Of a stretch of DNA of 64,000 nucleotides, positions 1 through 64,000 are shown one piece after another. The position numbers and the translations under genes are program-made. The DNA comes from Cryptosporangium arvum DSM 44712 (GTDB lineage: Bacteria; Actinomycetota; Actinomycetes; Mycobacteriales; Cryptosporangiaceae): NCBI RefSeq assembly GCF_000585375.1, contig NZ_KK073874.1, positions 4,216,001-4,280,000 on the forward strand, in the 5' to 3' direction. Position 1 is the first letter of the stretch; every line of letters starts with the position of its first letter. The notes beneath the pieces are model-generated. The model saw only the letters and a list, made by a program, of their open reading frames with translations, had not been told where the DNA came from and did not search any database.

Positions 1-508
1 CGGGCTCCTCGCCGGTGATCAGGTCGGCGTAGATGAACGACTCGATGATCCGCACGATCAGGTAGGCGAGGTCGTTCGTCCCGAGTGGATGGCGCAGCTC
101 ACCCCGGGTGGATTCGTGCGCGAGGAGGCGGGCGAACTCGTCGACGACGCGCCGCTGCACCGGGCTGGCCTTCGTCGTGATCAGACGGAGGGCGCGTTCG
201 GGTTCCCGCCGCATGAACTCCCGGTAGTACGACGCGTCGATGAGCGCGGCGGCGTACGCACCGGCGATCCGGGCGACGCGCCGCCCGCCGGTGCCCTCGG
301 CGTCCCGGACGATCGTGCGCAGCGTGGGGTCGCTGAGCGAGATGAGGATGTCGACCAGGAGCTGGTCGCGGTTGCCCAGCCACCGGAACAACGTGCTGCG
401 GTCGACGTCGAGCTCGGCCGCGAGCCGCTTCAGGTCCACCCGCTCGCCGGCCAGGAACGTCCGCCGGGCGAGCCGGAACGCGTCGGTGGCGGTCGGCCGG
501 GCGCTCAC
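1..508 (-). CDS. TetR-family transcriptional regulator, C-terminus cut by window edge
   Basis: Reads leftward from a GTG at 508 and runs off the window start, so about 169 N-terminal residues are visible. The N-terminal part is a TetR-type helix-turn-helix (VDLKRLAAELDVDRSTLFRW, then GNRDQLL). The body that follows, with RRVARIAGAYAAALIDASYY and a central EFMRREPERALR, resembles the QsdR-like branch of TetR regulators. An ATG at 540 opens only an eleven-codon frame that stops at the GTG, so GTG is the likely start. It diverges from the decayed MerR/SDR gene at 606 and may once have controlled it. DNA binding is secure from the fold; the ligand is unknown. Confidence 0.8.
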   Translation of the reverse strand, partial: MSARPTATDAFRLARRTFLAGERVDLKRLAAELDVDRSTLFRWLGNRDQLLVDILISLSDPTLRTIVRDAEGTGGRRVARIAGAYAAALIDASYYREFMRREPERALRLITTKASPVQRRVVDEFARLLAHESTRGELRHPLGTNDLAYLIVRIIESFIYADLITGEEP

Positions 509-605
509 CGGCGCCCGCGCAGCGCCGCGGAATCGGACATGCCGCACATCCTAGGGCGCGGCTCGCCCTTGACTTGAGGCGCTTCAGGTGCGGCAGGCTC
601 GGGAC

Positions 606-1081
606 ATGGTGGCGACTCAGGAAGTCGCGCGGCGCAGCGGTCCGCCCGAGGCGACGCTGCGGTACTACGAGCGCATCGGGCTGATCGCGCCGGTTCCGCG
701 CGACGAGAGCAGCGGGCACCGCCGCTACGACCCGGACACCGTGCGGACGATCGAGGCGCCGGCCTGCCTGCGCACGGCCGGGATGGGCATCGACGCGCTG
801 CCCGCCTACATCCGCTCGAAGGCGATCGCCGAACGCGCCGCCTGGGACCACGCCGCCGCGGTGGGCGCGGACCTCGCGGTGAGCAGATCGCCCGGATCCT
901 CCGGCGCCGGTTCGCGGAGCGGGCCGACCGGCTCCCGGCCGCAGAAGCCCCCGGGCCGGACGTCCCGGTGAAGGCGTACCGCATCGAGCGGATCCGGACC
1001 GTGCTCGGCTGGGATCCGCGCCCGGCCGAGGAGGCGATCGTGGGGACGGCCGAGAGCCTGCTCGGACGCCGCCGGCCCTGA
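606..1081 (+). pseudogene. Decayed chimera: MerR N-terminus joined to fragments of an SDR (aldehyde reductase-like) gene
   Basis: The ATG at 606 opens a MerR DNA-binding domain (EVARRSG, TLRYYERIGLI, SSGHRRYD, CLRTAGMGID). From about 806 the same frame reads YIRSKAIAERAAWDHAA, which is the active-site helix region of NAD-dependent epimerase/aldehyde reductase (SDR) proteins, not MerR. At about 878 the matching SDR sequence moves to another frame (GEQIARILRRRF, later VLGWDPRPAEEAIVGTAESL, stop TGA 1079-1081), which is the C-terminal tail of such reductases. The middle of the SDR (the NPVGVFGP region and about 75 residues) is missing. The simplest reading is a regulator and its neighbouring reductase collapsed by successive deletions. 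Not expected to be functional. Confidence 0.75.
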
Positions 1082-1150
1082 CCCGGAAGCCGTCACACGA
1101 TCGGGCCCGGCGGTGTCCTGTGGGCGACCACCTCACCTCCGGGAGCTCCG

Positions 1151-1528
1151 ATGAACCTCGCGCTCTGGGTCGCCGCGTCGCTGCTGGCGACCGTCCTGCT
1201 GATCAGTACGTCCAAGATGTTCGTCCCGCGGGAGCGGATCGCCGCGGTGGGGCACGCCGGGGCGTGGGTGATGGACTTCAGCCCCGCCGCGCTCCGGGGC
1301 ATCGCCGTGCTCGAGCTGCTCGCCGCGGCCGGACTGATCCTGCCGGCCGTGCTCGGGATCGCACCCGTACTGGTGCCCGTCACCGCGGCGTGCGTGGCAC
1401 TGCTCTTCGTGGGGGCCACGGGTATGCGGCTCCGCCGGGGTGAGCGGGCCACGATCGTCCCCGACCTGCTCTACCTCGCGGTGGCGGTCTTCGTCGCCTG
1501 GGGCCGGTTCGGGCCGGAACCGTTCTGA
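1151..1528 (+). CDS. DoxX-like small integral membrane protein
   Basis: A 125-residue protein with four predicted hydrophobic helices. It follows the DoxX-like pattern: an N-terminal helix ending in SKMFVPRERI, then GAWVMDFSP, and a central helix starting RGIAVLELLAAAGLILP. DoxX-family proteins sit in the cytoplasmic membrane and are often linked to redox or stress functions, but no catalytic residues are visible and no substrate can be given. The ATG at 1151 is preceded by a purine-rich stretch (CACCTCCGGGAG) with modest similarity to a ribosome site. It stands alone between the decayed MerR/SDR gene and the convergent Crp-type gene. Confidence 0.75.
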   Translation: MNLALWVAASLLATVLLISTSKMFVPRERIAAVGHAGAWVMDFSPAALRGIAVLELLAAAGLILPAVLGIAPVLVPVTAACVALLFVGATGMRLRRGERATIVPDLLYLAVAVFVAWGRFGPEPF

Positions 1529-1613
1529 CCCGCGGAGGGTCGTGGACGCGTCCGCGGTGAGGGGTCGCCGTGGCCGAAACAGGCCACCGCGTCGTACACC
1601 CGGGACGAGCCGG

Positions 1614-2300
1614 TCAGCGTGCGCGCTGGACCAGACGGTCGCGGTTGAGGAGCACGATCGAGCGACCGTCGAGCCGGATCCACCCGCGGGTCGCGAAGTG
1701 CGACAGCGCCTTGTTGACGGTCTCGCGCGAGGACCCGACCAGCTGGGCGAGCTCGTCCTGGGTCAGCTCGTGGTTGAGCCGGACCGCGTCGTCGGGGCCG
1801 GAGCGTTCGGGGAGGCCGAAGCGCTGCGCCAGGTCGAGCAGGGCCTTGGCCAGCCGCCCGGGCACGTCGGTGAAGATCAGGTCGGCCTGCTGATCGCCGG
1901 TGCGGCGTAACCGGCGCGCGAGCACCCGGAGCAGTTGCGGTCCGATCTCCGGGTGCTCGGCGATCCACGGCCGCAGCTGGTCGCGGCGCATCTGCGCGAC
2001 CCGGGCGTCGGCCACCACCACCGCGCTGGCCGTGCGGGGTCCCGGGTCGAACACCGCGAGCTCACCGAGCAGGTCGGACGGCCCGAGCACCGCCAGCAGG
2101 CTCTCTCGCCCGTCGGGGGCGCTCCGGTTGAGCTTGACCTTGCCTTCCAGCACCACGTAGAGCGAGTCGCCCGGGTCGCCCTCGGCGAAGATCACGTCCC
2201 GTTTGAAGAGGTCGAGGTACTTGAGGTTCGACGCCAGCGCCTCGGCGGCTCGCGGTTCGACGTTCTGGAAGAGCCCGCACCGGGCGAGTGCCGTGTCCAT
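1614..2300 (-). CDS. Crp/Fnr-family transcriptional regulator
   Basis: With the ATG at 2300 the protein is 228 residues. The N-terminal half is a cyclic-nucleotide-binding beta-roll (EGDPGDSLYVVLEGKVKL, then LGELAVFDPGPRTASA, matching the phosphate-binding cassette with Glu and Arg). The C-terminal winged helix contains LTQDELAQLVGSSRETVNKAL, the typical recognition region of actinobacterial Crp/GlxR proteins (LTQxELAxLVGxSRExVNK). The upstream frame extension to 2330 is disfavoured because the family starts close to 'ALARCGLFQ'. It diverges from the TetR gene at 2389. Probably a cAMP-responsive global or local regulator; the small-molecule ligand is inferred. Confidence 0.9.
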   Translation of the reverse strand: MDTALARCGLFQNVEPRAAEALASNLKYLDLFKRDVIFAEGDPGDSLYVVLEGKVKLNRSAPDGRESLLAVLGPSDLLGELAVFDPGPRTASAVVVADARVAQMRRDQLRPWIAEHPEIGPQLLRVLARRLRRTGDQQADLIFTDVPGRLAKALLDLAQRFGLPERSGPDDAVRLNHELTQDELAQLVGSSRETVNKALSHFATRGWIRLDGRSIVLLNRDRLVQRAR

Positions 2301-2334
2301 GACCGATCGCCTCCTGACGCTCAGTGTCAAATTT

Positions 2335-2349
2335 TGAGACTAAGTTTCA
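2335..2349. promoter_or_regulatory. Candidate TetR-type operator in the divergent Crp/TetR intergenic region
   Basis: The 15-bp sequence TGAGACTAAGTTTCA is an inverted repeat (seven-base arms, one central base, one mismatch) in an AT-rich patch between the divergent genes. The size and position suit an autoregulatory site for the TetR protein encoded at 2389. A second imperfect inverted repeat, GTCAAATTTTGAGAC, overlaps it on the left (2326-2340). Function is inferred from symmetry and position only. Confidence 0.45.
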
Positions 2350-2388
2350 GGCAGCAGAATGTCTACCGGTCCGAGGAAGGGACGATCG

Positions 2389-3057
2389 ATGGGCACAGGG
2401 CGGGACGCGATCGCCGAGGCGGCGTTCGGGTTGTTCGCGACCCGCGGCTACGAGGAGACCTCGGTCGAGGACATCGCGGCGGCGGCCGGCGTCAGCCGGA
2501 GCACGTTCTTCCGGGCCTACGGGTCGAAGGAAGCGGTGATCTTCCCCGACCACGACGAGCTCCTGCGCCGCGTCGAGGAGCGGCTGACCTCCACCACCGC
2601 CGACGCCGCGCTGAAAGCCGTGACCGAGGCGGTCAAGCTCGTGCTGTTCCACTACGTCGCCGAAGGCGAGCGGGCCCGCGAGCGCTACCGCCTGACCTCG
2701 GCCGTCGAGGCGCTGCGCGACCGGGAGCTGATCAGCGGCGCCCGGTACCAACGGCTGTTCCGCCGGTTCCTCGGGGACTGGGGCGACGGGTCCGAGGCCG
2801 CGGAGCTGCGCGCCGAGCTGACCTCGGCCGCCGTCGTCGCGGCCCACAACCACGTGCTGCGCCGCTGGCTGCGCGGGGAAAGCGTCGACCCGCACGCGGA
2901 GGTCGAGACCGCGCTGGCCGACGTCAGGGCGACCTTCGACCCGGCGTCGCGGCGCGAGCCGGTCGCGGTGCTCGTGGTCCCGACCGGCCTCGCGATGTCC
3001 GACGCCGAGTCCGCGATCCGGCGTGCCCTCGGCGGTGCGTCGAACGTGGACGGTTGA
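2389..3057 (+). CDS. TetR-family transcriptional regulator
   Basis: The N-terminal helix-turn-helix reads FATRGYEETSVEDIAAAAGV then SRSTFFRAYGSKEAVI, a textbook TetR domain. The remaining helical part binds an unknown ligand. The ATG at 2389 has AGGAAGG about seven bases upstream and is preferred over the in-frame ATG at 2359. Translated from 2389 it is 222 residues. The operator-like palindrome at 2335-2349 lies just upstream, suggesting autorepression and possibly control of the divergent Crp-type gene. No target enzyme gene is adjacent apart from the response regulator 26 bases downstream. Confidence 0.85.
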   Translation: MGTGRDAIAEAAFGLFATRGYEETSVEDIAAAAGVSRSTFFRAYGSKEAVIFPDHDELLRRVEERLTSTTADAALKAVTEAVKLVLFHYVAEGERARERYRLTSAVEALRDRELISGARYQRLFRRFLGDWGDGSEAAELRAELTSAAVVAAHNHVLRRWLRGESVDPHAEVETALADVRATFDPASRREPVAVLVVPTGLAMSDAESAIRRALGGASNVDG

Positions 3058-3083
3058 GCCCCGGCGCCCAGTAGGCTCGGCGG

Positions 3084-3689
3084 GTGGTCCGGGTCTTGCT
3101 GGCGGAGGACGTGCGCATCCTGCGGGAGGCGCTGGTCGCGGTGCTGAACCTCGCCGACGACATCACGGTCGTGGAGGCGGTCGAGACCGGCGACGCGGTC
3201 GTGCCGGCCGCGCTGCGCAGCCACCCCGACGTCGCGGTGCTCGACATCGAGATGCCCGGCCTGGACGGGATCAGCGCGGCGGCGCTGCTGTGCCAGTGGC
3301 TGCCGGCGTGCCGGACGCTGATCCTGACCGGTGTGGCCCGGCCCGGCACGCTGCACCGGGCGCAGGCGGCGGGCGTGGCCGGGTTCATGGTGAAGGAGTC
3401 CCGCCCGGAGGACCTCATCGACGCCGTGCGTACCGTCGCGGCCGGCGGGCGGGTCATCGATCCGCAGCTGGCCTTCGCCGCGCTCGGCGCCACCGCCAGC
3501 CCGCTGACCGAGCGGGAACGCGACGTGCTGCGGTTCACCGCCTCGGGGGCCGAGCTGGTCGAGGTCGCGTCCGCGCTGAACCTGTCGTCCGGCACGGTCC
3601 GCAACTACCTGGCCACCGCGGTGACGAAACTGGGCGCCCGCAACCGGGTCGACGCCATCCGGATCGCGACCGAAGCCGGCTGGATCTGA
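3084..3689 (+). CDS. Response regulator, NarL/LuxR (DesR-like) family
   Basis: A 201-residue two-domain protein. The receiver domain has the acidic pocket AEDV, phospho-acceptor Asp in VAVLDIEMPGLDG, and Lys in VKES. The C-terminal LuxR-type helix-turn-helix reads LTERERDVLRF, later LSSGTVRNYLATAVTKLG. The GTG start at 3084 lies 26 bases after the TetR gene. No kinase gene is immediately next to it; the closest is the unusual double-length kinase at 4959-7235, on the other strand beyond the epoxide hydrolase. Pairing with that kinase is possible but only inferred. Confidence 0.9.
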   Translation: MVRVLLAEDVRILREALVAVLNLADDITVVEAVETGDAVVPAALRSHPDVAVLDIEMPGLDGISAAALLCQWLPACRTLILTGVARPGTLHRAQAAGVAGFMVKESRPEDLIDAVRTVAAGGRVIDPQLAFAALGATASPLTERERDVLRFTASGAELVEVASALNLSSGTVRNYLATAVTKLGARNRVDAIRIATEAGWI

Positions 3690-3817
3690 GGCCGATGTGG
3701 ATTCTGCACACCGGGGGGCGGCGAAACGCAGCCCGTCCGGTGTGCGCGGCACTACTCGCCGCTCCCGCCCCTTGGGACCGTTGACGCAGAGCAACGAACC
3801 AGCGAGAGGTACGGGTC

Positions 3818-4975
3818 ATGAGTGAGATCACGCCGTTCCGGATCGACATCCCGCAGGCCGCCGTCGACGATCTGACCGATCGGCTGCGCCGCACCCGGTG
3901 GGTGGAGGAGCTGCCCGAGCCGGAGGTGGTCGCCGGTGGTGCGGGCGTGCCGGCCCCACCCGGCTGGGAGTACGGGGTTCCGGGCGCCTACGTGCGCACG
4001 CTGGTCGAGCGGTGGAGCACGTCGTACGACTGGCGGGCCCAGGAGGCGGCCCTCAACGAGTTCCCGCAGTTCACCACCGAGATCGACGGGCAGCGCATCC
4101 ACTTCGTCCACGTGCGGTCCGACCGCCCGGACGCGACCCCGCTGATCCTGACCCACGGGTGGCCCAACACGTTCGTCGAGTACCTGGACCTGGTCGGGCC
4201 GCTCACCGACCCGGCCGCGTACGGACACCCGGACGCGCCGGCGTTCCACGTGGTCGTGCCCTCGCTGCCCGGCTTCGCGTTCTCCGGCCCCACCCGTGAG
4301 CACGGCTGGAACGCCGGGCGCGTCGCCGCCGCCTGGTCCGAGCTGATGCGCCGCCTGGGCTACGACCGCTACGGCGCCCACGGCAACGACTGCGGGTCGA
4401 TCGTCTCGCCGCTGCTCGGCGAGCTGGACCGCGCCCACGTCCTCGGGGTGCACGTCACGCAGATCTTCTCGTTCCCGCGCGGCGACGACGGCGAGTTCGA
4501 CGGCCTCAGCGGCGAGGACTACGGGGCGTTGCAGTTCGGTCAGGCGTTCGCCGAGCACGCCGTCCACGACCGCGCGCAGCAGGCCCAGCCGCAGACCCTG
4601 GCCCACGCGCTCGCCGACTCACCGGCGGGGCAGCTCGCCTGGAGCGGGCAGCTCTTCGGCACCGACCTCTCACCGGACACGATCCTCACCAACGCCGCGC
4701 TGTACTGGTTCACCAACACCGCGGCCTCGGCCGGCCGGTTCTACTTCGAGAACCACCGGGCCGCGCAGGCCGACGCCGAGACGAAACCCACGTCGGTCCC
4801 GATCGGGGTCGCGGTGTTCGCCCGGGACTTCCGTGCCGTGCGCCGCTTCGCCGACCGCGACCACGCCAACATCGTCGCCTGGAACACCTACGACCGCGGC
4901 GGACACTGGGCCGCCCACGACGCGCCCGACCTGCTCGTCGACGACATCCGCCGGTTCTTCAGCTCGTTGCGCTGA
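3818..4975 (+). CDS. Epoxide hydrolase (EHN-domain alpha/beta hydrolase)
   Basis: A 385-residue protein of the microsomal-type epoxide hydrolase family, which opens epoxides to vicinal diols through an aspartyl ester. The N-terminal EHN region (FRIDIPQAAVDDLTDRLRRT, later YVRTLVERWSTSYDWR) is followed by the hydrolase fold. The oxyanion motif is HGWP, the nucleophile Asp lies in GAHGNDCGS, and the catalytic His in GGHWAAHDAP. The usual nucleophile elbow is GGDWG, so the NDCG form is a mild variant. ATG at 3818 follows a GAGAGG-type ribosome site. Its last 17 bases overlap the convergent kinase gene. Confidence 0.9.
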   Translation: MSEITPFRIDIPQAAVDDLTDRLRRTRWVEELPEPEVVAGGAGVPAPPGWEYGVPGAYVRTLVERWSTSYDWRAQEAALNEFPQFTTEIDGQRIHFVHVRSDRPDATPLILTHGWPNTFVEYLDLVGPLTDPAAYGHPDAPAFHVVVPSLPGFAFSGPTREHGWNAGRVAAAWSELMRRLGYDRYGAHGNDCGSIVSPLLGELDRAHVLGVHVTQIFSFPRGDDGEFDGLSGEDYGALQFGQAFAEHAVHDRAQQAQPQTLAHALADSPAGQLAWSGQLFGTDLSPDTILTNAALYWFTNTAASAGRFYFENHRAAQADAETKPTSVPIGVAVFARDFRAVRRFADRDHANIVAWNTYDRGGHWAAHDAPDLLVDDIRRFFSSLR

Positions 4976-7235
4976 GCGCCGATCGGCCGGACTCGCGGAG
5001 CAGCGCGTCGAGGGTGAACCGCTCGCCGGACCGGGCGACGGTCAGCTCGCCGCTGGTCTCCCGAGCCCGCGCCCGGAGGTTCGCCAGCCCGTGGCCCGGT
5101 GCCGCGGGCGGCGAACCGCGGGGGACGCCGTTGTGGGTGACGCCGTCGTTGGTCACCCGCAGCCGGATGCCGCCCGGCACCGGCCGGGTCTCGATCGTGC
5201 ACGTCGTCGCGCGTGAGTGGCGCACGACGTTGGTGACGGCCTCACGCAACACGATCGCCAGCGGCCCCTCGATCGAGGGCCCGGGTGCGGCGTCGAGAGC
5301 GACGTCGACCCGGGCCCCGGCCGCGGTGAGCATCGAGCGGGCGCTGCGTACCTCGTCGGCGAACGACAGCCCGGCCGGCGGCGCGGTCACCGATCGCACC
5401 GAGTTCAGCGCCTCCTCGGCCAGCCGGCCCACCTCGGCGAGTTCGTCCCGCGCCTCGGCTCCGGCCGCCCGGCCGACGAGGTCGGCCTTGAGCGCGATCG
5501 CCGACAGCTGGAAGCCGAGCAGGTCGTGGGTGTCGCGGGCGATGCGCAGCCGCTCGCGCAGCGCCGCGAGCCGGGCCAGCTCCCGCTGCGACGCGACGAC
5601 CTGCTCGGCCGCGACGGGCAGCCGGCACAGCGCGGCGACCGAGACCATCGCCAGCAGCGTCCACGGCACCAGGTACGGCAGATCGGCGGGGAAGTCGAAA
5701 CCGGAGTTGCGGATCTCGGCGACCTCCGTGCCGACGATCAGCACCGCGGCGATCAGCCACGACACCGGCCGGCGCAGGTGGAACAGCACGACGCCGGCGA
5801 CCGGCCCGGCGTACTGCGGCGCGGGCACGGCCGCACCCCCGACCGCCGTGATCGCGGCGACGAGCGCGATCTGCAGACCCAGCGTCCACCGCCACCACGG
5901 TGGTGCGTCCCCGCCCCGCGGCCGGACGTGGTGCAACTGCAACAGGCTCAGCGGGACGACGAGCGCGAGCACCGCCGCCAGCCGGAGCCCGGACAGCTGG
6001 GCGTGGTAGATCGGCTCCCAGGCGCCCCCGGCCCGGACGATCGTGGTGACGAGCAGGTCGAGCTCGAGCACGGCCATGATCGCCCACGCCAGCCACGGCT
6101 CACCGGCGACCGGCCGGGGCACGGGGGTCCGGAACGGACCGTGCGGAGTGACCGGCAGCTCCACCTCGACGTCACCGGGGCCGTCGACCCGCAACCGTCC
6201 ACCGAGCCGCTCGACCGGCCCGGTCAGGTCGTCGAGCGCCGGCCGGCCGGGCTCGCCGCCGGTGCAGGCCACCCGCAGGCGGGCCGAACCGTCCAGCTCG
6301 ATCCGGCAGCTCGACGGCGGCGCGCCGCTCAGCGCGCCGACCACCGTCCGGCGCAGGACCGCGCCCAGCAGCGTGTCGACCGGCTCGGGCAGGTCCGCCG
6401 GCACCGGCCCGGCGACGACCGGGACGCCGGCCGCCGTCAGCACGACCCTGGCCGCGTCGACCTCGCTGGCCAGCGAACGGTCCCGGTAGCCGTCGGCGAC
6501 CTCGCGGACCTGGGCCAGCGCCTCCCGGGCCGTCGCGGCCGCCGCCCGGGCCGCGACCGCGGGGTCGCCGTCGTCGGCGCGTGCCCCGGCGATGACGGCC
6601 GCCAGCCGGCTGCCGACCGCCTCCTCGAGGTGCCGGGCGCCGCGCAGCCGCTCGCGGGTGACCGCCAGTGCGGCGCGCCCGGCCGAGGCCCGGTCGGCGT
6701 CACGGAGCAGCTGGCTGAGCCGGGCCACCCCGAACAGCAGCAGGCCGTTGGCGACGGCGACGATCGCCGCGTACGAGACCCGGCCGGGCACGATCGCGCC
6801 GCCGGCGTCGACCAGGCCCGGCTCGAGCGCGATCCGCACCGCCAGGTCGCTCGCCACCACCAGCGCGGCGAGCAGCCAGGACGGCCGGCCGGTGAACGTC
6901 AGCAGGACGGCGGCGACGATCACCGCCACCGGCGGGCTCCACCCCGCGTGCACGAGGGCGTACGGGCCGTAGGTCAGCCCGGCCAGCGTCAGCAGGAGCC
7001 CGGTCGCGACGGGCCGGGGCGGACGGCGGAAGGCGAGCAGCAGGTACACCACGCCGACGGCCACGACCGCGGTGACGGCCGTGGCGAACTCGACCCGATC
7101 GAGGTGCAGGTCGAAGGGGCCGACCGGCACGTAGTCGGTGACGCGGAGAAAGCAGTAGAGCGCCACGCACAGCACGAGCGGGACCGTGCTGAGCCGGTTC
7201 GGCGGTCTCGGCTGGCTCCGACGCTCGGTCTCCAC
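4959..7235 (-). CDS. Double-length sensor histidine kinase with a degenerate first kinase half
   Basis: The 758-residue protein is built from two kinase-like halves, each with membrane helices followed by dimerisation/ATPase-like sequence. The second half is a normal HisKA_3-type (NarX/DesK class) kinase: the phospho-acceptor is His570 in ERLRIARDTHDLLG, the N-box is EAVTNVVRH near 665-673, and the G-box is GHGLANLRAR. The first half has the related ERLRGARHLEEAVG near 196-208, where the acceptor-position His is replaced, and its ATP-binding region is eroded (only LGGRLRVDGPGDVEVELPV remains). Two membrane domains are predicted, at about 18-170 and 380-540. It ends inside the 3' end of the epoxide hydrolase gene. 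Confidence 0.85.
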   Translation of the reverse strand: METERRSQPRPPNRLSTVPLVLCVALYCFLRVTDYVPVGPFDLHLDRVEFATAVTAVVAVGVVYLLLAFRRPPRPVATGLLLTLAGLTYGPYALVHAGWSPPVAVIVAAVLLTFTGRPSWLLAALVVASDLAVRIALEPGLVDAGGAIVPGRVSYAAIVAVANGLLLFGVARLSQLLRDADRASAGRAALAVTRERLRGARHLEEAVGSRLAAVIAGARADDGDPAVAARAAAATAREALAQVREVADGYRDRSLASEVDAARVVLTAAGVPVVAGPVPADLPEPVDTLLGAVLRRTVVGALSGAPPSSCRIELDGSARLRVACTGGEPGRPALDDLTGPVERLGGRLRVDGPGDVEVELPVTPHGPFRTPVPRPVAGEPWLAWAIMAVLELDLLVTTIVRAGGAWEPIYHAQLSGLRLAAVLALVVPLSLLQLHHVRPRGGDAPPWWRWTLGLQIALVAAITAVGGAAVPAPQYAGPVAGVVLFHLRRPVSWLIAAVLIVGTEVAEIRNSGFDFPADLPYLVPWTLLAMVSVAALCRLPVAAEQVVASQRELARLAALRERLRIARDTHDLLGFQLSAIALKADLVGRAAGAEARDELAEVGRLAEEALNSVRSVTAPPAGLSFADEVRSARSMLTAAGARVDVALDAAPGPSIEGPLAIVLREAVTNVVRHSRATTCTIETRPVPGGIRLRVTNDGVTHNGVPRGSPPAAPGHGLANLRARARETSGELTVARSGERFTLDALLRESGRSALSATS

Positions 7236-7367
7236 GCCGGGCGATTATGCCGGGCGAGTCGAGCCCCGCTGCCCGGTCAGCAGTCGCGTCGCCGCGGCGG
7301 CGCCCCCGCCGGAGCCGAGACCTACCCCCAGGAGGTGGGGAGCTCCGCCGTCGTCGACGGCTGACCG

Positions 7368-9308
7368 TCAGACCTCGACGTGCGAGCCCATGATGACCGT
7401 GCGGTCGCGGGGCAGCCCGAAGTGTTCGGCGGCGTCGGCGGTGATGTACGAGGTGGCGATGAACAGCCGTTTGCGCCACCGGGCCATCGTCGGCTCCGTT
7501 CCGAGCCGGAGATCGATCTTGGACAGGAAGTACGACGCCCCGTCCACGTCCAGGGGCCGTTCGATCGCGTCCGGAGCGATCCGGCGGAGCGCGCCGAGGA
7601 CGTCGGGCGTGTCGGCGTACCCGAACCGGGCGTGCACGAAGCTGATCCCGTCGTCGGTGTGGCCGAGGCTGTCGACCACGATCCGGTCCGCGGCCGGCAC
7701 GCGCGGGACGGGCAGCGTCTCGATCGCCAGGATCAGGACGTGCTCGTGGCGGACGTGGTTGTGTTCGACGTTCGCGCGCAGGGCCAGCGGCGCGGTCGTC
7801 CGGCCGCGGTTGAGGAACACCGCGGTGCCCGGCACCCGGGTGATCGGTGGGGTCTCGCTGTGCATCGCCTCGATGAACTCGGTGAGCGAGCCTTCCTGCC
7901 GGTTGCGTTCCGCGGTGACGATCGCCCGGCCCCGCTGCCAGGTCGTCATGATCGTGAAGGCGGTGAGCGCGATGAGCAGCGGGAGCCACGCCCCGTGCAC
8001 GAGCTTGGTCAGGTTGGCCGCGACGAACAGCGCGTCGACGAGCAGCAGCGTCGACCCGCCCGCGGCCAGCAGCCAGGTCGGCACCGACGTCCACTTCAGG
8101 TGGGCGACGTAGAAGAACAGCAGCGTCGTGATCGTGATCGTGCCGGTGACTGCCATGCCGAAGGCGTACGCGAGCGCGGCCGAACTGCGGAACGCGAACA
8201 CCAACGTCAACACCGACGCCAGGAGCAGCCAGTTGATCCAGGGCACGTAGATCTGCCCGAAGGTGGTCGTCGAGGTGTGCGCGATCCGCAGCCGGGGCAG
8301 GTAGCCGAGCTCCGCGGCCTGCGCGGCGACGGAGTAGGCGCCGGTGATCACGGCCTGGGACGCGATCACCGTGGCCGCGGTGGCCAGCACGATCAGCGGC
8401 AGCCGGGCCCACTCCGGCGCGAGCAGGAAGAACGGCCCGCTGAGGTTGGCGGTGTCCTGCAGGATCAGCGCGCCCTGCCCGAAGTAGCTGAGCACGCACG
8501 CGGGCAGGACCAGGAACAGCCAGCCCCGGACGATCGCGCGGCGGCCGAAGTGGCCCATGTCGGCGTAGAGCGCCTCCGCTCCGGTGACGGCCAGCACGAT
8601 CGCGGCGAGCGCGAAGAACGCGATCCCGAAGTGACCGGCGAGGAACCCGATCGCGTAGGTCGGTGACAGCGCCTCGAGGATGTCGGGGTGCCGGGCGATG
8701 CCGGTGATGCCGAGCGCGCCGATGGTGACGAACCAGAGGATCATCACCGGCCCGAAGAACCGGCCGACCGCGGCGGTACCCCGGCGCTGCACCAGGAACA
8801 GCACCACGATGATCACCGCGGTGATCGGCACGACCCACTCGTCGAACGACGGCTCGACGAGCTTGAGCCCTTCGACCGCGGAGAGCACCGAGATCGCCGG
8901 GGTGATCATGCTGTCGCCGAAGAACAACGCGGCGCCGAAGATGCCCAGCCCGGCCAGCACGGCCGAGGTACGCGCGGTCCGCGGGCCGCCGATGCGGCGC
9001 AGCAGCGTGATCAGCGCCATGATGCCGCCCTCGCCGTCGTTGTCGGCGCGCATCGCCAGCAGGACGTAGGTGACGGTCACGATGATCATCACCGACCAGA
9101 AGACCAGCGAGACGACCCCGAACACGTTGTTCGCGCTCACCGGCACGGGGTGCGGGTCGCTCGGGCTGAACACCGTCTGCAGGGTGTAGATCGGGCTCGT
9201 CCCGATGTCCCCGAACACCACCCCGAGCGCACCGACGACGACGCCGAGACGCACCACGTCGCGCCGACGTTTCGCCGGCGCGGGGGTCGGCTGCTCCTGC
9301 TCGTTCAT
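7368..9308 (-). CDS. kup: Kup-family potassium uptake protein
   Basis: A 646-residue KUP/HAK/KT transporter that imports K+ across the cytoplasmic membrane, coupled to protons in characterised members. The hallmark N-terminal motif GVVFGDIGTSPIYTLQ follows a charged cytoplasmic start, and further family blocks include ADNDGEGGIMALITL, FFGDSMITPAISVLSA, and ALYADMGHFGRRAI. About twelve hydrophobic helices precede a hydrophilic C-terminal domain of roughly 170 residues, as is normal for the family. ATG at 9308. The 266 bases upstream, before the SARP gene, contain no other gene that I can support. Confidence 0.95.
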   Translation of the reverse strand: MNEQEQPTPAPAKRRRDVVRLGVVVGALGVVFGDIGTSPIYTLQTVFSPSDPHPVPVSANNVFGVVSLVFWSVMIIVTVTYVLLAMRADNDGEGGIMALITLLRRIGGPRTARTSAVLAGLGIFGAALFFGDSMITPAISVLSAVEGLKLVEPSFDEWVVPITAVIIVVLFLVQRRGTAAVGRFFGPVMILWFVTIGALGITGIARHPDILEALSPTYAIGFLAGHFGIAFFALAAIVLAVTGAEALYADMGHFGRRAIVRGWLFLVLPACVLSYFGQGALILQDTANLSGPFFLLAPEWARLPLIVLATAATVIASQAVITGAYSVAAQAAELGYLPRLRIAHTSTTTFGQIYVPWINWLLLASVLTLVFAFRSSAALAYAFGMAVTGTITITTLLFFYVAHLKWTSVPTWLLAAGGSTLLLVDALFVAANLTKLVHGAWLPLLIALTAFTIMTTWQRGRAIVTAERNRQEGSLTEFIEAMHSETPPITRVPGTAVFLNRGRTTAPLALRANVEHNHVRHEHVLILAIETLPVPRVPAADRIVVDSLGHTDDGISFVHARFGYADTPDVLGALRRIAPDAIERPLDVDGASYFLSKIDLRLGTEPTMARWRKRLFIATSYITADAAEHFGLPRDRTVIMGSHVEV

Positions 9309-9574
9309 GATGTCATCCGATGCTCACGCCGATGGCCTGCGCGAACAGTACGACGTGTGCACCGGCGGACCGCCTCGGGACACGGCGTGGGACGAGTTTC
9401 CGGGGTCACGACCACTCGGCGGGCCCTCCGGCCGCTGAAGCCCCGGAGACACGCCGTAGGCCCGGAACGCCGCGCGGAGGCCCCCACGACCGCGTGCTTC
9501 TCGCCCCTCGCGGCCGCACTGGCGCGGGTACTGGATGCTGGCGGGGTTGTCGGTCCGATGCGGAGGGTGGGCGG

Positions 9575-12500
9575 ATGATCCTGCGGTGCCGCTGCCTGGG
9601 TTCGCTGGAGGTGCACGGCGGTGACCAGTGGCGTCCGGTCCGCGGCGCCAGGGCCCGGGCCCTGCTCGCCGTCCTGGTCCGGCACCGCGGTGAGCACGTC
9701 CCGGCCCGGCGGCTGGCCGACGAGGTCTGGGACGGCCGCCCGCCCGCGTCGGCGGGCACGCTGATCCGCGGGTACGTGTCCGCGCTGCGCCGGGCGTTCG
9801 GCGCCGACGGCGCGCGGGTCATCGTCGGCTCCGGCGGTGGCTACCGGCTCGACCTCCCGCCGGACGCGGTCGACGTCGACCTCTTCGACGCACTCTGCGC
9901 CCAGGGTGGGACCGCGCTGCGACGCGGTGACCCGGAGGGCGCCGCGCTGCTGCTCGCCGACGCGCTCGCCCTGCACCGGGGTCCGGCCTGCGCCGACGTT
10001 CCCCGCACGCGGACGCTCACCGCGTTCGCCGAGGGCGTCGAGGAGCGCCGGCTCGTCGCGGTCGAGGCGCGGATCGAGGCCGAGCTCGCGTGCTCCCGCC
10101 ACACCGAGGTGCTCGGCGAGCTGCGTCGCCTGGTGACCGAGCACCCGAACCGGGAGCGGCTGCTGGCGCAGTGGATGCGCGCGCTGCACGCGGCCGGCCG
10201 CCGGGCGGAGGCGCTCGACGTCTACCTGGCCGCCCACAAGCGCCTCGTCGAGCAGCGGGGCATCGACCCCGGGCCGGAGCTGCGCGCGGCGCACCGGACG
10301 ATCCTCGCGGCCGAGGACGCCCCCCGTCCGCAGGCCCGGCCCGGCCGCGGGGGAACCGGCTGGTCCCCGCCCTCGCAGGCCCCGGCCGGTATCGCCGACT
10401 TCACCGGCCGCGACGCCGAGCTGGCCCGCTGCCTGGCGGTGCTCACCGAGCCCGGGGCGCGGGCGCTGCGCGTGGTGGCGATCTCCGGGCGGGCCGGCGT
10501 CGGCAAGAGCGCGCTGGCCGTCACGCTCACCCACGGCCTGCGCGCGTGGTACCCGGACGGTCAGCTCTACGCGGACCTGACCGGGGAGACCCACCGCGCG
10601 GTGGAGCCGGCCGACGTGCTCGCGATGTTCCTGCGCGCGGTCGGGGTGCCGGGCTCCGCGGTGCCCGAGCGCACCGACGAGCGGGCCGCGCTCCTGCGCA
10701 GCATCGTCGCCGATCGCCGGGTGCTCGTCGTGCTGGAGAACGCACCCGACGAACGCCGGATCCGCGCGCTGCTGCCCGGCGGGGCCGGCTGCGCGGTGCT
10801 GGTCACCAGCCGGGGCCGCCTGTCCGCGCTGGAAGGCGCGCACTTCGTCGAGCTCGACGTGTTCACGCCGGAGGAGGCGCTGACCCTGCTGGAACGGGTG
10901 GTCGGCGCCGACCGGGTCCACGAGCGGATCGACGCCGCGCGGCGGCTGCTCGACCTGTGCGGCCGGCTCCCGCTGGCCGTGCGCATCATGGCGGCCCGGA
11001 TCGCCAGCGCCCCGCGGACGCCGCTGGAGTGGTTCGCCGAGCGGCTGGCCGACGAGCGGCGGCGGCTGGACGAGCTGCGCCTGCACGACCTCGACGTCCG
11101 CGCCGGTATCGGGGCCGGGTACGCGTTGCTGAGCAGCAGGCAGCGACGTGTCCTGCGGCGGCTGGCCGTCCTCGACGTCACCGCGTTCCCGGCCTGGGTG
11201 GTCGCGCTCGTCGCCGACGTCGACGAGCGCGCCGCCGACGAGGCGCTCGACGCACTGGTCGGCCACCGGCTCCTGGACGCGGCCGGTCCGGACGACGGCG
11301 GCCGGCCCCGGTACCGGTTCCACGGCCTGGTCCGGCTGTTCGCCCGCGAGCGGGCCGCGGCCGACCCCGACCTGGACCCGGCCGCGGTGCTGGAGTGCGC
11401 GGTACGGGGGTGGCGCGCGCTCGCCGAGCAGGCGACCACCCGGCTGCCGGCGCGCACGCTGGCCCCGATCCCGTCCCCGGCCCGGCCAGGGCCGGTCACC
11501 GACGAGGCGATCCGCGAGCCGTTCGCCTGGTTCGACGCCGAGCGCGAGTCGATCGCGGAACTCGTCGGGCAGAGCGTCGAGCTCGGCCGGGCCGACCTGG
11601 CGTGGCCGCTGGCCGCGGCCGCGCACCCCTACTACGAGCTGCGCGACTACTCCGAGGAGGGCAGCCGGGTCCACCGGTCGGCGCTGGACGCGTGCCGGGC
11701 CGCCGGGGACTCGCTGGGGGAGGCGGTGATGAGCCGCAACCTCGCCGATCTCTACATCTCGAAACCCGGGTCGGACATCAGCGAGAAGCTCGCTCACGCC
11801 GAGCGCGCGCTGGAGCTGTTCCGCGCGGCCGGGCACGCGCCGGGCGAGGCCGACGCCGGTTACCTCGCCGCCACCGTCCACCGCGTGCTCGGCGCGACCG
11901 ACCAGGTCGAGGCGTGCCTGGACGCGAGCCTGGCGGTGGCCGGCTCGGTCGGCTACCGCCTCGGCGAGGTCCACGTCTGGCAGCTGCGCGGCATCCTCCG
12001 GCGTCAGCAGGGACGGCAGGCCGACGCGATCGCGGCGGCCGGGCGGGCGCTCACGGTCGCCCGCGAGCTCGGCAGCTCCCGTGACGTGAGCGTCCTGCTC
12101 GGCCTGATCGGCCTGGCCCACCGTGACCGCGGCGAACCGGGGCCGGCCGAGGCGGCGCTGGCCGAGGCGGTGACGATCGCCGAGGAGACCGGCGACCCGG
12201 TCCAGCTCGCGTTCCTCTGCGCCCACCTCGGTGGTCTCTACGTCGAGTCCGGCGATCCCCGCGCGCAGCGGCTGCTCGACCGCGGCCTCGCGCTCAGCAC
12301 CGGCAGCCGGTCGGAGTTCGGCGAGGCGATGGCGCTCGACGGGTTGGGCCGGCTGGCGTTGCGTTCCGGTGCGCCCCGCCGGGCGGTCGCGCACTTCACC
12401 GACGCGGTCGCCCTGCACCGGCGGGCGGGCAACCTGCAGGCCGAGGCGAAGGCGCTCGCCGGGCTCGCGTCGGCCTGGCTGGGCGCCGGTGACCCGGTCG

Positions 12501-12625
12501 CGGCCCGCGACACCGGGCTGACCGCCCGGGCGCTCTTCCGGCGGCTCGGCAACGAGACCGAGGCCGGGCTGCTGTCCGTCGTGATCGGACCGCAGCCGCG
12601 TGCAGATTCAGTAGAGAACGCGTAA
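9575..12625 (+). CDS. AfsR/SARP-type regulator with NB-ARC and TPR domains
   Basis: A 1016-residue SARP. It has an N-terminal OmpR-like winged helix (LGSLEVHGG, ARALLAVLVRH, VWDGRPPASAGTLIRGYVSA), then a bacterial transcriptional activation domain to about 250 (ERLLAQWMRALHAAGR). An NB-ARC ATPase follows, with Walker A SGRAGVGKSALAV near 310 and GLPL-like CGRLPLAVRI. The C-terminal third consists of TPR-like repeats with alternating AL/AA helices. Members activate secondary-metabolite operons by binding direct repeats near the -35 box. ATG at 9575 follows GGAGGGTGG. It lies 99 bases upstream of the Cys-rich peptide gene on the same strand, so it is the obvious candidate activator of that operon. 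Confidence 0.9.
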   Translation: MILRCRCLGSLEVHGGDQWRPVRGARARALLAVLVRHRGEHVPARRLADEVWDGRPPASAGTLIRGYVSALRRAFGADGARVIVGSGGGYRLDLPPDAVDVDLFDALCAQGGTALRRGDPEGAALLLADALALHRGPACADVPRTRTLTAFAEGVEERRLVAVEARIEAELACSRHTEVLGELRRLVTEHPNRERLLAQWMRALHAAGRRAEALDVYLAAHKRLVEQRGIDPGPELRAAHRTILAAEDAPRPQARPGRGGTGWSPPSQAPAGIADFTGRDAELARCLAVLTEPGARALRVVAISGRAGVGKSALAVTLTHGLRAWYPDGQLYADLTGETHRAVEPADVLAMFLRAVGVPGSAVPERTDERAALLRSIVADRRVLVVLENAPDERRIRALLPGGAGCAVLVTSRGRLSALEGAHFVELDVFTPEEALTLLERVVGADRVHERIDAARRLLDLCGRLPLAVRIMAARIASAPRTPLEWFAERLADERRRLDELRLHDLDVRAGIGAGYALLSSRQRRVLRRLAVLDVTAFPAWVVALVADVDERAADEALDALVGHRLLDAAGPDDGGRPRYRFHGLVRLFARERAAADPDLDPAAVLECAVRGWRALAEQATTRLPARTLAPIPSPARPGPVTDEAIREPFAWFDAERESIAELVGQSVELGRADLAWPLAAAAHPYYELRDYSEEGSRVHRSALDACRAAGDSLGEAVMSRNLADLYISKPGSDISEKLAHAERALELFRAAGHAPGEADAGYLAATVHRVLGATDQVEACLDASLAVAGSVGYRLGEVHVWQLRGILRRQQGRQADAIAAAGRALTVARELGSSRDVSVLLGLIGLAHRDRGEPGPAEAALAEAVTIAEETGDPVQLAFLCAHLGGLYVESGDPRAQRLLDRGLALSTGSRSEFGEAMALDGLGRLALRSGAPRRAVAHFTDAVALHRRAGNLQAEAKALAGLASAWLGAGDPVAARDTGLTARALFRRLGNETEAGLLSVVIGPQPRADSVENA

Positions 12626-12654
12626 AGAACGTCGCTGACCTGCGGTTTCATCCG

Positions 12655-12684
12655 TTGATCGGGCTCGTGCGCCGAACCTACGAT
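12655..12684 (+). promoter_or_regulatory. Putative promoter of the Cys-rich peptide operon
   Basis: A TTGATC (-35) at 12655-12660 and TACGAT (-10) at 12679-12684 are separated by 18 bases, placing a start near 12691 and leaving a leader of about 34 bases with a strong ribosome site (AAGGGGAG at 12710-12717). Three GATC(G/A)(G/A)G direct repeats at 12657, 12682 and 12706 lie across this region at 24-25-base intervals. They could be regulator sites, although SARP repeats are usually spaced by 11 or 22 bases. Assigned by inspection only. Confidence 0.45.
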
Positions 12685-12724
12685 CGAGCCACCGCAGGCA
12701 CCGACGATCAAGGGGAGTGCACAC

Positions 12725-12898
12725 ATGACCCGTCTGGCCGATCGATTACTGTCCCTCATCGCGCCGTCGACCACCGCGTCGGCGGCGATGCAGACCCAGT
12801 GTTTCTCCTGCTCCACCACCCGCGCCAAGCTGTGCCGGCGGGACTGCATCCAGGGCGTGTGTGAGCCGTGGGGCTGCGGGAGCTGCGGCAGCTGCTGA
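12725..12898 (+). CDS. Cys-rich small peptide, proposed precursor of a disulfide-rich secreted (RiPP-like) peptide
   Basis: A 57-residue ORF with ATG at 12725 and an excellent ribosome site (AAGGGGAG, spacing seven). The N-terminal 20 residues form a leader with a short amphipathic helix (LADRLLSLIAP) ending TTASA, an A-x-A type signal peptidase site. The remainder carries eight cysteines, at 26, 29, 37, 41, 46, 51, 54 and 57, with a Gly-rich end (CGSCGSC). Cleavage after Ala20 would leave a core of 37 residues able to form four disulfides. It is immediately followed by redox, export and peptidase genes, which is typical precursor placement. It could alternatively bind metal through its CxxC pairs. 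I do not recognise a named family. Confidence 0.8.
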   Translation: MTRLADRLLSLIAPSTTASAAMQTQCFSCSTTRAKLCRRDCIQGVCEPWGCGSCGSC

Positions 12899-12905
12899 CG
12901 TGATC

Positions 12906-12938
12906 GGCCCGCCCACCGCGGTCCGCGGTGGGCGGGCC
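12906..12938 (+). terminator. Strong hairpin between peptide gene and MauE-like gene
   Basis: A perfect inverted repeat with 16-base arms (GGCCCGCCCACCGCGG and its complement) around one central base begins eight bases after the peptide stop codon. There is no U-tract, which is common for actinobacterial terminators. In the RNA it would act as a partial terminator or 3' stabiliser, giving far more peptide mRNA than transcript for the downstream maturation genes. Confidence 0.75.
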
Positions 12939-12967
12939 GCCCGTTCCGGAACGCGAAAGGCCCGGCC

Positions 12968-13513
12968 GTGCGCTATCTCGTCCTCGTCGCCGCGGCGACG
13001 CTCTGGGTGGTCTTCGCCGTCTCCGCCGTGAGCAAACTGCGCGGCCGGGCGGCCTACGCGGCGTTCGTGGCCTCCACCGGCCGCCTGCTGCCGTCCCGGT
13101 TCGGGGCGGCCCGCCCCGTGGCGCTCCTCGTGCTCGCCGCCGAGCTCGCCGTCGTCGGCACGCTCCCGGTCGTGCCGGTGGCCGGCCTGGGCGTCGGCGC
13201 GGTGCTGCTCGGCGCGTTCGGCGTCGCGATCCTCGCCGCGACGCGCCGCGGGGTGACCGCGCCGTGCCGGTGCTTCGGCGCCTCGGCCCGCCCGTTGGGC
13301 GCCGCGCAGGCCGTCCGCAACGGTCTGCTCGCCGTGCTCGCGGCCGGTGGGGCCGCCGCGGCGGTCGCGGTGGGTGACCCCCTGGCCGGGGCGCACCCGG
13401 CCGGCGTGGCGATCGCCCTCTTCGGCGCGCTGGTGCTCGCCGTCCTCACGATCTCCTTCGACGACGTCGCCGACCTCCTCACGACCGGCTCCGTAGCAGT
13501 GGATAGGACCTGA
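12968..13513 (+). CDS. MauE/DoxX-family redox-associated membrane protein
   Basis: A 181-residue, mostly hydrophobic protein with about four to five membrane helices. It carries the PCRCFGA motif (Cys100 and Cys102) that marks MauE-like proteins. MauE is known from methylamine dehydrogenase biogenesis, where it is needed with MauD for the disulfide-rich small subunit, so a role moving thiol electrons across the membrane is a reasonable inference. No methylamine dehydrogenase genes are here. GTG at 12968 follows GAAAGG. The gene is separated from the next by only one base and lies between the Cys-rich peptide and a thioredoxin-fold protein. Confidence 0.85.
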   Translation: MRYLVLVAAATLWVVFAVSAVSKLRGRAAYAAFVASTGRLLPSRFGAARPVALLVLAAELAVVGTLPVVPVAGLGVGAVLLGAFGVAILAATRRGVTAPCRCFGASARPLGAAQAVRNGLLAVLAAGGAAAAVAVGDPLAGAHPAGVAIALFGALVLAVLTISFDDVADLLTTGSVAVDRT

Positions 13514-13514
13514 C

Positions 13515-14060
13515 ATGCCGTATCTCGTCGTCGCCGTCGTCGCCGTCGGCCTCCTGGGCCTGGTCAACCTGATGCTGTTGACCGCGGTGCTCAAACGACT
13601 GCGGGCGCAGCCGGCCGAGGGCCACCGCAGCGCGTTCGAGCAGCCGATGCCGCCGGTCGGGACCGTCGTCGACGACTTCGCGGTGGCCGACGTCGACGGC
13701 GGCACCTGGTCCAAGGACTCGCTCACCGGTGACACGCTCGTAGGCTTCTTCAGCCCCGGCTGCCCGGCCTGCGAGGACCTGCTGCCGGAGTTCGTCGAGT
13801 ACGCGGCCGGTTTCCCCGGCGGCCCGGACCGGGTCGTCGCCGTGGTGGAGGCGATTCCCGACGACGCCGGGCGTTACGTGTCGCTGCTCGCGCCGGTGGC
13901 CCGGGTCGTCACCGACCCGCCGGGACGCACGGTCGTCGTCCCCGCGTTCGCGGCCCGCGCGTTCCCGGGCGTCGTGATCGTGGACGCCACCGGCCGGGTC
14001 ACGGTCAGCGGCGGGGACGTCACCGCGCTCCCGGCTCCGGCTCCCGCGCCGGCGCATTGA
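13515..14060 (+). CDS. TlpA/MauD-like membrane-anchored thioredoxin-fold protein
   Basis: A 181-residue protein with one N-terminal anchor helix (about 3-25), then a thioredoxin fold facing outside. The active site is FFSPGCPACEDLLPEF, with Cys83 and Cys86, and a later cis-Pro region (FPGVVIVDATGRV). MauD and TlpA proteins of this shape handle protein disulfides outside the membrane. With the MauE-like protein encoded directly upstream it would form a dithiol relay for the eight-cysteine peptide at 12725. The C-terminus is a short Ala-Pro tail. The stop overlaps the region where the ABC transporter begins. Confidence 0.88.
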   Translation: MPYLVVAVVAVGLLGLVNLMLLTAVLKRLRAQPAEGHRSAFEQPMPPVGTVVDDFAVADVDGGTWSKDSLTGDTLVGFFSPGCPACEDLLPEFVEYAAGFPGGPDRVVAVVEAIPDDAGRYVSLLAPVARVVTDPPGRTVVVPAFAARAFPGVVIVDATGRVTVSGGDVTALPAPAPAPAH

Positions 14061-14065
14061 CCGGC

Positions 14066-15874
14066 ATGCGGGCCGCGGCCGGGATGGCCGCGGGGATCGC
14101 CTGGCGGTCCGCGCGGCGCCCGGTCGTACTGCTGACGCTCGTCGCGCTGGTCGGCGCCGCGGCCCCGGTCGGCGCGGCCTGGGCCACCCGCGGCACGATC
14201 GACCGGGTCGCGACCTCCGCGCCGCTGGGCGAGCTGGTCGCGGTGGCCGTCGCGCTGGCGGTGGCCGGGATCGCGACCGCGACGCTGCCGCAGCTCGAGC
14301 AGTACCTGCAAGCCGAGGTGGCGCGGGCGACGAACCTGGCCGGCGCGGAGCGGCTGCACTCCGCCGTCGGCGGCTTCGTCGGCCTGGGCCGCTTCGAGGA
14401 CCCGCGCTTCCTCGACCGGCTCCAGCTGGCCGGTGAGGGGGAACGGGCCGCCGGCGCGATCGTGGGGAGCGGCCTGGCCTCGGCGCGGTCGCTGCTGGCC
14501 CTCGGGGGGTTCGTCGGGTCGCTGCTGGTGCTGAGCCCGGCCATGACGCTCGTCGTGCTGGTCGCGGCCGTCCCCACGCTCGTCGCGGAGTTCCGGCTCT
14601 CCCGCGCCCGGGCCGACATGACATTCGACATCAGCCCGGTCGAGCGGCGCGAGCTGTTCTACCGGAACCTGCTGACCAGCAGCGACGCGGCGAAGGAGAT
14701 CCGGCTCTTCGGCATCGCGGCGTTCCTGCGCACCCGGATGCTGACCGAGCGCCGCACCGCCGACGACGCCCGGCGCCGGATCGACCGCCGGGATCTGGTC
14801 ACCCAGGGCGGGCTGGCGCTGTTCGGCGCGCTCGTCGCGGGCGGCGGCCTGGTGTGGGCCGTACGCGCCGCGCGGCAGGGCACCCTGTCGATCGGGGACG
14901 TGTCGCTGTTCCTGCTGGCGATCGCCGGTGTGCAGGGCGCGCTGGCCGGAGCGATCAGCCAGCTGGCCCAGCTCCACCACCAGCTGCTGATGTTCGGTCA
15001 CTTCCGCGCCGTGGTGACCGCCGAGTCCGACCTGCCGGTCGCGCCGCACCCCACCCCGGTGCGGGCGCTGACCCGCGGGATCGAGCTGCGCGACGTCTGG
15101 TTCCGCTACGGCCCGGACGCGCCGTGGGCGCTGCGCGGCGTCACGCTGACGATCCCGCAGGGCCGGGCGACCGCGCTGGCCGGACGGAACGGGTCGGGCA
15201 AGAGCACGCTGATCAAGCTGCTCTGCCGGTTCTACGACCCGGACCGCGGCACGATCCGCTGGGACGGGGTCGACCTCCGTGAGCTCGACCCGGCCGCACT
15301 GCGGGAGCGGATCACCGCGGTGTTCCAGGACTTCGTGGAGTACGACCTCACCGCGGCCGAGAACATCGGCCTCGGCGACCTGGCCGGCCTGGCCGACGAG
15401 GGGCGGATCCGGGCGGCGGCCCGGCGCGCCGGCGTCGACGCGGAACTGGCCGGTCTGCCCGCCGGGTACCGCACGCTGCTCTCCCGGATGTTCTTCACCG
15501 AAGCCGACCGGGAGGACCCGTCGACCGGTGTCGTGCTCTCGGGCGGGCAGTGGCAGCGGGTCGCGGTGGCCCGCGCGTTCCTGCGTGACCGCCGTGACCT
15601 GATGATCCTCGACGAGCCGTCGGCCGGCCTCGACGCCGAGGCGGAGTACCGGATCCACGCCGGGCTGCGCGAACACCGGGCCGGCCGGACCAGCCTGCTG
15701 ATCTCGCACCGGATGGGCTCCCTCCGCGACGCCGACCGCATCCTCGTCCTCGACGGCGGCGAGCTGGCCGAAGAGGGCACGCACGCCCAGCTGCTCGCGG
15801 CCGACGGGGTCTACGCGCGGCTGTTCCGGCTGCAGGCCGCCGGGTACGCCGACGAGCCGGTGGCGGCACCGTGA
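14066..15874 (+). CDS. ABC transporter, fused membrane and ATPase domains (exporter type)
   Basis: About 602 residues from ATG 14066; a TTG at 14057 that overlaps the previous stop is a less likely start. The N-terminal 310 residues hold an exporter-type membrane domain (about six helices). The ATPase follows with Walker A AGRNGSGKSTLIK, Q-loop VFQDFVEYDLT, signature VVLSGGQWQRVAVARAF, Walker B LMILDEPSAGLD and switch SHRM. There is no N-terminal C39 peptidase domain, so leader removal must be done by another enzyme, presumably the S26 peptidase encoded next. It probably exports the Cys-rich peptide. Confidence 0.9.
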   Translation: MRAAAGMAAGIAWRSARRPVVLLTLVALVGAAAPVGAAWATRGTIDRVATSAPLGELVAVAVALAVAGIATATLPQLEQYLQAEVARATNLAGAERLHSAVGGFVGLGRFEDPRFLDRLQLAGEGERAAGAIVGSGLASARSLLALGGFVGSLLVLSPAMTLVVLVAAVPTLVAEFRLSRARADMTFDISPVERRELFYRNLLTSSDAAKEIRLFGIAAFLRTRMLTERRTADDARRRIDRRDLVTQGGLALFGALVAGGGLVWAVRAARQGTLSIGDVSLFLLAIAGVQGALAGAISQLAQLHHQLLMFGHFRAVVTAESDLPVAPHPTPVRALTRGIELRDVWFRYGPDAPWALRGVTLTIPQGRATALAGRNGSGKSTLIKLLCRFYDPDRGTIRWDGVDLRELDPAALRERITAVFQDFVEYDLTAAENIGLGDLAGLADEGRIRAAARRAGVDAELAGLPAGYRTLLSRMFFTEADREDPSTGVVLSGGQWQRVAVARAFLRDRRDLMILDEPSAGLDAEAEYRIHAGLREHRAGRTSLLISHRMGSLRDADRILVLDGGELAEEGTHAQLLAADGVYARLFRLQAAGYADEPVAAP

Positions 15875-16311
15875 CGATCGCCGCGGCGGTGCTGCTCGCC
15901 GTCGTGCTGCTGGTCGGTGCGGGGGTCGGCGTCGTCCGGCGGACGCTGGCGGTGGTGACGGTCAAGGGCGTCAGCATGGAGCCCACCTACCACCGGGGTG
16001 ACCGGTTGCTCGTGCGCCGGGCCGGCGTCGGCGGGCTGGAAGTCGGGCAGGTGATCGTGGTGGCCGCCGGCCGCCCGGTGGGGACGCCGCCGCTGGACAG
16101 CCCGCTGTGGATGGTCAAGCGGCTGGTCGCGCTCCCGGGCGACCCGGTGCCGCGCAGCGACACGTTCCACGTGCGCGCGGCGGCGGACGACGTCACGCCG
16201 CCGGGCTGCCTGGTGGTCGCGGCCGACAACCCCGACGGGGTCGACTCGCGCCAGCTCGGCTACTTCGCCGGCGAGAACCTGCTCGGCGTGGTCGTCCGCC
16301 ACCTGGCCTAG
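15871..16311 (+). CDS. S26-family signal peptidase
   Basis: A 146-residue type I signal peptidase-like protein. A single N-terminal membrane helix is followed by box B VKGVSMEPT with nucleophile Ser35 and box D WMVKRLVALPGD with general base Lys83; the late box AADNPDGVDSRQLGY matches the family's SxDSR region. The GTG start at 15871 overlaps the ABC transporter stop by four bases (GTGA), so the two are translationally coupled. It is shorter than housekeeping LepB and is placed as the last gene of the peptide operon. Cleavage of the peptide leader after the A-S-A at residues 18-20 is the inferred job. Confidence 0.9.
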   Translation: MTIAAAVLLAVVLLVGAGVGVVRRTLAVVTVKGVSMEPTYHRGDRLLVRRAGVGGLEVGQVIVVAAGRPVGTPPLDSPLWMVKRLVALPGDPVPRSDTFHVRAAADDVTPPGCLVVAADNPDGVDSRQLGYFAGENLLGVVVRHLA

Positions 16312-16323
16312 GCGGGTCGCGCC

Positions 16324-17235
16324 TCACCGGACCGGCACGACTCCGGCTTGCGGCGGCGGTCCGGCGCGGGCCCCCGGAGGCCGCGAGAGTTCGAACCGCA
16401 CGGCCGGTCGATCGCGCAAGACGTAGACGCGGTCAGCGGCCTGGCCCGTCGCCCCGGTCAGCACGTACCGATCGGCGGTGTAGTGCAGGAGCCGCAGGCC
16501 GTGGTAGCGGAAGCGGTAGGCTCCCGACGGCACCGTCGACGGTTCGATGCCGGTGAGATTCAGCGCCGTCGTGCTGTAGACGGTGACGTCCGGAACGGGT
16601 TTCAGCCCGGCGGAGATCAGGCCGGCGTCCCCTTCGCCCCAGGCCCGGGCCAGCCGCTCGGTGTCCCAGAACAGGGCGAGGGCCAGCAGCGCCAGGACGC
16701 AGCCGCGAATTCCCTTGTCGAGTTCCCGCCGACTCAGCCTCCCGACGAGCAGCCCGCCGTACAGGACGCTCAGGCACGTCGCGGTGAGGGTCACCGGAAC
16801 GGCCGCCGGCCGGAGAGCCGGAACGGCGAGGAACCCGCCGCACATCCCGAGCCAGACCGGCCAGGACCAGGTCAACGCGGTGCCGAACCATATCGTCCGC
16901 TCGCGCCACCGGCTCGACCGCGTCGCGCGTCGGAGGACCGCGCGGTGCACGGCGAATCCGGCGATGGCCGCGAGAATCGTCGTCAAGAGCGGGTAGAACA
17001 GCACGGCGATGCTGCGGACGACGTAACTCTGGTCAGTGAGACCGACGATAGTGGCGTCGTAGCCGAGTGCCTGCGCCTGGGTGGAGACCCGGACCCACCC
17101 GAAGTAGTAGAGCAACGCGGTGATCAGGGCGACGGGCGAGACGACCGCCAGCGTGGTCCGCAGCGCGGCGGCCGGCGACGTCGGAACGGAGGACGAGTCT
17201 GCTGAGGTGCGTGACCTCGCTCGCCGCGTACTCAT
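16324..17235 (-). CDS. Membrane protein of unknown function
   Basis: A 303-residue protein from ATG 17235. After a basic N-terminus it has about five hydrophobic helices (for example LAVVSPVALITALLYYF, SIAVLFYPLLTTILAAIAGF, CVLALLALALF), then a C-terminal soluble segment of about 85 residues that is probably extracytoplasmic. No known catalytic motif or family was recognised. It overlaps the preceding secreted-protein gene by four bases (ATGA) and converges on the signal peptidase gene with only 12 bases between stops, so it is not part of the peptide operon. Confidence 0.65.
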   Translation of the reverse strand: MSTRRARSRTSADSSSVPTSPAAALRTTLAVVSPVALITALLYYFGWVRVSTQAQALGYDATIVGLTDQSYVVRSIAVLFYPLLTTILAAIAGFAVHRAVLRRATRSSRWRERTIWFGTALTWSWPVWLGMCGGFLAVPALRPAAVPVTLTATCLSVLYGGLLVGRLSRRELDKGIRGCVLALLALALFWDTERLARAWGEGDAGLISAGLKPVPDVTVYSTTALNLTGIEPSTVPSGAYRFRYHGLRLLHYTADRYVLTGATGQAADRVYVLRDRPAVRFELSRPPGARAGPPPQAGVVPVR

Positions 17236-17789
17236 TCGGGCCCGCGGCGGAGGCGGTGTTCGACCACGAGGGTCTCGAGCACCTGGTACGCCGGGAGCTG
17301 TGCCGCCGTCAGCGATGCGCGATCGACCGTCGCATAGCGCTGCTCGGCGGTCGCCCAGTACTCCGGGCGACCGTGGAAGTTGGCGAGGCCGGCCGCGGCC
17401 AGACCCGTGTAGATGTCGTCGGTGCCGTCGGCGCGAGGCGGGCCGCCCGGCGCGGGCGACCCGTGATGAGGGGCCCGCACAACTGCTTCGGCGCTGCGGC
17501 GGAACTGGTCGGTCCGGAACGCCTGGTCGACTTCTTCGCGACCGTGCCCACTCCACGGTCCGAACCGGTCGACGATCGTACGGATACGCAGCCAACCGGA
17601 CAGAGACGGCGACGGCCTCGGCGCCGGGCGCCGGCCCTGCGTCGCGGCCGCGCCGCTCGACGACTGGTCCCGGACGTAGGCCGTCGCCGAGGTCGCTGAC
17701 GTCGCTCCCCACAGCATGAGGCTTCCCGTCAGTGCACACAGCAGAGCCAGGACCAGCGGCCGGTGAGGTCTCGTCGCACTGATCGTCAT
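17232..17789 (-). CDS. Predicted secreted or anchored protein of unknown function
   Basis: A 185-residue protein with a basic start and a hydrophobic segment (LVLALLCALTGSLMLWGAT) that looks like a signal peptide or anchor. A Ser/Pro/Arg-rich linker and a soluble region ending in an acidic-basic tail follow. No conserved domain was recognised. The stop codon overlaps the start of the membrane-protein gene (ATGA at 17232-17235), so the pair forms a translationally coupled unit and probably works together. The base composition is slightly less GC-biased than neighbouring genes. Confidence 0.6.
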   Translation of the reverse strand: MTISATRPHRPLVLALLCALTGSLMLWGATSATSATAYVRDQSSSGAAATQGRRPAPRPSPSLSGWLRIRTIVDRFGPWSGHGREEVDQAFRTDQFRRSAEAVVRAPHHGSPAPGGPPRADGTDDIYTGLAAAGLANFHGRPEYWATAEQRYATVDRASLTAAQLPAYQVLETLVVEHRLRRGPE

Positions 17790-17834
17790 GCGCAGCAGTA
17801 TGGGGCCAAAGGTCGGATATGGCCCTGATTGCGG

Positions 17835-18122
17835 TCAGGACGTCGTCGGTGGGTCGCGCAGGATGTCGAGGAGTTCGCCGATCAGGTGCTGCTGTTCCAG
17901 CGGGTGGCGCAGTGGCAGCGACGGGTCGAGCTTGTAGCGGTTGCGCCGGCCGTCGCGGGTGGTGGTGAGGTATCCGGCCCGGGCCAGGTCGGCGACGATG
18001 CGCTGGGCCGCGCGTTCGGTGATGCCGACCTGGCCGGCGAGGTCACGGAAGCGGACGCCGGGGTCGCGGGCGATGCACAGCAGGACGTGCGCGTGGTTGG
18101 TGAGGAACGTCCACTCAGGCAT
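17835..18122 (-). CDS. Small winged-helix transcriptional regulator
   Basis: A 95-residue protein consisting of a single winged helix-turn-helix: THAHVLLCIARDPGVRFRDL, then GITERAAQRIVADLARAGYL and the wing TTTRDGRRNRYKL. This is the MarR/ArsR-like type often annotated as a helix-turn-helix domain protein in actinomycetes. There are no cysteine clusters typical of metal-sensing ArsR. It lies directly downstream of terC on the same strand with 38 bases between, so it may be cotranscribed with it. Confidence 0.8.
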   Translation of the reverse strand: MPEWTFLTNHAHVLLCIARDPGVRFRDLAGQVGITERAAQRIVADLARAGYLTTTRDGRRNRYKLDPSLPLRHPLEQQHLIGELLDILRDPPTTS

Positions 18123-18160
18123 GACCTTCCCCGGCTGACCGCTGATGTCCGTGGGTGAGC

Positions 18161-19099
18161 TTACTGCGGTCCGACCGTCGGGTCGGCGCGCCGGGTCGCG
18201 ACGAGGCTGGCGACGATCGAGGCGCCGATCGTCAGCACGATCACGCCGAGCGTCACCGGGATCGGCAGCTTGCCGACCGGGGTCTCGGACAGGATGAGCT
18301 TGACGCCGGCGAACGCCAGGAGCAGCGCGAGCCCGTAGTGCAGATGCACGAACCGACGGAGCAGTCCGGCGAGGCAGAAGTACAGGCTGCGCAGCCCGAG
18401 GATCGCGAACGCGTTGGCGGTCCAGACGATGAACGCGCTCGTCGTGATGGCCAGGATGGTCGCGACCGAGTCGATCGCGAAGATCAGGTCCGACGCCTCG
18501 ACCGCGATGAGCACGACGAAGAGCATCGTGGCCACGCGCTTGCCGTCGACCCGGGTGAAGAAACGGTCACCGTGGTAGCGGGCGTCGGTCGGCACGACAC
18601 GGCGCACCAGGCGGACGACCGGGTTGCGGTCGGGCGGGGTCTGCTCGCCGTGGCGGAACGCCATCGTGTAGCCGGTCCAGACCAGGAACGCGCCGAATGC
18701 GTACGCGGTCCAGAAGAACGTCTCGAGCAGCTCCGCGCCGATGAAGATGAACCCCAGCCGGAACGCCAGCGCGCCGATGACGCCCCAGAACAGCACCTTG
18801 TGCTGCACGGTCTCCGGCACGGAGAAGAACGTGAAGATCAACGCGAAGACGAAGACGTTGTCGATCGACAGCGCCTTCTCGATCAGGTAACCGGCGTAGT
18901 AGGTGCCGGCGACCTCGCCGCCCTGCCACGACCACAGCACGGCGCCGAATGCGATCCCCGCAGCGATCCAGATACCGGACCAGATCACGGCCTCGCGGAA
19001 GCTGACGACGTGATTGTCGCGGTGCAGGAACAAGTCGACGGCGAGCATCGCCGCCACCGCGGTCATCACCGCGACCCACGCCCACCAGGGAACTGTCAT
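18161..19099 (-). CDS. TerC-family integral membrane protein
   Basis: A 312-residue TerC/Alx protein with eight or nine hydrophobic helices. The family residues are visible: EAVIWSGIWIAAGIAFG, EKALSIDNVFVFALIF, and the acidic VEASDLIFAIDSVATILAI that is thought to coordinate metal. Recent work on the family supports manganese export and, in some members, metalation of exported proteins. The leader of this gene carries a probable manganese riboswitch (19145-19255), which supports a Mn role here rather than tellurite resistance. ATG at 19099. Confidence 0.92.
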   Translation of the reverse strand: MTVPWWAWVAVMTAVAAMLAVDLFLHRDNHVVSFREAVIWSGIWIAAGIAFGAVLWSWQGGEVAGTYYAGYLIEKALSIDNVFVFALIFTFFSVPETVQHKVLFWGVIGALAFRLGFIFIGAELLETFFWTAYAFGAFLVWTGYTMAFRHGEQTPPDRNPVVRLVRRVVPTDARYHGDRFFTRVDGKRVATMLFVVLIAVEASDLIFAIDSVATILAITTSAFIVWTANAFAILGLRSLYFCLAGLLRRFVHLHYGLALLLAFAGVKLILSETPVGKLPIPVTLGVIVLTIGASIVASLVATRRADPTVGPQ

Positions 19100-19144
19100 C
19101 TCGGGGAGCCCTTTCGACCGGCTGACCGGCGCGGCCGGTCAGCG

Positions 19145-19255
19145 ATGTGGTCGACGGTCTCCCCGGGCCGCCGGCTGCGGCGGCTGGCTCACCGGGGCCC
19201 GGATCGGCCGGGCCCGTAGTGACGGCGAACGCGTGGTGCCTCGGGTACTCCCCAT
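19145..19255 (-). promoter_or_regulatory. Probable yybP-ykoY (Mn2+) riboswitch in the terC leader
   Basis: Reading toward terC, the RNA has GGGGAGTA (19253-19246), a GCCGTC segment with paired GC-rich arms, GGTGAGCCAGCC (about 19193-19182) and GGAGACCGTCGACCACAT (19162-19145). These elements and their order match the manganese-sensing yybP-ykoY leader known upstream of terC/alx genes. A hairpin with nine-base arms (GCTGACCGG, 19121-19143) follows just before the GAAAGGG ribosome site and is a plausible expression platform. Recognised by eye; a covariance-model search was not run. Confidence 0.7.
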
Positions 19256-19270
19256 CTACGAAACAGAATA

Positions 19271-19288
19271 CACGACAAAATTGTCGTG
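19271..19288. promoter_or_regulatory. Inverted repeat operator between terC and the molybdenum-protein gene
   Basis: CACGACAA and TTGTCGTG form perfect eight-base arms around two bases. TTGTCG (19281-19286) also serves as a plausible -35 for the rightward gene, with TAGCGT (19303-19308) 16 bases on, which would give an almost leaderless mRNA from the ATG at 19316. A dimeric repressor bound here could control both divergent genes. The protein that binds is not known. Confidence 0.5.
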
Positions 19289-19315
19289 CGTGCGAGGCGA
19301 GCTAGCGTTCGGCGC

Positions 19316-20320
19316 ATGCGCGTGAGTTTCCGGGCCCGGCAGGGCGGGCGGCGGGTGGACCTCGTCCTCGGCCTGCTGCTCGTCGCGGGTGTGCTCACCG
19401 GGCTGGGCGCCAACACGATCGGGGTGGACTGGCCGCTCGACCTCATCCAGCTGCACGCGGCCGGTGCGCTCGCGATCCTGCTGCTGGCGCCGTGGAAGTC
19501 GGTGGTGATCCGCCGCGGCCTGCGCAACCCGCGGCAGCGGCGCCCGGTCAAGGCGCTCTCGCTGGTCCTGCTCGTCCTGGTGCTGGTCACGATCGGGAGC
19601 GGTCTGCTGCACTCGACCGGCCGGGTCGAGTACGTCGGTCCGCTGACGCTGATGCAGATCCACGTCGGGGCCGCGATCGGCGCGGTGGCCGCGGTGGTGG
19701 CGCACTTCCTCGGCCACTGGGTGCGCCCGCGCCGCACCGACGCCGACCGCCGGGCGCTGCTGCGGCTGGCCGTCCTCGGCGCCGGTGCGGCCGTGGCCAC
19801 CACGGCCTGGGACACCTGGGCGGCGACCGGCCGGCGCTTCACCGGCTCGGTGCCGAAGCCGGCGCTCGAGGTCACGTCGTGGATCAACGACGGCATCCAG
19901 CGCGTCGACGCCGGGCAGTGGCGCCTGCGTGTCGGGACCACCACGTTCGACCTGGACGAGGTGCTCGCGCTGCCGCACGAGCGGTTCACCGCGGTCCTGG
20001 ACTGCACCAGCGGGTGGTACAGCCGCCAGGTGTGGGACGGCGTGCGGCTGAGCGCGCTGCTGCGTGCCGCGGACGTCGAGCCCGGGCGGAGCGTCGAGGT
20101 GCGTTCGGTGACCGGCTTCGCCCGCTGGTTCGGCGCCGGAACGCTCGACGACGTCTGGCTGGTGACCGCGGTCGGCGGACGGCCGCTCAGCCCCGGCCAC
20201 GGGTTCCCGGCCCGGATCGCGGCGCCGGGTCGGCGCGGGTTCTGGTGGGTGAAGTGGGTGGCGTCGGTCGAGCCGTCGAGCCGGCCGCCGTGGGCCCAGT
20301 CGGTGTTCCCGCTGAGCTAG
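19316..20320 (+). CDS. Membrane molybdopterin-dependent oxidoreductase (cytochrome b-like helices fused to a SUOX/YedY domain)
   Basis: A 334-residue protein from ATG 19316. The first 170 residues hold four to five membrane helices with His residues placed as in b-type cytochromes (LIQLHAAGAL, LMQIHVGAA, VVAHFLGHW). The second part is a sulfite-oxidase/YedY-type molybdopterin domain with the Mo-ligand Cys in LDCTSGWYSRQVWDGV and conserved GFARWF and PARIAAPGRRGFWWVKWV. In MsrPQ/YedYZ the two parts are separate proteins; here they are one. Likely an extracytoplasmic reductase or oxidase fed from the membrane; the substrate is unknown. A twin-arginine signal is absent, so cofactor insertion topology is uncertain. 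Confidence 0.85.
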   Translation: MRVSFRARQGGRRVDLVLGLLLVAGVLTGLGANTIGVDWPLDLIQLHAAGALAILLLAPWKSVVIRRGLRNPRQRRPVKALSLVLLVLVLVTIGSGLLHSTGRVEYVGPLTLMQIHVGAAIGAVAAVVAHFLGHWVRPRRTDADRRALLRLAVLGAGAAVATTAWDTWAATGRRFTGSVPKPALEVTSWINDGIQRVDAGQWRLRVGTTTFDLDEVLALPHERFTAVLDCTSGWYSRQVWDGVRLSALLRAADVEPGRSVEVRSVTGFARWFGAGTLDDVWLVTAVGGRPLSPGHGFPARIAAPGRRGFWWVKWVASVEPSSRPPWAQSVFPLS

Positions 20321-20352
20321 ATTGTCACCGACGTCGTTCGCAGGGGGCGCCG

Positions 20353-21384
20353 GTGATCATCGACTGCCACGGTCACTACACGACCGCCCCCGCGGCGCAC
20401 ACCTCCTGGCGGGAGGCGCAGCACGCGGCCTTCGGCACCGGTCGCCGTCCACCTCCGTACCCCACGATCACCGACGACGAGATCCGCGACTCGATCGAGG
20501 GCAGCCAGTTACGCCTGATGGCCGAACGCGGGATCGACCTGACGCTGTTCTCGCCGCGGGCCTCGGCGATGGGCCACCACGTCGGCGACGAGACGGTCAG
20601 CACGGGCTGGGCCCGGGTCAGCAACGACCTGATCGCGCGGGTCGTCGCCCTGTACCCGGAGCGTTTCGCCGGCGTGGCCCAGCTGCCCCAGTCGCCGGGC
20701 GTGCCGATCGTGAACTCGGTGGCCGAGCTGCGCCGCTGCGTGCTGGAGCTGGGTTTCGTGGGCTGCAACCTCAACCCCGATCCGAGCGGCGGCCACTGGA
20801 CCTCGCCGCCGCTGACCGACCGCAGCTGGTACCCGTTCTACGAGGCCATGGTCGAGCTGGACGTGCCGGCGATGGTGCACGTGTCGGCGGTGACCAACCC
20901 GAACTTCCACGCCACCGGGTCGCACTACCTCAACGCCGACACCACGGCGTTCATGCAGTTCCTCACCAGCGACCTGTTCACGGACCTGCCGGGCCTGCGG
21001 TTCGTCGTCCCGCACGGCGGGGGAGCGGTGCCGTACCACTGGGGACGCTTCCGCGGCCTCGCCGACATGCTCGGCCGGCCGGCCCCGGCGGAGTCGGTGC
21101 TGGGCAACGTCTTCTTCGACACCTGCGTCTACCACCAGCCGGGCATCGACCTGCTGTTCGGCGTCATCGACGTGCCCAACATCCTGTTCGGCTCCGAGGC
21201 GGTCGGCGCGGTGCGCGGCATCGACCGGGAGACCGGCCGGTACTTCGACGACACCCGCCGGTACGTGGACGCGGTGCCGCTCACCGAGCACGACCGCCGG
21301 CTGGTCTACGAGGGCAACGCGCGGCGGGTCTACCCCCGCCTCGACGCCGCCCTGCGCGCCCGGCCGGTACCGGAACTCGACTGA
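20353..21384 (+). CDS. Amidohydrolase-family protein, 4-oxalomesaconate hydratase (LigJ)-like
   Basis: A 343-residue metal-dependent barrel of the ACMSD/amidohydrolase_2 type. The metal-binding DCHGH (His6 and His8) begins the protein, a His lies in PAMVHVS and another in VVPHGGG. The sequence FGSEAVGAVRGIDRETGRYFDDTRRY strongly resembles 4-oxalomesaconate hydratases, which hydrate an intermediate of protocatechuate 4,5-cleavage. No other genes of that pathway are nearby, so the physiological substrate is uncertain. GTG at 20353 is preceded by CAGGGGG. It follows the molybdenum protein by 32 bases. Confidence 0.8.
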   Translation: MIIDCHGHYTTAPAAHTSWREAQHAAFGTGRRPPPYPTITDDEIRDSIEGSQLRLMAERGIDLTLFSPRASAMGHHVGDETVSTGWARVSNDLIARVVALYPERFAGVAQLPQSPGVPIVNSVAELRRCVLELGFVGCNLNPDPSGGHWTSPPLTDRSWYPFYEAMVELDVPAMVHVSAVTNPNFHATGSHYLNADTTAFMQFLTSDLFTDLPGLRFVVPHGGGAVPYHWGRFRGLADMLGRPAPAESVLGNVFFDTCVYHQPGIDLLFGVIDVPNILFGSEAVGAVRGIDRETGRYFDDTRRYVDAVPLTEHDRRLVYEGNARRVYPRLDAALRARPVPELD

Positions 21385-21391
21385 CCCCGGG

Positions 21392-21919
21392 TCAGTACAC
21401 GGTGCCGGAGGCCCAGATCGCCCGGCCGAAGGTGCCGTTCTGGTAGCAGTACATCACGAAGTTCGAGTCCGACTGCAGGGCGAGCACGGTCCGGTTGTCC
21501 GACGGGCAGGTGGAGTTCGGCGACGAGTTCCAGTACACCTGGCCGGTGCGGTCGTCGCGCACGATCATCGGGTTGAAGCGCCCGTTGCCGTGGAAGTCCA
21601 TCCGGTTGGCCCGGGTGCCGTGGGTGCCGGTGGACCACGCGGCCCGGCCGGTGCGCTGGTTGTAGATGACCAGGTTCCCGTCGGTCTGCATGGTGAGCCG
21701 GGAGTTGCCGAAATACCAGCTGTTGCCGGTGGTCAGCCACTGATCGGCGTCGCACACGTGCAGGGAGACGCCCTTGTACGTCGTGTTCCAGCACTGCCCG
21801 AGCCCGATCGCGGCGGCCGGGCTCACCCACGCGGCCACCGCGAACAGCGCACCGAGCACCACCGCCGCGGACAGCCTCGTGATCCGTGGTTTCTTCCCGG
21901 TCGACGAAAACCTGGACAT
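21392..21919 (-). CDS. Secreted bulb-type (B-type) lectin-like protein
   Basis: A 175-residue protein. The first ~38 residues are a signal peptide (basic start, hydrophobic AAVVLGALFAVAAWV, ending PAAA). The mature part has two copies of the mannose-binding QxDxNxVxY motif, QTDGNLVIY and QSDSNFVMY, each followed by a W-containing strand (AAWSTGT, AIWASGT). Several cysteines suggest extracellular disulfides. These domains bind mannose-type sugars in plants and appear in bacterial bacteriocins and secreted adhesins. ATG at 21919 was chosen because it begins a proper signal peptide. It converges on the amidohydrolase gene with seven bases between stops. Confidence 0.85.
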   Translation of the reverse strand: MSRFSSTGKKPRITRLSAAVVLGALFAVAAWVSPAAAIGLGQCWNTTYKGVSLHVCDADQWLTTGNSWYFGNSRLTMQTDGNLVIYNQRTGRAAWSTGTHGTRANRMDFHGNGRFNPMIVRDDRTGQVYWNSSPNSTCPSDNRTVLALQSDSNFVMYCYQNGTFGRAIWASGTVY

Positions 21920-22024
21920 GGCACCTCGCCCTCGCTGGGCCGCCGGTCGGCGGACGTTCCGGGAGAGTGTAGGAGTGCCTGTCGAGTGTGGAGCTTCGTA
22001 GCATCCCACGCGGTCCGGCGCCCG

Positions 22025-22052
22025 GTCCATGCCGCACCGGTGCGGCATGGAC
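22025..22052. repeat. Perfect 28-bp palindrome in a divergent intergenic region
   Basis: Arms GTCCATGCCGCACC and GGTGCGGCATGGAC meet with no spacer. It lies between the lectin gene (leftward, start 21919) and the NfeD-like gene (rightward, about 22125). It could be a repressor operator, a bidirectional hairpin or part of a dispersed palindromic repeat. No second copy was noticed in this window. Confidence 0.8.
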
Positions 22053-22124
22053 GCGGGCCCGCCCCCGCGGCGCACACTCGTCCACAGGGGAGCTGTTCAC
22101 ACTCGGCAGAGGCGGTGCGTCGGC

Positions 22125-22664
22125 GTGCACGAGGCCGGGCTCGGAGACGGTGCCACCGCGGTGTACGTGCTGATCGGCGCGTGCGGTGCCGGGCTGCTGC
22201 TGCTCGGGCTGGTGGGCGCGGGCCTGCTCGGCCTGGTGTCGACCGGCGTGGGCGGCGCGTCCGGTCCGACCGTCGCCGCGTTCGTCGGCATGTTCGGGTT
22301 CGCGGCGGCCGGTGCGAGCCTGCTGCTCGACGCCCGCGGACCCGGCGCGGTGGCCGCGGCCGGAGCGATCGGCGTGGCCGCCGCCGGGCCCACCGCGGCC
22401 CTGGTGATCCGGGCGTCGCGGTGGGCCCGGGACATCCCGACCGACCCGACGCCCGGGCGCGCCGACCTGGTCGGAGCGATCGGTGTGGTGGTCACCCCGA
22501 TCGCGCCGCCGGGCTACGGCGAGGTGCGGGTGCGGGTGGGTGGGCAGCCGGTGAAACTGCACGCCCGCGCGGACGAGGCGCTGCCGCTCGGCGCGGACGT
22601 CTTCGTCGTCGAGGCGACCAGCCACGCCAGCGTCGTCGTCGAACCACTCCTGTCCCTGAGCTGA
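22125..22664 (+). CDS. NfeD-like membrane protein
   Basis: About 179 residues from a GTG at 22125; the start is uncertain because no strong ribosome site is visible and the frame is open further upstream. Three to four hydrophobic helices (YVLIGACGAGLLLLGLVGAG, AAFVGMFGFAAAGASLLL, AAAGAIGVAAAGPTAALVI) are followed by a small beta-rich domain (GAIGVVVTPIAPPGYGEVRV then ADEALPLGADVFVVEA) like the OB fold of NfeD proteins. NfeD proteins partner with flotillins in membrane microdomains, and the next gene is a flotillin 11 bases on, with a shared operon clearly indicated. Confidence 0.75.
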   Translation: MHEAGLGDGATAVYVLIGACGAGLLLLGLVGAGLLGLVSTGVGGASGPTVAAFVGMFGFAAAGASLLLDARGPGAVAAAGAIGVAAAGPTAALVIRASRWARDIPTDPTPGRADLVGAIGVVVTPIAPPGYGEVRVRVGGQPVKLHARADEALPLGADVFVVEATSHASVVVEPLLSLS

Positions 22665-22675
22665 AGGAGGGCTCC

Positions 22676-24151
22676 ATGGAGCTGCTGATCGTCACCGCCG
22701 GCGGCGTGCTCGTCGTCTACCTCCTCGTCCTGCTGGTGCTCTCCCGCATCAAGGTCGCCGGACCGAACGAGGCGTTCATCATCACCGGGCGACGCGGACG
22801 CTCGGTGACCGACTCGCAGGGCAGCCGCTTCACCGACCTGTCGGGCCAGAAGGTCGTGATGGGCGCCTCCGTGTTCGTGCTCCCGGTCGTCCAGCGCAAA
22901 CAGTCGCTGGACCTCTCCAGCCGGCGGATCTCCGTCGACATCCAGGGCGCGGTGAGCAAGCACGGGATCCGGGCGAACCTGCACGGGGTCGCGATCGTCA
23001 AGGTCGGCGGCACCGAGGACGCGGTGCGGGCCGCCGCCCAGCGCTTCCTGCACCAGCAGAAGGAGATCGACGAGTTCACCCGGGAGGTCCTGGCCGGGTC
23101 GCTGCGGGCGATCGTCGGCCGGCTCACGATCGAGGAGATCATCGGTGACCGGGTCGCGTTCGCCAGCGCGGTCGCCGAGGAGGCCGAACACTCGATGACC
23201 AACCAGGGCCTGGTGCTCGACACGTTCCAGGTGCAGGACATCTCCACCGAGGGCACGTACCTGCAGGACCTGGGCCGCCCGGAGGCCGCCAGGGTCCTCA
23301 AGGACGCGGCCGTCGCCGAGGCGACCGCGACCCAGGCGTCCGAGCAGGCGCGGCTGCTCGCCGAGGAGGCCATCGCCACCGCCGAACGCGACCTCGATCT
23401 GAAGAAGGCGCTGATCCGCGCGGAGGTGGAGGCCGCGCAGGCGCGCTCGGCGGCGGCCGGGCCGCTCGCCCGGGCCGAGCGGGAGCAGGTGGTCATCGCC
23501 GAACAGCAGAAGGTCGCCGAGCGGCAGGCCGAGCTCACCCAGCGTCAGCTCGACGTCGACGTGCGCCGGCCGGCCGACGCGGAGCGGTACCGGGTCGAGC
23601 AGGCCGCCGAGGCGGCGCGGAGTGCGGACGTGCTCGCGGCCGACGCCCGGCGGCAGGCCACGATCGCCGCGGCGCAGGCCGACGCCGAGCAGGCCCGGCT
23701 CACCGGTGAGGGCGAACGGGCCCGCCGGTCCGCGCTGGCCGAGGCGGCCGAGCGGGAAGGGCAGGCCGAGGGGGCCGCCGCGCTCGCCCGCGGCCGGGGC
23801 GACGCCGAGGCGATGCGCCTGAAGGCCGACGCGTTCGCGCGGTACGGGGAGGCGGCCGTGCTCGATCTGCTGGCTCGGGTGCTGCCGCAGGTGGTGGAGG
23901 CGGCCAGCCGCCCGATCGGCGCGATCGACAAGCTGACGGTGATCTCCACCGACGGTGCGTCGTCGCTGACCCGGTCGGTGGCCGGCAACGTCGCGCAGGG
24001 CCTCCAGCTGGGCACCGACCTCACCGGGGTGGACCTGGCACGCCTGCTCGGCCGCTTCAAGCAGGCCACCGACGAGACACCCCCGGCCCCGGCCCCGGCC
24101 CCGGCCCCGGCCCCGGCCGCGGTCCGGCCGTCGGCGGACGGGCTCGGCTAG
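22676..24151 (+). CDS. Flotillin-like SPFH-domain protein
   Basis: A 491-residue protein with an N-terminal membrane anchor (3-25), an SPFH domain (KVAGPNEAFIITGRRG, VLPVVQRKQSLDLSSRRI, FLHQQKEIDEFTREVLAGSL, LTIEEIIGDR) and a long Ala/Glu/Arg-rich coiled coil from about 210 to 400. The C-terminus contains five Ala-Pro repeats encoded by a near-perfect CCGGCC array. Flotillins scaffold membrane domains; together with the NfeD-like protein this matches the YuaF/YuaG (FloT) arrangement of Bacillus. The start ATG 22676 follows an ideal AAGGAGG. Confidence 0.92.
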   Translation: MELLIVTAGGVLVVYLLVLLVLSRIKVAGPNEAFIITGRRGRSVTDSQGSRFTDLSGQKVVMGASVFVLPVVQRKQSLDLSSRRISVDIQGAVSKHGIRANLHGVAIVKVGGTEDAVRAAAQRFLHQQKEIDEFTREVLAGSLRAIVGRLTIEEIIGDRVAFASAVAEEAEHSMTNQGLVLDTFQVQDISTEGTYLQDLGRPEAARVLKDAAVAEATATQASEQARLLAEEAIATAERDLDLKKALIRAEVEAAQARSAAAGPLARAEREQVVIAEQQKVAERQAELTQRQLDVDVRRPADAERYRVEQAAEAARSADVLAADARRQATIAAAQADAEQARLTGEGERARRSALAEAAEREGQAEGAAALARGRGDAEAMRLKADAFARYGEAAVLDLLARVLPQVVEAASRPIGAIDKLTVISTDGASSLTRSVAGNVAQGLQLGTDLTGVDLARLLGRFKQATDETPPAPAPAPAPAPAAVRPSADGLG

Positions 24152-24160
24152 ATTCGCAGG

Positions 24161-25204
24161 ATGCGAGGTGGAGGGCGGGTCCCGGTCGTCGCGTTGACCG
24201 GTTTCCTCGGGGCCGGCAAGACCAGCCTGCTCAACCACCTGTTGCGCCGGCCGGGCGCGCGGCTCGGGGTCGTCGTCAACGACTTCGGGGCACTGAACGT
24301 CGACGCGGCGCTGGTGACCGGTCAGATCGACGACGCCGCGGCGATCTCCGGCGGATGCGTGTGCTGCCTGCCCGATGCCGGGGGCCTCGACGACGCGCTC
24401 CGCCGCCTCGCGCAGCCCCGCCTCCGCCTCGACGCGATCCTGGTGGAGGCCAGCGGCGCGGCCGACCCGATCGCGGTGGCCCGCCTGATCGGCTTCAGCG
24501 GCGCCAAGGGCATCCGGCCGGGTGGCCTGGTCGAGGTGATCGACGCGGTCGAGCACTTCCGCACCGTGGACCGCTGGCCGGAGCCCCCCGCGCGGTACGG
24601 GGCGGCGACGCTCGTCGTCGTCAACAAGGCCGACCGGCTGCCCGGCGACGACCGCGAGGCGGTGCTCGCCCGCATCCGGGAGCGGGTGCGGCGGCGTCAC
24701 CCGCAGGTGCCGATCGTCACCGCCCGGTACGGCCGGATCGACCCGGCGCTGGTATTCGACACCGCCGCCGACGAGGACCCGGCCGACCAGCTCCCGATCG
24801 CCCGCCTCATCCGCGAGCAGGACGCGGGCCGGGCCGGGCACGACCAGGACCACGACCACGACCACGCCAGGGCGGCATCGGTGCGGCTGGACCGGCCGGT
24901 GTCGCCGACCGCGCTGATCGACCTGCTCGAGGCCCCACCCACCGGCGCCTACCGGCTCAAGGGCCGGGTGCGGGTACACGGTTCCCGCGCCGAGCAGGGC
25001 TTCGCGGTCGACGTCGTCGGGTCGCTGATCCACGTCGCCCCGCTGCCGGAGCCACCGCCGGTCGGCGAACTCGTCGCGATCGGGATGGAGCTGGATCCGG
25101 CGGGCGCGCAGCAGCGTCTGGACGCGGTCGCGGCCACTCCCGCGGAACGGCCCGACACCCCCGGCCTCCGGCGCCTGCGTCGCTACCGCCGCTTGACTTC
25201 CTGA
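24161..25204 (+). CDS. CobW/COG0523-family GTPase, metal chaperone type
   Basis: A 347-residue P-loop GTPase of the G3E group. Walker A is [16 protein letters not shown], the metal-binding motif is GGCVCCLP, and the guanine motif is VVNKADRL. A flexible His/Asp stretch ([10 protein letters not shown]) precedes the C-terminal CobW_C domain (LKGRVRVHG onward). This family inserts or delivers metals, often zinc, using GTP. No Zur-regulated neighbours are present, so the specific metal is inferred from the family only. ATG at 24161, ten bases after the flotillin stop, suggests cotranscription. Confidence 0.9.
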
Positions 25205-25377
25205 CGTCGGAGCCCCGTGTTCTCCGGGCGGGGTTGCAGAATCCATAACGCTCGTTCGGCTTCGTGCTGCGCCGTCGGTCCCTAATTGACCCGATATTCG
25301 CTGCTCAGCCTCGCACTCATTGCCGTGGACCGTCGATGGCGCCAGCAGGATTCATCGGAGAACGTGTGACAGTTATC

Positions 25378-25406
25378 TTGTCGTGTGACACCACATGTAT
25401 TACGTT
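25378..25406 (+). promoter_or_regulatory. Putative promoter of the ABC importer/CoA operon, with direct repeats
   Basis: TTGTCG (25378-25383) and TACGTT (25401-25406) are separated by 17 bases, giving a leader of about 40 bases before ATG 25453. Two identical CGTGTGACA copies, at 25363-25371 and 25382-25390, are 19 bases apart, the second overlapping the -35 end. The 248-base gap between the CobW gene and this operon is visibly richer in A and T than its flanks and holds no gene. Confidence 0.45.
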
Positions 25407-25452
25407 CGCCTGACCCGGTCCCCGGACCCAACCCCCAGGTCTTGGAGAATCA

Positions 25453-27018
25453 ATGCCGACTCTTCACCGCTCGAGATTGTTGGCGGCGTCGGTGGCCAGC
25501 GCGATGGCGCTGACGCTGGCCGCATGCACGACCTCCGGTTCGTCGTCGACGAGCGGCGGCAACACCTCGGAGCTCAACCTGCAGTTCACGGGCGTACCCA
25601 TCAGCCTCAACCCGGCGCTGGCCGGTGCCGGTGGCTCCACCGTCTACACCGCGCTCGCCTACGACTCGCTGATCCACCTGAGCAACGAGGGCAAGCTGGA
25701 GCCGGACCTCGCGGAATCCTGGAAGTACGTCGGCACCGGCAACAAGGTCTTCGAGCTCACGCTCCGCGAGGGCGTCAAGTTCGCCAGCGGCAAGCCGCTG
25801 ACCGCCGAGGCCGCGGTCGCGTCGATGCAGTACTTCCTCAAGGCCGGCGGCCCGCTGACCCCGTCGGCCGGCGCGGTCGACAAGGTGGAGGCCACCGGGC
25901 CGCGCACGGTCCAGGTCACCTACAAGTCTCCGAACCCGGACGCGGCCGGCACCATGGACCAGTACCACGGCATCGGGGTGCTGATCGGCCCGGACGGTGT
26001 GGCCAACCCGCAGAGCCTGCTCACCAAGAGCGACGGCACCGGGGCCTACGTCTACGACAACGCGACGTCGGTGGCCGGCAGCCGCTACAGCTACACGAAG
26101 AACCCGGCCTACTTCAACCCGAAGGCCCAGCGGTTCTCCAAGGTCTCGGTGCGGGTCATCGGTGACCCGCAGGCCGTGCTCTCCGCGGTGACGACCGGCC
26201 AGGTGGACTACGCGACCGGCAGCCCGGCGACCGCGGACGCGGCCAAGTCGGCCGGCCTGAACATCGTCAAGGCGCCGTTCTTCAACTGGGAACTGGTGCT
26301 CGGCGACACCGAGGGCACGATCAGCAAGCCGCTGGCCGACCCGCGGGTGCGGCAGGCGATCGGGTACGCGATCAACCGCGACGCGCTCTCCAAGGCGTTC
26401 GGCGCCGACTTCACCAAGCCCAGCACGCAGCAGCTCATCGAAGGCGCCGACGGCTACGACGAGAGCATCGGCTACACCTTCGACCTGCAGAAGGCCAAGT
26501 CGTTGATGGCCGAGGCCGGGTACGCGAAGGGCTTCCCGCTCACCGTGCTGACCGAATCGATCCTCGACCGGAACACCACCTACTCGCAGGCGGTGGCCGA
26601 CGCGCTCAAGGCCATCGGGATCACCGTGACGCTCAAGGTCATCTCGACGACCGTCCCGGCGTTCATCGGGGAGGCCACGAGCAAGAAGTACGCGGCCTCG
26701 ATCTGGCCCAGCGCCGGGCCGAACATGTTCCAGAACTACAGCCAGGTCTCCGGCGGGCTGTTCAACCCGTTCGGGCACAAGGACGCCCAGCTCGACGGCA
26801 TCATGCAGCGCGCGTCGGCGGCCGAGGGCTCCGAGCGCACCGGGCTCTACCAGCAGGCCTCCAAGCGCTTCCAGGAGCTGGCCTGGCTGATCCCGCTGAT
26901 CGCCACCGAGAACGTGTACTACAGCAGCGCGAAGCTGGAGGGCATCTCGGCCTCGGTCGGCAACCCGAACCCGATGCCGGTCGGGCCGACGCCCGAGCTC
27001 GCCTGGCGAAAGGGCTGA
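25453..27018 (+). CDS. ABC importer substrate-binding lipoprotein, peptide/nickel (SBP_bac_5) family
   Basis: A 521-residue lipoprotein: signal peptide with lipobox LTLAACTTS (Cys25) and a Ser/Gly linker, then the two-lobed family 5 binding domain. Family sequence is seen in SLNPALAGAG, YDSLIHLSNEGKLEPDLAESW, LTLREGVKFASGKPLTA, and VRQAIGYAINRDAL. Such proteins capture oligopeptides, opines, nickel chelates or other small solutes. The catabolic genes downstream suggest an organic acid, ester or amide rather than nickel. First gene of a ten-gene operon that continues to 37546. Confidence 0.93.
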   Translation: MPTLHRSRLLAASVASAMALTLAACTTSGSSSTSGGNTSELNLQFTGVPISLNPALAGAGGSTVYTALAYDSLIHLSNEGKLEPDLAESWKYVGTGNKVFELTLREGVKFASGKPLTAEAAVASMQYFLKAGGPLTPSAGAVDKVEATGPRTVQVTYKSPNPDAAGTMDQYHGIGVLIGPDGVANPQSLLTKSDGTGAYVYDNATSVAGSRYSYTKNPAYFNPKAQRFSKVSVRVIGDPQAVLSAVTTGQVDYATGSPATADAAKSAGLNIVKAPFFNWELVLGDTEGTISKPLADPRVRQAIGYAINRDALSKAFGADFTKPSTQQLIEGADGYDESIGYTFDLQKAKSLMAEAGYAKGFPLTVLTESILDRNTTYSQAVADALKAIGITVTLKVISTTVPAFIGEATSKKYAASIWPSAGPNMFQNYSQVSGGLFNPFGHKDAQLDGIMQRASAAEGSERTGLYQQASKRFQELAWLIPLIATENVYYSSAKLEGISASVGNPNPMPVGPTPELAWRKG

Positions 27019-27028
27019 GGATCTCCTC

Positions 27029-27970
27029 ATGCTCCGACTTCTCGCCAACCGGCTCGCGCTGTCGATACCGCTGCTGTTCGTCGTCTCCGTGCTGGTCTTC
27101 GGGCTCGCGTCGCTGGTGCCCGGCGACGCCGCCCGGACCATCCTCGGCGAACAGGCGACGCCGGAGGCCGTCGCCTACCTCCGGAACCAGCTCGGCCTCG
27201 ACCAGCCCTGGTACGAGCGCTACGGCAGCTGGTTGGCGGGAGTCCTGCACGGTGACTTCGGCACCTCGATCCTGAGTGGCCAGGACGTCTGGACGACGCT
27301 GAACACCCGGCTCGGCGTCACGCTGTCGCTGGTGCTCACGGCCCTGGTCGTGAGCACGGTGATCGGCGTGGCGCTCGGGCTGGTCAGCGCCGTCCGCGGC
27401 GGGGTGCTCGGCCGCGTGGTCGACGTCCTGTCGCTGATCGGGCTGGCGCTGCCGAACTTCTGGATCGCGATCGTGCTGGTCTCGCTGTTCGCCGTGCAGT
27501 TCCGGCTCTTCCCGGCCACCGGGTACGTGCCGCTCTCCGCGTCACCGTCGGAGTGGATCAGTTCGCTGGCGATGCCAGTGGCCGCGCTGAGCCTGCTGGG
27601 CATCGCGATCATCGGCAAGCAGACCCGCGACTCGGTGCTCGACACGCTCGACGCCGAGTACGTCCGGGTGCTGCGGGCCAACGGCGTGTCCGAGCGGCGC
27701 ATCATCTTCGTCCACGTGCTCCGCAACGCCGCGATCCCGATCGTCACCGCGATGGGTGTGGTGGCGGTGGGCATGGTCGGCGGTTCGGTCTTCATCGAGA
27801 GCGTCTTCGTCCTGCCCGGCCTGGGCAGCCTGGCCACGCAGTCGACGCTCGACCACGACCTGCCGGTGATCCTCGGGCTCGGCGTGTACTTCACCGTGCT
27901 GGTGATCGTCGTGAACGTGCTCGTCGACGTGGCGTACGGCTTCCTCAACCCGAAGGTGCGGGCCTCATGA
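27029..27970 (+). CDS. ABC importer permease, DppB/OppB type
   Basis: A 313-residue permease with six membrane helices. N-terminal RLALSIPLLFVVSVLVFGLA and GDAARTILGEQATPEAVAYL are family signatures, and the coupling-helix (EAA-like) region is seen in YVRVLRANGVSERRIIFVHVLRNA. It starts 11 bases after the binding-protein stop and overlaps the next gene by four bases (ATGA at 27967). It forms the channel with the permease half of the following fusion protein. Confidence 0.93.
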   Translation: MLRLLANRLALSIPLLFVVSVLVFGLASLVPGDAARTILGEQATPEAVAYLRNQLGLDQPWYERYGSWLAGVLHGDFGTSILSGQDVWTTLNTRLGVTLSLVLTALVVSTVIGVALGLVSAVRGGVLGRVVDVLSLIGLALPNFWIAIVLVSLFAVQFRLFPATGYVPLSASPSEWISSLAMPVAALSLLGIAIIGKQTRDSVLDTLDAEYVRVLRANGVSERRIIFVHVLRNAAIPIVTAMGVVAVGMVGGSVFIESVFVLPGLGSLATQSTLDHDLPVILGLGVYFTVLVIVVNVLVDVAYGFLNPKVRAS

Positions 27971-29868
27971 GTACCGGAGTCGAGTCCCGTCCCGTCCGCG
28001 GCGGGCTGGTCCGCGCCGTCCTGCGGACCCCGCGCGGGGCCGTCGCGGTCGTGTTCCTCGCGGTGCTGACGGCCGCGTGCGTGTGCGCGCCGCTGCTGAC
28101 CCGGTTCGGCCCGCTCGATCAGCACATCGACGCGGTCCGCGGGCTCCCGTCCGGCACCTACTGGCTCGGCACCGACGTGCTCGGCCGGGACCTGCTGAGC
28201 CGGATCCTGTTCGGCGGCCGGTCGTCGCTGCTCGGCGTCGTCGAGGCGGTGGTGGCCCACCTGCTGGTCGCGGTCCCCGCCGGCCTGGTCGCCGGTTACT
28301 TCGGCGGCCTGGTCGACCGCGCGCTGATGCGCCTGGCCGAGCTGCTGATGTCGATCCCGGCGATCATGATCCTGCTGGCCGTGCTGGCGATCTTCGGCAA
28401 CAGCCTGCCGGTGGCCATGATCGCGCTGGGCGTGCTGAGCTCCGGCGGGCTGATGCGCCTGGTCCGCGGCGCCGCGCTGGTGGCCCGGGAAGAGCTGTAC
28501 GTGACCGCGGCCGAGCTGATGGGCCTGTCCCGGGTGCAGGTGATGCTGCGCCACGTCCTGGGACGCTGCCGCGGCGTGATCATCGTCCAGACCTCGCTCT
28601 TCGCGGCGATCGCGCTGGGCGTGCAGACCGGCCTCACGTTCCTCGGCCTGGGGCCGCAGCCGCCCGAGCCCACCTGGGGCGGAATGGTCGCCGAGGCCGC
28701 GTCGGTGTTCAGCCAGGCCCCCTGGATGCTGGTGCCGCCGGGGACCGTCATCGCGCTCACCGTGCTGGCCTTCGGCGTGCTGGGCGACGTCGTGCGCGAC
28801 GCGACCTCCGAGCGGCAGTCGGCGGCCGGCGCCGGTCGGGCCACGCGCCGGGCCGGTCGCACCGGGAACGCCGCGGCGCCCTCCGACGCTCTGCTCTCGG
28901 TGCAGGGGCTGTCGGTCGCCGTCGGCGGGGACACGCCGCTCCGGTTGCTCGACGACGTGACGTTCGAGATCGCCGCCGGTGAGGTGGTCGGCCTCGTCGG
29001 GGAATCCGGCAGCGGCAAGAGCATGACCGCGCGGGCCCTGATCGGCCTGCTGCCCACCAACTGCCTGGTCGAGTCGGGCCACGTCGTGTTCGACGGCACG
29101 GACCTGGCCGAGCTCGACGAGGCCGCCTACCGCGCGGTCCGCGGGCGCCAGATCGCGATGATCTCGCAGGAGCCGATGGGGGCGCTGGACCCCTCGTTCC
29201 GGATCGGGTCGCTCGTCGGCGAGGTCGTGCGCACGGTGGAGGGCCGGCGTGGCCGAGCCGTGCGCGACCGGGTGGTCGAGCTGCTCACGATGGTGGAGAT
29301 CCCGGACGCGGCCGACGTCGCGCGCCGCTACCCGCACCAGATCTCCGGCGGCATGGCCCAGCGCGTCGCGATCGCGATGGCGCTGGCCGGTGGGCCCCGG
29401 CTGTTGATCGCCGACGAACCCACCACCGCGCTCGACGTCACGGTGCAGGCCGAGATCCTCGACCTGCTGCGCCGGCTCCAGCAGGAGAACGGGATGGCGG
29501 TGCTGCTGGTCAGCCACAACCTGGGCGTCATCGCCGACATGTGCTCCAAGGTGCTGGTGCTCTACGCCGGGCAGGTCGTCGAGCAGGCGGCGGTCGACGC
29601 GCTGTTCGCCGCGCCCGCGCACCCCTACGCGGCCGCGCTGCTGGCCTCCAGCCCGGAGAAGGCCGGGATCGGGCAGCCGATCCGCGCCATCCCCGGCACG
29701 GTGCCGGCGCCGGAGGACTGGCCGACCGGCTGCCGGTTCGCCAACCGGTGCGAGCTGGTCGAGCCGGCCTGCCGGGCCGAGGCGATCCCGCTCGTCGACG
29801 TCGGCGCCGACCATCACTCCCGGTGCATCCGGATCCCCGTGCTGCTCGAACAGGAGGCCACCCGGTGA
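27967..29868 (+). CDS. ABC importer permease (DppC type) fused to ATPase (DppD type)
   Basis: A 633-residue fusion. Residues 1-285 form a DppC-type permease ([58 protein letters not shown]). A basic linker (about 286-310) leads to an ATPase with Walker [15 protein letters not shown], signature QISGGMAQR, Walker [13 protein letters not shown] and the C-terminal oligopeptide-transporter cysteine motif (CRFANRC then PAC). Normally these are two proteins. Starts inside the preceding gene (ATGA overlap) and ends in a GTGA overlap with the second ATPase. The frame is open across the junction, so this is a real fusion and not a sequencing break. Confidence 0.9.
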
Positions 29869-30872
29869 GCACCGAACACCTGCTCCGCGTCGAGCAGCTC
29901 CAGGTGGACTACCCCGCCCCGCGGCGGCGCACGTTCCGGGCCGTCGACGCGGTCGACCTCGCGGTCCGGCCGGGCGAGACGCTCGGCCTCGTCGGCGAGT
30001 CGGGGTCGGGCAAGTCGACGATCGCCAAGGCGATCCTCGGTATCGCTCCGGTCTCCGCGGGCACGATCAGTTTCGACGGGGTGGCGCTGGACCCCGAGCG
30101 GGTGCGCCGCCGCAAGCCGGTCACCGACATCCAGGCGGTGTTCCAGGACCCCACCAGCTCGCTCGACCCCAGCAAGACGGTGGGCTACACCGTCGCCGAG
30201 CCCCTGCTGGCGCAGCTCGACCGGGAACGCCGGAAGGCCGGGCCGGGGGAGGTGCGCGACCGGGTCGCCGCGATGCTCGAGCGCGTCGGGCTGGGCGGGA
30301 CCGCCGCCGCGCGGTACCCGGCCCAGTTCTCCGGCGGGCAGCGTCAACGCATCGCGATCGCCCGGGCGCTGATCGTCGACCCGCGGCTCGTGGTCTGCGA
30401 CGAGGCGGTCAGCGCGCTCGACCTGTCGATCCAGGCGCAGGTGCTCAACCTGCTCGGCGACATCCGGGCCGAGCGCGGGATCAGCTACCTGTTCATCTCC
30501 CACGACCTGCAGGTCGTCGAGCACCTCGCGGACACCGTGGTCGTGCTCTACCGCGGCCGGGTGATGGAGTCCGGTCCGGCGGCGGCGATCCACCGCAGCC
30601 CGGAACATCCGTACACCCGCGCGCTGCTGGCCGCGTCGCCGGTGCCCGACCCGGTGCTCCAGCGGGAGCGCCGTGCCGCCCGCGAGGCCTACCGGGGCAC
30701 GCCCGCGCGCGCCGATGCGCTGGGGGAGAGCTGCGCGTTCCGGCACCGCTGCCCGTTCGCGGTCGAGCGCTGCGCGCAGGAGCGTCCGGCGCTCCGGGCG
30801 ACCGCGGGAGGCAGCGTCGCGGCCTGCCACCGCATCGGCGAGCTGCCCGACCTCCGGCCGGTGGTCGCATGA
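29865..30872 (+). CDS. ABC importer ATPase, DppF/OppF type
   Basis: A 335-residue ATPase. Walker A is [15 protein letters not shown], the Q-loop is AVFQDPTSSLDP, the signature FSGGQRQRIAIARAL and Walker B LVVCDEAVSALD. The C-terminal CAFRHRCPFAVERC region is the cysteine-rich extension of oligopeptide transporter ATPases, which binds a 4Fe-4S cluster in some members. GTG start at 29865 overlaps the fusion gene stop. Works as the second, asymmetric ATPase of this importer. Confidence 0.93.
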   Translation: MSTEHLLRVEQLQVDYPAPRRRTFRAVDAVDLAVRPGETLGLVGESGSGKSTIAKAILGIAPVSAGTISFDGVALDPERVRRRKPVTDIQAVFQDPTSSLDPSKTVGYTVAEPLLAQLDRERRKAGPGEVRDRVAAMLERVGLGGTAAARYPAQFSGGQRQRIAIARALIVDPRLVVCDEAVSALDLSIQAQVLNLLGDIRAERGISYLFISHDLQVVEHLADTVVVLYRGRVMESGPAAAIHRSPEHPYTRALLAASPVPDPVLQRERRAAREAYRGTPARADALGESCAFRHRCPFAVERCAQERPALRATAGGSVAACHRIGELPDLRPVVA

Positions 30873-32200
30873 CGGTCACCGCGCTGGAGCTGCTCCCGGC
30901 CGGACCCCCCGGCGCCGGCCCGGCGCTGGGTCTCGCGGCCGCCGGCTACCGCGAGGAGGAGTACCTGGTCCGCGGCGTCGCCGACGAATGGGGATACGAC
31001 GCGTCCGGCCGGGCCGAGCTCCGGCGCCGGGACGTGCCCTACACGACCCGGTTCGTGCTGCGCCGCCCGGCCGACGACGACCGGTTCAACGGCGTGCTCC
31101 AGGTCGAGCCGCTGCACCCCGAGTACGACGCGGCGCTGACCTGGCAGGCCCTGCACGGCTGGATCCTGCGCACCGGCGGCGCGTGGGCCGGCGTCACCCA
31201 GGACTTCCGCCTGGCCGAGTGGCTGCGCACCGACGTGGACGCGGAGCGCTACGGCGAGCTGTCGATCCCGGCGGCCAACCTCCGGTACGAGATCGTCGCG
31301 GACGTCGCCGAGGCGCTCCGGGGCGAGGGCTGGGGCGCGCGGGCCCGTACCTACCTCTCGGGCTGGTCGATGACCGGGAGCTTCGGCCGGGTCTTCCTCG
31401 GCGACGGCTTCCACGCGCGCCGGCGACTCGCCGGTGGTGCACCGGTCTTCGACGGGTACGTGATCGGCATCTCGTCCGGCGGGGCCGGGGCGTCGGGCTA
31501 CCCGGGGCTCTCCGACGAGTGGGAGGTGCCGGCCGACGATCCGCGCCGGACCATCGCCGACCACGATGTCCCGGTCGTGGAGCTGCTCAGCGAGCTGGAG
31601 TCCGAGACGCACGAACCCCACCTCCGGCCCGACGGCGACCGGTACCGGCTCTACCAGGTCGCGGGCACCGCGCACGACGCGCTGGGACCGCGGCCGGGCG
31701 GCACCGCGGCGATCCCGATCGTGGAGCGACCCTCCAACGCCCGGCTCGACCTGATCGCCCGGGCGGTGTTCGCGCGGCTCGACGACTGGGTCCGCGACGG
31801 CGTCGCGCCGCCGCACGCCGACCGGTTCACCTACGACGACGACCACCGGCCGGCCCGGGACGCCGAGGGCAACGTGCTCGGCGGCGTCCGGACACCGTGG
31901 ATCGACGAGCCGCTGGCCCGCTACGTCCCGCACAGCACACCGGCGGTCACCGAGGTCACGCCCTCGCCCTGGTCCCCGGTCGCCGATCCGCAGCTGATGG
32001 CCTGGCTCCGCGGTCACCTGGTCCCGCTCGATCCGCCGGTCCTGGCCGGCCGGTACGCGTCGGCCGAGGACTACCTCGCCCGGTACGCCGCCCGGTGCCG
32101 CGCGCTCGTCGAGGACGGGTTCCTCCGCTGGGAGGACACCGAGACGCTGCTCGCCACCGCCACCGCTCAATTCCTGGAGTGCCCCCGTGCCCTACCTTGA
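30869..32200 (+). CDS. Alpha/beta hydrolase domain-containing protein (Abhydrolase_10-like)
   Basis: A 443-residue protein coupled to the ATPase gene (ATGA). It is larger than standard hydrolases and has the pattern of the 'alpha/beta hydrolase domain' family: GYREEEYLVRGVADEWGYD near the start, YTTRFVLRRPADDDRFNG, the nucleophile elbow GWSMTGSF, and the acid/His region ending YQVAGTAHDAL. Family members act as esterases or related acyl hydrolases. Its location in the uptake operon suggests intracellular cleavage of the imported substrate. No signal peptide is visible. Confidence 0.8.
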   Translation: MTVTALELLPAGPPGAGPALGLAAAGYREEEYLVRGVADEWGYDASGRAELRRRDVPYTTRFVLRRPADDDRFNGVLQVEPLHPEYDAALTWQALHGWILRTGGAWAGVTQDFRLAEWLRTDVDAERYGELSIPAANLRYEIVADVAEALRGEGWGARARTYLSGWSMTGSFGRVFLGDGFHARRRLAGGAPVFDGYVIGISSGGAGASGYPGLSDEWEVPADDPRRTIADHDVPVVELLSELESETHEPHLRPDGDRYRLYQVAGTAHDALGPRPGGTAAIPIVERPSNARLDLIARAVFARLDDWVRDGVAPPHADRFTYDDDHRPARDAEGNVLGGVRTPWIDEPLARYVPHSTPAVTEVTPSPWSPVADPQLMAWLRGHLVPLDPPVLAGRYASAEDYLARYAARCRALVEDGFLRWEDTETLLATATAQFLECPRALP

Positions 32201-33014
32201 TGTGTCCGGAACGAAGCTCTGGTACGACGAGCACGGAACCGGCACGGACGTCGTCCTCTCGTGCGCGATGGGCTTCAGCGGCTACCCCGCGGTGCTCGCC
32301 GACCCCCCGATCGGCGCGCGGGTGTTCGCGCTGCAGGCCCGCGGTTTCGGCCGCTCGGACCACCAGTCGCAGCCGCCGGAGCAGGGCTGGCTCGACCAGT
32401 GGGGCGACGACGTGCTGGCGCTGGCCGACCACGTCGGCGCCGAGCGGTTCGTCTACACCGGCGTGTCGCACGGCGCCGGGATCGGCTGGCACCTGGCCCG
32501 CCGGGCCCCGGAACGGCTGCGCGCGCTGATCTCGGTGGTGGGCACCCCGCACGACCGGAACGGCGACACGTCGTCCTCGGCCGGACGCCGCTCGGTGATC
32601 GAGAACCGGGGGAACCTCGCGGAGATCGAACGGCAGTTCCGCCGCCTCGGCGGGGAGACCGACACCCCCGGGCGCGCCGCGATCCGGGACCGGACGATCG
32701 CCGCGATCCTCCGCAGGCAGGAGAGCTTCACCGACGACGAGGCCCGGATCAACCAGGGCATGCCGTTCCCGGAGGCGACGACCAACGACGCCGTGGCCGC
32801 GATCCTGCGCGGCATCGACCTGCCGGTGCTCATCCTCGCCGGGATGCGCGACGGCGTGATCTCGCCCGAGTCGACGCTGCGCGCGGCGCGCAGCGTCCCG
32901 CGGGCCAAGGCCGTCCTCTTCGAGGACGAGGGCCACTTCGTCGCCGAGGAGCGTCCGGAGCGGCTGGTGCGGGAGATCGCGGTCTTCCTCGACGAACTGG
33001 AGGCGACGCGGTGA
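32187..33014 (+). CDS. Alpha/beta-fold hydrolase
   Basis: A 275-residue standard alpha/beta hydrolase starting at GTG 32187, overlapping the previous gene by 14 bases. Nucleophile Ser in VYTGVSHGAGIGWH, catalytic Asp in LILAGMRDGVIS, and His in EDEGHFVAEE. A classic oxyanion region (CAMGFSGYP) is present. This could be an esterase, lactonase or C-C hydrolase. The GTG start of the CoA-transferase overlaps its stop codon. Confidence 0.88.
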   Translation: MPYLDVSGTKLWYDEHGTGTDVVLSCAMGFSGYPAVLADPPIGARVFALQARGFGRSDHQSQPPEQGWLDQWGDDVLALADHVGAERFVYTGVSHGAGIGWHLARRAPERLRALISVVGTPHDRNGDTSSSAGRRSVIENRGNLAEIERQFRRLGGETDTPGRAAIRDRTIAAILRRQESFTDDEARINQGMPFPEATTNDAVAAILRGIDLPVLILAGMRDGVISPESTLRAARSVPRAKAVLFEDEGHFVAEERPERLVREIAVFLDELEATR

Positions 33015-34255
33015 TCGCGGGCGACAAACCACTGCGCGGACGGATCGTGCTCGACCTCACCACGGCGCTGGCCGGCCCCTACGCCACGCTGCTGCTGGCC
33101 GGGCTGGGCGCGACCGTGATCAAGATCGAGAACCCGGCGACCGGCGGCGACAGCTCACGCAACAACGCCCCCTACCTGGGCGCGGACGGGCTCCGAATGG
33201 ACCGGGGGAGCGCCGAGGACATGTCGGTCTCGCTGATCGGCCGGGCCCGCAACAAGCAGAGCATCACGCTCAACCTCAAGCAGCCGGCGGCCCGCGAGGT
33301 GTTCCTCGACCTCGTCCGGCACGCCGACGTCGTCGTCGAGAACTACGCGGCCGGCACCGCCGACCGGCTCGGCATCGGCTACTCCGCGTGCCGCGAGGTC
33401 AACGCGTCGATCATCTACGCGGCGATCAGCGGCTTCGGGGCGCAGGGCGCACCGGGCTCGGGCAAGGCCATGGACTCGATCATCCAGGCGCTCAGCGGCG
33501 TGATGTACACCTCCGGTGAGCCCGACAGCGACCCGGTCCGGGTCGGCCTGCCGATCGCCGACCTGCTGGCCCCGCTGTTCGCGGTGATCGGCGTCCTGTC
33601 GGCGATCGTCGAGGTCGAGCAGAGCGGGGTCGGCCAGCAGGTCGACGTCTCGATGCTCGGCGCGCTGACGTCGCTGCTCTCGATCGAGCCGTTCGACGCG
33701 TTCGAGCTGCTGGGGGCGCCGACGCGCACCGGCCGCACGCTGCCGCGCCTGGCTCCGTTCGGCATGTTCCCGGCCAAGGACGGCTGGGTGGCGCTCTGCG
33801 CGCCCACCGACACGTTCGCCGCCGGGGTGTTCCGCGCGATGGGAACGCCCGAACTCGCCGAGGATCCCCGCTTCCGCACCCGCGACCAGCGGGTGGGGAA
33901 CTCCACCGAACTGCACGCGCGGCTCGACGAGTGGACCGGCACGCGCACCAGGGACGAGATCGTGGCGGTGCTGGCCGAGCACGGCGTCCCGGCGGCGCCG
34001 GTGCGGGCACCGGCCGAGGCGATCCACGACGGGCTGGTGCGGCAGCGCGGCGAGGTCGTCGACCTCGAGCACCCGGCGTACGGCCCCACCGGCACGGTGT
34101 CCGGGCCCGGCCTGCCGATCCGGTTCTCCGAGTCGGCGGCCGGCTTCGATCTGCCTGCCCCCCGCCTGGGCGAGCACACCGACGACATCCTGCGTGAGCT
34201 GCTCGGCTACGACGGCGACCGGATCACCGGCCTCCGGGAGAGCGGCGCGCTGTGA
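33011..34255 (+). CDS. CaiB/BaiF family CoA-transferase (family III)
   Basis: A 414-residue enzyme transferring CoA between carboxylic acids through a glutamyl/aspartyl anhydride mechanism. The family start is visible in GRIVLDLTTALAGPYATLLLAGLGATVIKIENP, the catalytic Asp lies in GKAMDSIIQALSG, and the C-terminal part has GVPAAPVRAPAEAIHD. It would activate the acid released by the hydrolases. GTG at 33011 and the end at 34255 both overlap neighbours by four bases, so translation is coupled throughout. Confidence 0.93.
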   Translation: MIAGDKPLRGRIVLDLTTALAGPYATLLLAGLGATVIKIENPATGGDSSRNNAPYLGADGLRMDRGSAEDMSVSLIGRARNKQSITLNLKQPAAREVFLDLVRHADVVVENYAAGTADRLGIGYSACREVNASIIYAAISGFGAQGAPGSGKAMDSIIQALSGVMYTSGEPDSDPVRVGLPIADLLAPLFAVIGVLSAIVEVEQSGVGQQVDVSMLGALTSLLSIEPFDAFELLGAPTRTGRTLPRLAPFGMFPAKDGWVALCAPTDTFAAGVFRAMGTPELAEDPRFRTRDQRVGNSTELHARLDEWTGTRTRDEIVAVLAEHGVPAAPVRAPAEAIHDGLVRQRGEVVDLEHPAYGPTGTVSGPGLPIRFSESAAGFDLPAPRLGEHTDDILRELLGYDGDRITGLRESGAL

Positions 34256-35328
34256 CCGTGCTCGACACCCTCGACACGGCCTACACCGACCGGTTCGCGC
34301 GCGCCCGGGCCTGGCGCGCGGACGGCGGGACCGTGGTCGGCTACGTCGGGGCCGACACCCCGGTCGAGCTGGTCACCGCGGCCGGTGCGCTGCCGGTGCG
34401 GTTGTCCGGCCGCCCGGGGCGTCCGCTCGGCCACGCGCGCGAGTACCTGGGCGCCGGCGTCGACCCGGCCACGCTGAGCATCCTCGCCGGGCTGCTCGAC
34501 GAGGCGCACCCGCTCGACCTGCTGCTCGTCTCGCACGACAGCGAAGCGTCGCTGCAGCTGTTCTACGCCCTGCGTGAGCTCCGCCGGCTCGGGCTCGAGC
34601 CGCAGCTCCCGCCGACCTGGCTGGTCGACGTCCTGCACCTGCCGCACCGCAGCACCGCGACGTACAACCTGGTCCGGCTGCGCGAGCTCCGCAGCCGCCT
34701 CGAGCGGTTCGCCGGCGCCACGATCGACGCCGACGCGCTGGCCGCCGCGGTCGCGACCCACGAGGAGATCCGCTCGGCCCGGCGCGTGCTGGCGACCCTG
34801 CGCGCCCCCGGCCGCCGGGCGCTGACCGGCGTCGAGGCGCTCACGCTCGTCGGTGCGGGCAGCACGCTGCCGGCCGGCGAGTACCTGCCGCTACTGCGCG
34901 CCGCGCTGGCCGAGCTGGCCGGGCGCGCGCCGCGGCCCGGCGTCCCGCTGCTGCTCACCGGAAGCGCGCACGACGAGCCCGGGGTCTACCGCAGCCTCGA
35001 GGACGACGGCTGGCTGATCGTCGGCGAGGACCACAGCTGGGGCGACGGCGCGGGCGAACCCCCGCTGACGCCGCCGACGCTGGAGGGCCTGGCCGAGTGG
35101 TACCAGGGCCGGACCGTCTCCGAGGCCGCCCCGGCCGCGGTGGCCAGGACCGGAGCCGAGGGCGTGCTCAGTTACGCCCGCACGCACGACGACGCTCCAC
35201 TGTGGGATTTCCGCGCGCTGGCCGCGGCCGTGCCGGTACCGGCCGCGCTCGTCGCCGGGCAGGAGTACGGCACGGTCGACCTGGCGGCCGTGCGGGCGGA
35301 ACTGAAAGACGGAGGGGGTCCGCGATGA
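34252..35328 (+). CDS. 2-hydroxyacyl-CoA dehydratase family (HGD-D) protein lacking all cysteines
   Basis: A 358-residue protein resembling HgdB/BcrC: VVGYVGADTPVELVTAAGALPVRL matches the family block G-Y-x-C-x-x-x-P-E-E-L-x-x-A-A-G, followed by AREYLGAGVDP and LLLVSHDSEASLQLFYALRELR. In the known radical enzymes three cysteines hold a 4Fe-4S cluster; here every expected cysteine is replaced and the whole protein contains no cysteine at all. No activator ATPase (HgdC type) is encoded nearby. It is therefore unlikely to perform ketyl-radical chemistry as known. GTG start overlaps the CoA-transferase stop and its own stop overlaps the next gene. Confidence 0.75.
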   Translation: MTVLDTLDTAYTDRFARARAWRADGGTVVGYVGADTPVELVTAAGALPVRLSGRPGRPLGHAREYLGAGVDPATLSILAGLLDEAHPLDLLLVSHDSEASLQLFYALRELRRLGLEPQLPPTWLVDVLHLPHRSTATYNLVRLRELRSRLERFAGATIDADALAAAVATHEEIRSARRVLATLRAPGRRALTGVEALTLVGAGSTLPAGEYLPLLRAALAELAGRAPRPGVPLLLTGSAHDEPGVYRSLEDDGWLIVGEDHSWGDGAGEPPLTPPTLEGLAEWYQGRTVSEAAPAAVARTGAEGVLSYARTHDDAPLWDFRALAAAVPVPAALVAGQEYGTVDLAAVRAELKDGGGPR

Positions 35329-36569
35329 CCGATCGTCCCGCCTCGGCCCGGGCCGCGCTGGACCACCAGCGGTCCTGGTTCGCCGACGTCCAGCGCCGGG
35401 CCGCCGACGGCGAGCCGATCGTGCTCGCGAACGCCGACGCGCCGCAGGAGATCTTCCGCGCGATGGACGTTCCCTACGTCGTCAACCAGTGGTGGGCCTC
35501 GATCATCGGGGCCAAGCGGCTCTCCGGTGCCTACCTGAGCCGCCTGCGTGGCCTCGGCTTCCCCGACACCAGCGAGCAGTACAACTCGCTGGCGCTGGCC
35601 GGCCTGCTCGGCCCGGACGCCGACGGCGGCCCCTGGGGCGGGTTGCCGCGCCCGTCGCTGGTCGTCGCGGAGACCTCGGGCGACGTCCTGCACAAGGTCT
35701 TCGGAGCCTGGGAGTCCGAGCTCGGGGTGCCGTACTACGCGTTCGAGAGCGCCGCCGAGCCGGAGGTTCCGGTCAACTGGTGGGAGCTGATGCCCGACCG
35801 CTGGGAACAGGCGATCGGCCCGGCCCGGATCGACCTGATGAGCGAGGAACTGCTCGGCCTGATCCGGCACGTCGAGACGCTGACCGGGCGCACCCTGCGC
35901 CAGTCCCGGCTGCGCGAGGTCATGCGGCTGTCCAACGAGCAGGCCGAGTGGAACCGCCGCACCCGCGACCTGCTCGCGAGCGCCCGGCCGTGCCCGGTCC
36001 GGGTCAGCGACGTCATCCCCAGCGTGATGATCCCGCAGTGGCACCGGGGCACGCAGTGGGCCGTGGACGCGGCCGAGCGGCTCTACTCCGAGGTGCGCGA
36101 GCGGGTCGAGGCCGGCGCCGGTGCGGCGGCCGAGCCGGAGCGGCTGCGTCTGATGTGGATCGGCCGCGGCCTCTGGCACGACATGGACTTCTACCGCCGG
36201 TTCGAGCGCTCCCACGGGGCCGTCTTCGTCTGGTCGATGTACCTGGCGCTCGCGGCCGACGCCTACGCCCGCTACGGCGACGATCCGCTGCGCGCGCTGG
36301 CCGCCCGGTTCTGCGCGTTCCACGACCAGATGTACACGCCGCCGTGGAGCGGGGAGTGGTACACGAAGGAGGCGCGGTCGCACGGCGTCCACGGGGTCGT
36401 GCACCTGGTCAGCGCCGACTCGAGCAACGCCTGGGCGACGAGCCGGTGCCTGCGCGACGCCGGCTTCCCGGTGCTGGAGATCGAGCTGGAGAACGCCGAC
36501 GCCCGCGCCTACGACGCCGACGAGGTCAACGGCCGGATCGAGCGCTGGCTGGACGGGCTCGCCTCGTGA
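35325..36569 (+). CDS. Second 2-hydroxyacyl-CoA dehydratase-like subunit, cluster cysteines missing
   Basis: A 414-residue protein paired with the preceding one. IVLANADAPQEIFRAMDVPYVVN and GLPRPSLVVAETSGDVLHKVF are recognisable HgdA/BcrB blocks, with HGVHGVVHLVSADSSNAW near the end like the G-x-x-H... segment of the family. The usual cysteine in the T-S-C-D block is Gly, and the GYSRD-L-C block reads GFPDTSEQYNSLA. Only three cysteines remain, at non-canonical places (PCPVR, FCAFHD, SRCLRD). The two proteins likely form a complex whose chemistry differs from the archetype. ATGA overlap upstream. Confidence 0.75.
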   Translation: MTDRPASARAALDHQRSWFADVQRRAADGEPIVLANADAPQEIFRAMDVPYVVNQWWASIIGAKRLSGAYLSRLRGLGFPDTSEQYNSLALAGLLGPDADGGPWGGLPRPSLVVAETSGDVLHKVFGAWESELGVPYYAFESAAEPEVPVNWWELMPDRWEQAIGPARIDLMSEELLGLIRHVETLTGRTLRQSRLREVMRLSNEQAEWNRRTRDLLASARPCPVRVSDVIPSVMIPQWHRGTQWAVDAAERLYSEVRERVEAGAGAAAEPERLRLMWIGRGLWHDMDFYRRFERSHGAVFVWSMYLALAADAYARYGDDPLRALAARFCAFHDQMYTPPWSGEWYTKEARSHGVHGVVHLVSADSSNAWATSRCLRDAGFPVLEIELENADARAYDADEVNGRIERWLDGLAS

Positions 36570-37546
36570 CGGCCGAGGAGATCGACGGCGGCTTCCGGTT
36601 GCCCCGGGCCCAGGGTGGCCCCAACCCGCAGCACCTGTTCGTCACGCTGTTCGGCGACTACTGGTGGGCCCGCAGCGAGCACCTGCCCTCGGCCGGGCTG
36701 GTCGCGCTGGCCGAGGAGTTCGGCATCTCCGCGGCGTCGGCCCGCGCGGCGCTGAGCCGGCTCCGGCGGCGCAACCTGCTGTCGGCCTCGAAGGTCGGCC
36801 GCCACACCTACTACGGCCTGGCGCCCACGACCCGCCAGACGATCGTCGAGGGCGGGGCGCGCATCCTCTCGTTCGGCACCGACGATCAGGCCGAGTGGGA
36901 CGGCACCTGGCTGGTCGTGGCGTTCTCGATCCCGGAGGACCAGCGCGACGTCCGCCACACGCTGCGCACCCGCCTGCGCTGGCTCGGGTTCGCCTGCCTC
37001 TACGACGGGGTGTGGGTGTCGGCCGGTGGCGACGCGTCCGGGGCGGACGCCAAGGCCGTCGTGCGCGAGTGCGGCATCCGCGACGCGAGCGTGTTCCGCG
37101 CGACGAGCCTCGACGCGGTCGGCGAGGACGCCGGGCGGCACCCGCTCTCGGCCTGGGACCTCGACCACCTGAGCGCGGTGTACCAGGACTTCATCGACCG
37201 CTTCGAGCCGCTCTACCAGCGCATCCTGGACGGCGACATCCGGTCGAGCGAGGCGCTGGTGGAGCGCACCGCGGTGATGGACGTGTGGCGTTCGTTCCCC
37301 GGTCTCGACCCCGGTCTGCCCAGCCAGGTGCTGCCGTCGGGATGGCCGCGGCACCGCGCCCGCGAGGTGTTCTCGAGCGTCTACGACTCGCTCGGGCCGC
37401 TGGCGCAGGTCCGCTTCCAGCACATCCTGTCGCGCTACGCCCCGGGCCTCGCGCCGCTCGTCGATCACCACCTGACGACGTCCGGGCCGATGGTTCCCGA
37501 GTTGGCGGCCGACCTCACCGGTCAGGTAGGGCATCTCCCGGCGTGA
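36566..37546 (+). CDS. PaaX-family transcriptional regulator
   Basis: A 326-residue protein with the N-terminal PaaX winged helix (NPQHLFVTLFGDYWW, EFGISAASARAALSRLRRRN, VGRHTYYGLA) and the central Cas2-like and C-terminal domains (WDGTWLVVAFSIPEDQRDVRHTLRTRLRWLGF). PaaX represses phenylacetate degradation in response to phenylacetyl-CoA; homologues sense other acyl-CoAs. As last gene of the operon it is probably its own regulator, sensing an acyl-CoA made by the pathway. Its GTG start overlaps the previous stop. The last 32 bases overlap the convergent response regulator gene. Confidence 0.92.
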   Translation: MTAEEIDGGFRLPRAQGGPNPQHLFVTLFGDYWWARSEHLPSAGLVALAEEFGISAASARAALSRLRRRNLLSASKVGRHTYYGLAPTTRQTIVEGGARILSFGTDDQAEWDGTWLVVAFSIPEDQRDVRHTLRTRLRWLGFACLYDGVWVSAGGDASGADAKAVVRECGIRDASVFRATSLDAVGEDAGRHPLSAWDLDHLSAVYQDFIDRFEPLYQRILDGDIRSSEALVERTAVMDVWRSFPGLDPGLPSQVLPSGWPRHRAREVFSSVYDSLGPLAQVRFQHILSRYAPGLAPLVDHHLTTSGPMVPELAADLTGQVGHLPA

Positions 37547-38195
37547 CCAGCTGGTGCTGGTAGGCGAAGACGACGAGCTGCGCCCGGTCGCGGGCCCGCA
37601 GCTTGATCATCGTGCGGTTGATGTGCGTCTTCACGGTCAGCGTGGACAGGTGCAGGCGGCCGGCGATCTCGTCGTTGGACAGTCCGTGCGCGACCAGAAG
37701 CAGGATCTCCTTCTCCCGCGCGGTGACGAGTGCGAGTTCGGGGAGCGGGTCCACCGGCGGCTCCACGTACCGGATCAGCCGGCTGATCAACCCGCTGGTG
37801 GCCCGCGGCGAGAGCAGGGCCTCCCCGCCGGCGACGACCCGGATGGCCTGCACCAGGTCGCCCGGCGCGACGTTCTTGCCGAGGAAGCCGCTCGCGCCGG
37901 CCCGGAGGGCACGCAGCACGTTGTCGTCGTCGTCGAACGTGGTGAGGACGAGCACGCGCACCCCGGCCAGCCGGGGGTCGGCGCCGATCCGGCGGGTGGC
38001 CTCGATGCCGTCCAGGTGCGGCATCCGGATGTCCATCAGCACGACGTCGACCCGGGTGCGGTGACAGAGCTCGAGTGCCTCGTTGCCGTCGGCCGCCTCG
38101 CCCACCACCTCCAGGTCCGGCGCCGTCCCGATGATCATCGCGAAGCCGGCCCGGATGAGCGCCTGGTCGTCGGCGAGCAGGACCCGGATACTCAC
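37515..38195 (-). CDS. Response regulator, NarL/LuxR family
   Basis: A 226-residue regulator: receiver with ADDQAL acidic residues, phospho-acceptor in VDVVLMDIRMPHLDG, Thr/Ser in LTTFDDD, Lys in GKNV. LuxR DNA-binding helix-turn-helix reads LALVTAREKEILLLVAHGLS and LHLSTLTVKTHINR. The kinase gene immediately upstream overlaps it by four bases (ATGA at 38192), so this is a complete two-component pair. Its target may be the divergent MMPL exporter gene. Confidence 0.94.
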   Translation of the reverse strand: MSIRVLLADDQALIRAGFAMIIGTAPDLEVVGEAADGNEALELCHRTRVDVVLMDIRMPHLDGIEATRRIGADPRLAGVRVLVLTTFDDDDNVLRALRAGASGFLGKNVAPGDLVQAIRVVAGGEALLSPRATSGLISRLIRYVEPPVDPLPELALVTAREKEILLLVAHGLSNDEIAGRLHLSTLTVKTHINRTMIKLRARDRAQLVVFAYQHQLVTPGDALPDR

Positions 38196-39331
38196 GTCAT
38201 CCCTTCGAGAACGCGGCCGGCCGGTAATTCGGCCCGCACCCGGTAGCGGCCGTCGGCGAGCGGGCCGATCGTGATCGTCCCGTCGGCGGCCTCGGCCCGC
38301 TCCCGCATGCCGATCAGCCCGAGACCGGAGCCGGAGCGGCGTTCGTCCGGCCGGGCCATCCGGCTGGTGACCTCGATGCTCACGGTATCGGCGCGGTAGC
38401 CGACCTCCAGCGTCGCCTCTCCCTCGCCGTGCCGGTGGGCGTTGGTCAGCGCCTCCTGCACGATCCGGTACGCGGCCAGGCTGACGATGGCCGGCAGCGG
38501 CCGGGCCGTACCGTGCTCGTGGAAGCGGACGCCGAGCCCCGCGGTACGCAGACCGGCCAGCAGCTCCGGGAGGCGGTCCAGGCCGGGCGCGGGTTCGGTG
38601 CTGCTGATCTCGTCCGGGTCACGCAGGACGCTGACCACCGACTTGATCTCCTCCAGGACGGTGTCGGCCGCGGTGCGGATGTGCTCGAGCACGGGCCACA
38701 CCCGGTCGGGCTCGTCGCGGAGCGCGTGGCCGGCCGCGCCGGCGTGCACGCTGATCACCGTGATGTGGTGGGCGACGACGTCGTGCAGTTCCCGGGCGAT
38801 GCGCAGGCGCTCGTCGATGACCCGGCGGCGCGCCTCCTCCTCGCGGTTCAGCTCGGCCTGCCGCGCCCGCTCGGTGACCTCGGCGACGTACGCGCGGCGC
38901 ATCCGGATCGAGTCGCCGATCGCGGCGCCGCCGAAGACGAACGAGAACGTGGTCAGCTGGTCGGTCGTCCACCAGTCGGTGGTGTAGACCACCGAACCGG
39001 CCACCATCATCGAACCCCAGACCAGTAGCGCGTAGCTCCACGGACGCCGGTGCGCGCTCCACACCGCGGCCGAGTACGTGAACATCCCCGCGACGACGAA
39101 GAACCCGTCCGGGGGACGCCCCACCGCGATCACCGAGACGCCGATCACGATCGCGGCCAGCAGCGCGGGCACCGGGTAGCGGCGCCGGGCCAGGAGCGGG
39201 AGGGCGCAGACCACGGAGAGCGCCATCGTCGCCGGTCGCACCGAGTGGTACCCGACGAACAGCACGGTCAGCACGCCCGCCACCGTCATCACGACGTCGC
39301 TGAGCGGGCCGCGGTACCGGTCGAGGGACAT
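38192..39331 (-). CDS. Sensor histidine kinase (NarL-partner, HisKA_3 type)
   Basis: A 379-residue kinase from ATG 39331. About five membrane helices occupy 1-150 with almost no extracellular loop, so it senses the membrane or an intramembrane signal. The H-box is ERLRIARELHDVVAHHITVI with His as phospho-acceptor, the N-box is EALTNAHRHG, and the G-box GSGLGLIGMRERA. It pairs with the response regulator encoded downstream and shares a 174-base divergent region with the MMPL exporter, an arrangement typical of stress-responsive exporter control. Confidence 0.93.
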   Translation of the reverse strand: MSLDRYRGPLSDVVMTVAGVLTVLFVGYHSVRPATMALSVVCALPLLARRRYPVPALLAAIVIGVSVIAVGRPPDGFFVVAGMFTYSAAVWSAHRRPWSYALLVWGSMMVAGSVVYTTDWWTTDQLTTFSFVFGGAAIGDSIRMRRAYVAEVTERARQAELNREEEARRRVIDERLRIARELHDVVAHHITVISVHAGAAGHALRDEPDRVWPVLEHIRTAADTVLEEIKSVVSVLRDPDEISSTEPAPGLDRLPELLAGLRTAGLGVRFHEHGTARPLPAIVSLAAYRIVQEALTNAHRHGEGEATLEVGYRADTVSIEVTSRMARPDERRSGSGLGLIGMRERAEAADGTITIGPLADGRYRVRAELPAGRVLEGMT

Positions 39332-39505
39332 GCGACGACGGTAGAGCGGCCGGCCCGTTCCCTCGACCTGTTCACGCAGTACGGGGCCGCGCCGGGATAC
39401 CGCGTTCGCAGTACGCGACGGCCTGCGCTGACCGGACGACACCGTGGGCGCTTCCCGCGACCGTGTAGCGACCCCGATCGGGGCCGCGGTCGAAGGAGGA
39501 CTCCC

Positions 39506-41557
39506 GTGGAGAGCGTGTTGTACCGGCTGGGGCGGGCGTGCTTCCGCCGCCGCCGACTGACTTTGGCCGTCTGGGCCGCCGTGCTCGTCGTGCTCGGCGT
39601 CGGCGCGGCCACCCTGTCCGGCCCCACCGACGACGCCGTGTCGCTGCCCGGCACCGAGTCGTGGCGGGCGCTGGACGTCGTCGACGAGGAGTTCGGTGAG
39701 AGCACCTCGGCCCGGGTGGTCTTCACCGCGCCCGGCGGCGCGGCGCTGACCGGCCCCGACCGGCAGTCGGCGGTGCGTGCCGCGGTCGCCGCCCTGCGCG
39801 ACGCGCCCCAGGTCGCGGAGGTCAGCGATCCGTACCAGGCCGGGACGGTGGCCCCGGACGGGCGGACCGCGTACGCCACCGTCACCTACCCCGGGCCCGC
39901 CACCGACGTGGGCGCGGACTCCCGGGCCGCGCTCCGCGAGGCCGGCGACACCGCGCGGCGAGCGGGCCTGGACGTCGAGTACGCCGGCGAGGTCACCGAG
40001 ACCGAGGAGGCGTCGAGCGGCACCGAACTGCTCGGTCTCGCCGTTGCCGCCGTGATCCTGCTCGTCACGTTCCGGTCGGTGGTCGCCGCCGGGCTGCCGC
40101 TGCTGACCGCGATCGTCGGCGTCGTCGCCGGCACGCTCGGCATCTCGATCGCCACCGGCTTCCTCGACCTGCCCTCGAACACCGCGGCCCTGGCCACCAT
40201 GCTGGGCCTGGCCGTCGGAATCGACTACGCGCTGTTCCTGCTCTCGCGCTACCGGCACGAGCTCGCGGCCGGCCGCGACGGCGAGGAGGCCGCCGGCCGG
40301 GCGGTGGGGTCGGCCGGTACCGCGGTCGTGTTCGCCGGTCTGACGGTCGTCATCGCGCTCGCCGCGCTCGCCGTGGTGGGCATCCCGCTGCTGGCCGCGA
40401 TGGGCGTCGCCGCGGCCGGCACGGTCGCCGTCGCGGTCGTGCTCAGCCTGACGTTGCTGCCGGCGCTGTTCGGCGTCGCCGGCCGCCGGATCGGGCCCCG
40501 GGCCGGGGCCGGCGGGCGGGGCGAACGGTGGACGCGCTCGGTGGTCGGGCACCGCGTCGTCGCATCGCTGGGCTGCGCCGTCGTGGTCGGGCTCCTCGCG
40601 GTACCGGCTCTCGACCTGCGCACGGCGCTGCCCGATGCCGGGAGCGCCCCGGCCGGCTCCACCCAGCGCGCCGCATACGACCAGCTCGCCGCGGCGTTCG
40701 GCCCCGGGGTCAACGGGCCGCTGCTCGTCGTGGTCCAGGGCGCCGACGTCGCCGCCCCGAGCGCGCGGGCGCACCGGTTCGTCGCCGGTCTGGAGGGGGT
40801 CGTGGTGGCCACGCCGCCCACCGCGAACCGGGCCGGGGACACCGCGATGTTCTCCGTCGTCCCGGCGACCGCGCCGACCAGCGACGCGACCAGGGATCTC
40901 GTGCACGCGATCCGGGCCGACCGGGCCGGGCTCAGCGCGGCCTCCGGCGGAGCGACGCTGGCGGTGACCGGCCGGACCGCGATCGACATCGACGTGTCCG
41001 AGAAGGTCAACCGGGCGCTCCGGCCGTACCTGGCGATCGTCCTCGGGCTCGCGTTCGTGCTGCTGACCGTGATGCTGCGCAGCATCCTGATCCCGATCAA
41101 GGCGGTCCTGGGCTTCCTGATGTCGGTGGCCGCGTCGTTCGGGGCGCTGGTGCTGGTCTTCCCGAGCCCGCTCGACAGCTTCCTCCCGATCTTCCTGGTC
41201 GGGGTCCTGTTCGGCCTGGCCATGGATTACGAGGTCTTCCTCGTCACCCGCGTCCGCGAGGAGCACCTGCGCGGCGCCCCGCCGGACGACGCGGTCGTCA
41301 CCGGGACGGGGTACAGCGCCCGGGTCGTCACCGCCGCCGCCCTGATCATGATCAGCATCTTCGCGAGCTTCGTCCCGTCCGACGACGGCATCATCCGGAC
41401 GCTGGGCTTCGGCCTCGCGGTCGGCGTCGCGGTCGACGCGCTGCTCATCCGGATGACGCTCGGCCCGGCGGTGTTGTCGCTGTTCGGCCGGGCGGTGTGG
41501 TGGCTGCCGCAGTGGTTGGCGAGGTTCCTGCCGAACGGTGGTGTTCGCCACCTATAG
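39506..41557 (+). CDS. MMPL-family RND-type exporter
   Basis: A 683-residue transporter from GTG 39506 with a perfect AAGGAGGA ribosome site. It shows the MMPL layout: one helix, an outer domain (about 40-165), five helices (LLGLAVAAVILLVTF onward), a second outer domain (about 370-490) and five final helices. The conserved proton-relay block GIDYALFLLSRYRHEL and its counterpart AMDYEVFLVTRVREEHL are both present. Such exporters move lipids, siderophores or drugs out of the cell. Probably regulated by the divergent two-component system. Confidence 0.93.
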   Translation: MESVLYRLGRACFRRRRLTLAVWAAVLVVLGVGAATLSGPTDDAVSLPGTESWRALDVVDEEFGESTSARVVFTAPGGAALTGPDRQSAVRAAVAALRDAPQVAEVSDPYQAGTVAPDGRTAYATVTYPGPATDVGADSRAALREAGDTARRAGLDVEYAGEVTETEEASSGTELLGLAVAAVILLVTFRSVVAAGLPLLTAIVGVVAGTLGISIATGFLDLPSNTAALATMLGLAVGIDYALFLLSRYRHELAAGRDGEEAAGRAVGSAGTAVVFAGLTVVIALAALAVVGIPLLAAMGVAAAGTVAVAVVLSLTLLPALFGVAGRRIGPRAGAGGRGERWTRSVVGHRVVASLGCAVVVGLLAVPALDLRTALPDAGSAPAGSTQRAAYDQLAAAFGPGVNGPLLVVVQGADVAAPSARAHRFVAGLEGVVVATPPTANRAGDTAMFSVVPATAPTSDATRDLVHAIRADRAGLSAASGGATLAVTGRTAIDIDVSEKVNRALRPYLAIVLGLAFVLLTVMLRSILIPIKAVLGFLMSVAASFGALVLVFPSPLDSFLPIFLVGVLFGLAMDYEVFLVTRVREEHLRGAPPDDAVVTGTGYSARVVTAAALIMISIFASFVPSDDGIIRTLGFGLAVGVAVDALLIRMTLGPAVLSLFGRAVWWLPQWLARFLPNGGVRHL

Positions 41558-41577
41558 AGTGCTTCTGATAAAACACT
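41558..41577. promoter_or_regulatory. LacI-type operator upstream of the lacI-family gene
   Basis: AGTGCTT-N6-AAACACT is an imperfect palindrome starting at the base after the MMPL stop codon and 34 bases before the LacI start. The same AGTGCTT-N6-AAACRCT pattern recurs at 42652-42671 before the sugar importer. Two independent matches next to a LacI gene make regulation by that protein very likely. Confidence 0.7.
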
Positions 41578-41611
41578 TCTAGGGACACGACCGGCGGTAA
41601 GCGAGGCGACG

Positions 41612-42604
41612 TTGGGGGCGGACCACCGGGTCACAATCTACGAGGTCGCCGAGCGCGCGCAGGTCAGCATCTCGACGGTCTCGAACGTGCTGAACAAACC
41701 CGACCGGGTCAGCCCGGCCACCCGGGCCCGCGTGCTCGCCGCCGCCGACGAGCTCGGCTTCGTGCCGAAGGCGCAGGCGGTCAGCCTCGCGCGGCGGACC
41801 ACCGGGCGGATCGGCGTGATGGCCCCGTTCACCGCGTACGGGTCGTACCTGCGCCGGTTGGCCGGGGTGCTGTCGGCCGCGGCCGAACTGGAGATCGACG
41901 TCGTCGTGTTCGACCACGAGTCGGCCGCGTCGGCGTCGTCGCCGGTCCTGGCGAGCATGCCGATCCACGGGAGGCTGGACGGGCTGATCGTGATGGGCCT
42001 GCCGATCGAGGACGCGATCGCCGAGCGGCTGCGCGAGCGGCGGCTGGCGACGGTGGTGGTCGACGCCGGCAGCGCCCTGTTCAGCCGGGTCATGGTCGAC
42101 GACAACGAGGGGGGCCGGCTGGCCGCGGCGCACCTGCGCGACCGGGGGCACCGCCGCGTCGGGTACCTGCTGGAGGCCCAGGCCTCGGACTACGAGTCGC
42201 AGGCGATCAAGCGGCTGGCCGGCTTCGAGCAGGTGCTGACCGCGGCCGGCGGCGAGGTCGTGGTGGCGACCAGCGAGAACTCGGTCGACGGCGCCCGGCG
42301 GGCGGCGTCCGCCCTGCTGGGGGCCGCGAACCGGCCGACCGCCGTGATGGCCCACCACGACCTGCTCGCGGTCGGGGTGCTCCTGGCCGCGCGCGACCGA
42401 GGGCTGCGCGTCCCGGCGGACGTGGCCGTGATGGGCTTCGACGACGGCGAGAGCGCGACCGCGGCCGACCTGACCACCGTCCGCCAGCCGTTCGAGGAGT
42501 CGGGCCGTGCGGCGCTGAACATCCTCCTCGGGCACGTCGACGGCTCGCGCGTCCGGTCGACGACGGTGCTCGACGTCCAGGTGATCGAGCGCTCCACGAC
42601 CTGA
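41612..42604 (+). CDS. LacI-family transcriptional regulator
   Basis: A 330-residue repressor. The helix-turn-helix is VTIYEVAERAQVSISTVSNV with hinge-helix SPATRARVLAAADELGFVP, and the periplasmic-binding-like effector domain follows (RIGVMAPF through DVAVMGFDDGE). The start appears to be TTG at 41612, since the domain begins only eight residues later and no ATG or GTG is better placed; this is unusual but plausible. It regulates itself and the ABC importer downstream through the two matching operators at 41558 and 42652. Confidence 0.9.
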   Translation: MGADHRVTIYEVAERAQVSISTVSNVLNKPDRVSPATRARVLAAADELGFVPKAQAVSLARRTTGRIGVMAPFTAYGSYLRRLAGVLSAAAELEIDVVVFDHESAASASSPVLASMPIHGRLDGLIVMGLPIEDAIAERLRERRLATVVVDAGSALFSRVMVDDNEGGRLAAAHLRDRGHRRVGYLLEAQASDYESQAIKRLAGFEQVLTAAGGEVVVATSENSVDGARRAASALLGAANRPTAVMAHHDLLAVGVLLAARDRGLRVPADVAVMGFDDGESATAADLTTVRQPFEESGRAALNILLGHVDGSRVRSTTVLDVQVIERSTT

Positions 42605-42651
42605 ACACGCTGGTGCGATACCGGCGTGGGTCGGTCGTCGTCGTTGATAAA

Positions 42652-42676
42652 AGTGCTTTTATAGAAACGCTTGACA
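42652..42676 (+). promoter_or_regulatory. LacI-type operator overlapping -35 of the sugar importer
   Basis: AGTGCTT-N6-AAACGCT (42652-42671) matches the site in front of the lacI-family gene. It is immediately joined to TTGACA (42671-42676), a consensus -35 hexamer, so repressor binding would block RNA polymerase. A clear -10 was not identified. The pocket ATAAAAGTGCTTTTAT at 42647-42662 is itself a perfect seven-base inverted repeat with two spacer bases. Confidence 0.7.
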
Positions 42677-42754
42677 GCGTATCGCGCGATGCGGTTTCGT
42701 GCTTGTTACGCGAGCGCGGCGTGTTCCCCGCTCTTCCTTCCCTGGAGGCCTGAC

Positions 42755-44110
42755 GTGGCTTACAGATCCATCCGTCGACCGTGGCTCGCCGCCCTGACTC
42801 TCACCGGGCTCCTCGCGGCCGCCGCCTGCAGCGCGCCCGGGGGAGACGGCGGCAACACCGAGGCGAGCGCCAGTGCGGCGCCGGTGACCAACGCGACCTG
42901 CGGCACCGACCCGATCACGATGGAGGGGTACTTCGAGACCGGCTTCCCGCTGCCGAAGGCCCTCACCGCCGAGTTCACCAAGCAGTTCCCGAACGTCACC
43001 TGGGACATCCGCGAGGACCAGTTCGCGGTGATCACCCAGAACGCGCCGCGGGTGCTGGCCGACGACCCGCCGGACCTGATGCGCCTGCCGCAGGTCTCCG
43101 AGCTCACCAAGGACGGCCTGCTCAAGAACCTCGACGGGTACGCCAAGGGCTTCGGCTGGGACAAGTGGCCGGCCTCGCAGCTCGAGCAGATGCGGGTGAC
43201 CGCGAGCGGCGAACGGGGCGACGGCCCCCTCTACGCGATGGGCCTGAACTTCAGCATGACCGGCGTCTTCTACAACAAGAAGCTCGCCGCGCAGATCGGC
43301 ATGACCCAGCCGCCGACCACGCTGGCCGAGTTCGACGCGGTGCTGCAGAAGGCCAAGGCCGCCGGGCTGGTGCCGATCAACCAGTTCAACGGCGGCGCGA
43401 CCGGCGGCCTGGCGTTCCCGCTGCAGAACCTGATGGCCGCGTACGGTGATCCGGCCGCGATCAACGACTGGATCTACCAGAAAGCCGGCGCCACCATCGA
43501 CACGCCGACGAACCTGCAGGCCACCCAGCACCTCCAGCGCTGGCTGAAGGCCGGCTACTTCGCGCCCGACATCAACTCGCAGGACTACGCGACGATGATG
43601 AGCCGCTTCATCGGCGGCAAGAACCTGTTCATCTTCGACGGCGACTGGGAGTCGGGCAACCTCGACAAGCAGATGGCCGGCAACGTCGGCTTCTTCCTGA
43701 TGCCCTCGGCGAAGGCCGGCGGCACGCAGGCCGCGATGTCCGCCCCGCTGACGTTCGGCATCGGCAGCAAATCGAAGAACGCCGACTGCGCCGCGTTCTT
43801 CCTCAACTGGGTCGCCACCAACCAGCAGGCCCGCGACATCGACGTGAAGGTCGGCGGATCGCACCCGATGGGCCCGGCCGACGCCTACATGCCCGCGGTC
43901 GCGAAGGACACCGTCACCGCGGCCACGCTCGACGCCGGCGCCACCATCGGCGAGGACAACGGCGCGATGGACTTCATCGCCAACGCCACCGGCGCGATCT
44001 ACGCGAAGAGCTGGACCCCGCAGCTGCAGAAGCTGGCCGCCGACCAGCAGACGCCCGAGGAACTGCTGAAGTCGGTGCAGAAGGACTACGAGAGCCAGGT
44101 CAAGCGCTGA
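42755..44110 (+). CDS. Sugar ABC importer substrate-binding lipoprotein
   Basis: A 451-residue family 1 binding protein from GTG 42755 (CTGGAGG six bases upstream). Signal peptide with lipobox LAAAACSAP, then the two-lobe fold: PITMEGYFETGFPLPKALTA, LKNLDGYAKGFGWDKWP, NFSMTGVFYNKKL, and KNLFIFDGDWESG. These capture mono- or oligosaccharides for CUT1-type importers. The stop codon overlaps the first permease gene (TGATG). Confidence 0.92.
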   Translation: MAYRSIRRPWLAALTLTGLLAAAACSAPGGDGGNTEASASAAPVTNATCGTDPITMEGYFETGFPLPKALTAEFTKQFPNVTWDIREDQFAVITQNAPRVLADDPPDLMRLPQVSELTKDGLLKNLDGYAKGFGWDKWPASQLEQMRVTASGERGDGPLYAMGLNFSMTGVFYNKKLAAQIGMTQPPTTLAEFDAVLQKAKAAGLVPINQFNGGATGGLAFPLQNLMAAYGDPAAINDWIYQKAGATIDTPTNLQATQHLQRWLKAGYFAPDINSQDYATMMSRFIGGKNLFIFDGDWESGNLDKQMAGNVGFFLMPSAKAGGTQAAMSAPLTFGIGSKSKNADCAAFFLNWVATNQQARDIDVKVGGSHPMGPADAYMPAVAKDTVTAATLDAGATIGEDNGAMDFIANATGAIYAKSWTPQLQKLAADQQTPEELLKSVQKDYESQVKR

Positions 44111-45018
44111 TGGCGCAACCTGTCACCGGGCGGCGCGCACGAGCGCGCCGCCCGCGGCGCTCCTGGGTGGGGTGGCTGTTCGCCGCACCCGCGGTGCTCG
44201 TCTACGCCACGTTCGTGCTGCGCCCGCTGCTGCTCACCGTGCAGTACTCGTTCTACGAGTGGAACGGGATCGGCGCGAGCACGTGGGTGGGCCTGGACAA
44301 CTACCGGCGCCTGGTGACCGACCCGGAGCTGTTCGCGACGATCCTGCACGCGCTCGAGCTGATCCTGTTCTTCAGCCTGATCCCGGTGCTGCTGGGGCTG
44401 TTCGTCGCGGCCGCGATCCGGGGCATCGCCACCAGCCGCCTGGCCACCGTGGCCCGCACCGTGCTCTTCCTGCCCCAGGTCATCCCGCTGGTGGCGGCCG
44501 GCATCATGTGGAGCTGGCTGCTCTCGTCCACCGGTCTGGTCAACGCGCTGCTCTCCGGCGTCGGGCTCGACCGGGTGACCCGGGCCTGGCTCGGCGACTT
44601 CGACACCGCGCTGCCGGCCGTCGGCATCATCGGGGCCTGGGTGCTGGTCGGCCTGTGCACGCTGCTGCTGCTCGCGGGCATGAGCAAGATCGACCCCGCG
44701 CTCTACGAGGCGGCCCGCCTGGACGGCGCCGGCCCGATCCGCGAGTTCGTCTCGATCACGCTGCCGAGCCTCCGCCAGGAGATCGGCGTGTGCGTCACGG
44801 TCACCGTGATCGCGGCGCTCGCGAGCTTCGACATCATCTTCGTTTCCACCCAGGGCGGTCCCGGCGGGGCCACGTCGGTACCGGGCCTGGAGATCTACTA
44901 CCTCGCGTTCTCCGAGCGCGAGATCGGCATGGCCTCGGCCCTCGCCGTGACCCTGGTGGTGCTCGTGCTCGCCTGTGTCCTGCCCATCCAGCGCTTCACC
45001 CGGGACGGTTCGCGGTGA
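44110..45018 (+). CDS. Sugar ABC importer permease, MalF type
   Basis: A 302-residue permease with six helices. RPRRSWVGWLFAAPAVLVYATFVLRPL is a typical start for this group, and the EAA loop contacting the ATPase reads YEAARLDGAGPIREFVSITLP. No ATPase gene is present in the operon; actinomycete CUT1 importers usually share the common MsiK ATPase encoded elsewhere. It overlaps both neighbours by a few bases. Confidence 0.93.
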   Translation: MAQPVTGRRARARRPRRSWVGWLFAAPAVLVYATFVLRPLLLTVQYSFYEWNGIGASTWVGLDNYRRLVTDPELFATILHALELILFFSLIPVLLGLFVAAAIRGIATSRLATVARTVLFLPQVIPLVAAGIMWSWLLSSTGLVNALLSGVGLDRVTRAWLGDFDTALPAVGIIGAWVLVGLCTLLLLAGMSKIDPALYEAARLDGAGPIREFVSITLPSLRQEIGVCVTVTVIAALASFDIIFVSTQGGPGGATSVPGLEIYYLAFSEREIGMASALAVTLVVLVLACVLPIQRFTRDGSR

Positions 45019-45839
45019 TCGTCAAGCGGGGGGAGACGGTGACCGGGCGCGTCCTGCTCGTGCTGCTGATGGCCGTCACCATCATCCCGTTCGTCAGCCT
45101 CTTCGTCACCGCGCTGCACCCGTCGGGCACCTACCCGTCCGGGCTGGCCTGGCCCGAGAGCCCGCAGTGGGGCAACTTCGTCGACGCGTTCCAGGTCGCG
45201 AACATGGGCGCGCTGCTGGTCTCCAGCGGCCTGATCGTGCTCGGCGTCGTGCCGATCTCGCTGGTGTTCGGCACCATGGCCGGCTTCGCGTTCGGCCACC
45301 TGCGGATGCCCGGCCACCGGATCGGGTTCCTCGCGTTCGTCCTCGGCCTCACGCTGCCGTTCGAGGGCATCATCACGCCGCTCTACTACCAGGTCCGCGA
45401 CCTCGGGCTGCTCAACACCCGGTGGGCGATCATCCTCCCGCTGATCGGCCTGTTCATGCCGTTCTCGGTGGTGTGGATGCGGGCCCACTTCACCACGATG
45501 CCCGAGGAGCTCTCGGAGGCCGCCCGCATCGACGGCGCGAGCACCTGGCAGCTGTTCTGGCGGGTGCACGTCCCGCTGGCCATGCCCGCCCTCTCGTCGC
45601 TGGCGATCCTGCTGTTCCTCTGGACGTGGAACCAGTTCCTGCTGGCCATCGTGCTCGTCGACGACCCGGCCAAGCGGACGATGGCCGGTGCGCTCGGCGC
45701 GTTCCAGGGGCAGTGGGGCACCAACATCCCGCTGCTCTGCGCCGGAGCGCTGCTGATCCTCGTCCCGACGCTCGCGGTGTTCCTCGTCTTCCAGCGTCGT
45801 TTCGTCGCGGCGCTGCTCCAGGGCTCGAGCAAAGGGTGA
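45015..45839 (+). CDS. Sugar ABC importer permease, MalG type
   Basis: A 274-residue permease from GTG 45015. Family features are the first helix (VLLVLLMAVTIIPFVSLFVT), GTMAGFAFGHLRMPG, and the EAA loop SEAARIDGASTWQLFWRVHVP. It forms the channel together with the preceding MalF-type protein. Its stop overlaps the GTG start of the esterase gene. Confidence 0.93.
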   Translation: MIVKRGETVTGRVLLVLLMAVTIIPFVSLFVTALHPSGTYPSGLAWPESPQWGNFVDAFQVANMGALLVSSGLIVLGVVPISLVFGTMAGFAFGHLRMPGHRIGFLAFVLGLTLPFEGIITPLYYQVRDLGLLNTRWAIILPLIGLFMPFSVVWMRAHFTTMPEELSEAARIDGASTWQLFWRVHVPLAMPALSSLAILLFLWTWNQFLLAIVLVDDPAKRTMAGALGAFQGQWGTNIPLLCAGALLILVPTLAVFLVFQRRFVAALLQGSSKG

Positions 45840-46720
45840 TCAACACCAGCGTCTACACCGACGAACAGCGCCGCCACTTCCTGCGCTACACCCGCACCCG
45901 GCAGTGGCCGATGCTCGGGCGCTTCCCGGTCGCGGCGCCCCGGCACACCGAGCTGCTCGCGGGCATGCTCTCGTGCCCGGTCGCGGTCGTCGAGGACCTG
46001 ATCGCGTCGCTGGCGGACGAGGCGCGGGCCACGGCGGCGGAGCTGCTGCGCGACGAGACCTACCGGGCCGCGCTCGGGTCGCTGCCGTACCGGCCCGGCG
46101 ACCGGGTCGTCGCCGTCGGCGACTCGATCACCGCCGACCGGCTCGGCTGGTTCGAACTGCTCCGGACCTCGCTCGAGCTCGGCGGCGCCGACGGCCCCAC
46201 GCTGGTGAACCTGAGCGTGAGCGGCGACACGACCGCCGACGTGATCGAACGGTTCGACCTGCTGCAGGCGGCCGAGCCGAGCCGGGTGCTGCTCATGCTC
46301 GGCACCAACGACGCCCGCGCGCACGGGCGGGCCGGCGGCTACCGGATGGCCACCACCGCGGAGACCGGGCGCAACCTGCGCGCGCTGCGCCACCTGATCA
46401 CCCGCGACCTCGGCGCGGACGTCACGATGATCACCCCGACCGCGGTCGACCAGGCCCGGGTCGACGCGACGTTCGCCGACGCCCCCGTGCACTGGAGCGC
46501 GTCCGCGGTGGCCGAGATCGCGGCCGCCGTCCGGGACACCGACCCCGGCGCGGTCGACCTGCACGAGGCCACGCGCACCGCGGCGCCGGGCCACCTCCAG
46601 GACGACGGGGTCCACCCGACCGTGGCCGGGCAGCGGTTCATCCTGACCCACCTGCTCGAACACCTCGCCGCGCCGACGCGCCACGGGAGCGGTTGGGGGG
46701 CGGCCGCCCCCTCGTCTTGA
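45836..46720 (+). CDS. SGNH/GDSL hydrolase
   Basis: A 294-residue esterase-like protein with GTG start at 45836 inside the permease stop. Block I is VVAVGDSITADRLGW (nucleophile Ser), block II glycine in VSGDTTADVI, block III LMLGTNDAR, and block V DDGVHPTVAG. A helical N-terminal extension of about 85 residues precedes the catalytic fold. With no signal peptide it acts inside the cell, so it probably removes acyl groups (for example acetate) from sugars brought in by the importer. Same operon, same LacI control. Confidence 0.9.
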   Translation: MINTSVYTDEQRRHFLRYTRTRQWPMLGRFPVAAPRHTELLAGMLSCPVAVVEDLIASLADEARATAAELLRDETYRAALGSLPYRPGDRVVAVGDSITADRLGWFELLRTSLELGGADGPTLVNLSVSGDTTADVIERFDLLQAAEPSRVLLMLGTNDARAHGRAGGYRMATTAETGRNLRALRHLITRDLGADVTMITPTAVDQARVDATFADAPVHWSASAVAEIAAAVRDTDPGAVDLHEATRTAAPGHLQDDGVHPTVAGQRFILTHLLEHLAAPTRHGSGWGAAAPSS

Positions 46721-46750
46721 TCCGGGGGCGCACGCGCCGATCAGAACGGC

Positions 46751-48166
46751 ATGAGTGCCCGCAGAACCGCGATCTTCCTCACCCTCGTTGTCCTCGGCGT
46801 CACGGCGAGCGTCCTCTCCTACGCCACCGCCGCCGGTTCCGTCGGCTACCTCCTCGGTTACGCCGTCGTCGTCGGGCTCGCGTGGCGCTCGGCGGTACGC
46901 CGCCGCCGCCCCGACCGCGGGCCGGGCATCCTGATCGCGGCCGCGATCACCCTGTGGATGACCGGTGACCTGATCGAGGCCGTGCAGTACTACTTCTTCA
47001 CCGTCCCCCCGGTCGGGCCGTCCGACGTCTGCTGGCTCGGTGGTTACCCGCTGCTCGCGGTCGCGCTCATCCAGATGGCGCGCCGGCGGGCCCCGGGCCA
47101 GCTGCGTGGCGCGGTGCTCGACGGCGCCACGCTCACGATGGCCGGGGCCATGCTGAGCTGGCAGTTCCTGATCTCGCCCCTGCTCGGTTCGGGCGAGAGC
47201 CTGGCGACCTCGGTGGTGCCGGCGCTCTACCCCGTGGCCGACGTCGTCCTGCTGGCCGGTGTCCTGATCATCGCGCTCTCCCCGGGTGGCCGGGGCCGGC
47301 CGACCCAGTTCCTGCTCGGCGGCGTCACCGTGTACCTGGCGGTGGACCTGGGGTACAACCTGCTGCCCTACGTGGTGTCCTACGACCTGGTGGCCCGGCT
47401 CGGCCCGCTGGTGCTGGCCGGCAACGGGCTACTCGTCGCGGCCCTGCTCCACCCGGCCGGCGCCGAGCTGCTCCGCCCCGGCGCGCGGCTGCGGACGCTG
47501 CACGCGGCGCGCGTGCTGTTCCTCGGCTGCGCGCTGATGACCGCCCCGACGCTGGCGATCCTGCGATCGGACCCGGGCGGCACCGAGGCGGCGGCGCTGG
47601 CCGCGACGGCCGCCTGCGCCGCGTTCATCCTCGCCCGGTTCACCACCGCCGTGCGCGAGCAGGAGCGGAGCCAGGCCCAGCTGGCCTACCAGGCTCACCA
47701 CGACCCGCTGACCGGGCTGGCGAACCGGACGGTGCTCCACGACCGGCTCGGTGAGACCGGGGAGCCGGTGGCCGTCCTCTACCTCGACCTGGACGGGTTC
47801 AAGGAGGTCAACGACCGGCTCGGGCACGAGGCCGGCGACGCCGTGCTCCAGGCCGTGGCCACCCGGCTCTCGGCCGCGGTCCGGCAGACCGACCTGGTCT
47901 CCCGCCTGGGCGGGGACGAGTTCGTGCTGCTCTGCCCGGGCGCCACCGAGGCCGACGCGATCGAGCTCGCCGAGCGGGTGCTGAGCGACGTCGCCGAGCC
48001 GGTTCCGTACCGGGGCGAGCTCCTGCACGTCGGCGTCAGCATCGGCATCGCCTCCCGGTCCGACGCGGCCGATTCGGCGCCGGTCGCGCTGCTCCGCTCG
48101 GCCGACAGCGCGATGTACGACGCGAAACGGCTCGGGCGCGGGCACTGGGTGCTGGCCGCCGCGTGA
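46751..48166 (+). CDS. Membrane-bound GGDEF protein (diguanylate cyclase)
   Basis: A 471-residue protein with eight or nine membrane helices in 1-300 and a C-terminal GGDEF domain. The domain starts HHDPLTGLANRTVLHDRL, has VLYLDLDGFKEVNDRLGHEAGD and the intact active site RLGGDEFVLL, so synthesis of c-di-GMP is expected. No EAL domain follows, and there is no RxxD inhibition motif in the usual place just before GGDEF (the preceding residues are RQTDLVSRL, with RQTD close to it). No partner gene is visible. Confidence 0.93.
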   Translation: MSARRTAIFLTLVVLGVTASVLSYATAAGSVGYLLGYAVVVGLAWRSAVRRRRPDRGPGILIAAAITLWMTGDLIEAVQYYFFTVPPVGPSDVCWLGGYPLLAVALIQMARRRAPGQLRGAVLDGATLTMAGAMLSWQFLISPLLGSGESLATSVVPALYPVADVVLLAGVLIIALSPGGRGRPTQFLLGGVTVYLAVDLGYNLLPYVVSYDLVARLGPLVLAGNGLLVAALLHPAGAELLRPGARLRTLHAARVLFLGCALMTAPTLAILRSDPGGTEAAALAATAACAAFILARFTTAVREQERSQAQLAYQAHHDPLTGLANRTVLHDRLGETGEPVAVLYLDLDGFKEVNDRLGHEAGDAVLQAVATRLSAAVRQTDLVSRLGGDEFVLLCPGATEADAIELAERVLSDVAEPVPYRGELLHVGVSIGIASRSDAADSAPVALLRSADSAMYDAKRLGRGHWVLAAA

Positions 48167-48210
48167 CGCCCGCTTGACCGTGCCCCGAGGGCACGGTTGA
48201 GGATCACCGC

Positions 48211-48927
48211 ATGACGTGGAGCACGCGCCAGCTCGCGGATCTGGCGGGCACGACGGTCAAGGCGGTCCGGTACTACCACGAGGTCGGGTTGCTGGAGGAA
48301 CCCGAGCGGGCCGCCAACGGGTACAAGCAGTACGGCGTGCGTCACCTCGTGCGGGTGCTGCGCATCAAGCGGCTGGTCGACCTGGGCCTGCCGCTGGCGC
48401 AGATCGCCGACCTCGGCGAGGCCGACGACCGGCCCGAGAGCGCACTGCGCGTGCTCGACGCCGAGCTGGCCGCGACCATCGAACGACTCCAGCGGGTCCG
48501 GGCCGAGCTCGCCGTGATCCTCGGCGAGCGGGCCCCGTTCGACCTGCCCGAAGGCTTCGGGACGATCGGCGGCAACCTGCCCGACGCCGATCGCGCGCTG
48601 ATCCTCATCTACTCGCGCGTGTTCGACCCGGCGGGCATGGTGGCGCTCCGCGAGATGGTGCGCACGTCCGACCTGGAGCCCGAGGCGCGGGCCCTGGAAA
48701 GCCTGCCCCCGGACGCCGACGAGAGCCTCCGGCAGGAGGTCGCGGAGGCCTACGCGGCCCGGACCGAACAGATGCTGGCCGAGCACCCGGCCGTCGCCGG
48801 GCTGCGCGCGAAGGCCCCGCGCGGGTTCTCGTTCGCCGACGAGGTCATCAACCGGGCCCTGCACGAGCTCTACAACCCGGCCCAGCTCGACGTGCTGCAC
48901 CGCGTCAACCGAATCCTGAACTCCTGA
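48211..48927 (+). CDS. MerR-family transcriptional regulator
   Basis: A 238-residue regulator. The DNA-binding domain reads STRQLADLAGTTVKAVRYYH and EVGLLEEPERAANGYKQYGV then HLVRVLRIKRLVDLGLPLAQI. The long C-terminal helical domain with LPEGFGTIGGNLPDADRALI resembles MerR proteins that respond to organic ligands, not metals; no cysteine cluster is present. The CPBP protease gene starts 16 bases downstream and is likely its partner or target. Confidence 0.9.
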   Translation: MTWSTRQLADLAGTTVKAVRYYHEVGLLEEPERAANGYKQYGVRHLVRVLRIKRLVDLGLPLAQIADLGEADDRPESALRVLDAELAATIERLQRVRAELAVILGERAPFDLPEGFGTIGGNLPDADRALILIYSRVFDPAGMVALREMVRTSDLEPEARALESLPPDADESLRQEVAEAYAARTEQMLAEHPAVAGLRAKAPRGFSFADEVINRALHELYNPAQLDVLHRVNRILNS

Positions 48928-48943
48928 AGGAGAGCCCCTCTTC

Positions 48944-49624
48944 ATGCAGCCTTCCGTCGTCACCCGCGCCCGGCCCGGGTGGCCCGAGGTCCTCGTCGGC
49001 GCGCTCGCCTACCTGGTCGCCATCGTCGTCACCGTCGTCCTGTTACGCGCCATCCCCGACGACCAGGACGTCTTCTCCGGGCTCGCCGCGCTCGCGCTCT
49101 CCGGCGTGATCGGGCTGGCCGCGTTCGCCGCGGCGTTCGTGATCCGCATCCGCACGCTCGCCCCCTTCGGCTTCCGCCGCACCACCGGGAAGTGGCTGCT
49201 CGCCGGGGCCGGCGGCGGTCTGCTGTGCTTCCTGCTCGGCCTGGTGGTGTCGGGTCTCTACGTGGCGTTCACCGGGGACTCGGAGAACATCCAGGCCGAC
49301 TACCAGTCGGCGGCCGACGGCGGCGCGCTGGCCCTCGTCGCCACGCTGCTGTTCGGTGCGGTCCTCACGCCCCTCGGCGAGGAGTCCTACTTCCGCGGGG
49401 TGCTCGCCAACGGGCTGGAGCGCTACGGGCCCTGGGTCAGCGTGCTGGTCAGCGCGGCGGTCTTCGCGGTCGCGCACGGTATCAACCCGGTGATGCCGGT
49501 CGCGTTCACGGTCGGCGTCGTCACCGCTCTGCTGTTCCGGCGGACCGGGTCGCTGTGGCCGGGAGTGTTCGTGCACGCGGTCAACAACGCGCTCGCGGCG
49601 ACCGTGCCGTTGTTCTTCAGCTAG
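48944..49624 (+). CDS. CPBP-family intramembrane metalloprotease
   Basis: A 226-residue protein with six to seven membrane helices. The catalytic motifs are LGEESYFRGVLANGL (EExxxR), the second His in VAHGINPVMPV and the third in FVHAVNNALAA. The family includes Rce1-like and Abi-type bacteriocin self-immunity proteases. GAAGGAGAG gives a strong ribosome site before ATG 48944. Probably cotranscribed with the MerR gene. Confidence 0.9.
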   Translation: MQPSVVTRARPGWPEVLVGALAYLVAIVVTVVLLRAIPDDQDVFSGLAALALSGVIGLAAFAAAFVIRIRTLAPFGFRRTTGKWLLAGAGGGLLCFLLGLVVSGLYVAFTGDSENIQADYQSAADGGALALVATLLFGAVLTPLGEESYFRGVLANGLERYGPWVSVLVSAAVFAVAHGINPVMPVAFTVGVVTALLFRRTGSLWPGVFVHAVNNALAATVPLFFS

Positions 49625-49641
49625 GCCCGCCCGGCGAGCCG

Positions 49642-49968
49642 GTGTCCGGCCCGCTGGGCTACGCCCACCGCACGATGGTCAACGTCTTTCTCCACCGGTG
49701 CCGGCGTGCGGCGGATCTGCCGGTCGAACACGTTCCGGACGCCGGCCGCGACGACGATGCGCCGGCTGCGGTCGACTCCGCGGCGGCCACCCGGCAGGTT
49801 CTCGCCGGGCTGCCGCCGACACAACGCGCGGCGATCGCCCTGCGCTACTTCGCGGACCTGCCCGACGAGGAGATCGGCCGGCTGCTCGGGTGCACCCCGC
49901 GGACCGTGCGGTCGCAGGTGTCCCGGGGGCTGGCCGCGCTTCGTCGGCGATGGGCGGCAGAGAGGTGA
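49642..49968 (+). pseudogene. Truncated ECF sigma factor (SigE-like), region 2 mostly missing
   Basis: The frame from GTG 49642 gives 108 residues. It begins in the middle of a SigE-type sigma factor (GYAHRTMVNVFLHRCRRAAD, the end of region 2), then has an intact region 4: LAGLPPTQRAAIALRYFADL and EEIGRLLGCTPRTVRSQVSR. The DNA-melting and core-binding N-terminal part of about 60 residues is absent in all frames upstream, where the CPBP gene ends only 18 bases earlier. A deletion removed the start of the gene. It could still bind DNA but not act as a full sigma factor. Confidence 0.7.
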
Positions 49969-50228
49969 AACCCGTGCAGGACGACGATCGGGACCTGTTG
50001 CTCGCCGCGGAGTGGAACCTGCCGTTGACGGACGAGTTCGTCGCGGCGGGTCGCCGCGGGACGCGGCGTCGGCGGCTGCTGAGCCGGGCCGCGCCGGCTG
50101 GGCACGCCCGGGCGCTCGCCGATCTCACGGAGTTGCTGTGCGGACCGGCCGCGGTCAACGCTGCCGTCAGCGCCCGGACCAGGTACGGCGCTCGGTGGCC
50201 TAGGTCGCCCCCACGGTCTTCTCGATGA
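49965..50228 (+). pseudogene. Short ORF after sigma remnant, probable anti-sigma gene fragment
   Basis: A GTG at 49965 overlaps the sigma-remnant stop, as expected for a coupled anti-sigma gene. The first 40 codons (DDRDLLLAAEWNLPL then a basic [16 protein letters not shown]) resemble the cytoplasmic start of membrane proteins that commonly follow SigE-type genes. The hydrophobic helix that should come next is missing and the remaining codons are low quality, ending inside the convergent glycosyltransferase gene. Read as a remnant of the same deletion event. Confidence 0.4.
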
Positions 50229-51342
50229 CGTCGGCGGCGGTCTCGCTGCTGCGTGCCGGGTCGCCGCCGGCCCGTCGGGGGCGCGACGCCAGCGCCGTGT
50301 CGAGGAGGTCGGCGACGGACTCCGGCGAGGCTTCCTCGACCTCCGTCCAGCGGGCGAGGCCGAAGCGGGCGAGGCGGGCGGCGTTGTCCGGGCGATCGGC
50401 GCCGTGGGCCAGGATGACCTGCGGCGTTCCGGAGCGCAGGGCCCGGACCGCGGTGCCGATGCCGCCGTGGTGCAGCAGCGCACCGGCCTGCGGCACGACG
50501 GCCGGGAACGGTAACCGCGGATACCAGCGCGTGTGCGGGGGCAGCCGGGCCGGGAGCATCGCGCGGTCGGGGGCGACGACCACCGCGGGGTGGCCGGCCC
50601 GGGCGATCGCGTCGAGGGCCAGGGTGTAGAAGCGCGGGTGCAGCATCGCGCCGGTGCCGCCGGTGACGAGCACCTCGGTGTGGTCGAGGGTTTCGGTGGT
50701 CCCGGCGGGGTCGTCCTCGTCGCCGGTGACGAACCCGACCAGGTCGACGCCGGGCGGCGCGGGTGGCCCCGCCGCGTCGAACCACGACGGCCAGAGGCCC
50801 AGCGTGCGTGTCCCGGAGTCGAGCCAGCGCAGCCAGCCGGGACGCGCGGGCAGGCCGTGGCGGGCCCGCACCGCGCCCACGCCGTCGGCGAGCCCGCGCG
50901 CCAGGTTGAGCGCCGCGGCCGGTGCGACGAGCAGCTGGATCGGCGCGACCGCGACGGTGACCGCCGGAGCGCCGAGGGCCTCGGCGGCGATCAGCGTCGA
51001 GAGCGCGGACGTGTGCCGTCCGACCAGGACGGTGTCGTGCGGACGGTACCGCTCGATCAGGGCCGCGACTTCGAGGTCGAGCTGGGTGAACAAACCGGTG
51101 CTCTCGTAGTGCCGTCGTAACTCGGCCGGGCCGCGCACGTCCAGGCTGAGCCGGCGCTCGCGTGCCGACGCCTCGGTGTCGATCGGCACGAACTCGATTC
51201 CCGCCGCGCGCACGCGCTCCGCGTACGGCGCGTGGGTCAGCAGGCTGACGTCGTGTCCCCGGGCCAGCAGCGCGGCTCCGATGCGGACGAACGGCAGCAC
51301 GTCGCCGCCCGAGCCGTGGGTCACCAACAGCACAACCGCCAT
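50200..51342 (-). CDS. UGT/MGT-family glycosyltransferase
   Basis: A 380-residue GT-B enzyme from ATG 51342 (a GTG at 51360 is an alternative). The acceptor half begins VVLLVTHGSGGDVLPFVRIG and LLARGHDVSLLTHAPYAE; the donor half has the conserved LVTGGTG, PHTRWYPRLPFPAVVPQAGALLHHGGIGT block and HGADRPDNAARL. These transfer sugars to small molecules such as macrolides and peptides. It diverges from the NRPS gene, so glycosylation of the NRPS product is a reasonable guess, unproven. Confidence 0.88.
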   Translation of the reverse strand: MAVVLLVTHGSGGDVLPFVRIGAALLARGHDVSLLTHAPYAERVRAAGIEFVPIDTEASARERRLSLDVRGPAELRRHYESTGLFTQLDLEVAALIERYRPHDTVLVGRHTSALSTLIAAEALGAPAVTVAVAPIQLLVAPAAALNLARGLADGVGAVRARHGLPARPGWLRWLDSGTRTLGLWPSWFDAAGPPAPPGVDLVGFVTGDEDDPAGTTETLDHTEVLVTGGTGAMLHPRFYTLALDAIARAGHPAVVVAPDRAMLPARLPPHTRWYPRLPFPAVVPQAGALLHHGGIGTAVRALRSGTPQVILAHGADRPDNAARLARFGLARWTEVEEASPESVADLLDTALASRPRRAGGDPARSSETAADVIEKTVGAT

Positions 51343-51384
51343 CGGCCGAGTATCGCCCACGTGTCCACGGGGTTACACGAACTC

Positions 51385-51413
51385 TTGACGCTACGTAGTG
51401 CGGTTAGTACCGT
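51385..51413 (+). promoter_or_regulatory. Putative NRPS promoter
   Basis: TTGACG (51385-51390) and TACCGT (51408-51413) are 17 bases apart and point toward the NRPS gene, leaving a leader of about 120 bases. The region lies in the 196-base divergent gap between the glycosyltransferase and NRPS genes. Confidence 0.5.
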
Positions 51414-51424
51414 TCGGACACGCT

Positions 51425-51438
51425 TGAAAGCGCTTACA
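51425..51438. promoter_or_regulatory. LacI/cre-like operator downstream of the NRPS promoter
   Basis: TGAAAGCGCTTACA fits the general LacI/GalR-type operator pattern (TGNAANCGNTNNCA) and contains the perfect palindrome AAGCGCTT. It sits just after the predicted transcription start, where a bound repressor would block the NRPS operon. It does not match the AGTGCTT-N6 sites of the LacI protein at 41612, so another regulator is implied. Confidence 0.45.
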
Positions 51439-51538
51439 CAACCAGTTCGGCGGCTCTCCAGGCCCCGCCTCCTGGTCAATTCGCCGTTTCCTCACGGTCC
51501 GAGCCACGCTTCGCGATGACGTTTCGGGGGTTACGTCC

Positions 51539-54500
51539 ATGGCTTCACCTGTCGCCGACCGCGTGTTCACTCTGGATCCGCGCCGGCGGTCGGCGCTGGC
51601 GGCGCTGCTCGGCGCCCGCACCGGGCCCGGCGCCATCCCGCGGCAGCCGCGCGACGGGCGGACGTTCCCGTGCACCCCCGCCCAGGTGCGCCTCTGGCTG
51701 GCCGACCAGCTGGACACCGGCGCGGTGGCGGTGCCCAACGCGACCGCCGGACTGCGGCTGCACGGCCCGCTGCGGGTCGAGGCCCTGCGCTCCGCGCTGG
51801 CCGAGGTGGCCGGTCGGCACGAGTCGATGCGGACGCGCTACGGCGTCTCGGCGGGCGTTCCGCACCAGATCGTCGCGGCCACGGCGCCGGCGCCGTTCGA
51901 CGTCGTCGACCTGACCGGGTCACCGGCCGACGCCCGTTCCGCGGCGGCCTCCGCGGTCACCGCCGAGGCCGCCGCCGAACGGTTCGACCTGGCCACCGGG
52001 CCGCTGTTCCGGCTGACGCTGTGCCGGCTGTCCGACCAGGACCACGTCCTCCTCTTCGCCGGCCACCACATCGCGTTCGACGAGCAGTCGGTCGACATCG
52101 TGCTGCGTGAGCTCGCGGCCGGGTACGCGGCACCGGCGGGAGGGGATCCGGGGGGCGAGCTGGACTATGTGGATTACGCCTGCTGGGTGGCCGGCCAGGA
52201 GGTGCCCGCGGCGGCCGACGAGTACTGGCGCGAGCGGCTGGCGCCTCCGCTGCCGGACCTGGACCTGCCGTTCCTCACGCCCGCGCGCCGCCGCTCCGCC
52301 GCTGCCGTCCCGGGTCCGGCCGAGCCCGGTGCCGCCGCCGGGACCGAGAGCGTGCGGGTGCGGTTGGCGGCCGGACGGCTGGATCGGCTGCGTGCGGTCA
52401 CCGGCAACCAGACGCCGTTCGTGACGCTGCTCGCGGTGCTCGACGTGCTGCTCGCGCGGTACACCGGGAGCGCCGACGTCACGGTGGGCACCGTCTCCGC
52501 CGGCCGCGCCCGGACCGAGCTGGAGCCGCTCGTCGGCTGTTTCCTCAACCCGCTGGTGCTGCGTACCGACCTCGCCGGGGCCGCGACGTTCACCGAGGTC
52601 GTGCACCGGGTCCGGGCCACGGTGGCCGAAGCCTTCGCCCGCGAGGTGCCGTTCGACCTCCTGGCCGGCCGGACCCCGCGCCGCCCCGGAATCCACCCGC
52701 TGTTCCAGGCCGCGCTGCACGTCCACCGGCACCGCGCCGACGAAGGCGCCTGGCCCGGCCTGACGACCGAGGTCTGGCACCACGAGGTCGGCGCGGACGC
52801 ACTGGACCTCACGGTCGAAGCGACCCCGCTACCCGACGGCACCACCGACCTGACGTTCCGGACCCCCCGCGGAGCCGCCGAGCCGGGCGCGATCGACCGC
52901 TTCGCGGAGGCGTTCCGCACGCTCGTCGACGCGGTGGGGGAGGCGCCCGACGCCCCGCTCGCCGACGCCGGCCGCGCTCCCCGGGCCGACCGCGAGGTGC
53001 TCCGCCGGTGGAACACCACCTCGCGCCCGGTTCCGTCGTCGACGGTCGCGGCGCTGATCGCCGAGCGCGTCACCCGGACCCCGGACGCCGTCGCGGTCGT
53101 CGGAGCCGGACTCACCTGGACCTACGCCGACCTCGGCCGCGAGGTGTCCGCGCTGGCCGCGCGACTCACCGCGGCCGGGTGCCGACGGGGCACGCTGGTA
53201 GCGGTGTGCCTGGAGAGGTCCCCGTGGCTGGTGGTCGCCACGCTGGCGGTGTGGCGGGCCGGGGGCGCCTACGTGCCGATCGACCCGGAGTACCCGCCGG
53301 ACCGTCAGGCCCTGGTCCTCTCCGACAGCCACGCCGCACTGGTCGTGACCCGGCGCGCACAGGACACCCACTTACCCCCCACCCCGGCGCCGATCATCCA
53401 CGTGGACGAACCCCGTCCCGCGCCGGTGGTGGAGGTGCCGGACGGGCCGGAGCCGGACGATCTCGCCTACGTTCTCTACACGTCCGGCTCGACCGGGCGC
53501 CCGAAAGGCGTGGCGGTCGAGCATCGGGCGCTGGGCAACCTGATCGCCGACTTCGGGCACCGCCTGGCCGCCGGCCCGGCCGACCGCTGGCTCGCGGTCA
53601 CCTCGCTGGCCTTCGACATCGCGGCGCTGGAGCTCTACCTGCCGCTGGTCACCGGTGCCCGGCTCGTGGTCGCCGACGAGGCCTCGGCCCGGGACGGCCG
53701 CGCGCTCGGCGACCTGATCCGCCGCGAAGGCGTCACCCATGTCCAGACCACCCCGTCGCGGTGGCGCCTCCTGCTCGCCGGCGGGTTCGGCCGGACCGAC
53801 CCGTCCACGGTGGACCGCGCCGCGAGCGTCGGGCCCGGCTCGGCCCGAGCGGTGACCGCACTCGTCGGCGGGGAGGCGTTGCCGCCGGGGCTCGCGCGGG
53901 ACCTGCGGGCGCGGACCGGGCGGCTGCTCAACGTGTACGGACCCACCGAGACCACGGTCTGGTCGTGCGCCTGGGAGGTGCCCGCCGACGTCGACGAGGT
54001 CGTGATCGGCACACCGCTGGCCAACACCCGGATCCAGCTGCGCGACCCGGACGGACACCTGGTGCCGGTCGGGGCACCGGGCGAGCTCTGGATCGGCGGG
54101 CTCGGCGTCGCCCGGGGCTACCTCGACCGCCCCGGTCTGACCGCGGACCGGTTCCGGCCCGACCCGGACGGCCCGCCCGGCGCGCGGCTCTACCGCACCG
54201 GTGACCTGGCCCGCTGGCGCGGCGACGGTCAGCTCGTGTTCCTCGGGCGTACCGACGACCAGGTGAAGCTCAACGGTCACCGGGTCGAGCTCGGCGAGAT
54301 CGAGAACCGGCTCGGCGGGGTCGAGGGGGTCGCCGCGGCCGCGGTCGCGGTCACCGGGGACGTGGCGGGGGAGCGGGCCCTGGTGGCCTACGTCGTGCCG
54401 GTGCCCGGCGCGTCGTGGGATCCCGGCCTCGTGCGTGCCGCGCTGGCCCGCGCGCTGCCCGACGCGATGGTGCCGCGCCGGTACGTCGCACTGGAGCAGT

Positions 54501-57500
54501 TGCCGTTGACGCCCAACGGCAAGCTCGACCGGGCCGCGCTGCCCGCCCCGGACCTCACCCCGGAGACCGCCGGGTACCGGCCTCCCGGCACGCCGTCCGA
54601 GCACGTGGTCGCGGCGGTGTTCGCCGAGGTGCTCGGGCACGACCGGGTCGGCGCCGACGACGACTTCCTCGCGCTCGGCGGCCACTCCCTGCTCGCGATG
54701 ACGATCGCCGCGCTGCTGTCGGAGCACTTCGGCCGCGAGGTCGGGGTCGCCTCGGTGTTCACCTGGCCGGTCGTCGCCGACCTCGCCCGGGAACTCGACC
54801 GGACCCACGCCGACCGCACCCGGGCCACGATGGCCCGCCGACCGATCGAACCGCGGCCCACCGGCTCCGGCCCGGCGCCGCTCTCGCTGGGCCAGCAGCC
54901 CCTGTGGTTCCTGCACCAGCTCGACCCGGCCGACGCCTCCTACAACATGCCGCTGGTCTACCGCTGCGCCGGGCCGATCGACCCGGACGCCCTCGACCGC
55001 GCGCTGACCCGCGTCGTCGCCCGCCACGAGGCGCTGCGGACCCGGTTCGGGCTGGTCGACGGCGAGCCCGCGCTGCTCGTGGATCCGCCGGCCGACGTCA
55101 CCGCCGAGCGGGTCGACCTCTCCGCCGCGCCGGATCCCGTCCTGGCCGCCCACGAACGGGTGGCCGGGTGGACGAACGCGCCGTTCGACCTGGAACGCGA
55201 CCGTCCGATCCGCGCGGGGCTGATCCGCCTCGGCCCCGACGACCACGTCTGGTGCCTGGTCGTGCACCACATCGGCGGCGACGGCCAGTCGCTGGCGCTG
55301 CTCGTCGAGGAGATCCGGCACGCCTACGACGGGGCCCCGCGCCCCGACTTCCCGGTGCGGTACTCGGACTTCGCGGCCTGGGAGCGCGCGGTGGTCCGCG
55401 ACGGCGAGGACGACGCGTTCGCGTACTGGCGCGACCGGCTCGCCGGGGTGCCCGTGCTGGACCTGCCGACCGACCGCCCGCGCCCGCCGCTACCCAGCAC
55501 CCGGGGAGCGTTCGTACGGCACCGGCTGCCGATCGAGCTCACCGAGGCGGTCGAGCGGCTCGCGGTGGCGCGGCGCAGCACGCTGTTCGTGGTGCTGCTC
55601 GCGGCGTACCAGGCCGTGCTCTCCCGGCTGAGCGGGCAGACCGATTTCTGCGTCGGCACCTCGGCGTCGGCCCGGGTGCGGCCGGAGATCGTGCCGCTGA
55701 TCGGGATGTTCACCGACACGCTCGCGCTGCGTGCCGACCTGAGCGGCGACCCCACGTTCGCCGACCTGCTGAGCCGCACCCGCCACACCGTCCTGGGCGC
55801 GTTCGGGCATCCGCGGATCCCGTTCGAGCGGCTCGCCGCCGCCTGGCACCTGCCCCGCGACGCCAGTTTCCACCCGTTCTTCCAGACCATGCTGATCGTG
55901 CACACCGAGGACGCGGCCGGCGTCGACGTGGTGCCCGGCGTCCGGGCCGAACCGTTCGACGACGGGGTCACCCAGGCGAAGTTCGACCTGATGGCGGAGT
56001 GCTGGCGGGACCCGGACGGCCTGGACGTGGCCCTCAACTACCGCACCGACCTGTTCGACGCCGCGACCATGACGGGCCTGGCCGAGCGGCTGGAGGCGCT
56101 GCTCCGGGCGGCGGTCGCGGCCCCGGACCGGCCGCTGTCCGGGGTGGAGCTGGTGTCCTCGGCGGAGCGGTCCCGGCTGCTGGCCCTCGGCCGCGGCGCA
56201 TCCGCGGACGACGACCCGGCCGACGTCGTGGCGCTGGTCGCCGAGCGGGTGCGCCTCGACCCGGACGCGGTCGCGATCGTCGACGGGGACGAGCAGCTCA
56301 CCTACGCGCAGCTGGCCGGCCGGGCGCGAGCGCTCGCGGCCCGGCTGCGTGCGCTCGGGGTCGGGCCCGAAGTGCCGGTCGCGGTGGCGCTGCCCCGCTC
56401 GGCGGAGCTGATCGTGGCGCTGCTGGGCGTGCTCGAGGCGGGCGGCGCGTACGTGCCGATCGACGTCGGCTACCCGCCCGCGCGGATCGAGTTCCTGCTG
56501 CGCGACAGCGGCGCGACCGTGCTGGTCACCGACTCACCCCACGACCACTTCCCACCCGTGGACCACCTCGTCCTCCCCGGCGACGTCCTCCCCGGCGACG
56601 TCCACCCCGGACGGGCCGAACCCACGTCGGCGGGGCCAGGCGCCCCCGCGTACGTCATCTACACCTCCGGCTCCACCGGAACGCCCAAGGGCGTCGTCGT
56701 CTCCCGCGGCGCCCTCGCGGCCCGGGTGGAGTGGATGCGCCGCCGCTACGCGCTCGGCCCGGCCGATCAGGTCGTCCAGTTCGCCTCGGTCAGCTTCGAC
56801 ACCCACGTCGAGGAGGTCTGGCCGGCGCTGACCGCCGGAGCCCGGCTGGTGCTCCTCCCGCCCGGCCAGGACCTCCCGGAGCTCCTCGACCACACCCCGG
56901 TCACCGTCCTCGACCTCCCCACCCCGTACTTCCACGAGCTGGTCCCCACCCTCGACCGGCTCCACCTCCCGGACTCGCTGCGGCTGCTGATCCTCGGCGC
57001 CGACCAGGTCCGGTCCGACGCGCTCGCGACCTGGCGTCACCGCGTCGGCGACCGCGTCGAGGTGCTGAACACCTACGGCCCCACCGAGGCCACGGTGATC
57101 GCCACCGCCGCCACCCTCGGCGGCCACGACACCGACGGCCGCCCGCCGATCGGCCGGCCGATCGACCGCACCCGCCTCTACGTCCTCGACGAGCACCTGA
57201 CCCCGGCCGGCTCCGGCGAGCTCTGGATCGCCGGAGCCGGCCTGGCCCGCGGCTACCTCGGCCGCCCCGGCCTCACCGCCGACCGCTTCCGCCCGGACCC
57301 GTTCGGCCCGGCCGGCACCCGGATGTACCGCACCGGCGACCGGGTGCGCTGGCGCGCCGACGGCCAGCTGGAGTTCCTCGGCCGGCTCGACGACCAGGTG
57401 AAGATCCGCGGCTACCGGGTGGAGCTCGGCGAGGTCGAGACCGCGCTCGCCGCGCAGCCGGGCGTCCGGCAGGCGGTCGTCGTACCCCGCACCGACGCCG

Positions 57501-59590
57501 CCGGCCACCGGACGCTCGCCGGCTACCTCGTCGGCGACGCGGACCCGGCGGACGTGCGTGCCGGGCTGGCCGCGCGGCTGCCGGCCTACCTGGTCCCGAC
57601 CCACCTGACCGCCGTCGACGAGATCCCGCTGACCGGCAACGGCAAGGTCGACCGGCGCGCGCTCCCGGCCCCGGACCCCCGCCAGGACACCGGCTACCTC
57701 GCCCCGCGCACCCCGACCGAGGAGCTGGTCGCCCAGGTATGGGCCGCGGTGCTCGGGCTGGACGCGGTCGGCATGCACGACGACTTCTTCGCGCTCGGCG
57801 GCCACTCGCTGCTGGCGACCGGCGCGGTCGCCCGGCTCTGCACGGTCGTCGACTGCGACCTGACCGTCCGGACGTTGTTCGGCGCGCCGACGGTCGCCGG
57901 TCTGGCCGCGGCGATCGACCGGCTGCGTACCCGGCCGGGCACCGCGGACCGGCCGGTCGTCGCCCGCCCGGCCGGGGCCGGTCCGGCGCCGCTCTCGCTG
58001 GGCCAGGAACGGCTGTGGTTCCTGCACCAGCTCGATCCGGACGACGCCTCCTACTCCATCCACCTCGCCTACCGCCTGCGCGGGCCGGTCGACCCCGCCC
58101 GGCTCGAGCACGCGCTCGGCGTGGTCGTGGACCGGCACGACGTGCTGCGGACCCGGTTCCCCGAGATCGACGGCGAACCGGTGCAGGATGTCGGGCCGGC
58201 CACCGGGGTGACGCTGCTGCGGGCCGGGGCCGCCGGGCCCGAGGAGGCCCGCACGCGGGTCGCCGAGTGGGTCAACACGCCGTTCGACCTGGAGACCGGG
58301 CCGCCGATCCGGGCCGGGCTGGTCCGGATCAGCGACGACGACCACGTCCTGGCCGTCGTGCTGCACCACATCGCCGGTGACGGCCGCTCGGCCGGGCTGC
58401 TCGCCGCCGAGCTGCGCCGGGCCTACGACGGCGCCGAGCTGCCCGCCCTCCCGGTTCAGTACGCGGACTTCGCGACCTGGCAGCGGGCGCGCACCGCCGG
58501 CGAGGAGCTCGGCTACTGGACCGAGCAGCTCGCCGGGGTGCCGCCGCTGGAGCTCCCGACCGACCGGCCGCGTCCACCGGTGCCCTCCTCGGCCGGCGAC
58601 TTCCTCGTGCACGACCTGCCCGAACCCGTCGTCCGCGCGGTGCGCCGGCTGGCCGCCGAGTCGTCGGCGACACCGTTCGTGGTGCTGCTCGCGGCCTACC
58701 AGGTGCTGCTGGGCCGGCTGACCGGCTCGCCGGACCTCTGCGTCGGCACGCCGATCGAGCACCGGCCCCGGGTCGAGGTGGCCGACCTGATCGGCTTCTT
58801 CGTCAACACGCTGGCCCTGCGCGCCGACCTGTCCGGCGCCCCGAGTTTCCGCGAGCTGGTGGCCCGCACCCGCGACACCGCGTTCGCCGCCTACGCCCGG
58901 CAGGACGTCCCGTTCGACCGGATCCTCGGTGCGCTCGACCTCCCGCGCGACGTCGGCCGCACCCCGCTGCTGGAGACGATGTTCACGCTCCACACCGAGG
59001 ACGCCGCCGGCACCGACGTGCTGCCCGGCGTCGACGCGGAGTTCTTCGACGCCGAGTTCCGGCAGGTCAAGTACGACCTGAGCCTCGACGCCTGGCGGAT
59101 GCCGGACGGTCTGCGGCTGGTCTTCGGGTACCGCACCGACCTGTTCTCGCGCGACACCGTCGGGGGGTGGGCGGAGCAGTTCGCGGCCCTGCTCGGCACG
59201 CTGCTGTCCGATCCGGACGGCCTGGTGTCCGGGGCGGAGCGGACCCGGCGGGCCGTCCGGGTGCCCCGCGGGCCGGTGCCCTACGTGGCGCCACGCACCG
59301 CCGCCGAGGAACTCGTCGCCGACGTCTGGGCCGAGCTGCTCGGGCTCGACCGGGTCGGGCTCTACGCGGACTTCTTCGCGTCCGGCGGCCACTCGCTGCT
59401 CGCGATGAAGATGCTGGCCCGGCTCCGGGCGGCGACGGGCACCCGGATCCCGCTGCGTGCGGTCTTCGCCCACCCGGTGCTGGAGCGGTTCGCCGCCGCG
59501 GTCGAGGAGGCGCTCCTGGCCGACCTGGCCGACCTTTCCGACGACGAGGCCGCCGCGTTGCTGGCCGCCGAGGAGGAACCCACGCCATGA
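51539..59590 (+). CDS. Non-ribosomal peptide synthetase, C-A-PCP-C-A-PCP-C-PCP
   Basis: A 2683-residue enzyme. C1 (about 45-470) has HHIAFDE at 176-182, with Glu in place of the last Gly of HHxxxDG. A1 (500-990) contains [11 protein letters not shown] and pocket residues D-I-L-Q-L-G-V-V-W-K, matching the Gly code. PCP1 has [10 protein letters not shown]2 (from about 1110) has HHIGGDG. A2 (1560-2040) gives D-T-E-D-I-G-T-V-I-K; two acidic pocket residues suggest a basic substrate. PCP2 has [10 protein letters not shown]3 (from 2150) has HHIAGDG and is followed directly by PCP3 (SGGHSLLAM, about 2610) with no adenylation domain. No epimerase or thioesterase. The ATGA at its end couples it to the second NRPS. 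Confidence 0.95.
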
Positions 59591-62500
59591 CCACCGACGC
59601 ACTTTCCCCGGCCAAGCGCGCGCTGCTCGAACGTCGTCTGCGTCGTCGCACCGCGCCGGTGGCGACGATCCCGGCCCGGCCGGACGGCGAAGCACCGCAG
59701 CTCTCGTTCGCCCAGGAGCGGCTGTGGTTCCTCGAGCAGCTCACCCCGGGCAGCGGCGCCTACACGATCCCGGTGGTCCTGCGCGTGCGCGGTCCGCTGG
59801 ACCGGGCGGCGCTGCGCACCGCGCTGTGCGGCGTGGTGGCCCGGCACGAGCCGCTGCGCAGCCGGTTCACCGACGCCGGGGACGGCAGGCCGGTGCTCAC
59901 CGTCGACCCGCCCGTGGCCGCGGCGGCGCTCGAGCTGGACCTCGAGGAGGTCGCCGAGGAGCACGCCCAGGCGCGGGTCGAGGCGCACGTCACGCCGCCG
60001 TTCGACCTGGCCGCCGGCCCGCTGGTGCGTCCGCTGCTGTTGCGGCTGGGCGCCGAGGACCACCTGTTCGTGCTCGCGATCCACCACGTCGTCACCGACG
60101 GCTGGTCGATGGACCTGTTCCTGGACGAACTGACCGCACACTACGACGCGGCCGTGACCGGCGTCCCGGCCGAGCTGCCCGCGCTCCCGGTGCGCTATCG
60201 CGACTACGCGGCCTGGCAGCGGGCGCGCACGGACGGGCCGGAGAAGGAGGCCGACCTCGCCTACTGGCGGGGTGCCGTCGCCGGCCTCGAGCCCCTGGAC
60301 CTGCCGACCGACCATCCCCGCCCGCCCCGGCAGACGTTCCGCGGGGCGGAGTACACGCTCGACCTCGGCGCCCCGGTGCGGACCGGCGTCACCCGGCTGG
60401 CCGACGCCCACGGCGCGACGCCGTACATGGTGCTGCTGGCCGGCGTCCACGCGCTCCTCGGCCGCTACAGCGGGCAGGCGGACTTCGCGGTCGGGTCGCC
60501 GGTCGCCGGTCGCACCCAGGCGGAGCTGGAGAAGCTCATCGGGCTGTTCGTCAACACGCTGACACTGCGGGCGTCGCTCGGGGGCGACCCGACGTTCGCC
60601 GAACTCGTCCGGCGCACCCGGGAGACGTGCCTGGACGCGTTCGCCCACCAGGAGCTGCCGTTCGAGCAGCTGGTGCAGGCCCTGAACGTGCCCAGGGACG
60701 TGTCCCGCTCGCCTCTGTTCCAGGTGCTGTTCGCGGTGCAGAACTACGCCGAGCACAGCGGCCGGGCGCCGGTCGGCACGGTGCTGGAGCACTGGTCGGC
60801 TCCGGTCGTCGCCACCCGCTTCGACCTGGAGATCTACGTCCGGGACGACCCCGCCGGGCACCTGTGGGCGACGTTCGTCTACAACACCGACCTGTTCCGG
60901 CCGGACACGGTCGAGCGCCTGGCCGGACACCTGCGTCGCCTGCTCGAGGCCGGGCTGCACGACCCGGACCGGCCGGTCGGGGACATCGCGCTGACCACCC
61001 CGGACGAACGGGTCGCGCGGACCGGCCCGCCGGTCGAGGTGGCGCCGGACGCCACGCTGCCGTCGCTGATCGCCGAGTCGGTACGCCGCCGCCCGGCGGC
61101 CGTCGCGGTGACGTTCTCCGGCCAGGACCTGACCTACGCCGAGCTCGACGCCCGCTCCGCCGCGCTCGCCGACCGGCTGCGCGGGCTCGGCATCGGCCCG
61201 GGCCACCTGGTCGCGATCTGCGCCGAACGCTCGCTGGAACTGGTCGTCGCGCTCTACGCGGTGCTGCGCGTCGGCGCCGCGTACGTGCCGCTCGACCCGG
61301 AGTACCCGGTGCGCCGGCTGGAGTTCATGCTCGCCGACAGCGGCGCGTCGATCGTGCTCACCCAGCGCCGCTTCGCGTCGCTGCTCCCGTCGCAGCGACA
61401 GATCCACCTCGACGACGCCACCGACGACGACGTCCGCCCGGACGTCGTCGGCGGCGGGCCGGAGCCCGGGCCCCGGCCCACCGACCCGGCCTACGTCATC
61501 TACACCTCGGGCTCGACCGGTCGGCCCAAGGGCGTGCCGAACACCCACCGGGGCATCGTCAACCGGCTGGACTGGATGCAGCGCACCTACCGGCTCGGCG
61601 ACGACGACGTCGTCCTGCAGAAGACCCCGGCGAGCTTCGACGTCTCGGTCTGGGAGTTCTTCTGGCCGCTGCTGGCCGGCGCCCGGCTCGTGCTGGCCGA
61701 GCCCGGCGGCCACAAGGACGCCGAGTACCTGCGTGACCTGGTGCGCACCGAGGGCGTCACGACGCTGCACTTCGTGCCCTCGATGCTGGCGATGTTCCTC
61801 GACGCCGACGGGGTCACCGGCTGCGCGTCGCTGCGCCGGGTGATCTGCAGCGGCGAGGAGCTGCCGGTCGACCTGGCCCGCCGGTGCCTGGCGCTGCTCC
61901 CGGCCGAGCTGCACAACCTCTACGGCCCCACCGAGGCGGCGATCGACGTCACCGCCTGGCACTGCGGCGCCGACGCGCTGGAGGGCCTGCCGCGGGTGCC
62001 GATCGGCGCTCCGATCCAGAACCTGACCCTGTACGTGCTCGACGACCGGCTCCGGCCGGTACCGGTCGGGCTGCCCGGGCAGCTGTACCTCGCCGGGGTG
62101 GGCCTGGCCACCGGGTACCTGAACCGGCCCGCGCTCACCGCCGAGCGGTTCGGCCCCGACCCGTTCGGCCCGCCCGGCTCCCGGATGTACGCGACCGGGG
62201 ACCTGGCCCGGTGGCGGCCGGACGGCACCGTGGACTTCCTCGGGCGGATCGACAGCCAGGTCAAACTGCGCGGCCTGCGGATCGAGCCGGGGGAGATCGA
62301 GGCCGAGCTGCGGCGTCAGCCGGGGGTGCGGGAAGCGGCCGTCGTCGTCCGCGAGGACCACCCCGGCGACAAACGCCTGGTCGCCTACCTGGTGGCGCCC
62401 GGGGGAGTGGACGACGCGGCGCTGCGCACCGCGCTGCGCGGTGCGCTGCCCGACCATTTCGTGCCGGCCGCGTACGTGGAGCTGCCGGCCCTGCCGCTCA

Positions 62501-64000
62501 CCCCGAGCGGCAAGCTCGACCGGCGGGCGCTGCCGGCCCCGGTGGTCCGGCGCGACGCGTCGACCGCACTGGTGGAACCGCGGACCGACACCGAGCGGCT
62601 GATCGCCGGCCTCTGGTCCGAACTGCTCGGCGTCGACACGCTCGGCATCGACGACGACTTCTTCGACCTGGGCGGGCACTCGCTGATCGCCACCCAGGTG
62701 GCGGCGCGGCTGCGCCGGGTCGCCGCGGGCGGGGTCTCGGTACTCGACCTGTTCGCGTACCGCACGATCCGCGAGCTCGCGGCGTTCGTCGAGCAACCGG
62801 CGCGGGCACGGGGGCCGCGCCGGTTGCTCAACGAGCTCACCCGGCCCGTCCCGGCCGACCAGCGCGTGGCCACGCTGGTCTGCGTCCCTTACGGCGGCGG
62901 CAGCGCGGTCGTCTACCAGCCGCTGGCCGACGCGCTGCCGGCCGGGTGGTCGCTGTACTCGGTCGCGATCCCCGGCCAGGACATCGGGCTGCGCGAAGAC
63001 CCGCTGCCGTTCGACGAGCTGGCCGCGCGGTGCGTCACCGAGGTGATCGAGCGGATCGAAGGGCCGGTGGTGATCTACGGGCACTGCGGGGTGGGCTCCT
63101 CGCTGGCGGTGGAGACGGCCCGGCGCCTGGAGGCGGCCGGCCGGGCGGTCGAGGCGGTCTACATCGGCGCGGTGTTCCCGTTCGCGCGCCCCACCGGCCG
63201 GGTGTCGTCGCTGCTCTCGACGATCGCCGGGCGCGAACGTCTGCTCGGCAACCGGGTCTACGAGAACTGGCTGCGGTCGATGGGCGTCGACATGGCCGAG
63301 CTGGATCCGGCCGAGTCGGACGTGATCGTCGCGAACATGCGGAAGGCCTCCGAGATCGCCGAGGAGTACTTCACCGGGTTGTTCGCCGGTGGCGCCGCTC
63401 CGCTGCGGGCCCCGATCGTCTCGGTGGTCGGCAACCGCGACCCGCAGACCGAGTTCTACCAGGAGCGGTACCGCGAGTGGCACCTCCTCGGGCCGTCCGC
63501 GTCGCTCGTCGTGCTGGACGAGGGTGGCCACTTCTTCCTGAAGTACCGGGCCGCCGAGCTCGCCGAGATCGTCACCACCGTCCACCGCACCGACGAGCCG
63601 CTCCGCGACCCGGAGGGCGGCTGGAGCGTCACCGGTCGCTCGACCTCGGGCGTCGCACCGCGGCGGACGAGCGGGCCGGAGCCGAGCCTGCGGCGGTTCG
63701 GGACGGTCGCGGCGGCGCAGCTGGTCTCGATCGTCGGCTCGGCGCTGAGCGAGTTCGCGATCCCGCTGTGGATCTACACGCAGACCGGTTCGCTGGTGAA
63801 GTTCGCGACGTTCGCGGTCCTCGGCCTGGTGCCCGGGATGCTCGTCGCGCCGTTCGCCGGTGCGGTCGTCGACCGGTACGACCGGCGGCGGGTCATGCTG
63901 ATCGCCGACGCCGCGGCCGGCGGCAGCCAGGCCGTGCTGCTCGGCCTCGCGCTCACCGGTCGCCTGGGCATCGGCGCGATCTACGTGCTGCTGGTGACGC
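59587..64000 (+). CDS. Non-ribosomal peptide synthetase C-A-PCP-TE fused to MFS exporter, 3' end beyond window
   Basis: From ATG 59587 (inside the previous stop) the frame is open to the window end (1471 residues). The C domain has HHVVTDG near 166. The A domain has [11 protein letters not shown] and pocket residues D-V-W-H-I-S-L-I-D-K, an almost exact Ser code. The PCP motif is LGGHSLIAT near 1030. A thioesterase follows ([19 protein letters not shown]) whose nucleophile position is Cys1167 in YGHCGVGSS rather than Ser, with His in DEGGHFF. After a linker of about 40 residues an EntS-like MFS transporter starts ([18 protein letters not shown], then [15 protein letters not shown]). Synthesis, release and export would be joined in one chain. 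Confidence 0.93.

Follow-up and report, generated by a model that had tools for sequence, protein, structure and literature searches.

A candidate disulfide-only, RiPP-like peptide system with a dedicated redox protein, leader peptidase, and exporter in Cryptosporangium arvum and other actinomycetes

The locus and its precursor peptide

The window, which is the whole stretch of 64,000 nucleotides from Cryptosporangium arvum DSM 44712 that was analyzed, contains a run of five ORFs on the forward strand. All five were found at the positions given in an earlier note on this DNA (12725-16311), and a gene for an AfsR/SARP-type protein lies upstream. The features of the locus are as follows:

9575..12625, + strand: AfsR/SARP-type regulator (Trans_reg_C, BTAD 4.2e-40, NB-ARC 4.1e-12, TPR); the start at 9575 was our choice within the ORF 9320-12625
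12710..12717, + strand: purine-rich ribosome site AAGGGGAG, seen in the sequence 7 nt upstream of the precursor start
12725..12898, + strand: precursor gene, 57 aa with 8 core Cys (ORF, homologues, dN/dS)
12725..12784, + strand: leader MTRLADRLLSLIAPSTTASA, predicted to be cut after A-S-A (family P-x3-[AV]-x-A site)
12785..12895, + strand: core AMQTQCFSC...CGSC, 37 aa, predicted from the A-x-A cut
12905..12939, + strand: 16-bp stem-loop downstream of the precursor gene, before mauE (z -3.7, dinucleotide shuffles)
12968..13513, + strand: MauE-family membrane protein with 5 predicted TM helices and C-x-C (PF07291)
13515..14060, + strand: TlpA/ResA-type thioredoxin with an N-terminal TM and CPAC (profile, motif)
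14057..15874, + strand: ABC exporter (TMD-NBD) with a TTG start, or ATG at 14066 (ABC_tran)
15871..16311, + strand: leader peptidase of the S26 family with Ser35/Lys83 and with RR after its N-terminal TM (PF10502)

The mauE, TlpA-like, ABC, and S26 genes abut or overlap, in agreement with their earlier description as nearly gapless. The AfsR/SARP-type protein is the probable regulator of the cluster, and a relative of it was present in 27 of 80 loci selected by their ABC exporter (see below). The stem-loop is likely an attenuator or a processing or stability element: stem-loops with z < -2 (simple shuffles) were found downstream of 39 of 79 family precursors, compared with eight of 120 random stretches, and no U-tract terminator was found at 12905..12939.

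The precursor is composed of the leader MTRLADRLLSLIAPSTTASA and the core AMQTQCFSCSTTRAKLCRRDCIQGVCEPWGCGSCGSC, with cysteines at residues 26, 29, 37, 41, 46, 51, 54, and 57. The ribosome site, the leader ending in A-S-A, and the eight cysteines that had been described for this 57-residue ORF were all confirmed in the sequence. The predicted monoisotopic mass of the core is 3974.64 when reduced and 3966.57 with four disulfides. A chance ORF was rejected, as homologous precursors were found at four other loci of the same genome (seven such precursors at five loci, including the window), the leader profile matched 79 ORFs spread over 74 of the 80 related loci but gave no match once these loci were reversed or codon-block-shuffled, and dN/dS against the Plantactinospora mayteni orthologue was 0.32/0.91, or approximately 0.36, over 57 codons. 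A paired loss was observed in two of the relatives from the same genome (L013b and L014a), which lack exactly the cysteines equivalent to C37 and C51; this predicts a C37-C51 bond. The AF2 model of the peptide had a mean pLDDT of 70.5 (82-85 in core blocks) and two predicted strands, while no PDB structure matched it at E < 0.001; with this pLDDT and no match, no bond pattern is claimed from the model.

The precursor family and its distribution

A set of 80 named actinomycete loci was chosen by the ABC exporter alone, as the best 80 of at least 556 confirmed exporter relatives. Among these, a Cys-rich ORF with a family-type leader was found in 75, TlpA in 76, S26 in 72, and MauE in 59. Similarly, a Cys-rich precursor adjoined 39 of 40 TlpA-subfamily matches in 296 genomes. 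The conserved-neighborhood search that the earlier note had proposed thus returned the Cys-rich ORF as a recurring partner from both starting points. Homologous loci without such an ORF, which the same note had named as evidence against its reading, were few: one of the 40 TlpA matches, and two of the 80 loci, both with MauE and TlpA (L137 and L144). No precursor was detected in L137, L144, and L204, where MauE, TlpA, and ABC were present, and TlpA, MauE, and S26 were not detected in L142, where the precursor and ABC were. In a paralogous locus of C. arvum (L015), the precursor, ABC, and S26 were kept, and MauE and TlpA were without their cysteines.

Gene order and strand varied between loci, while the gene set was constant. 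No other recurring protein of at least 100 aa was found near the exporter in more than five of 23 genus labels, and neither a second modifying enzyme nor an immunity gene was found, in a partial all-against-all comparison (approximately 4,200 of 5,044 queries run, 4,121 with matches) with a distance filter that is rough where a locus begins at a contig end.

In total, the distinct precursors numbered 111 and fell into 59 core clusters; of the 22 named genera represented in the 80 loci (the best 80 of at least 556 exporter relatives), 21 contributed precursors. Some genomes contained several clusters, and some clusters were encoded on plasmids. A single-sequence search of the other 60 genomes in the nearest-relatives draw, three of the same genus included, returned no convincing match and four weak ones (E 0.0016-0.009), and the family is hence patchy. 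The precursor profile A1 had matches in 14 of 296 genomes, one of which (G133) was rejected as false because the reading frame resembles that of a P-type ATPase. With the diverse profile A8, precursors were recovered from only two of 396 genomes across the phylum; since this is well below the A1 result, A8 was considered a weak profile, and prevalence rests on the A1, exporter, and TlpA searches.

At the level of sequence, the leaders are conserved and the cores are hypervariable across the family, with mean pairwise identities of 0.42 and 0.30, respectively, among the 111 distinct precursors. The leader, of approximately 20-24 aa, follows the consensus ..[LM].[AGS]DR[LM]L..[LV]VP-x3-A-x-A. 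The P-x3-[AV]-x-A site occurred in 103 of the 111 precursors, the remaining eight being divided into leader and core by a fallback rule, and the A-S-A of the window precursor thereby corresponds to a conserved leader terminus. The 111 precursors combine a ribosomal origin with a conserved leader and a variable core, as is expected of RiPPs. Cysteine made up 18.6% of core residues, with four to 12 per core, and its positions varied between core clusters under a conserved leader. The number of core cysteines was even in 110 of the 111 distinct precursors and in 58 of the 59 core clusters (P ~1e-16), as well as in all 11 further precursors found later; the sole odd precursor among the 111 was in L126, with seven. 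A parity effect was absent from the control, the tails of non-family ORFs in the same loci (Cys 5:327, 6:159, 7:59, 8:23). The even counts strongly, if indirectly, imply that the core cysteines of the family pair as disulfides.

Associated proteins and their predicted orientation

The window ABC protein matched ABC_tran (1.8e-28), and no C39 domain was listed by Pfam, as expected from its description as an exporter without a peptidase domain. The S26 protein was identified as a type I signal peptidase by profile and dyad (PF10502 7.6e-16; TIGR02227 48.7 bits against 47), and the reported Ser35/Lys83 is present in its sequence.

The MauE-like assignment also held, with a PF07291 match at 2.7e-17 (63.7 bits against a cut-off of 27) and a CRC motif at C100/C102. 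All 41 aligned family MauE sequences matched PF07291 at E <= 0.001, two of them also matched Pfam DoxX, and CxC was found in 59 of 60 MauE rows, the exception being a partial row. The AF2 model of MauE had a pLDDT of 92.8, and its best solved structure was NACHO/TMEM35A, which we take to be DoxX-like (a Z of 10.7 and an rmsd of 2.5 A across 117 residues; the runner-up had a Z of 6.4). Comparison with a VKOR chain gave a Z of only 3.9, while a Foldseek search with MauE returned no match at E < 0.001 and a PDB sequence search none.

The second redox protein is a membrane-anchored thioredoxin with CPAC at C83/C86, consistent with its description as TlpA-like; its Pfam match to AhpC-TSA (2.4e-4) is below the cut-off. 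CxxC was found in all 22 aligned TlpA sequences and in 76 of 77 TlpA rows, again except for a partial row. The best solved matches of the TlpA profile were ResA and other thioredoxin-like structures, and ResA-type proteins are often reductants. The genes mauE and mauD serve the maturation of methylamine dehydrogenase. An identity with MauD, as had been suggested, was not supported: the NCBIfam model TIGR02661 scored 13.6 bits, far short of its 188.6-bit cut-off, and it had no match in the C. arvum genome at E <= 0.001. Nor did MauE and TlpA form an obligatory pair, as MauE was undetected in 21 of the 80 loci, seven of which are on stretches of <17 kb. The genome also encodes two general DsbA-like proteins, while VKOR was not found in it by one profile, a weak negative.

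For the topology counts, duplicates and sequences lacking an obvious TM segment were set aside, which reduced 105 TlpA rows to 66 and 97 S26 rows to 26. Positive charges were more numerous after the TM than before it in 57 of 66 TlpA sequences, with no reverse case and nine ties (mean K+R 0.11 before and 2.38 after), and in 20 of 26 cluster S26 sequences, with three reverse cases and three ties, under the positive-inside rule only. The MauE loops on the CxC side carried 3.95 and 2.83 K+R, against 0.15 and 0.12 on the other side. The C-terminus of MauE, which lies on the same side as CxC, had 1.24 K+R and 1.83 D+E and was not net positive. By the positive-inside rule, the charges after the TlpA TM and around the MauE CxC loop place both in the cytosol, and together with S26 they suggest that the TlpA, MauE CxC, and S26 active sites are on the cytosolic side. 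Oxidation outside the membrane, as the earlier note had it, is thus at odds with the predicted topology. The LepB proteins and one DsbA-like protein of the same genome showed an N-in/C-out charge pattern.

Known systems and the proposed mechanism

decRiPPter (2020) had listed Streptomyces mauE clusters as candidate RiPP clusters, one family with mauD, with precursors of at least eight cysteines, and its authors had already inferred a role of mauE/mauD on the precursor (PMC7794033). The claim that the system is undescribed was therefore too strong. The window cluster has the same combination of mauE (MauE, 2.7e-17) and a precursor with eight cysteines, and the decRiPPter mauE families are likely the same family as the window precursor, being matched by description and not by precursor sequence. 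The decRiPPter clusters are in-silico candidates of three families, the relevant sections of the report note no leader or parity analysis, and the term 'S26' is absent from its main text (PMC7794033). Besides decRiPPter, no report of a MauE/TlpA/S26/ABC/Cys-precursor system was apparent in a search by titles and abstract openings, with subscription papers and bioRxiv mostly outside its coverage.

In the class I lasso peptides sviceucin, MS-271, and aborycin of Streptomyces, SviE (DoxX-family) and SviF (thioredoxin/DsbA-like) are similarly encoded beside a Cys-containing precursor and ABC genes (PMC9266682, PMC6409603). The DoxX and thioredoxin pair was reported there as dispensable for disulfides (PMC9266682), so the redox genes of the window may serve folding, reduction, or export. 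In contrast to the window-type system, with its cores of four to 12 cysteines, S26 peptidase, and TMD-NBD exporter, lasso peptides receive an isopeptide ring from a cyclase and B1/B2, none of which was found among the cluster genes or in two annotated plasmid clusters. LanB/C/M, radical SAM, and YcaO proteins were likewise not found in these plasmid clusters or among the cluster genes, which were scanned rather than the whole 64-kb window.

Glycocins are marked by a glycosyltransferase and a C39-peptidase ABC transporter. The window cluster has no glycosyltransferase and no C39 peptidase, and instead has an A-x-A leader end and a separate S26. Glycocin clusters nonetheless share thiol-disulfide oxidoreductases, an ABC exporter, and a disulfide-bonded peptide (PMC9266682). 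TMcins also resemble the system in that a thioredoxin-fold enzyme encoded in the cluster forms a disulfide, the leader is removed at the membrane, and the product leaves through an ABC exporter, but differ in having one disulfide, a transmembrane helix in the product, a DUF3267 S2P-type protease, and separate ABC permease and ATPase, as modeled in Staphylococcus aureus (PMC13252029). The mau cluster contains a MauE-family membrane protein adjoining a membrane-anchored CxxC thioredoxin-fold protein (as cited in PMC7794033), whereas the window cluster has no MauD-level match and no dehydrogenase, and has a peptide substrate, S26, and ABC.

We read the system as disulfide-only and RiPP-like, served by its own redox protein, leader peptidase, and exporter; the operon probably yields a small exported peptide in which disulfides (four here) are the only class-specific modification. 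In the proposed mechanism, the precursor would be made in excess, as the stem-loop after its gene suggests, and its leader would bind it to the membrane machinery. The membrane-anchored TlpA-like protein would pair and proof-read its cysteines, MauE or a housekeeping partner would reset the redox state of that protein, the cluster S26 enzyme would cut after A-x-A, and the ABC protein would export the product. Given the predicted cytosolic active sites, oxidation and cutting may precede export, to which we assign slightly less than an even chance. A fuller version is rather unlikely, namely a RiPP class oxidized at the cytosolic membrane face, in which electrons would pass from an inward thioredoxin through the MauE CxC to the membrane, an inward S26 would cut, and the peptide would be exported already folded, with two to six disulfides. 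If true, the hypervariable cores would be a natural combinatorial library of disulfide scaffolds.

Possible, though on the doubtful side, is a reducing or isomerizing role for TlpA and MauE. A ResA-like TlpA, reduced via MauE, would undo wrong disulfides or keep the precursor reduced up to its export, and bonds would form outside, spontaneously or by general DsbA-like proteins. The ResA matches of the TlpA profile, the predicted cytosolic location of TlpA and the MauE CxC loop, the two DsbA-like proteins, and the dispensable lasso pair (PMC9266682) are consistent with this, whereas the near-universal linkage of TlpA to a Cys-rich precursor points to a real need, and the weak VKOR negative would leave a general oxidase without that recycling partner. 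The order originally proposed, in which a reduced precursor is exported and then oxidized and cut by extracytoplasmic TlpA, MauE, and S26, is quite possible while still short of even. Classically, S26 and TlpA enzymes work outside the membrane, and the N-in/C-out pattern of the LepB and DsbA-like proteins and the MauE C-terminus also favor it; the charge counts of TlpA, S26, and the MauE CxC-side loops oppose it.

A metallothionein-like or metallophore peptide, with cysteines kept reduced by the redox pair, is very improbable: the core is rich in cysteine, but metal binding needs no even parity, cysteines sit at different places from one core cluster to the next behind a conserved leader, and export and leader-cleavage genes lie alongside with no further recurring protein. 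Metal binding was rejected on parity and core hypervariability. Maturation of another protein, in the manner of mauE/mauD for methylamine dehydrogenase, is hardly credible. The PF07291 match would fit, while TlpA is far below the MauD cut-off, the recurring neighbor is the Cys-rich precursor, and no methylamine dehydrogenase light chain was detected in the genome, a weak negative as its control also had no match. This role was rejected for want of a MauD-level match.

For the disulfide-only reading, a role in antagonism or signaling between bacteria is probable, an assessment based on the hypervariable cores, the paralogues, the location of some clusters on plasmids, and the SARP regulators. 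Disulfide bonds have been called rare among RiPPs (PMC9266682), yet this little-studied family is large. Its members can be searched for by a simple rule, a leader with A-x-A and an even number of cysteines adjoining TlpA, S26, and ABC. The family also raises the question of whether disulfide-rich peptides are oxidized at the cytosolic face before export by MauE/MauD-type pairs. The cores offer scaffolds that may resist proteases and could yield stable new bioactive peptides.

Composition of the window operon and its paralogues

The operon proposed in the earlier note was found in the window at 12725-16311 (+), and its features are as follows.

Features of the window operon
AfsR/SARP-type regulator (SARP) gene, ending 99 bp 5' of the precursor operon
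Precursor gene: 57 residues, a 20-residue leader ending in A-S-A, eight Cys within residues 26-57
12905-12939, perfect 16-bp stem-loop between the precursor gene and mauE
MauE-family membrane protein (CxC)
TlpA-like thioredoxin, N-terminal transmembrane (TM) segment and CPAC
ABC exporter
S26 peptidase

The exporter has a TMD-NBD architecture with no C39 domain, and the S26 peptidase carries both Ser35 and Lys83, in agreement with the first reading that had described an exporter without a peptidase domain and this residue pair. No NCBIfam or Pfam family scored above cut-off for the window peptide or for further precursors (nine and ten tried), which gave only two weak chance matches. The window also encodes an NRPS of 2683 aa at 51539-59590 (+), with three condensation, two adenylation, and three carrier stretches.

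Six additional precursors were found at four other loci of the same 9.2 Mb single-contig genome, all within 3.91-4.36 Mb: two each in L013 and L014, and one each in L015 and L016. TlpA, ABC, and S26 genes lie near the precursors in L013, L014 (two sets), and L016, and a search for MauE succeeded in the first two loci but not in L016. In L015 (7159-7822, -), the precursor, ABC, and S26 genes are intact, the ABC protein sharing 69% identity with that of the window; all that is left of its mauE is a C-terminal fragment lacking CxC, and the CxxC stretch is missing from its TlpA gene. This cluster is either in decay or supplied in trans, and it offers a natural test of whether the window redox genes serve a paralogue in trans. 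By our count from a signal peptidase profile search, the genome encodes nine S26 proteins, of which six are in precursor clusters, two are adjacent classical LepB proteins, and one has no evident TM segment. A search for VKOR (PF07884) found no match in this genome but recovered its positive control in Corynebacterium glutamicum; the genome encodes two DsbA-like proteins. The cluster is not common to the nearest relatives: 60 other such genomes, including three of the same genus, yielded only four weak precursor matches.

Co-occurrence of precursors with the other cluster genes

Among 296 genomes of the class, the precursor profile matched in 14, one of them falsely. The TlpA profile gave 40 matches (E <=1e-20) in 16 of the same 296 genomes, which included all 13 genuine precursor genomes. 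A leader-bearing Cys-rich ORF was found within the examined stretch for 39 of these 40 matches: 22 inside fetched loci of about 3.5 kb (two in one genome, G077, sharing a precursor), nine at precursor-profile coordinates, six in stretches of 9.7-15 kb, one in the window, and one beside L014. The sole exception was G293:C45 (locus L204). Of 20 stretches fetched around precursor matches, all 20 have TlpA, 19 have S26, 19 have MauE, and 18 have a close ABC relative.

An independent test used 80 named loci, the best 80 of at least 556 exporter relatives, chosen on ABC alignment alone and searched with a leader profile constructed beforehand. The profile identified a Cys-rich precursor in 74, and a precursor with an altered leader was spotted by eye in L107, giving 75; reversed or codon-block-shuffled versions of the loci gave zero matches. 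Precursor, MauE, TlpA, and S26 were all present in 56 of the 80, and 14 had precursor, TlpA, and S26 with MauE absent; the others held smaller combinations. Individually, TlpA occurred in 76 loci, S26 in 72, MauE in 59, and SARP in 27, where some absences reflect contig ends, since 18 of the 80 stretches are shorter than 17 kb. The loci span 22 genera and one MAG, foremost Streptomyces (28) and Nonomuraea (14).

The five loci without the precursor were L081 (ABC only), L137 and L144 (MauE and TlpA present), L141 (a 3.4-kb contig), and L143, which has a different kind of Cys-rich ORF. The recurrence of short Cys-rich ORFs beside MauE, TlpA, and S26 genes, which the earlier note had suggested searching for, is borne out in both the ABC-picked and the TlpA-picked sets. 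Its refuting condition, homologous loci lacking any Cys-rich ORF, applies to L137 and L144, which keep MauE and TlpA, and to L204; the association holds in 75/80 and 39/40. The ORF of L143 (2232-2501, -; Centralia_MAG_342) ends in CAFGGDRACSSNCANRGYSGGYCNANNDCVCT, and its neighbours include a related ABC exporter and a MauE match that is weak (2.4e-5); the A-x-A leader was not matched in it, and its Cys spacing resembles that of invertebrate CS-alpha-beta defensins.

Nine plasmid records had partial-length matches to TlpA, three of which were examined. The cluster is carried by the S. atratus plasmid (SARP, a 73-aa ORF, MauE, TlpA-like, ABC, and S26) and by the Streptomyces sp. NBC_00376 record; in the Embleya record, unannotated at the site, TlpA, ABC, and S26 were found and MauE was not.

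Leader, cysteine parity, and core

Precursors were pooled from the same genome (7), the class matches (26), plasmids (2), and the named loci (80), giving 115 sequences, 111 distinct; entry required at least three core Cys and parity played no part. For the leader/core split, P-x3-[AVI]-x-[AG] was sought first and was found in 103 of 111, a fallback without Pro serving the other eight. Under this rule the final leader residue is Ala in all 111, and the third from last is Ala in 101 and Val in 10. An Asp-Arg pair is frequent in the segment N-terminal to Pro, which is probably not a classical Sec signal. The cluster S26 is the obvious predicted protease for leader removal. A strong fold 3' of the precursor stop (z < -2, simple shuffles) was found in 39/79 cases versus 8/120 random stretches, which is consistent with precursor message exceeding enzyme message.

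Leader Cys were absent from all 111 precursors, and core Cys numbered 4 (2 precursors), 6 (48), 7 (1), 8 (39), 10 (19), or 12 (2). Among 59 clusters at 50% core identity, 58 had even counts (P about 1e-16), and 11 later precursors outside the 111 were all even (6, 8, or 10). Among other Cys-rich ORF tails of the same loci (n=1242), numbers fell off steadily between 4 and 10 Cys, and even counts were not favoured. The even core counts argue for disulfides. By alignment, the same-genome precursors L013b and L014a lack exactly two Cys, the equivalents of window C37 and C51, and this joint absence predicts that the two are bonded to each other. The single odd precursor (7 Cys) is L126:7231-7443 (+) of Virgisporangium ochraceum.

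Cores are 18.6% Cys, also rich in Gly, Tyr, and Ser, with a mean net charge of +1.5. An exception to their hypervariability is a near-constant 10-Cys core of the CGNYPACWQC..CGYNAPCWACCNSNGCPTIVCQC type (L086, L095, L096, L111, L115, L123, and L150), found in several species labelled Streptomyces and one labelled Streptosporangium. No immunity gene recurred among proteins of at least 100 aa in a partial comparison of the named loci. An antagonistic or signalling role would fit the peptides best.

The redox pair, its sidedness, and known systems

CxxC is invariant in 22/22 aligned TlpA sequences; in the named loci it occurs in 76/77 TlpA rows, and CxC in 59/60 MauE rows, the exceptions being partial rows. 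The AlphaFold2 model of the window MauE (pLDDT 92.8) has helices at 2-24, 27-40, 48-65, 70-93, 112-135, and 144-175, where 27-40 is too short for a membrane span and CxC lies between 70-93 and 112-135. Foldseek returned no significant match for the model. With VIA-align 2 on Foldseek's top 298 chains, human NACHO/TMEM35A (9h9e_B), a DoxX-like protein, ranked first (Z 10.7, rmsd 2.5 A, 117 residues, 11% identity; runner-up Z 6.4). A Z score of this size is no more than suggestive between helical proteins.

Oxidation had been placed outside the membrane in the first reading; charge patterns suggest the cytosolic side instead. After removal of duplicates and rows without a clear TM stretch (from 105 TlpA and 97 S26 rows), Lys+Arg were more numerous after the TM in 57 of 66 TlpA-like proteins, before it in none, and tied in nine, with means of 0.11 before versus 2.38 in the 12 residues after; for 26 cluster S26 proteins the counts were 20, three, and three. 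In MauE (n=41), loops on the CxC side average 3.95 and 2.83 Lys+Arg and opposite loops 0.15 and 0.12, and for the C-terminus, which is also on the CxC side, the figures are 1.24 Lys+Arg and 1.83 Asp+Glu. The controls from the same genome, LepB (L212, L213) and one of the two DsbA-like proteins (L192, the other being L193, of uncertain start), showed the normal N-in pattern. Under the positive-inside rule, TlpA, the MauE CxC, and S26 are tentatively predicted to face the cytosol, at slightly below an even chance.

The decRiPPter report lists mauE in three candidate families, joined by mauD in one of them; the precursor of every family has 8 or more Cys, and the strains named are Streptomyces sp. 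2112.3, S. viridosporus T7A, and Streptomyces sp. CS081A (PMC7794033). No later resembling system was apparent in the literature searched. An analogous pair to MauE and TlpA is SviE (DoxX) and SviF (thioredoxin) of class I lasso peptides; disulfides still formed after sviF deletion, and single mslE or mslF deletions lowered yield with no free-thiol intermediates (PMC9266682). These findings are the main caution against TlpA and MauE as the oxidase. The system is filed as a disulfide-only RiPP-like class earlier glimpsed in silico, to which are added here a defining leader, the parity argument, a gene set in which MauE is optional, and the prediction of sidedness.
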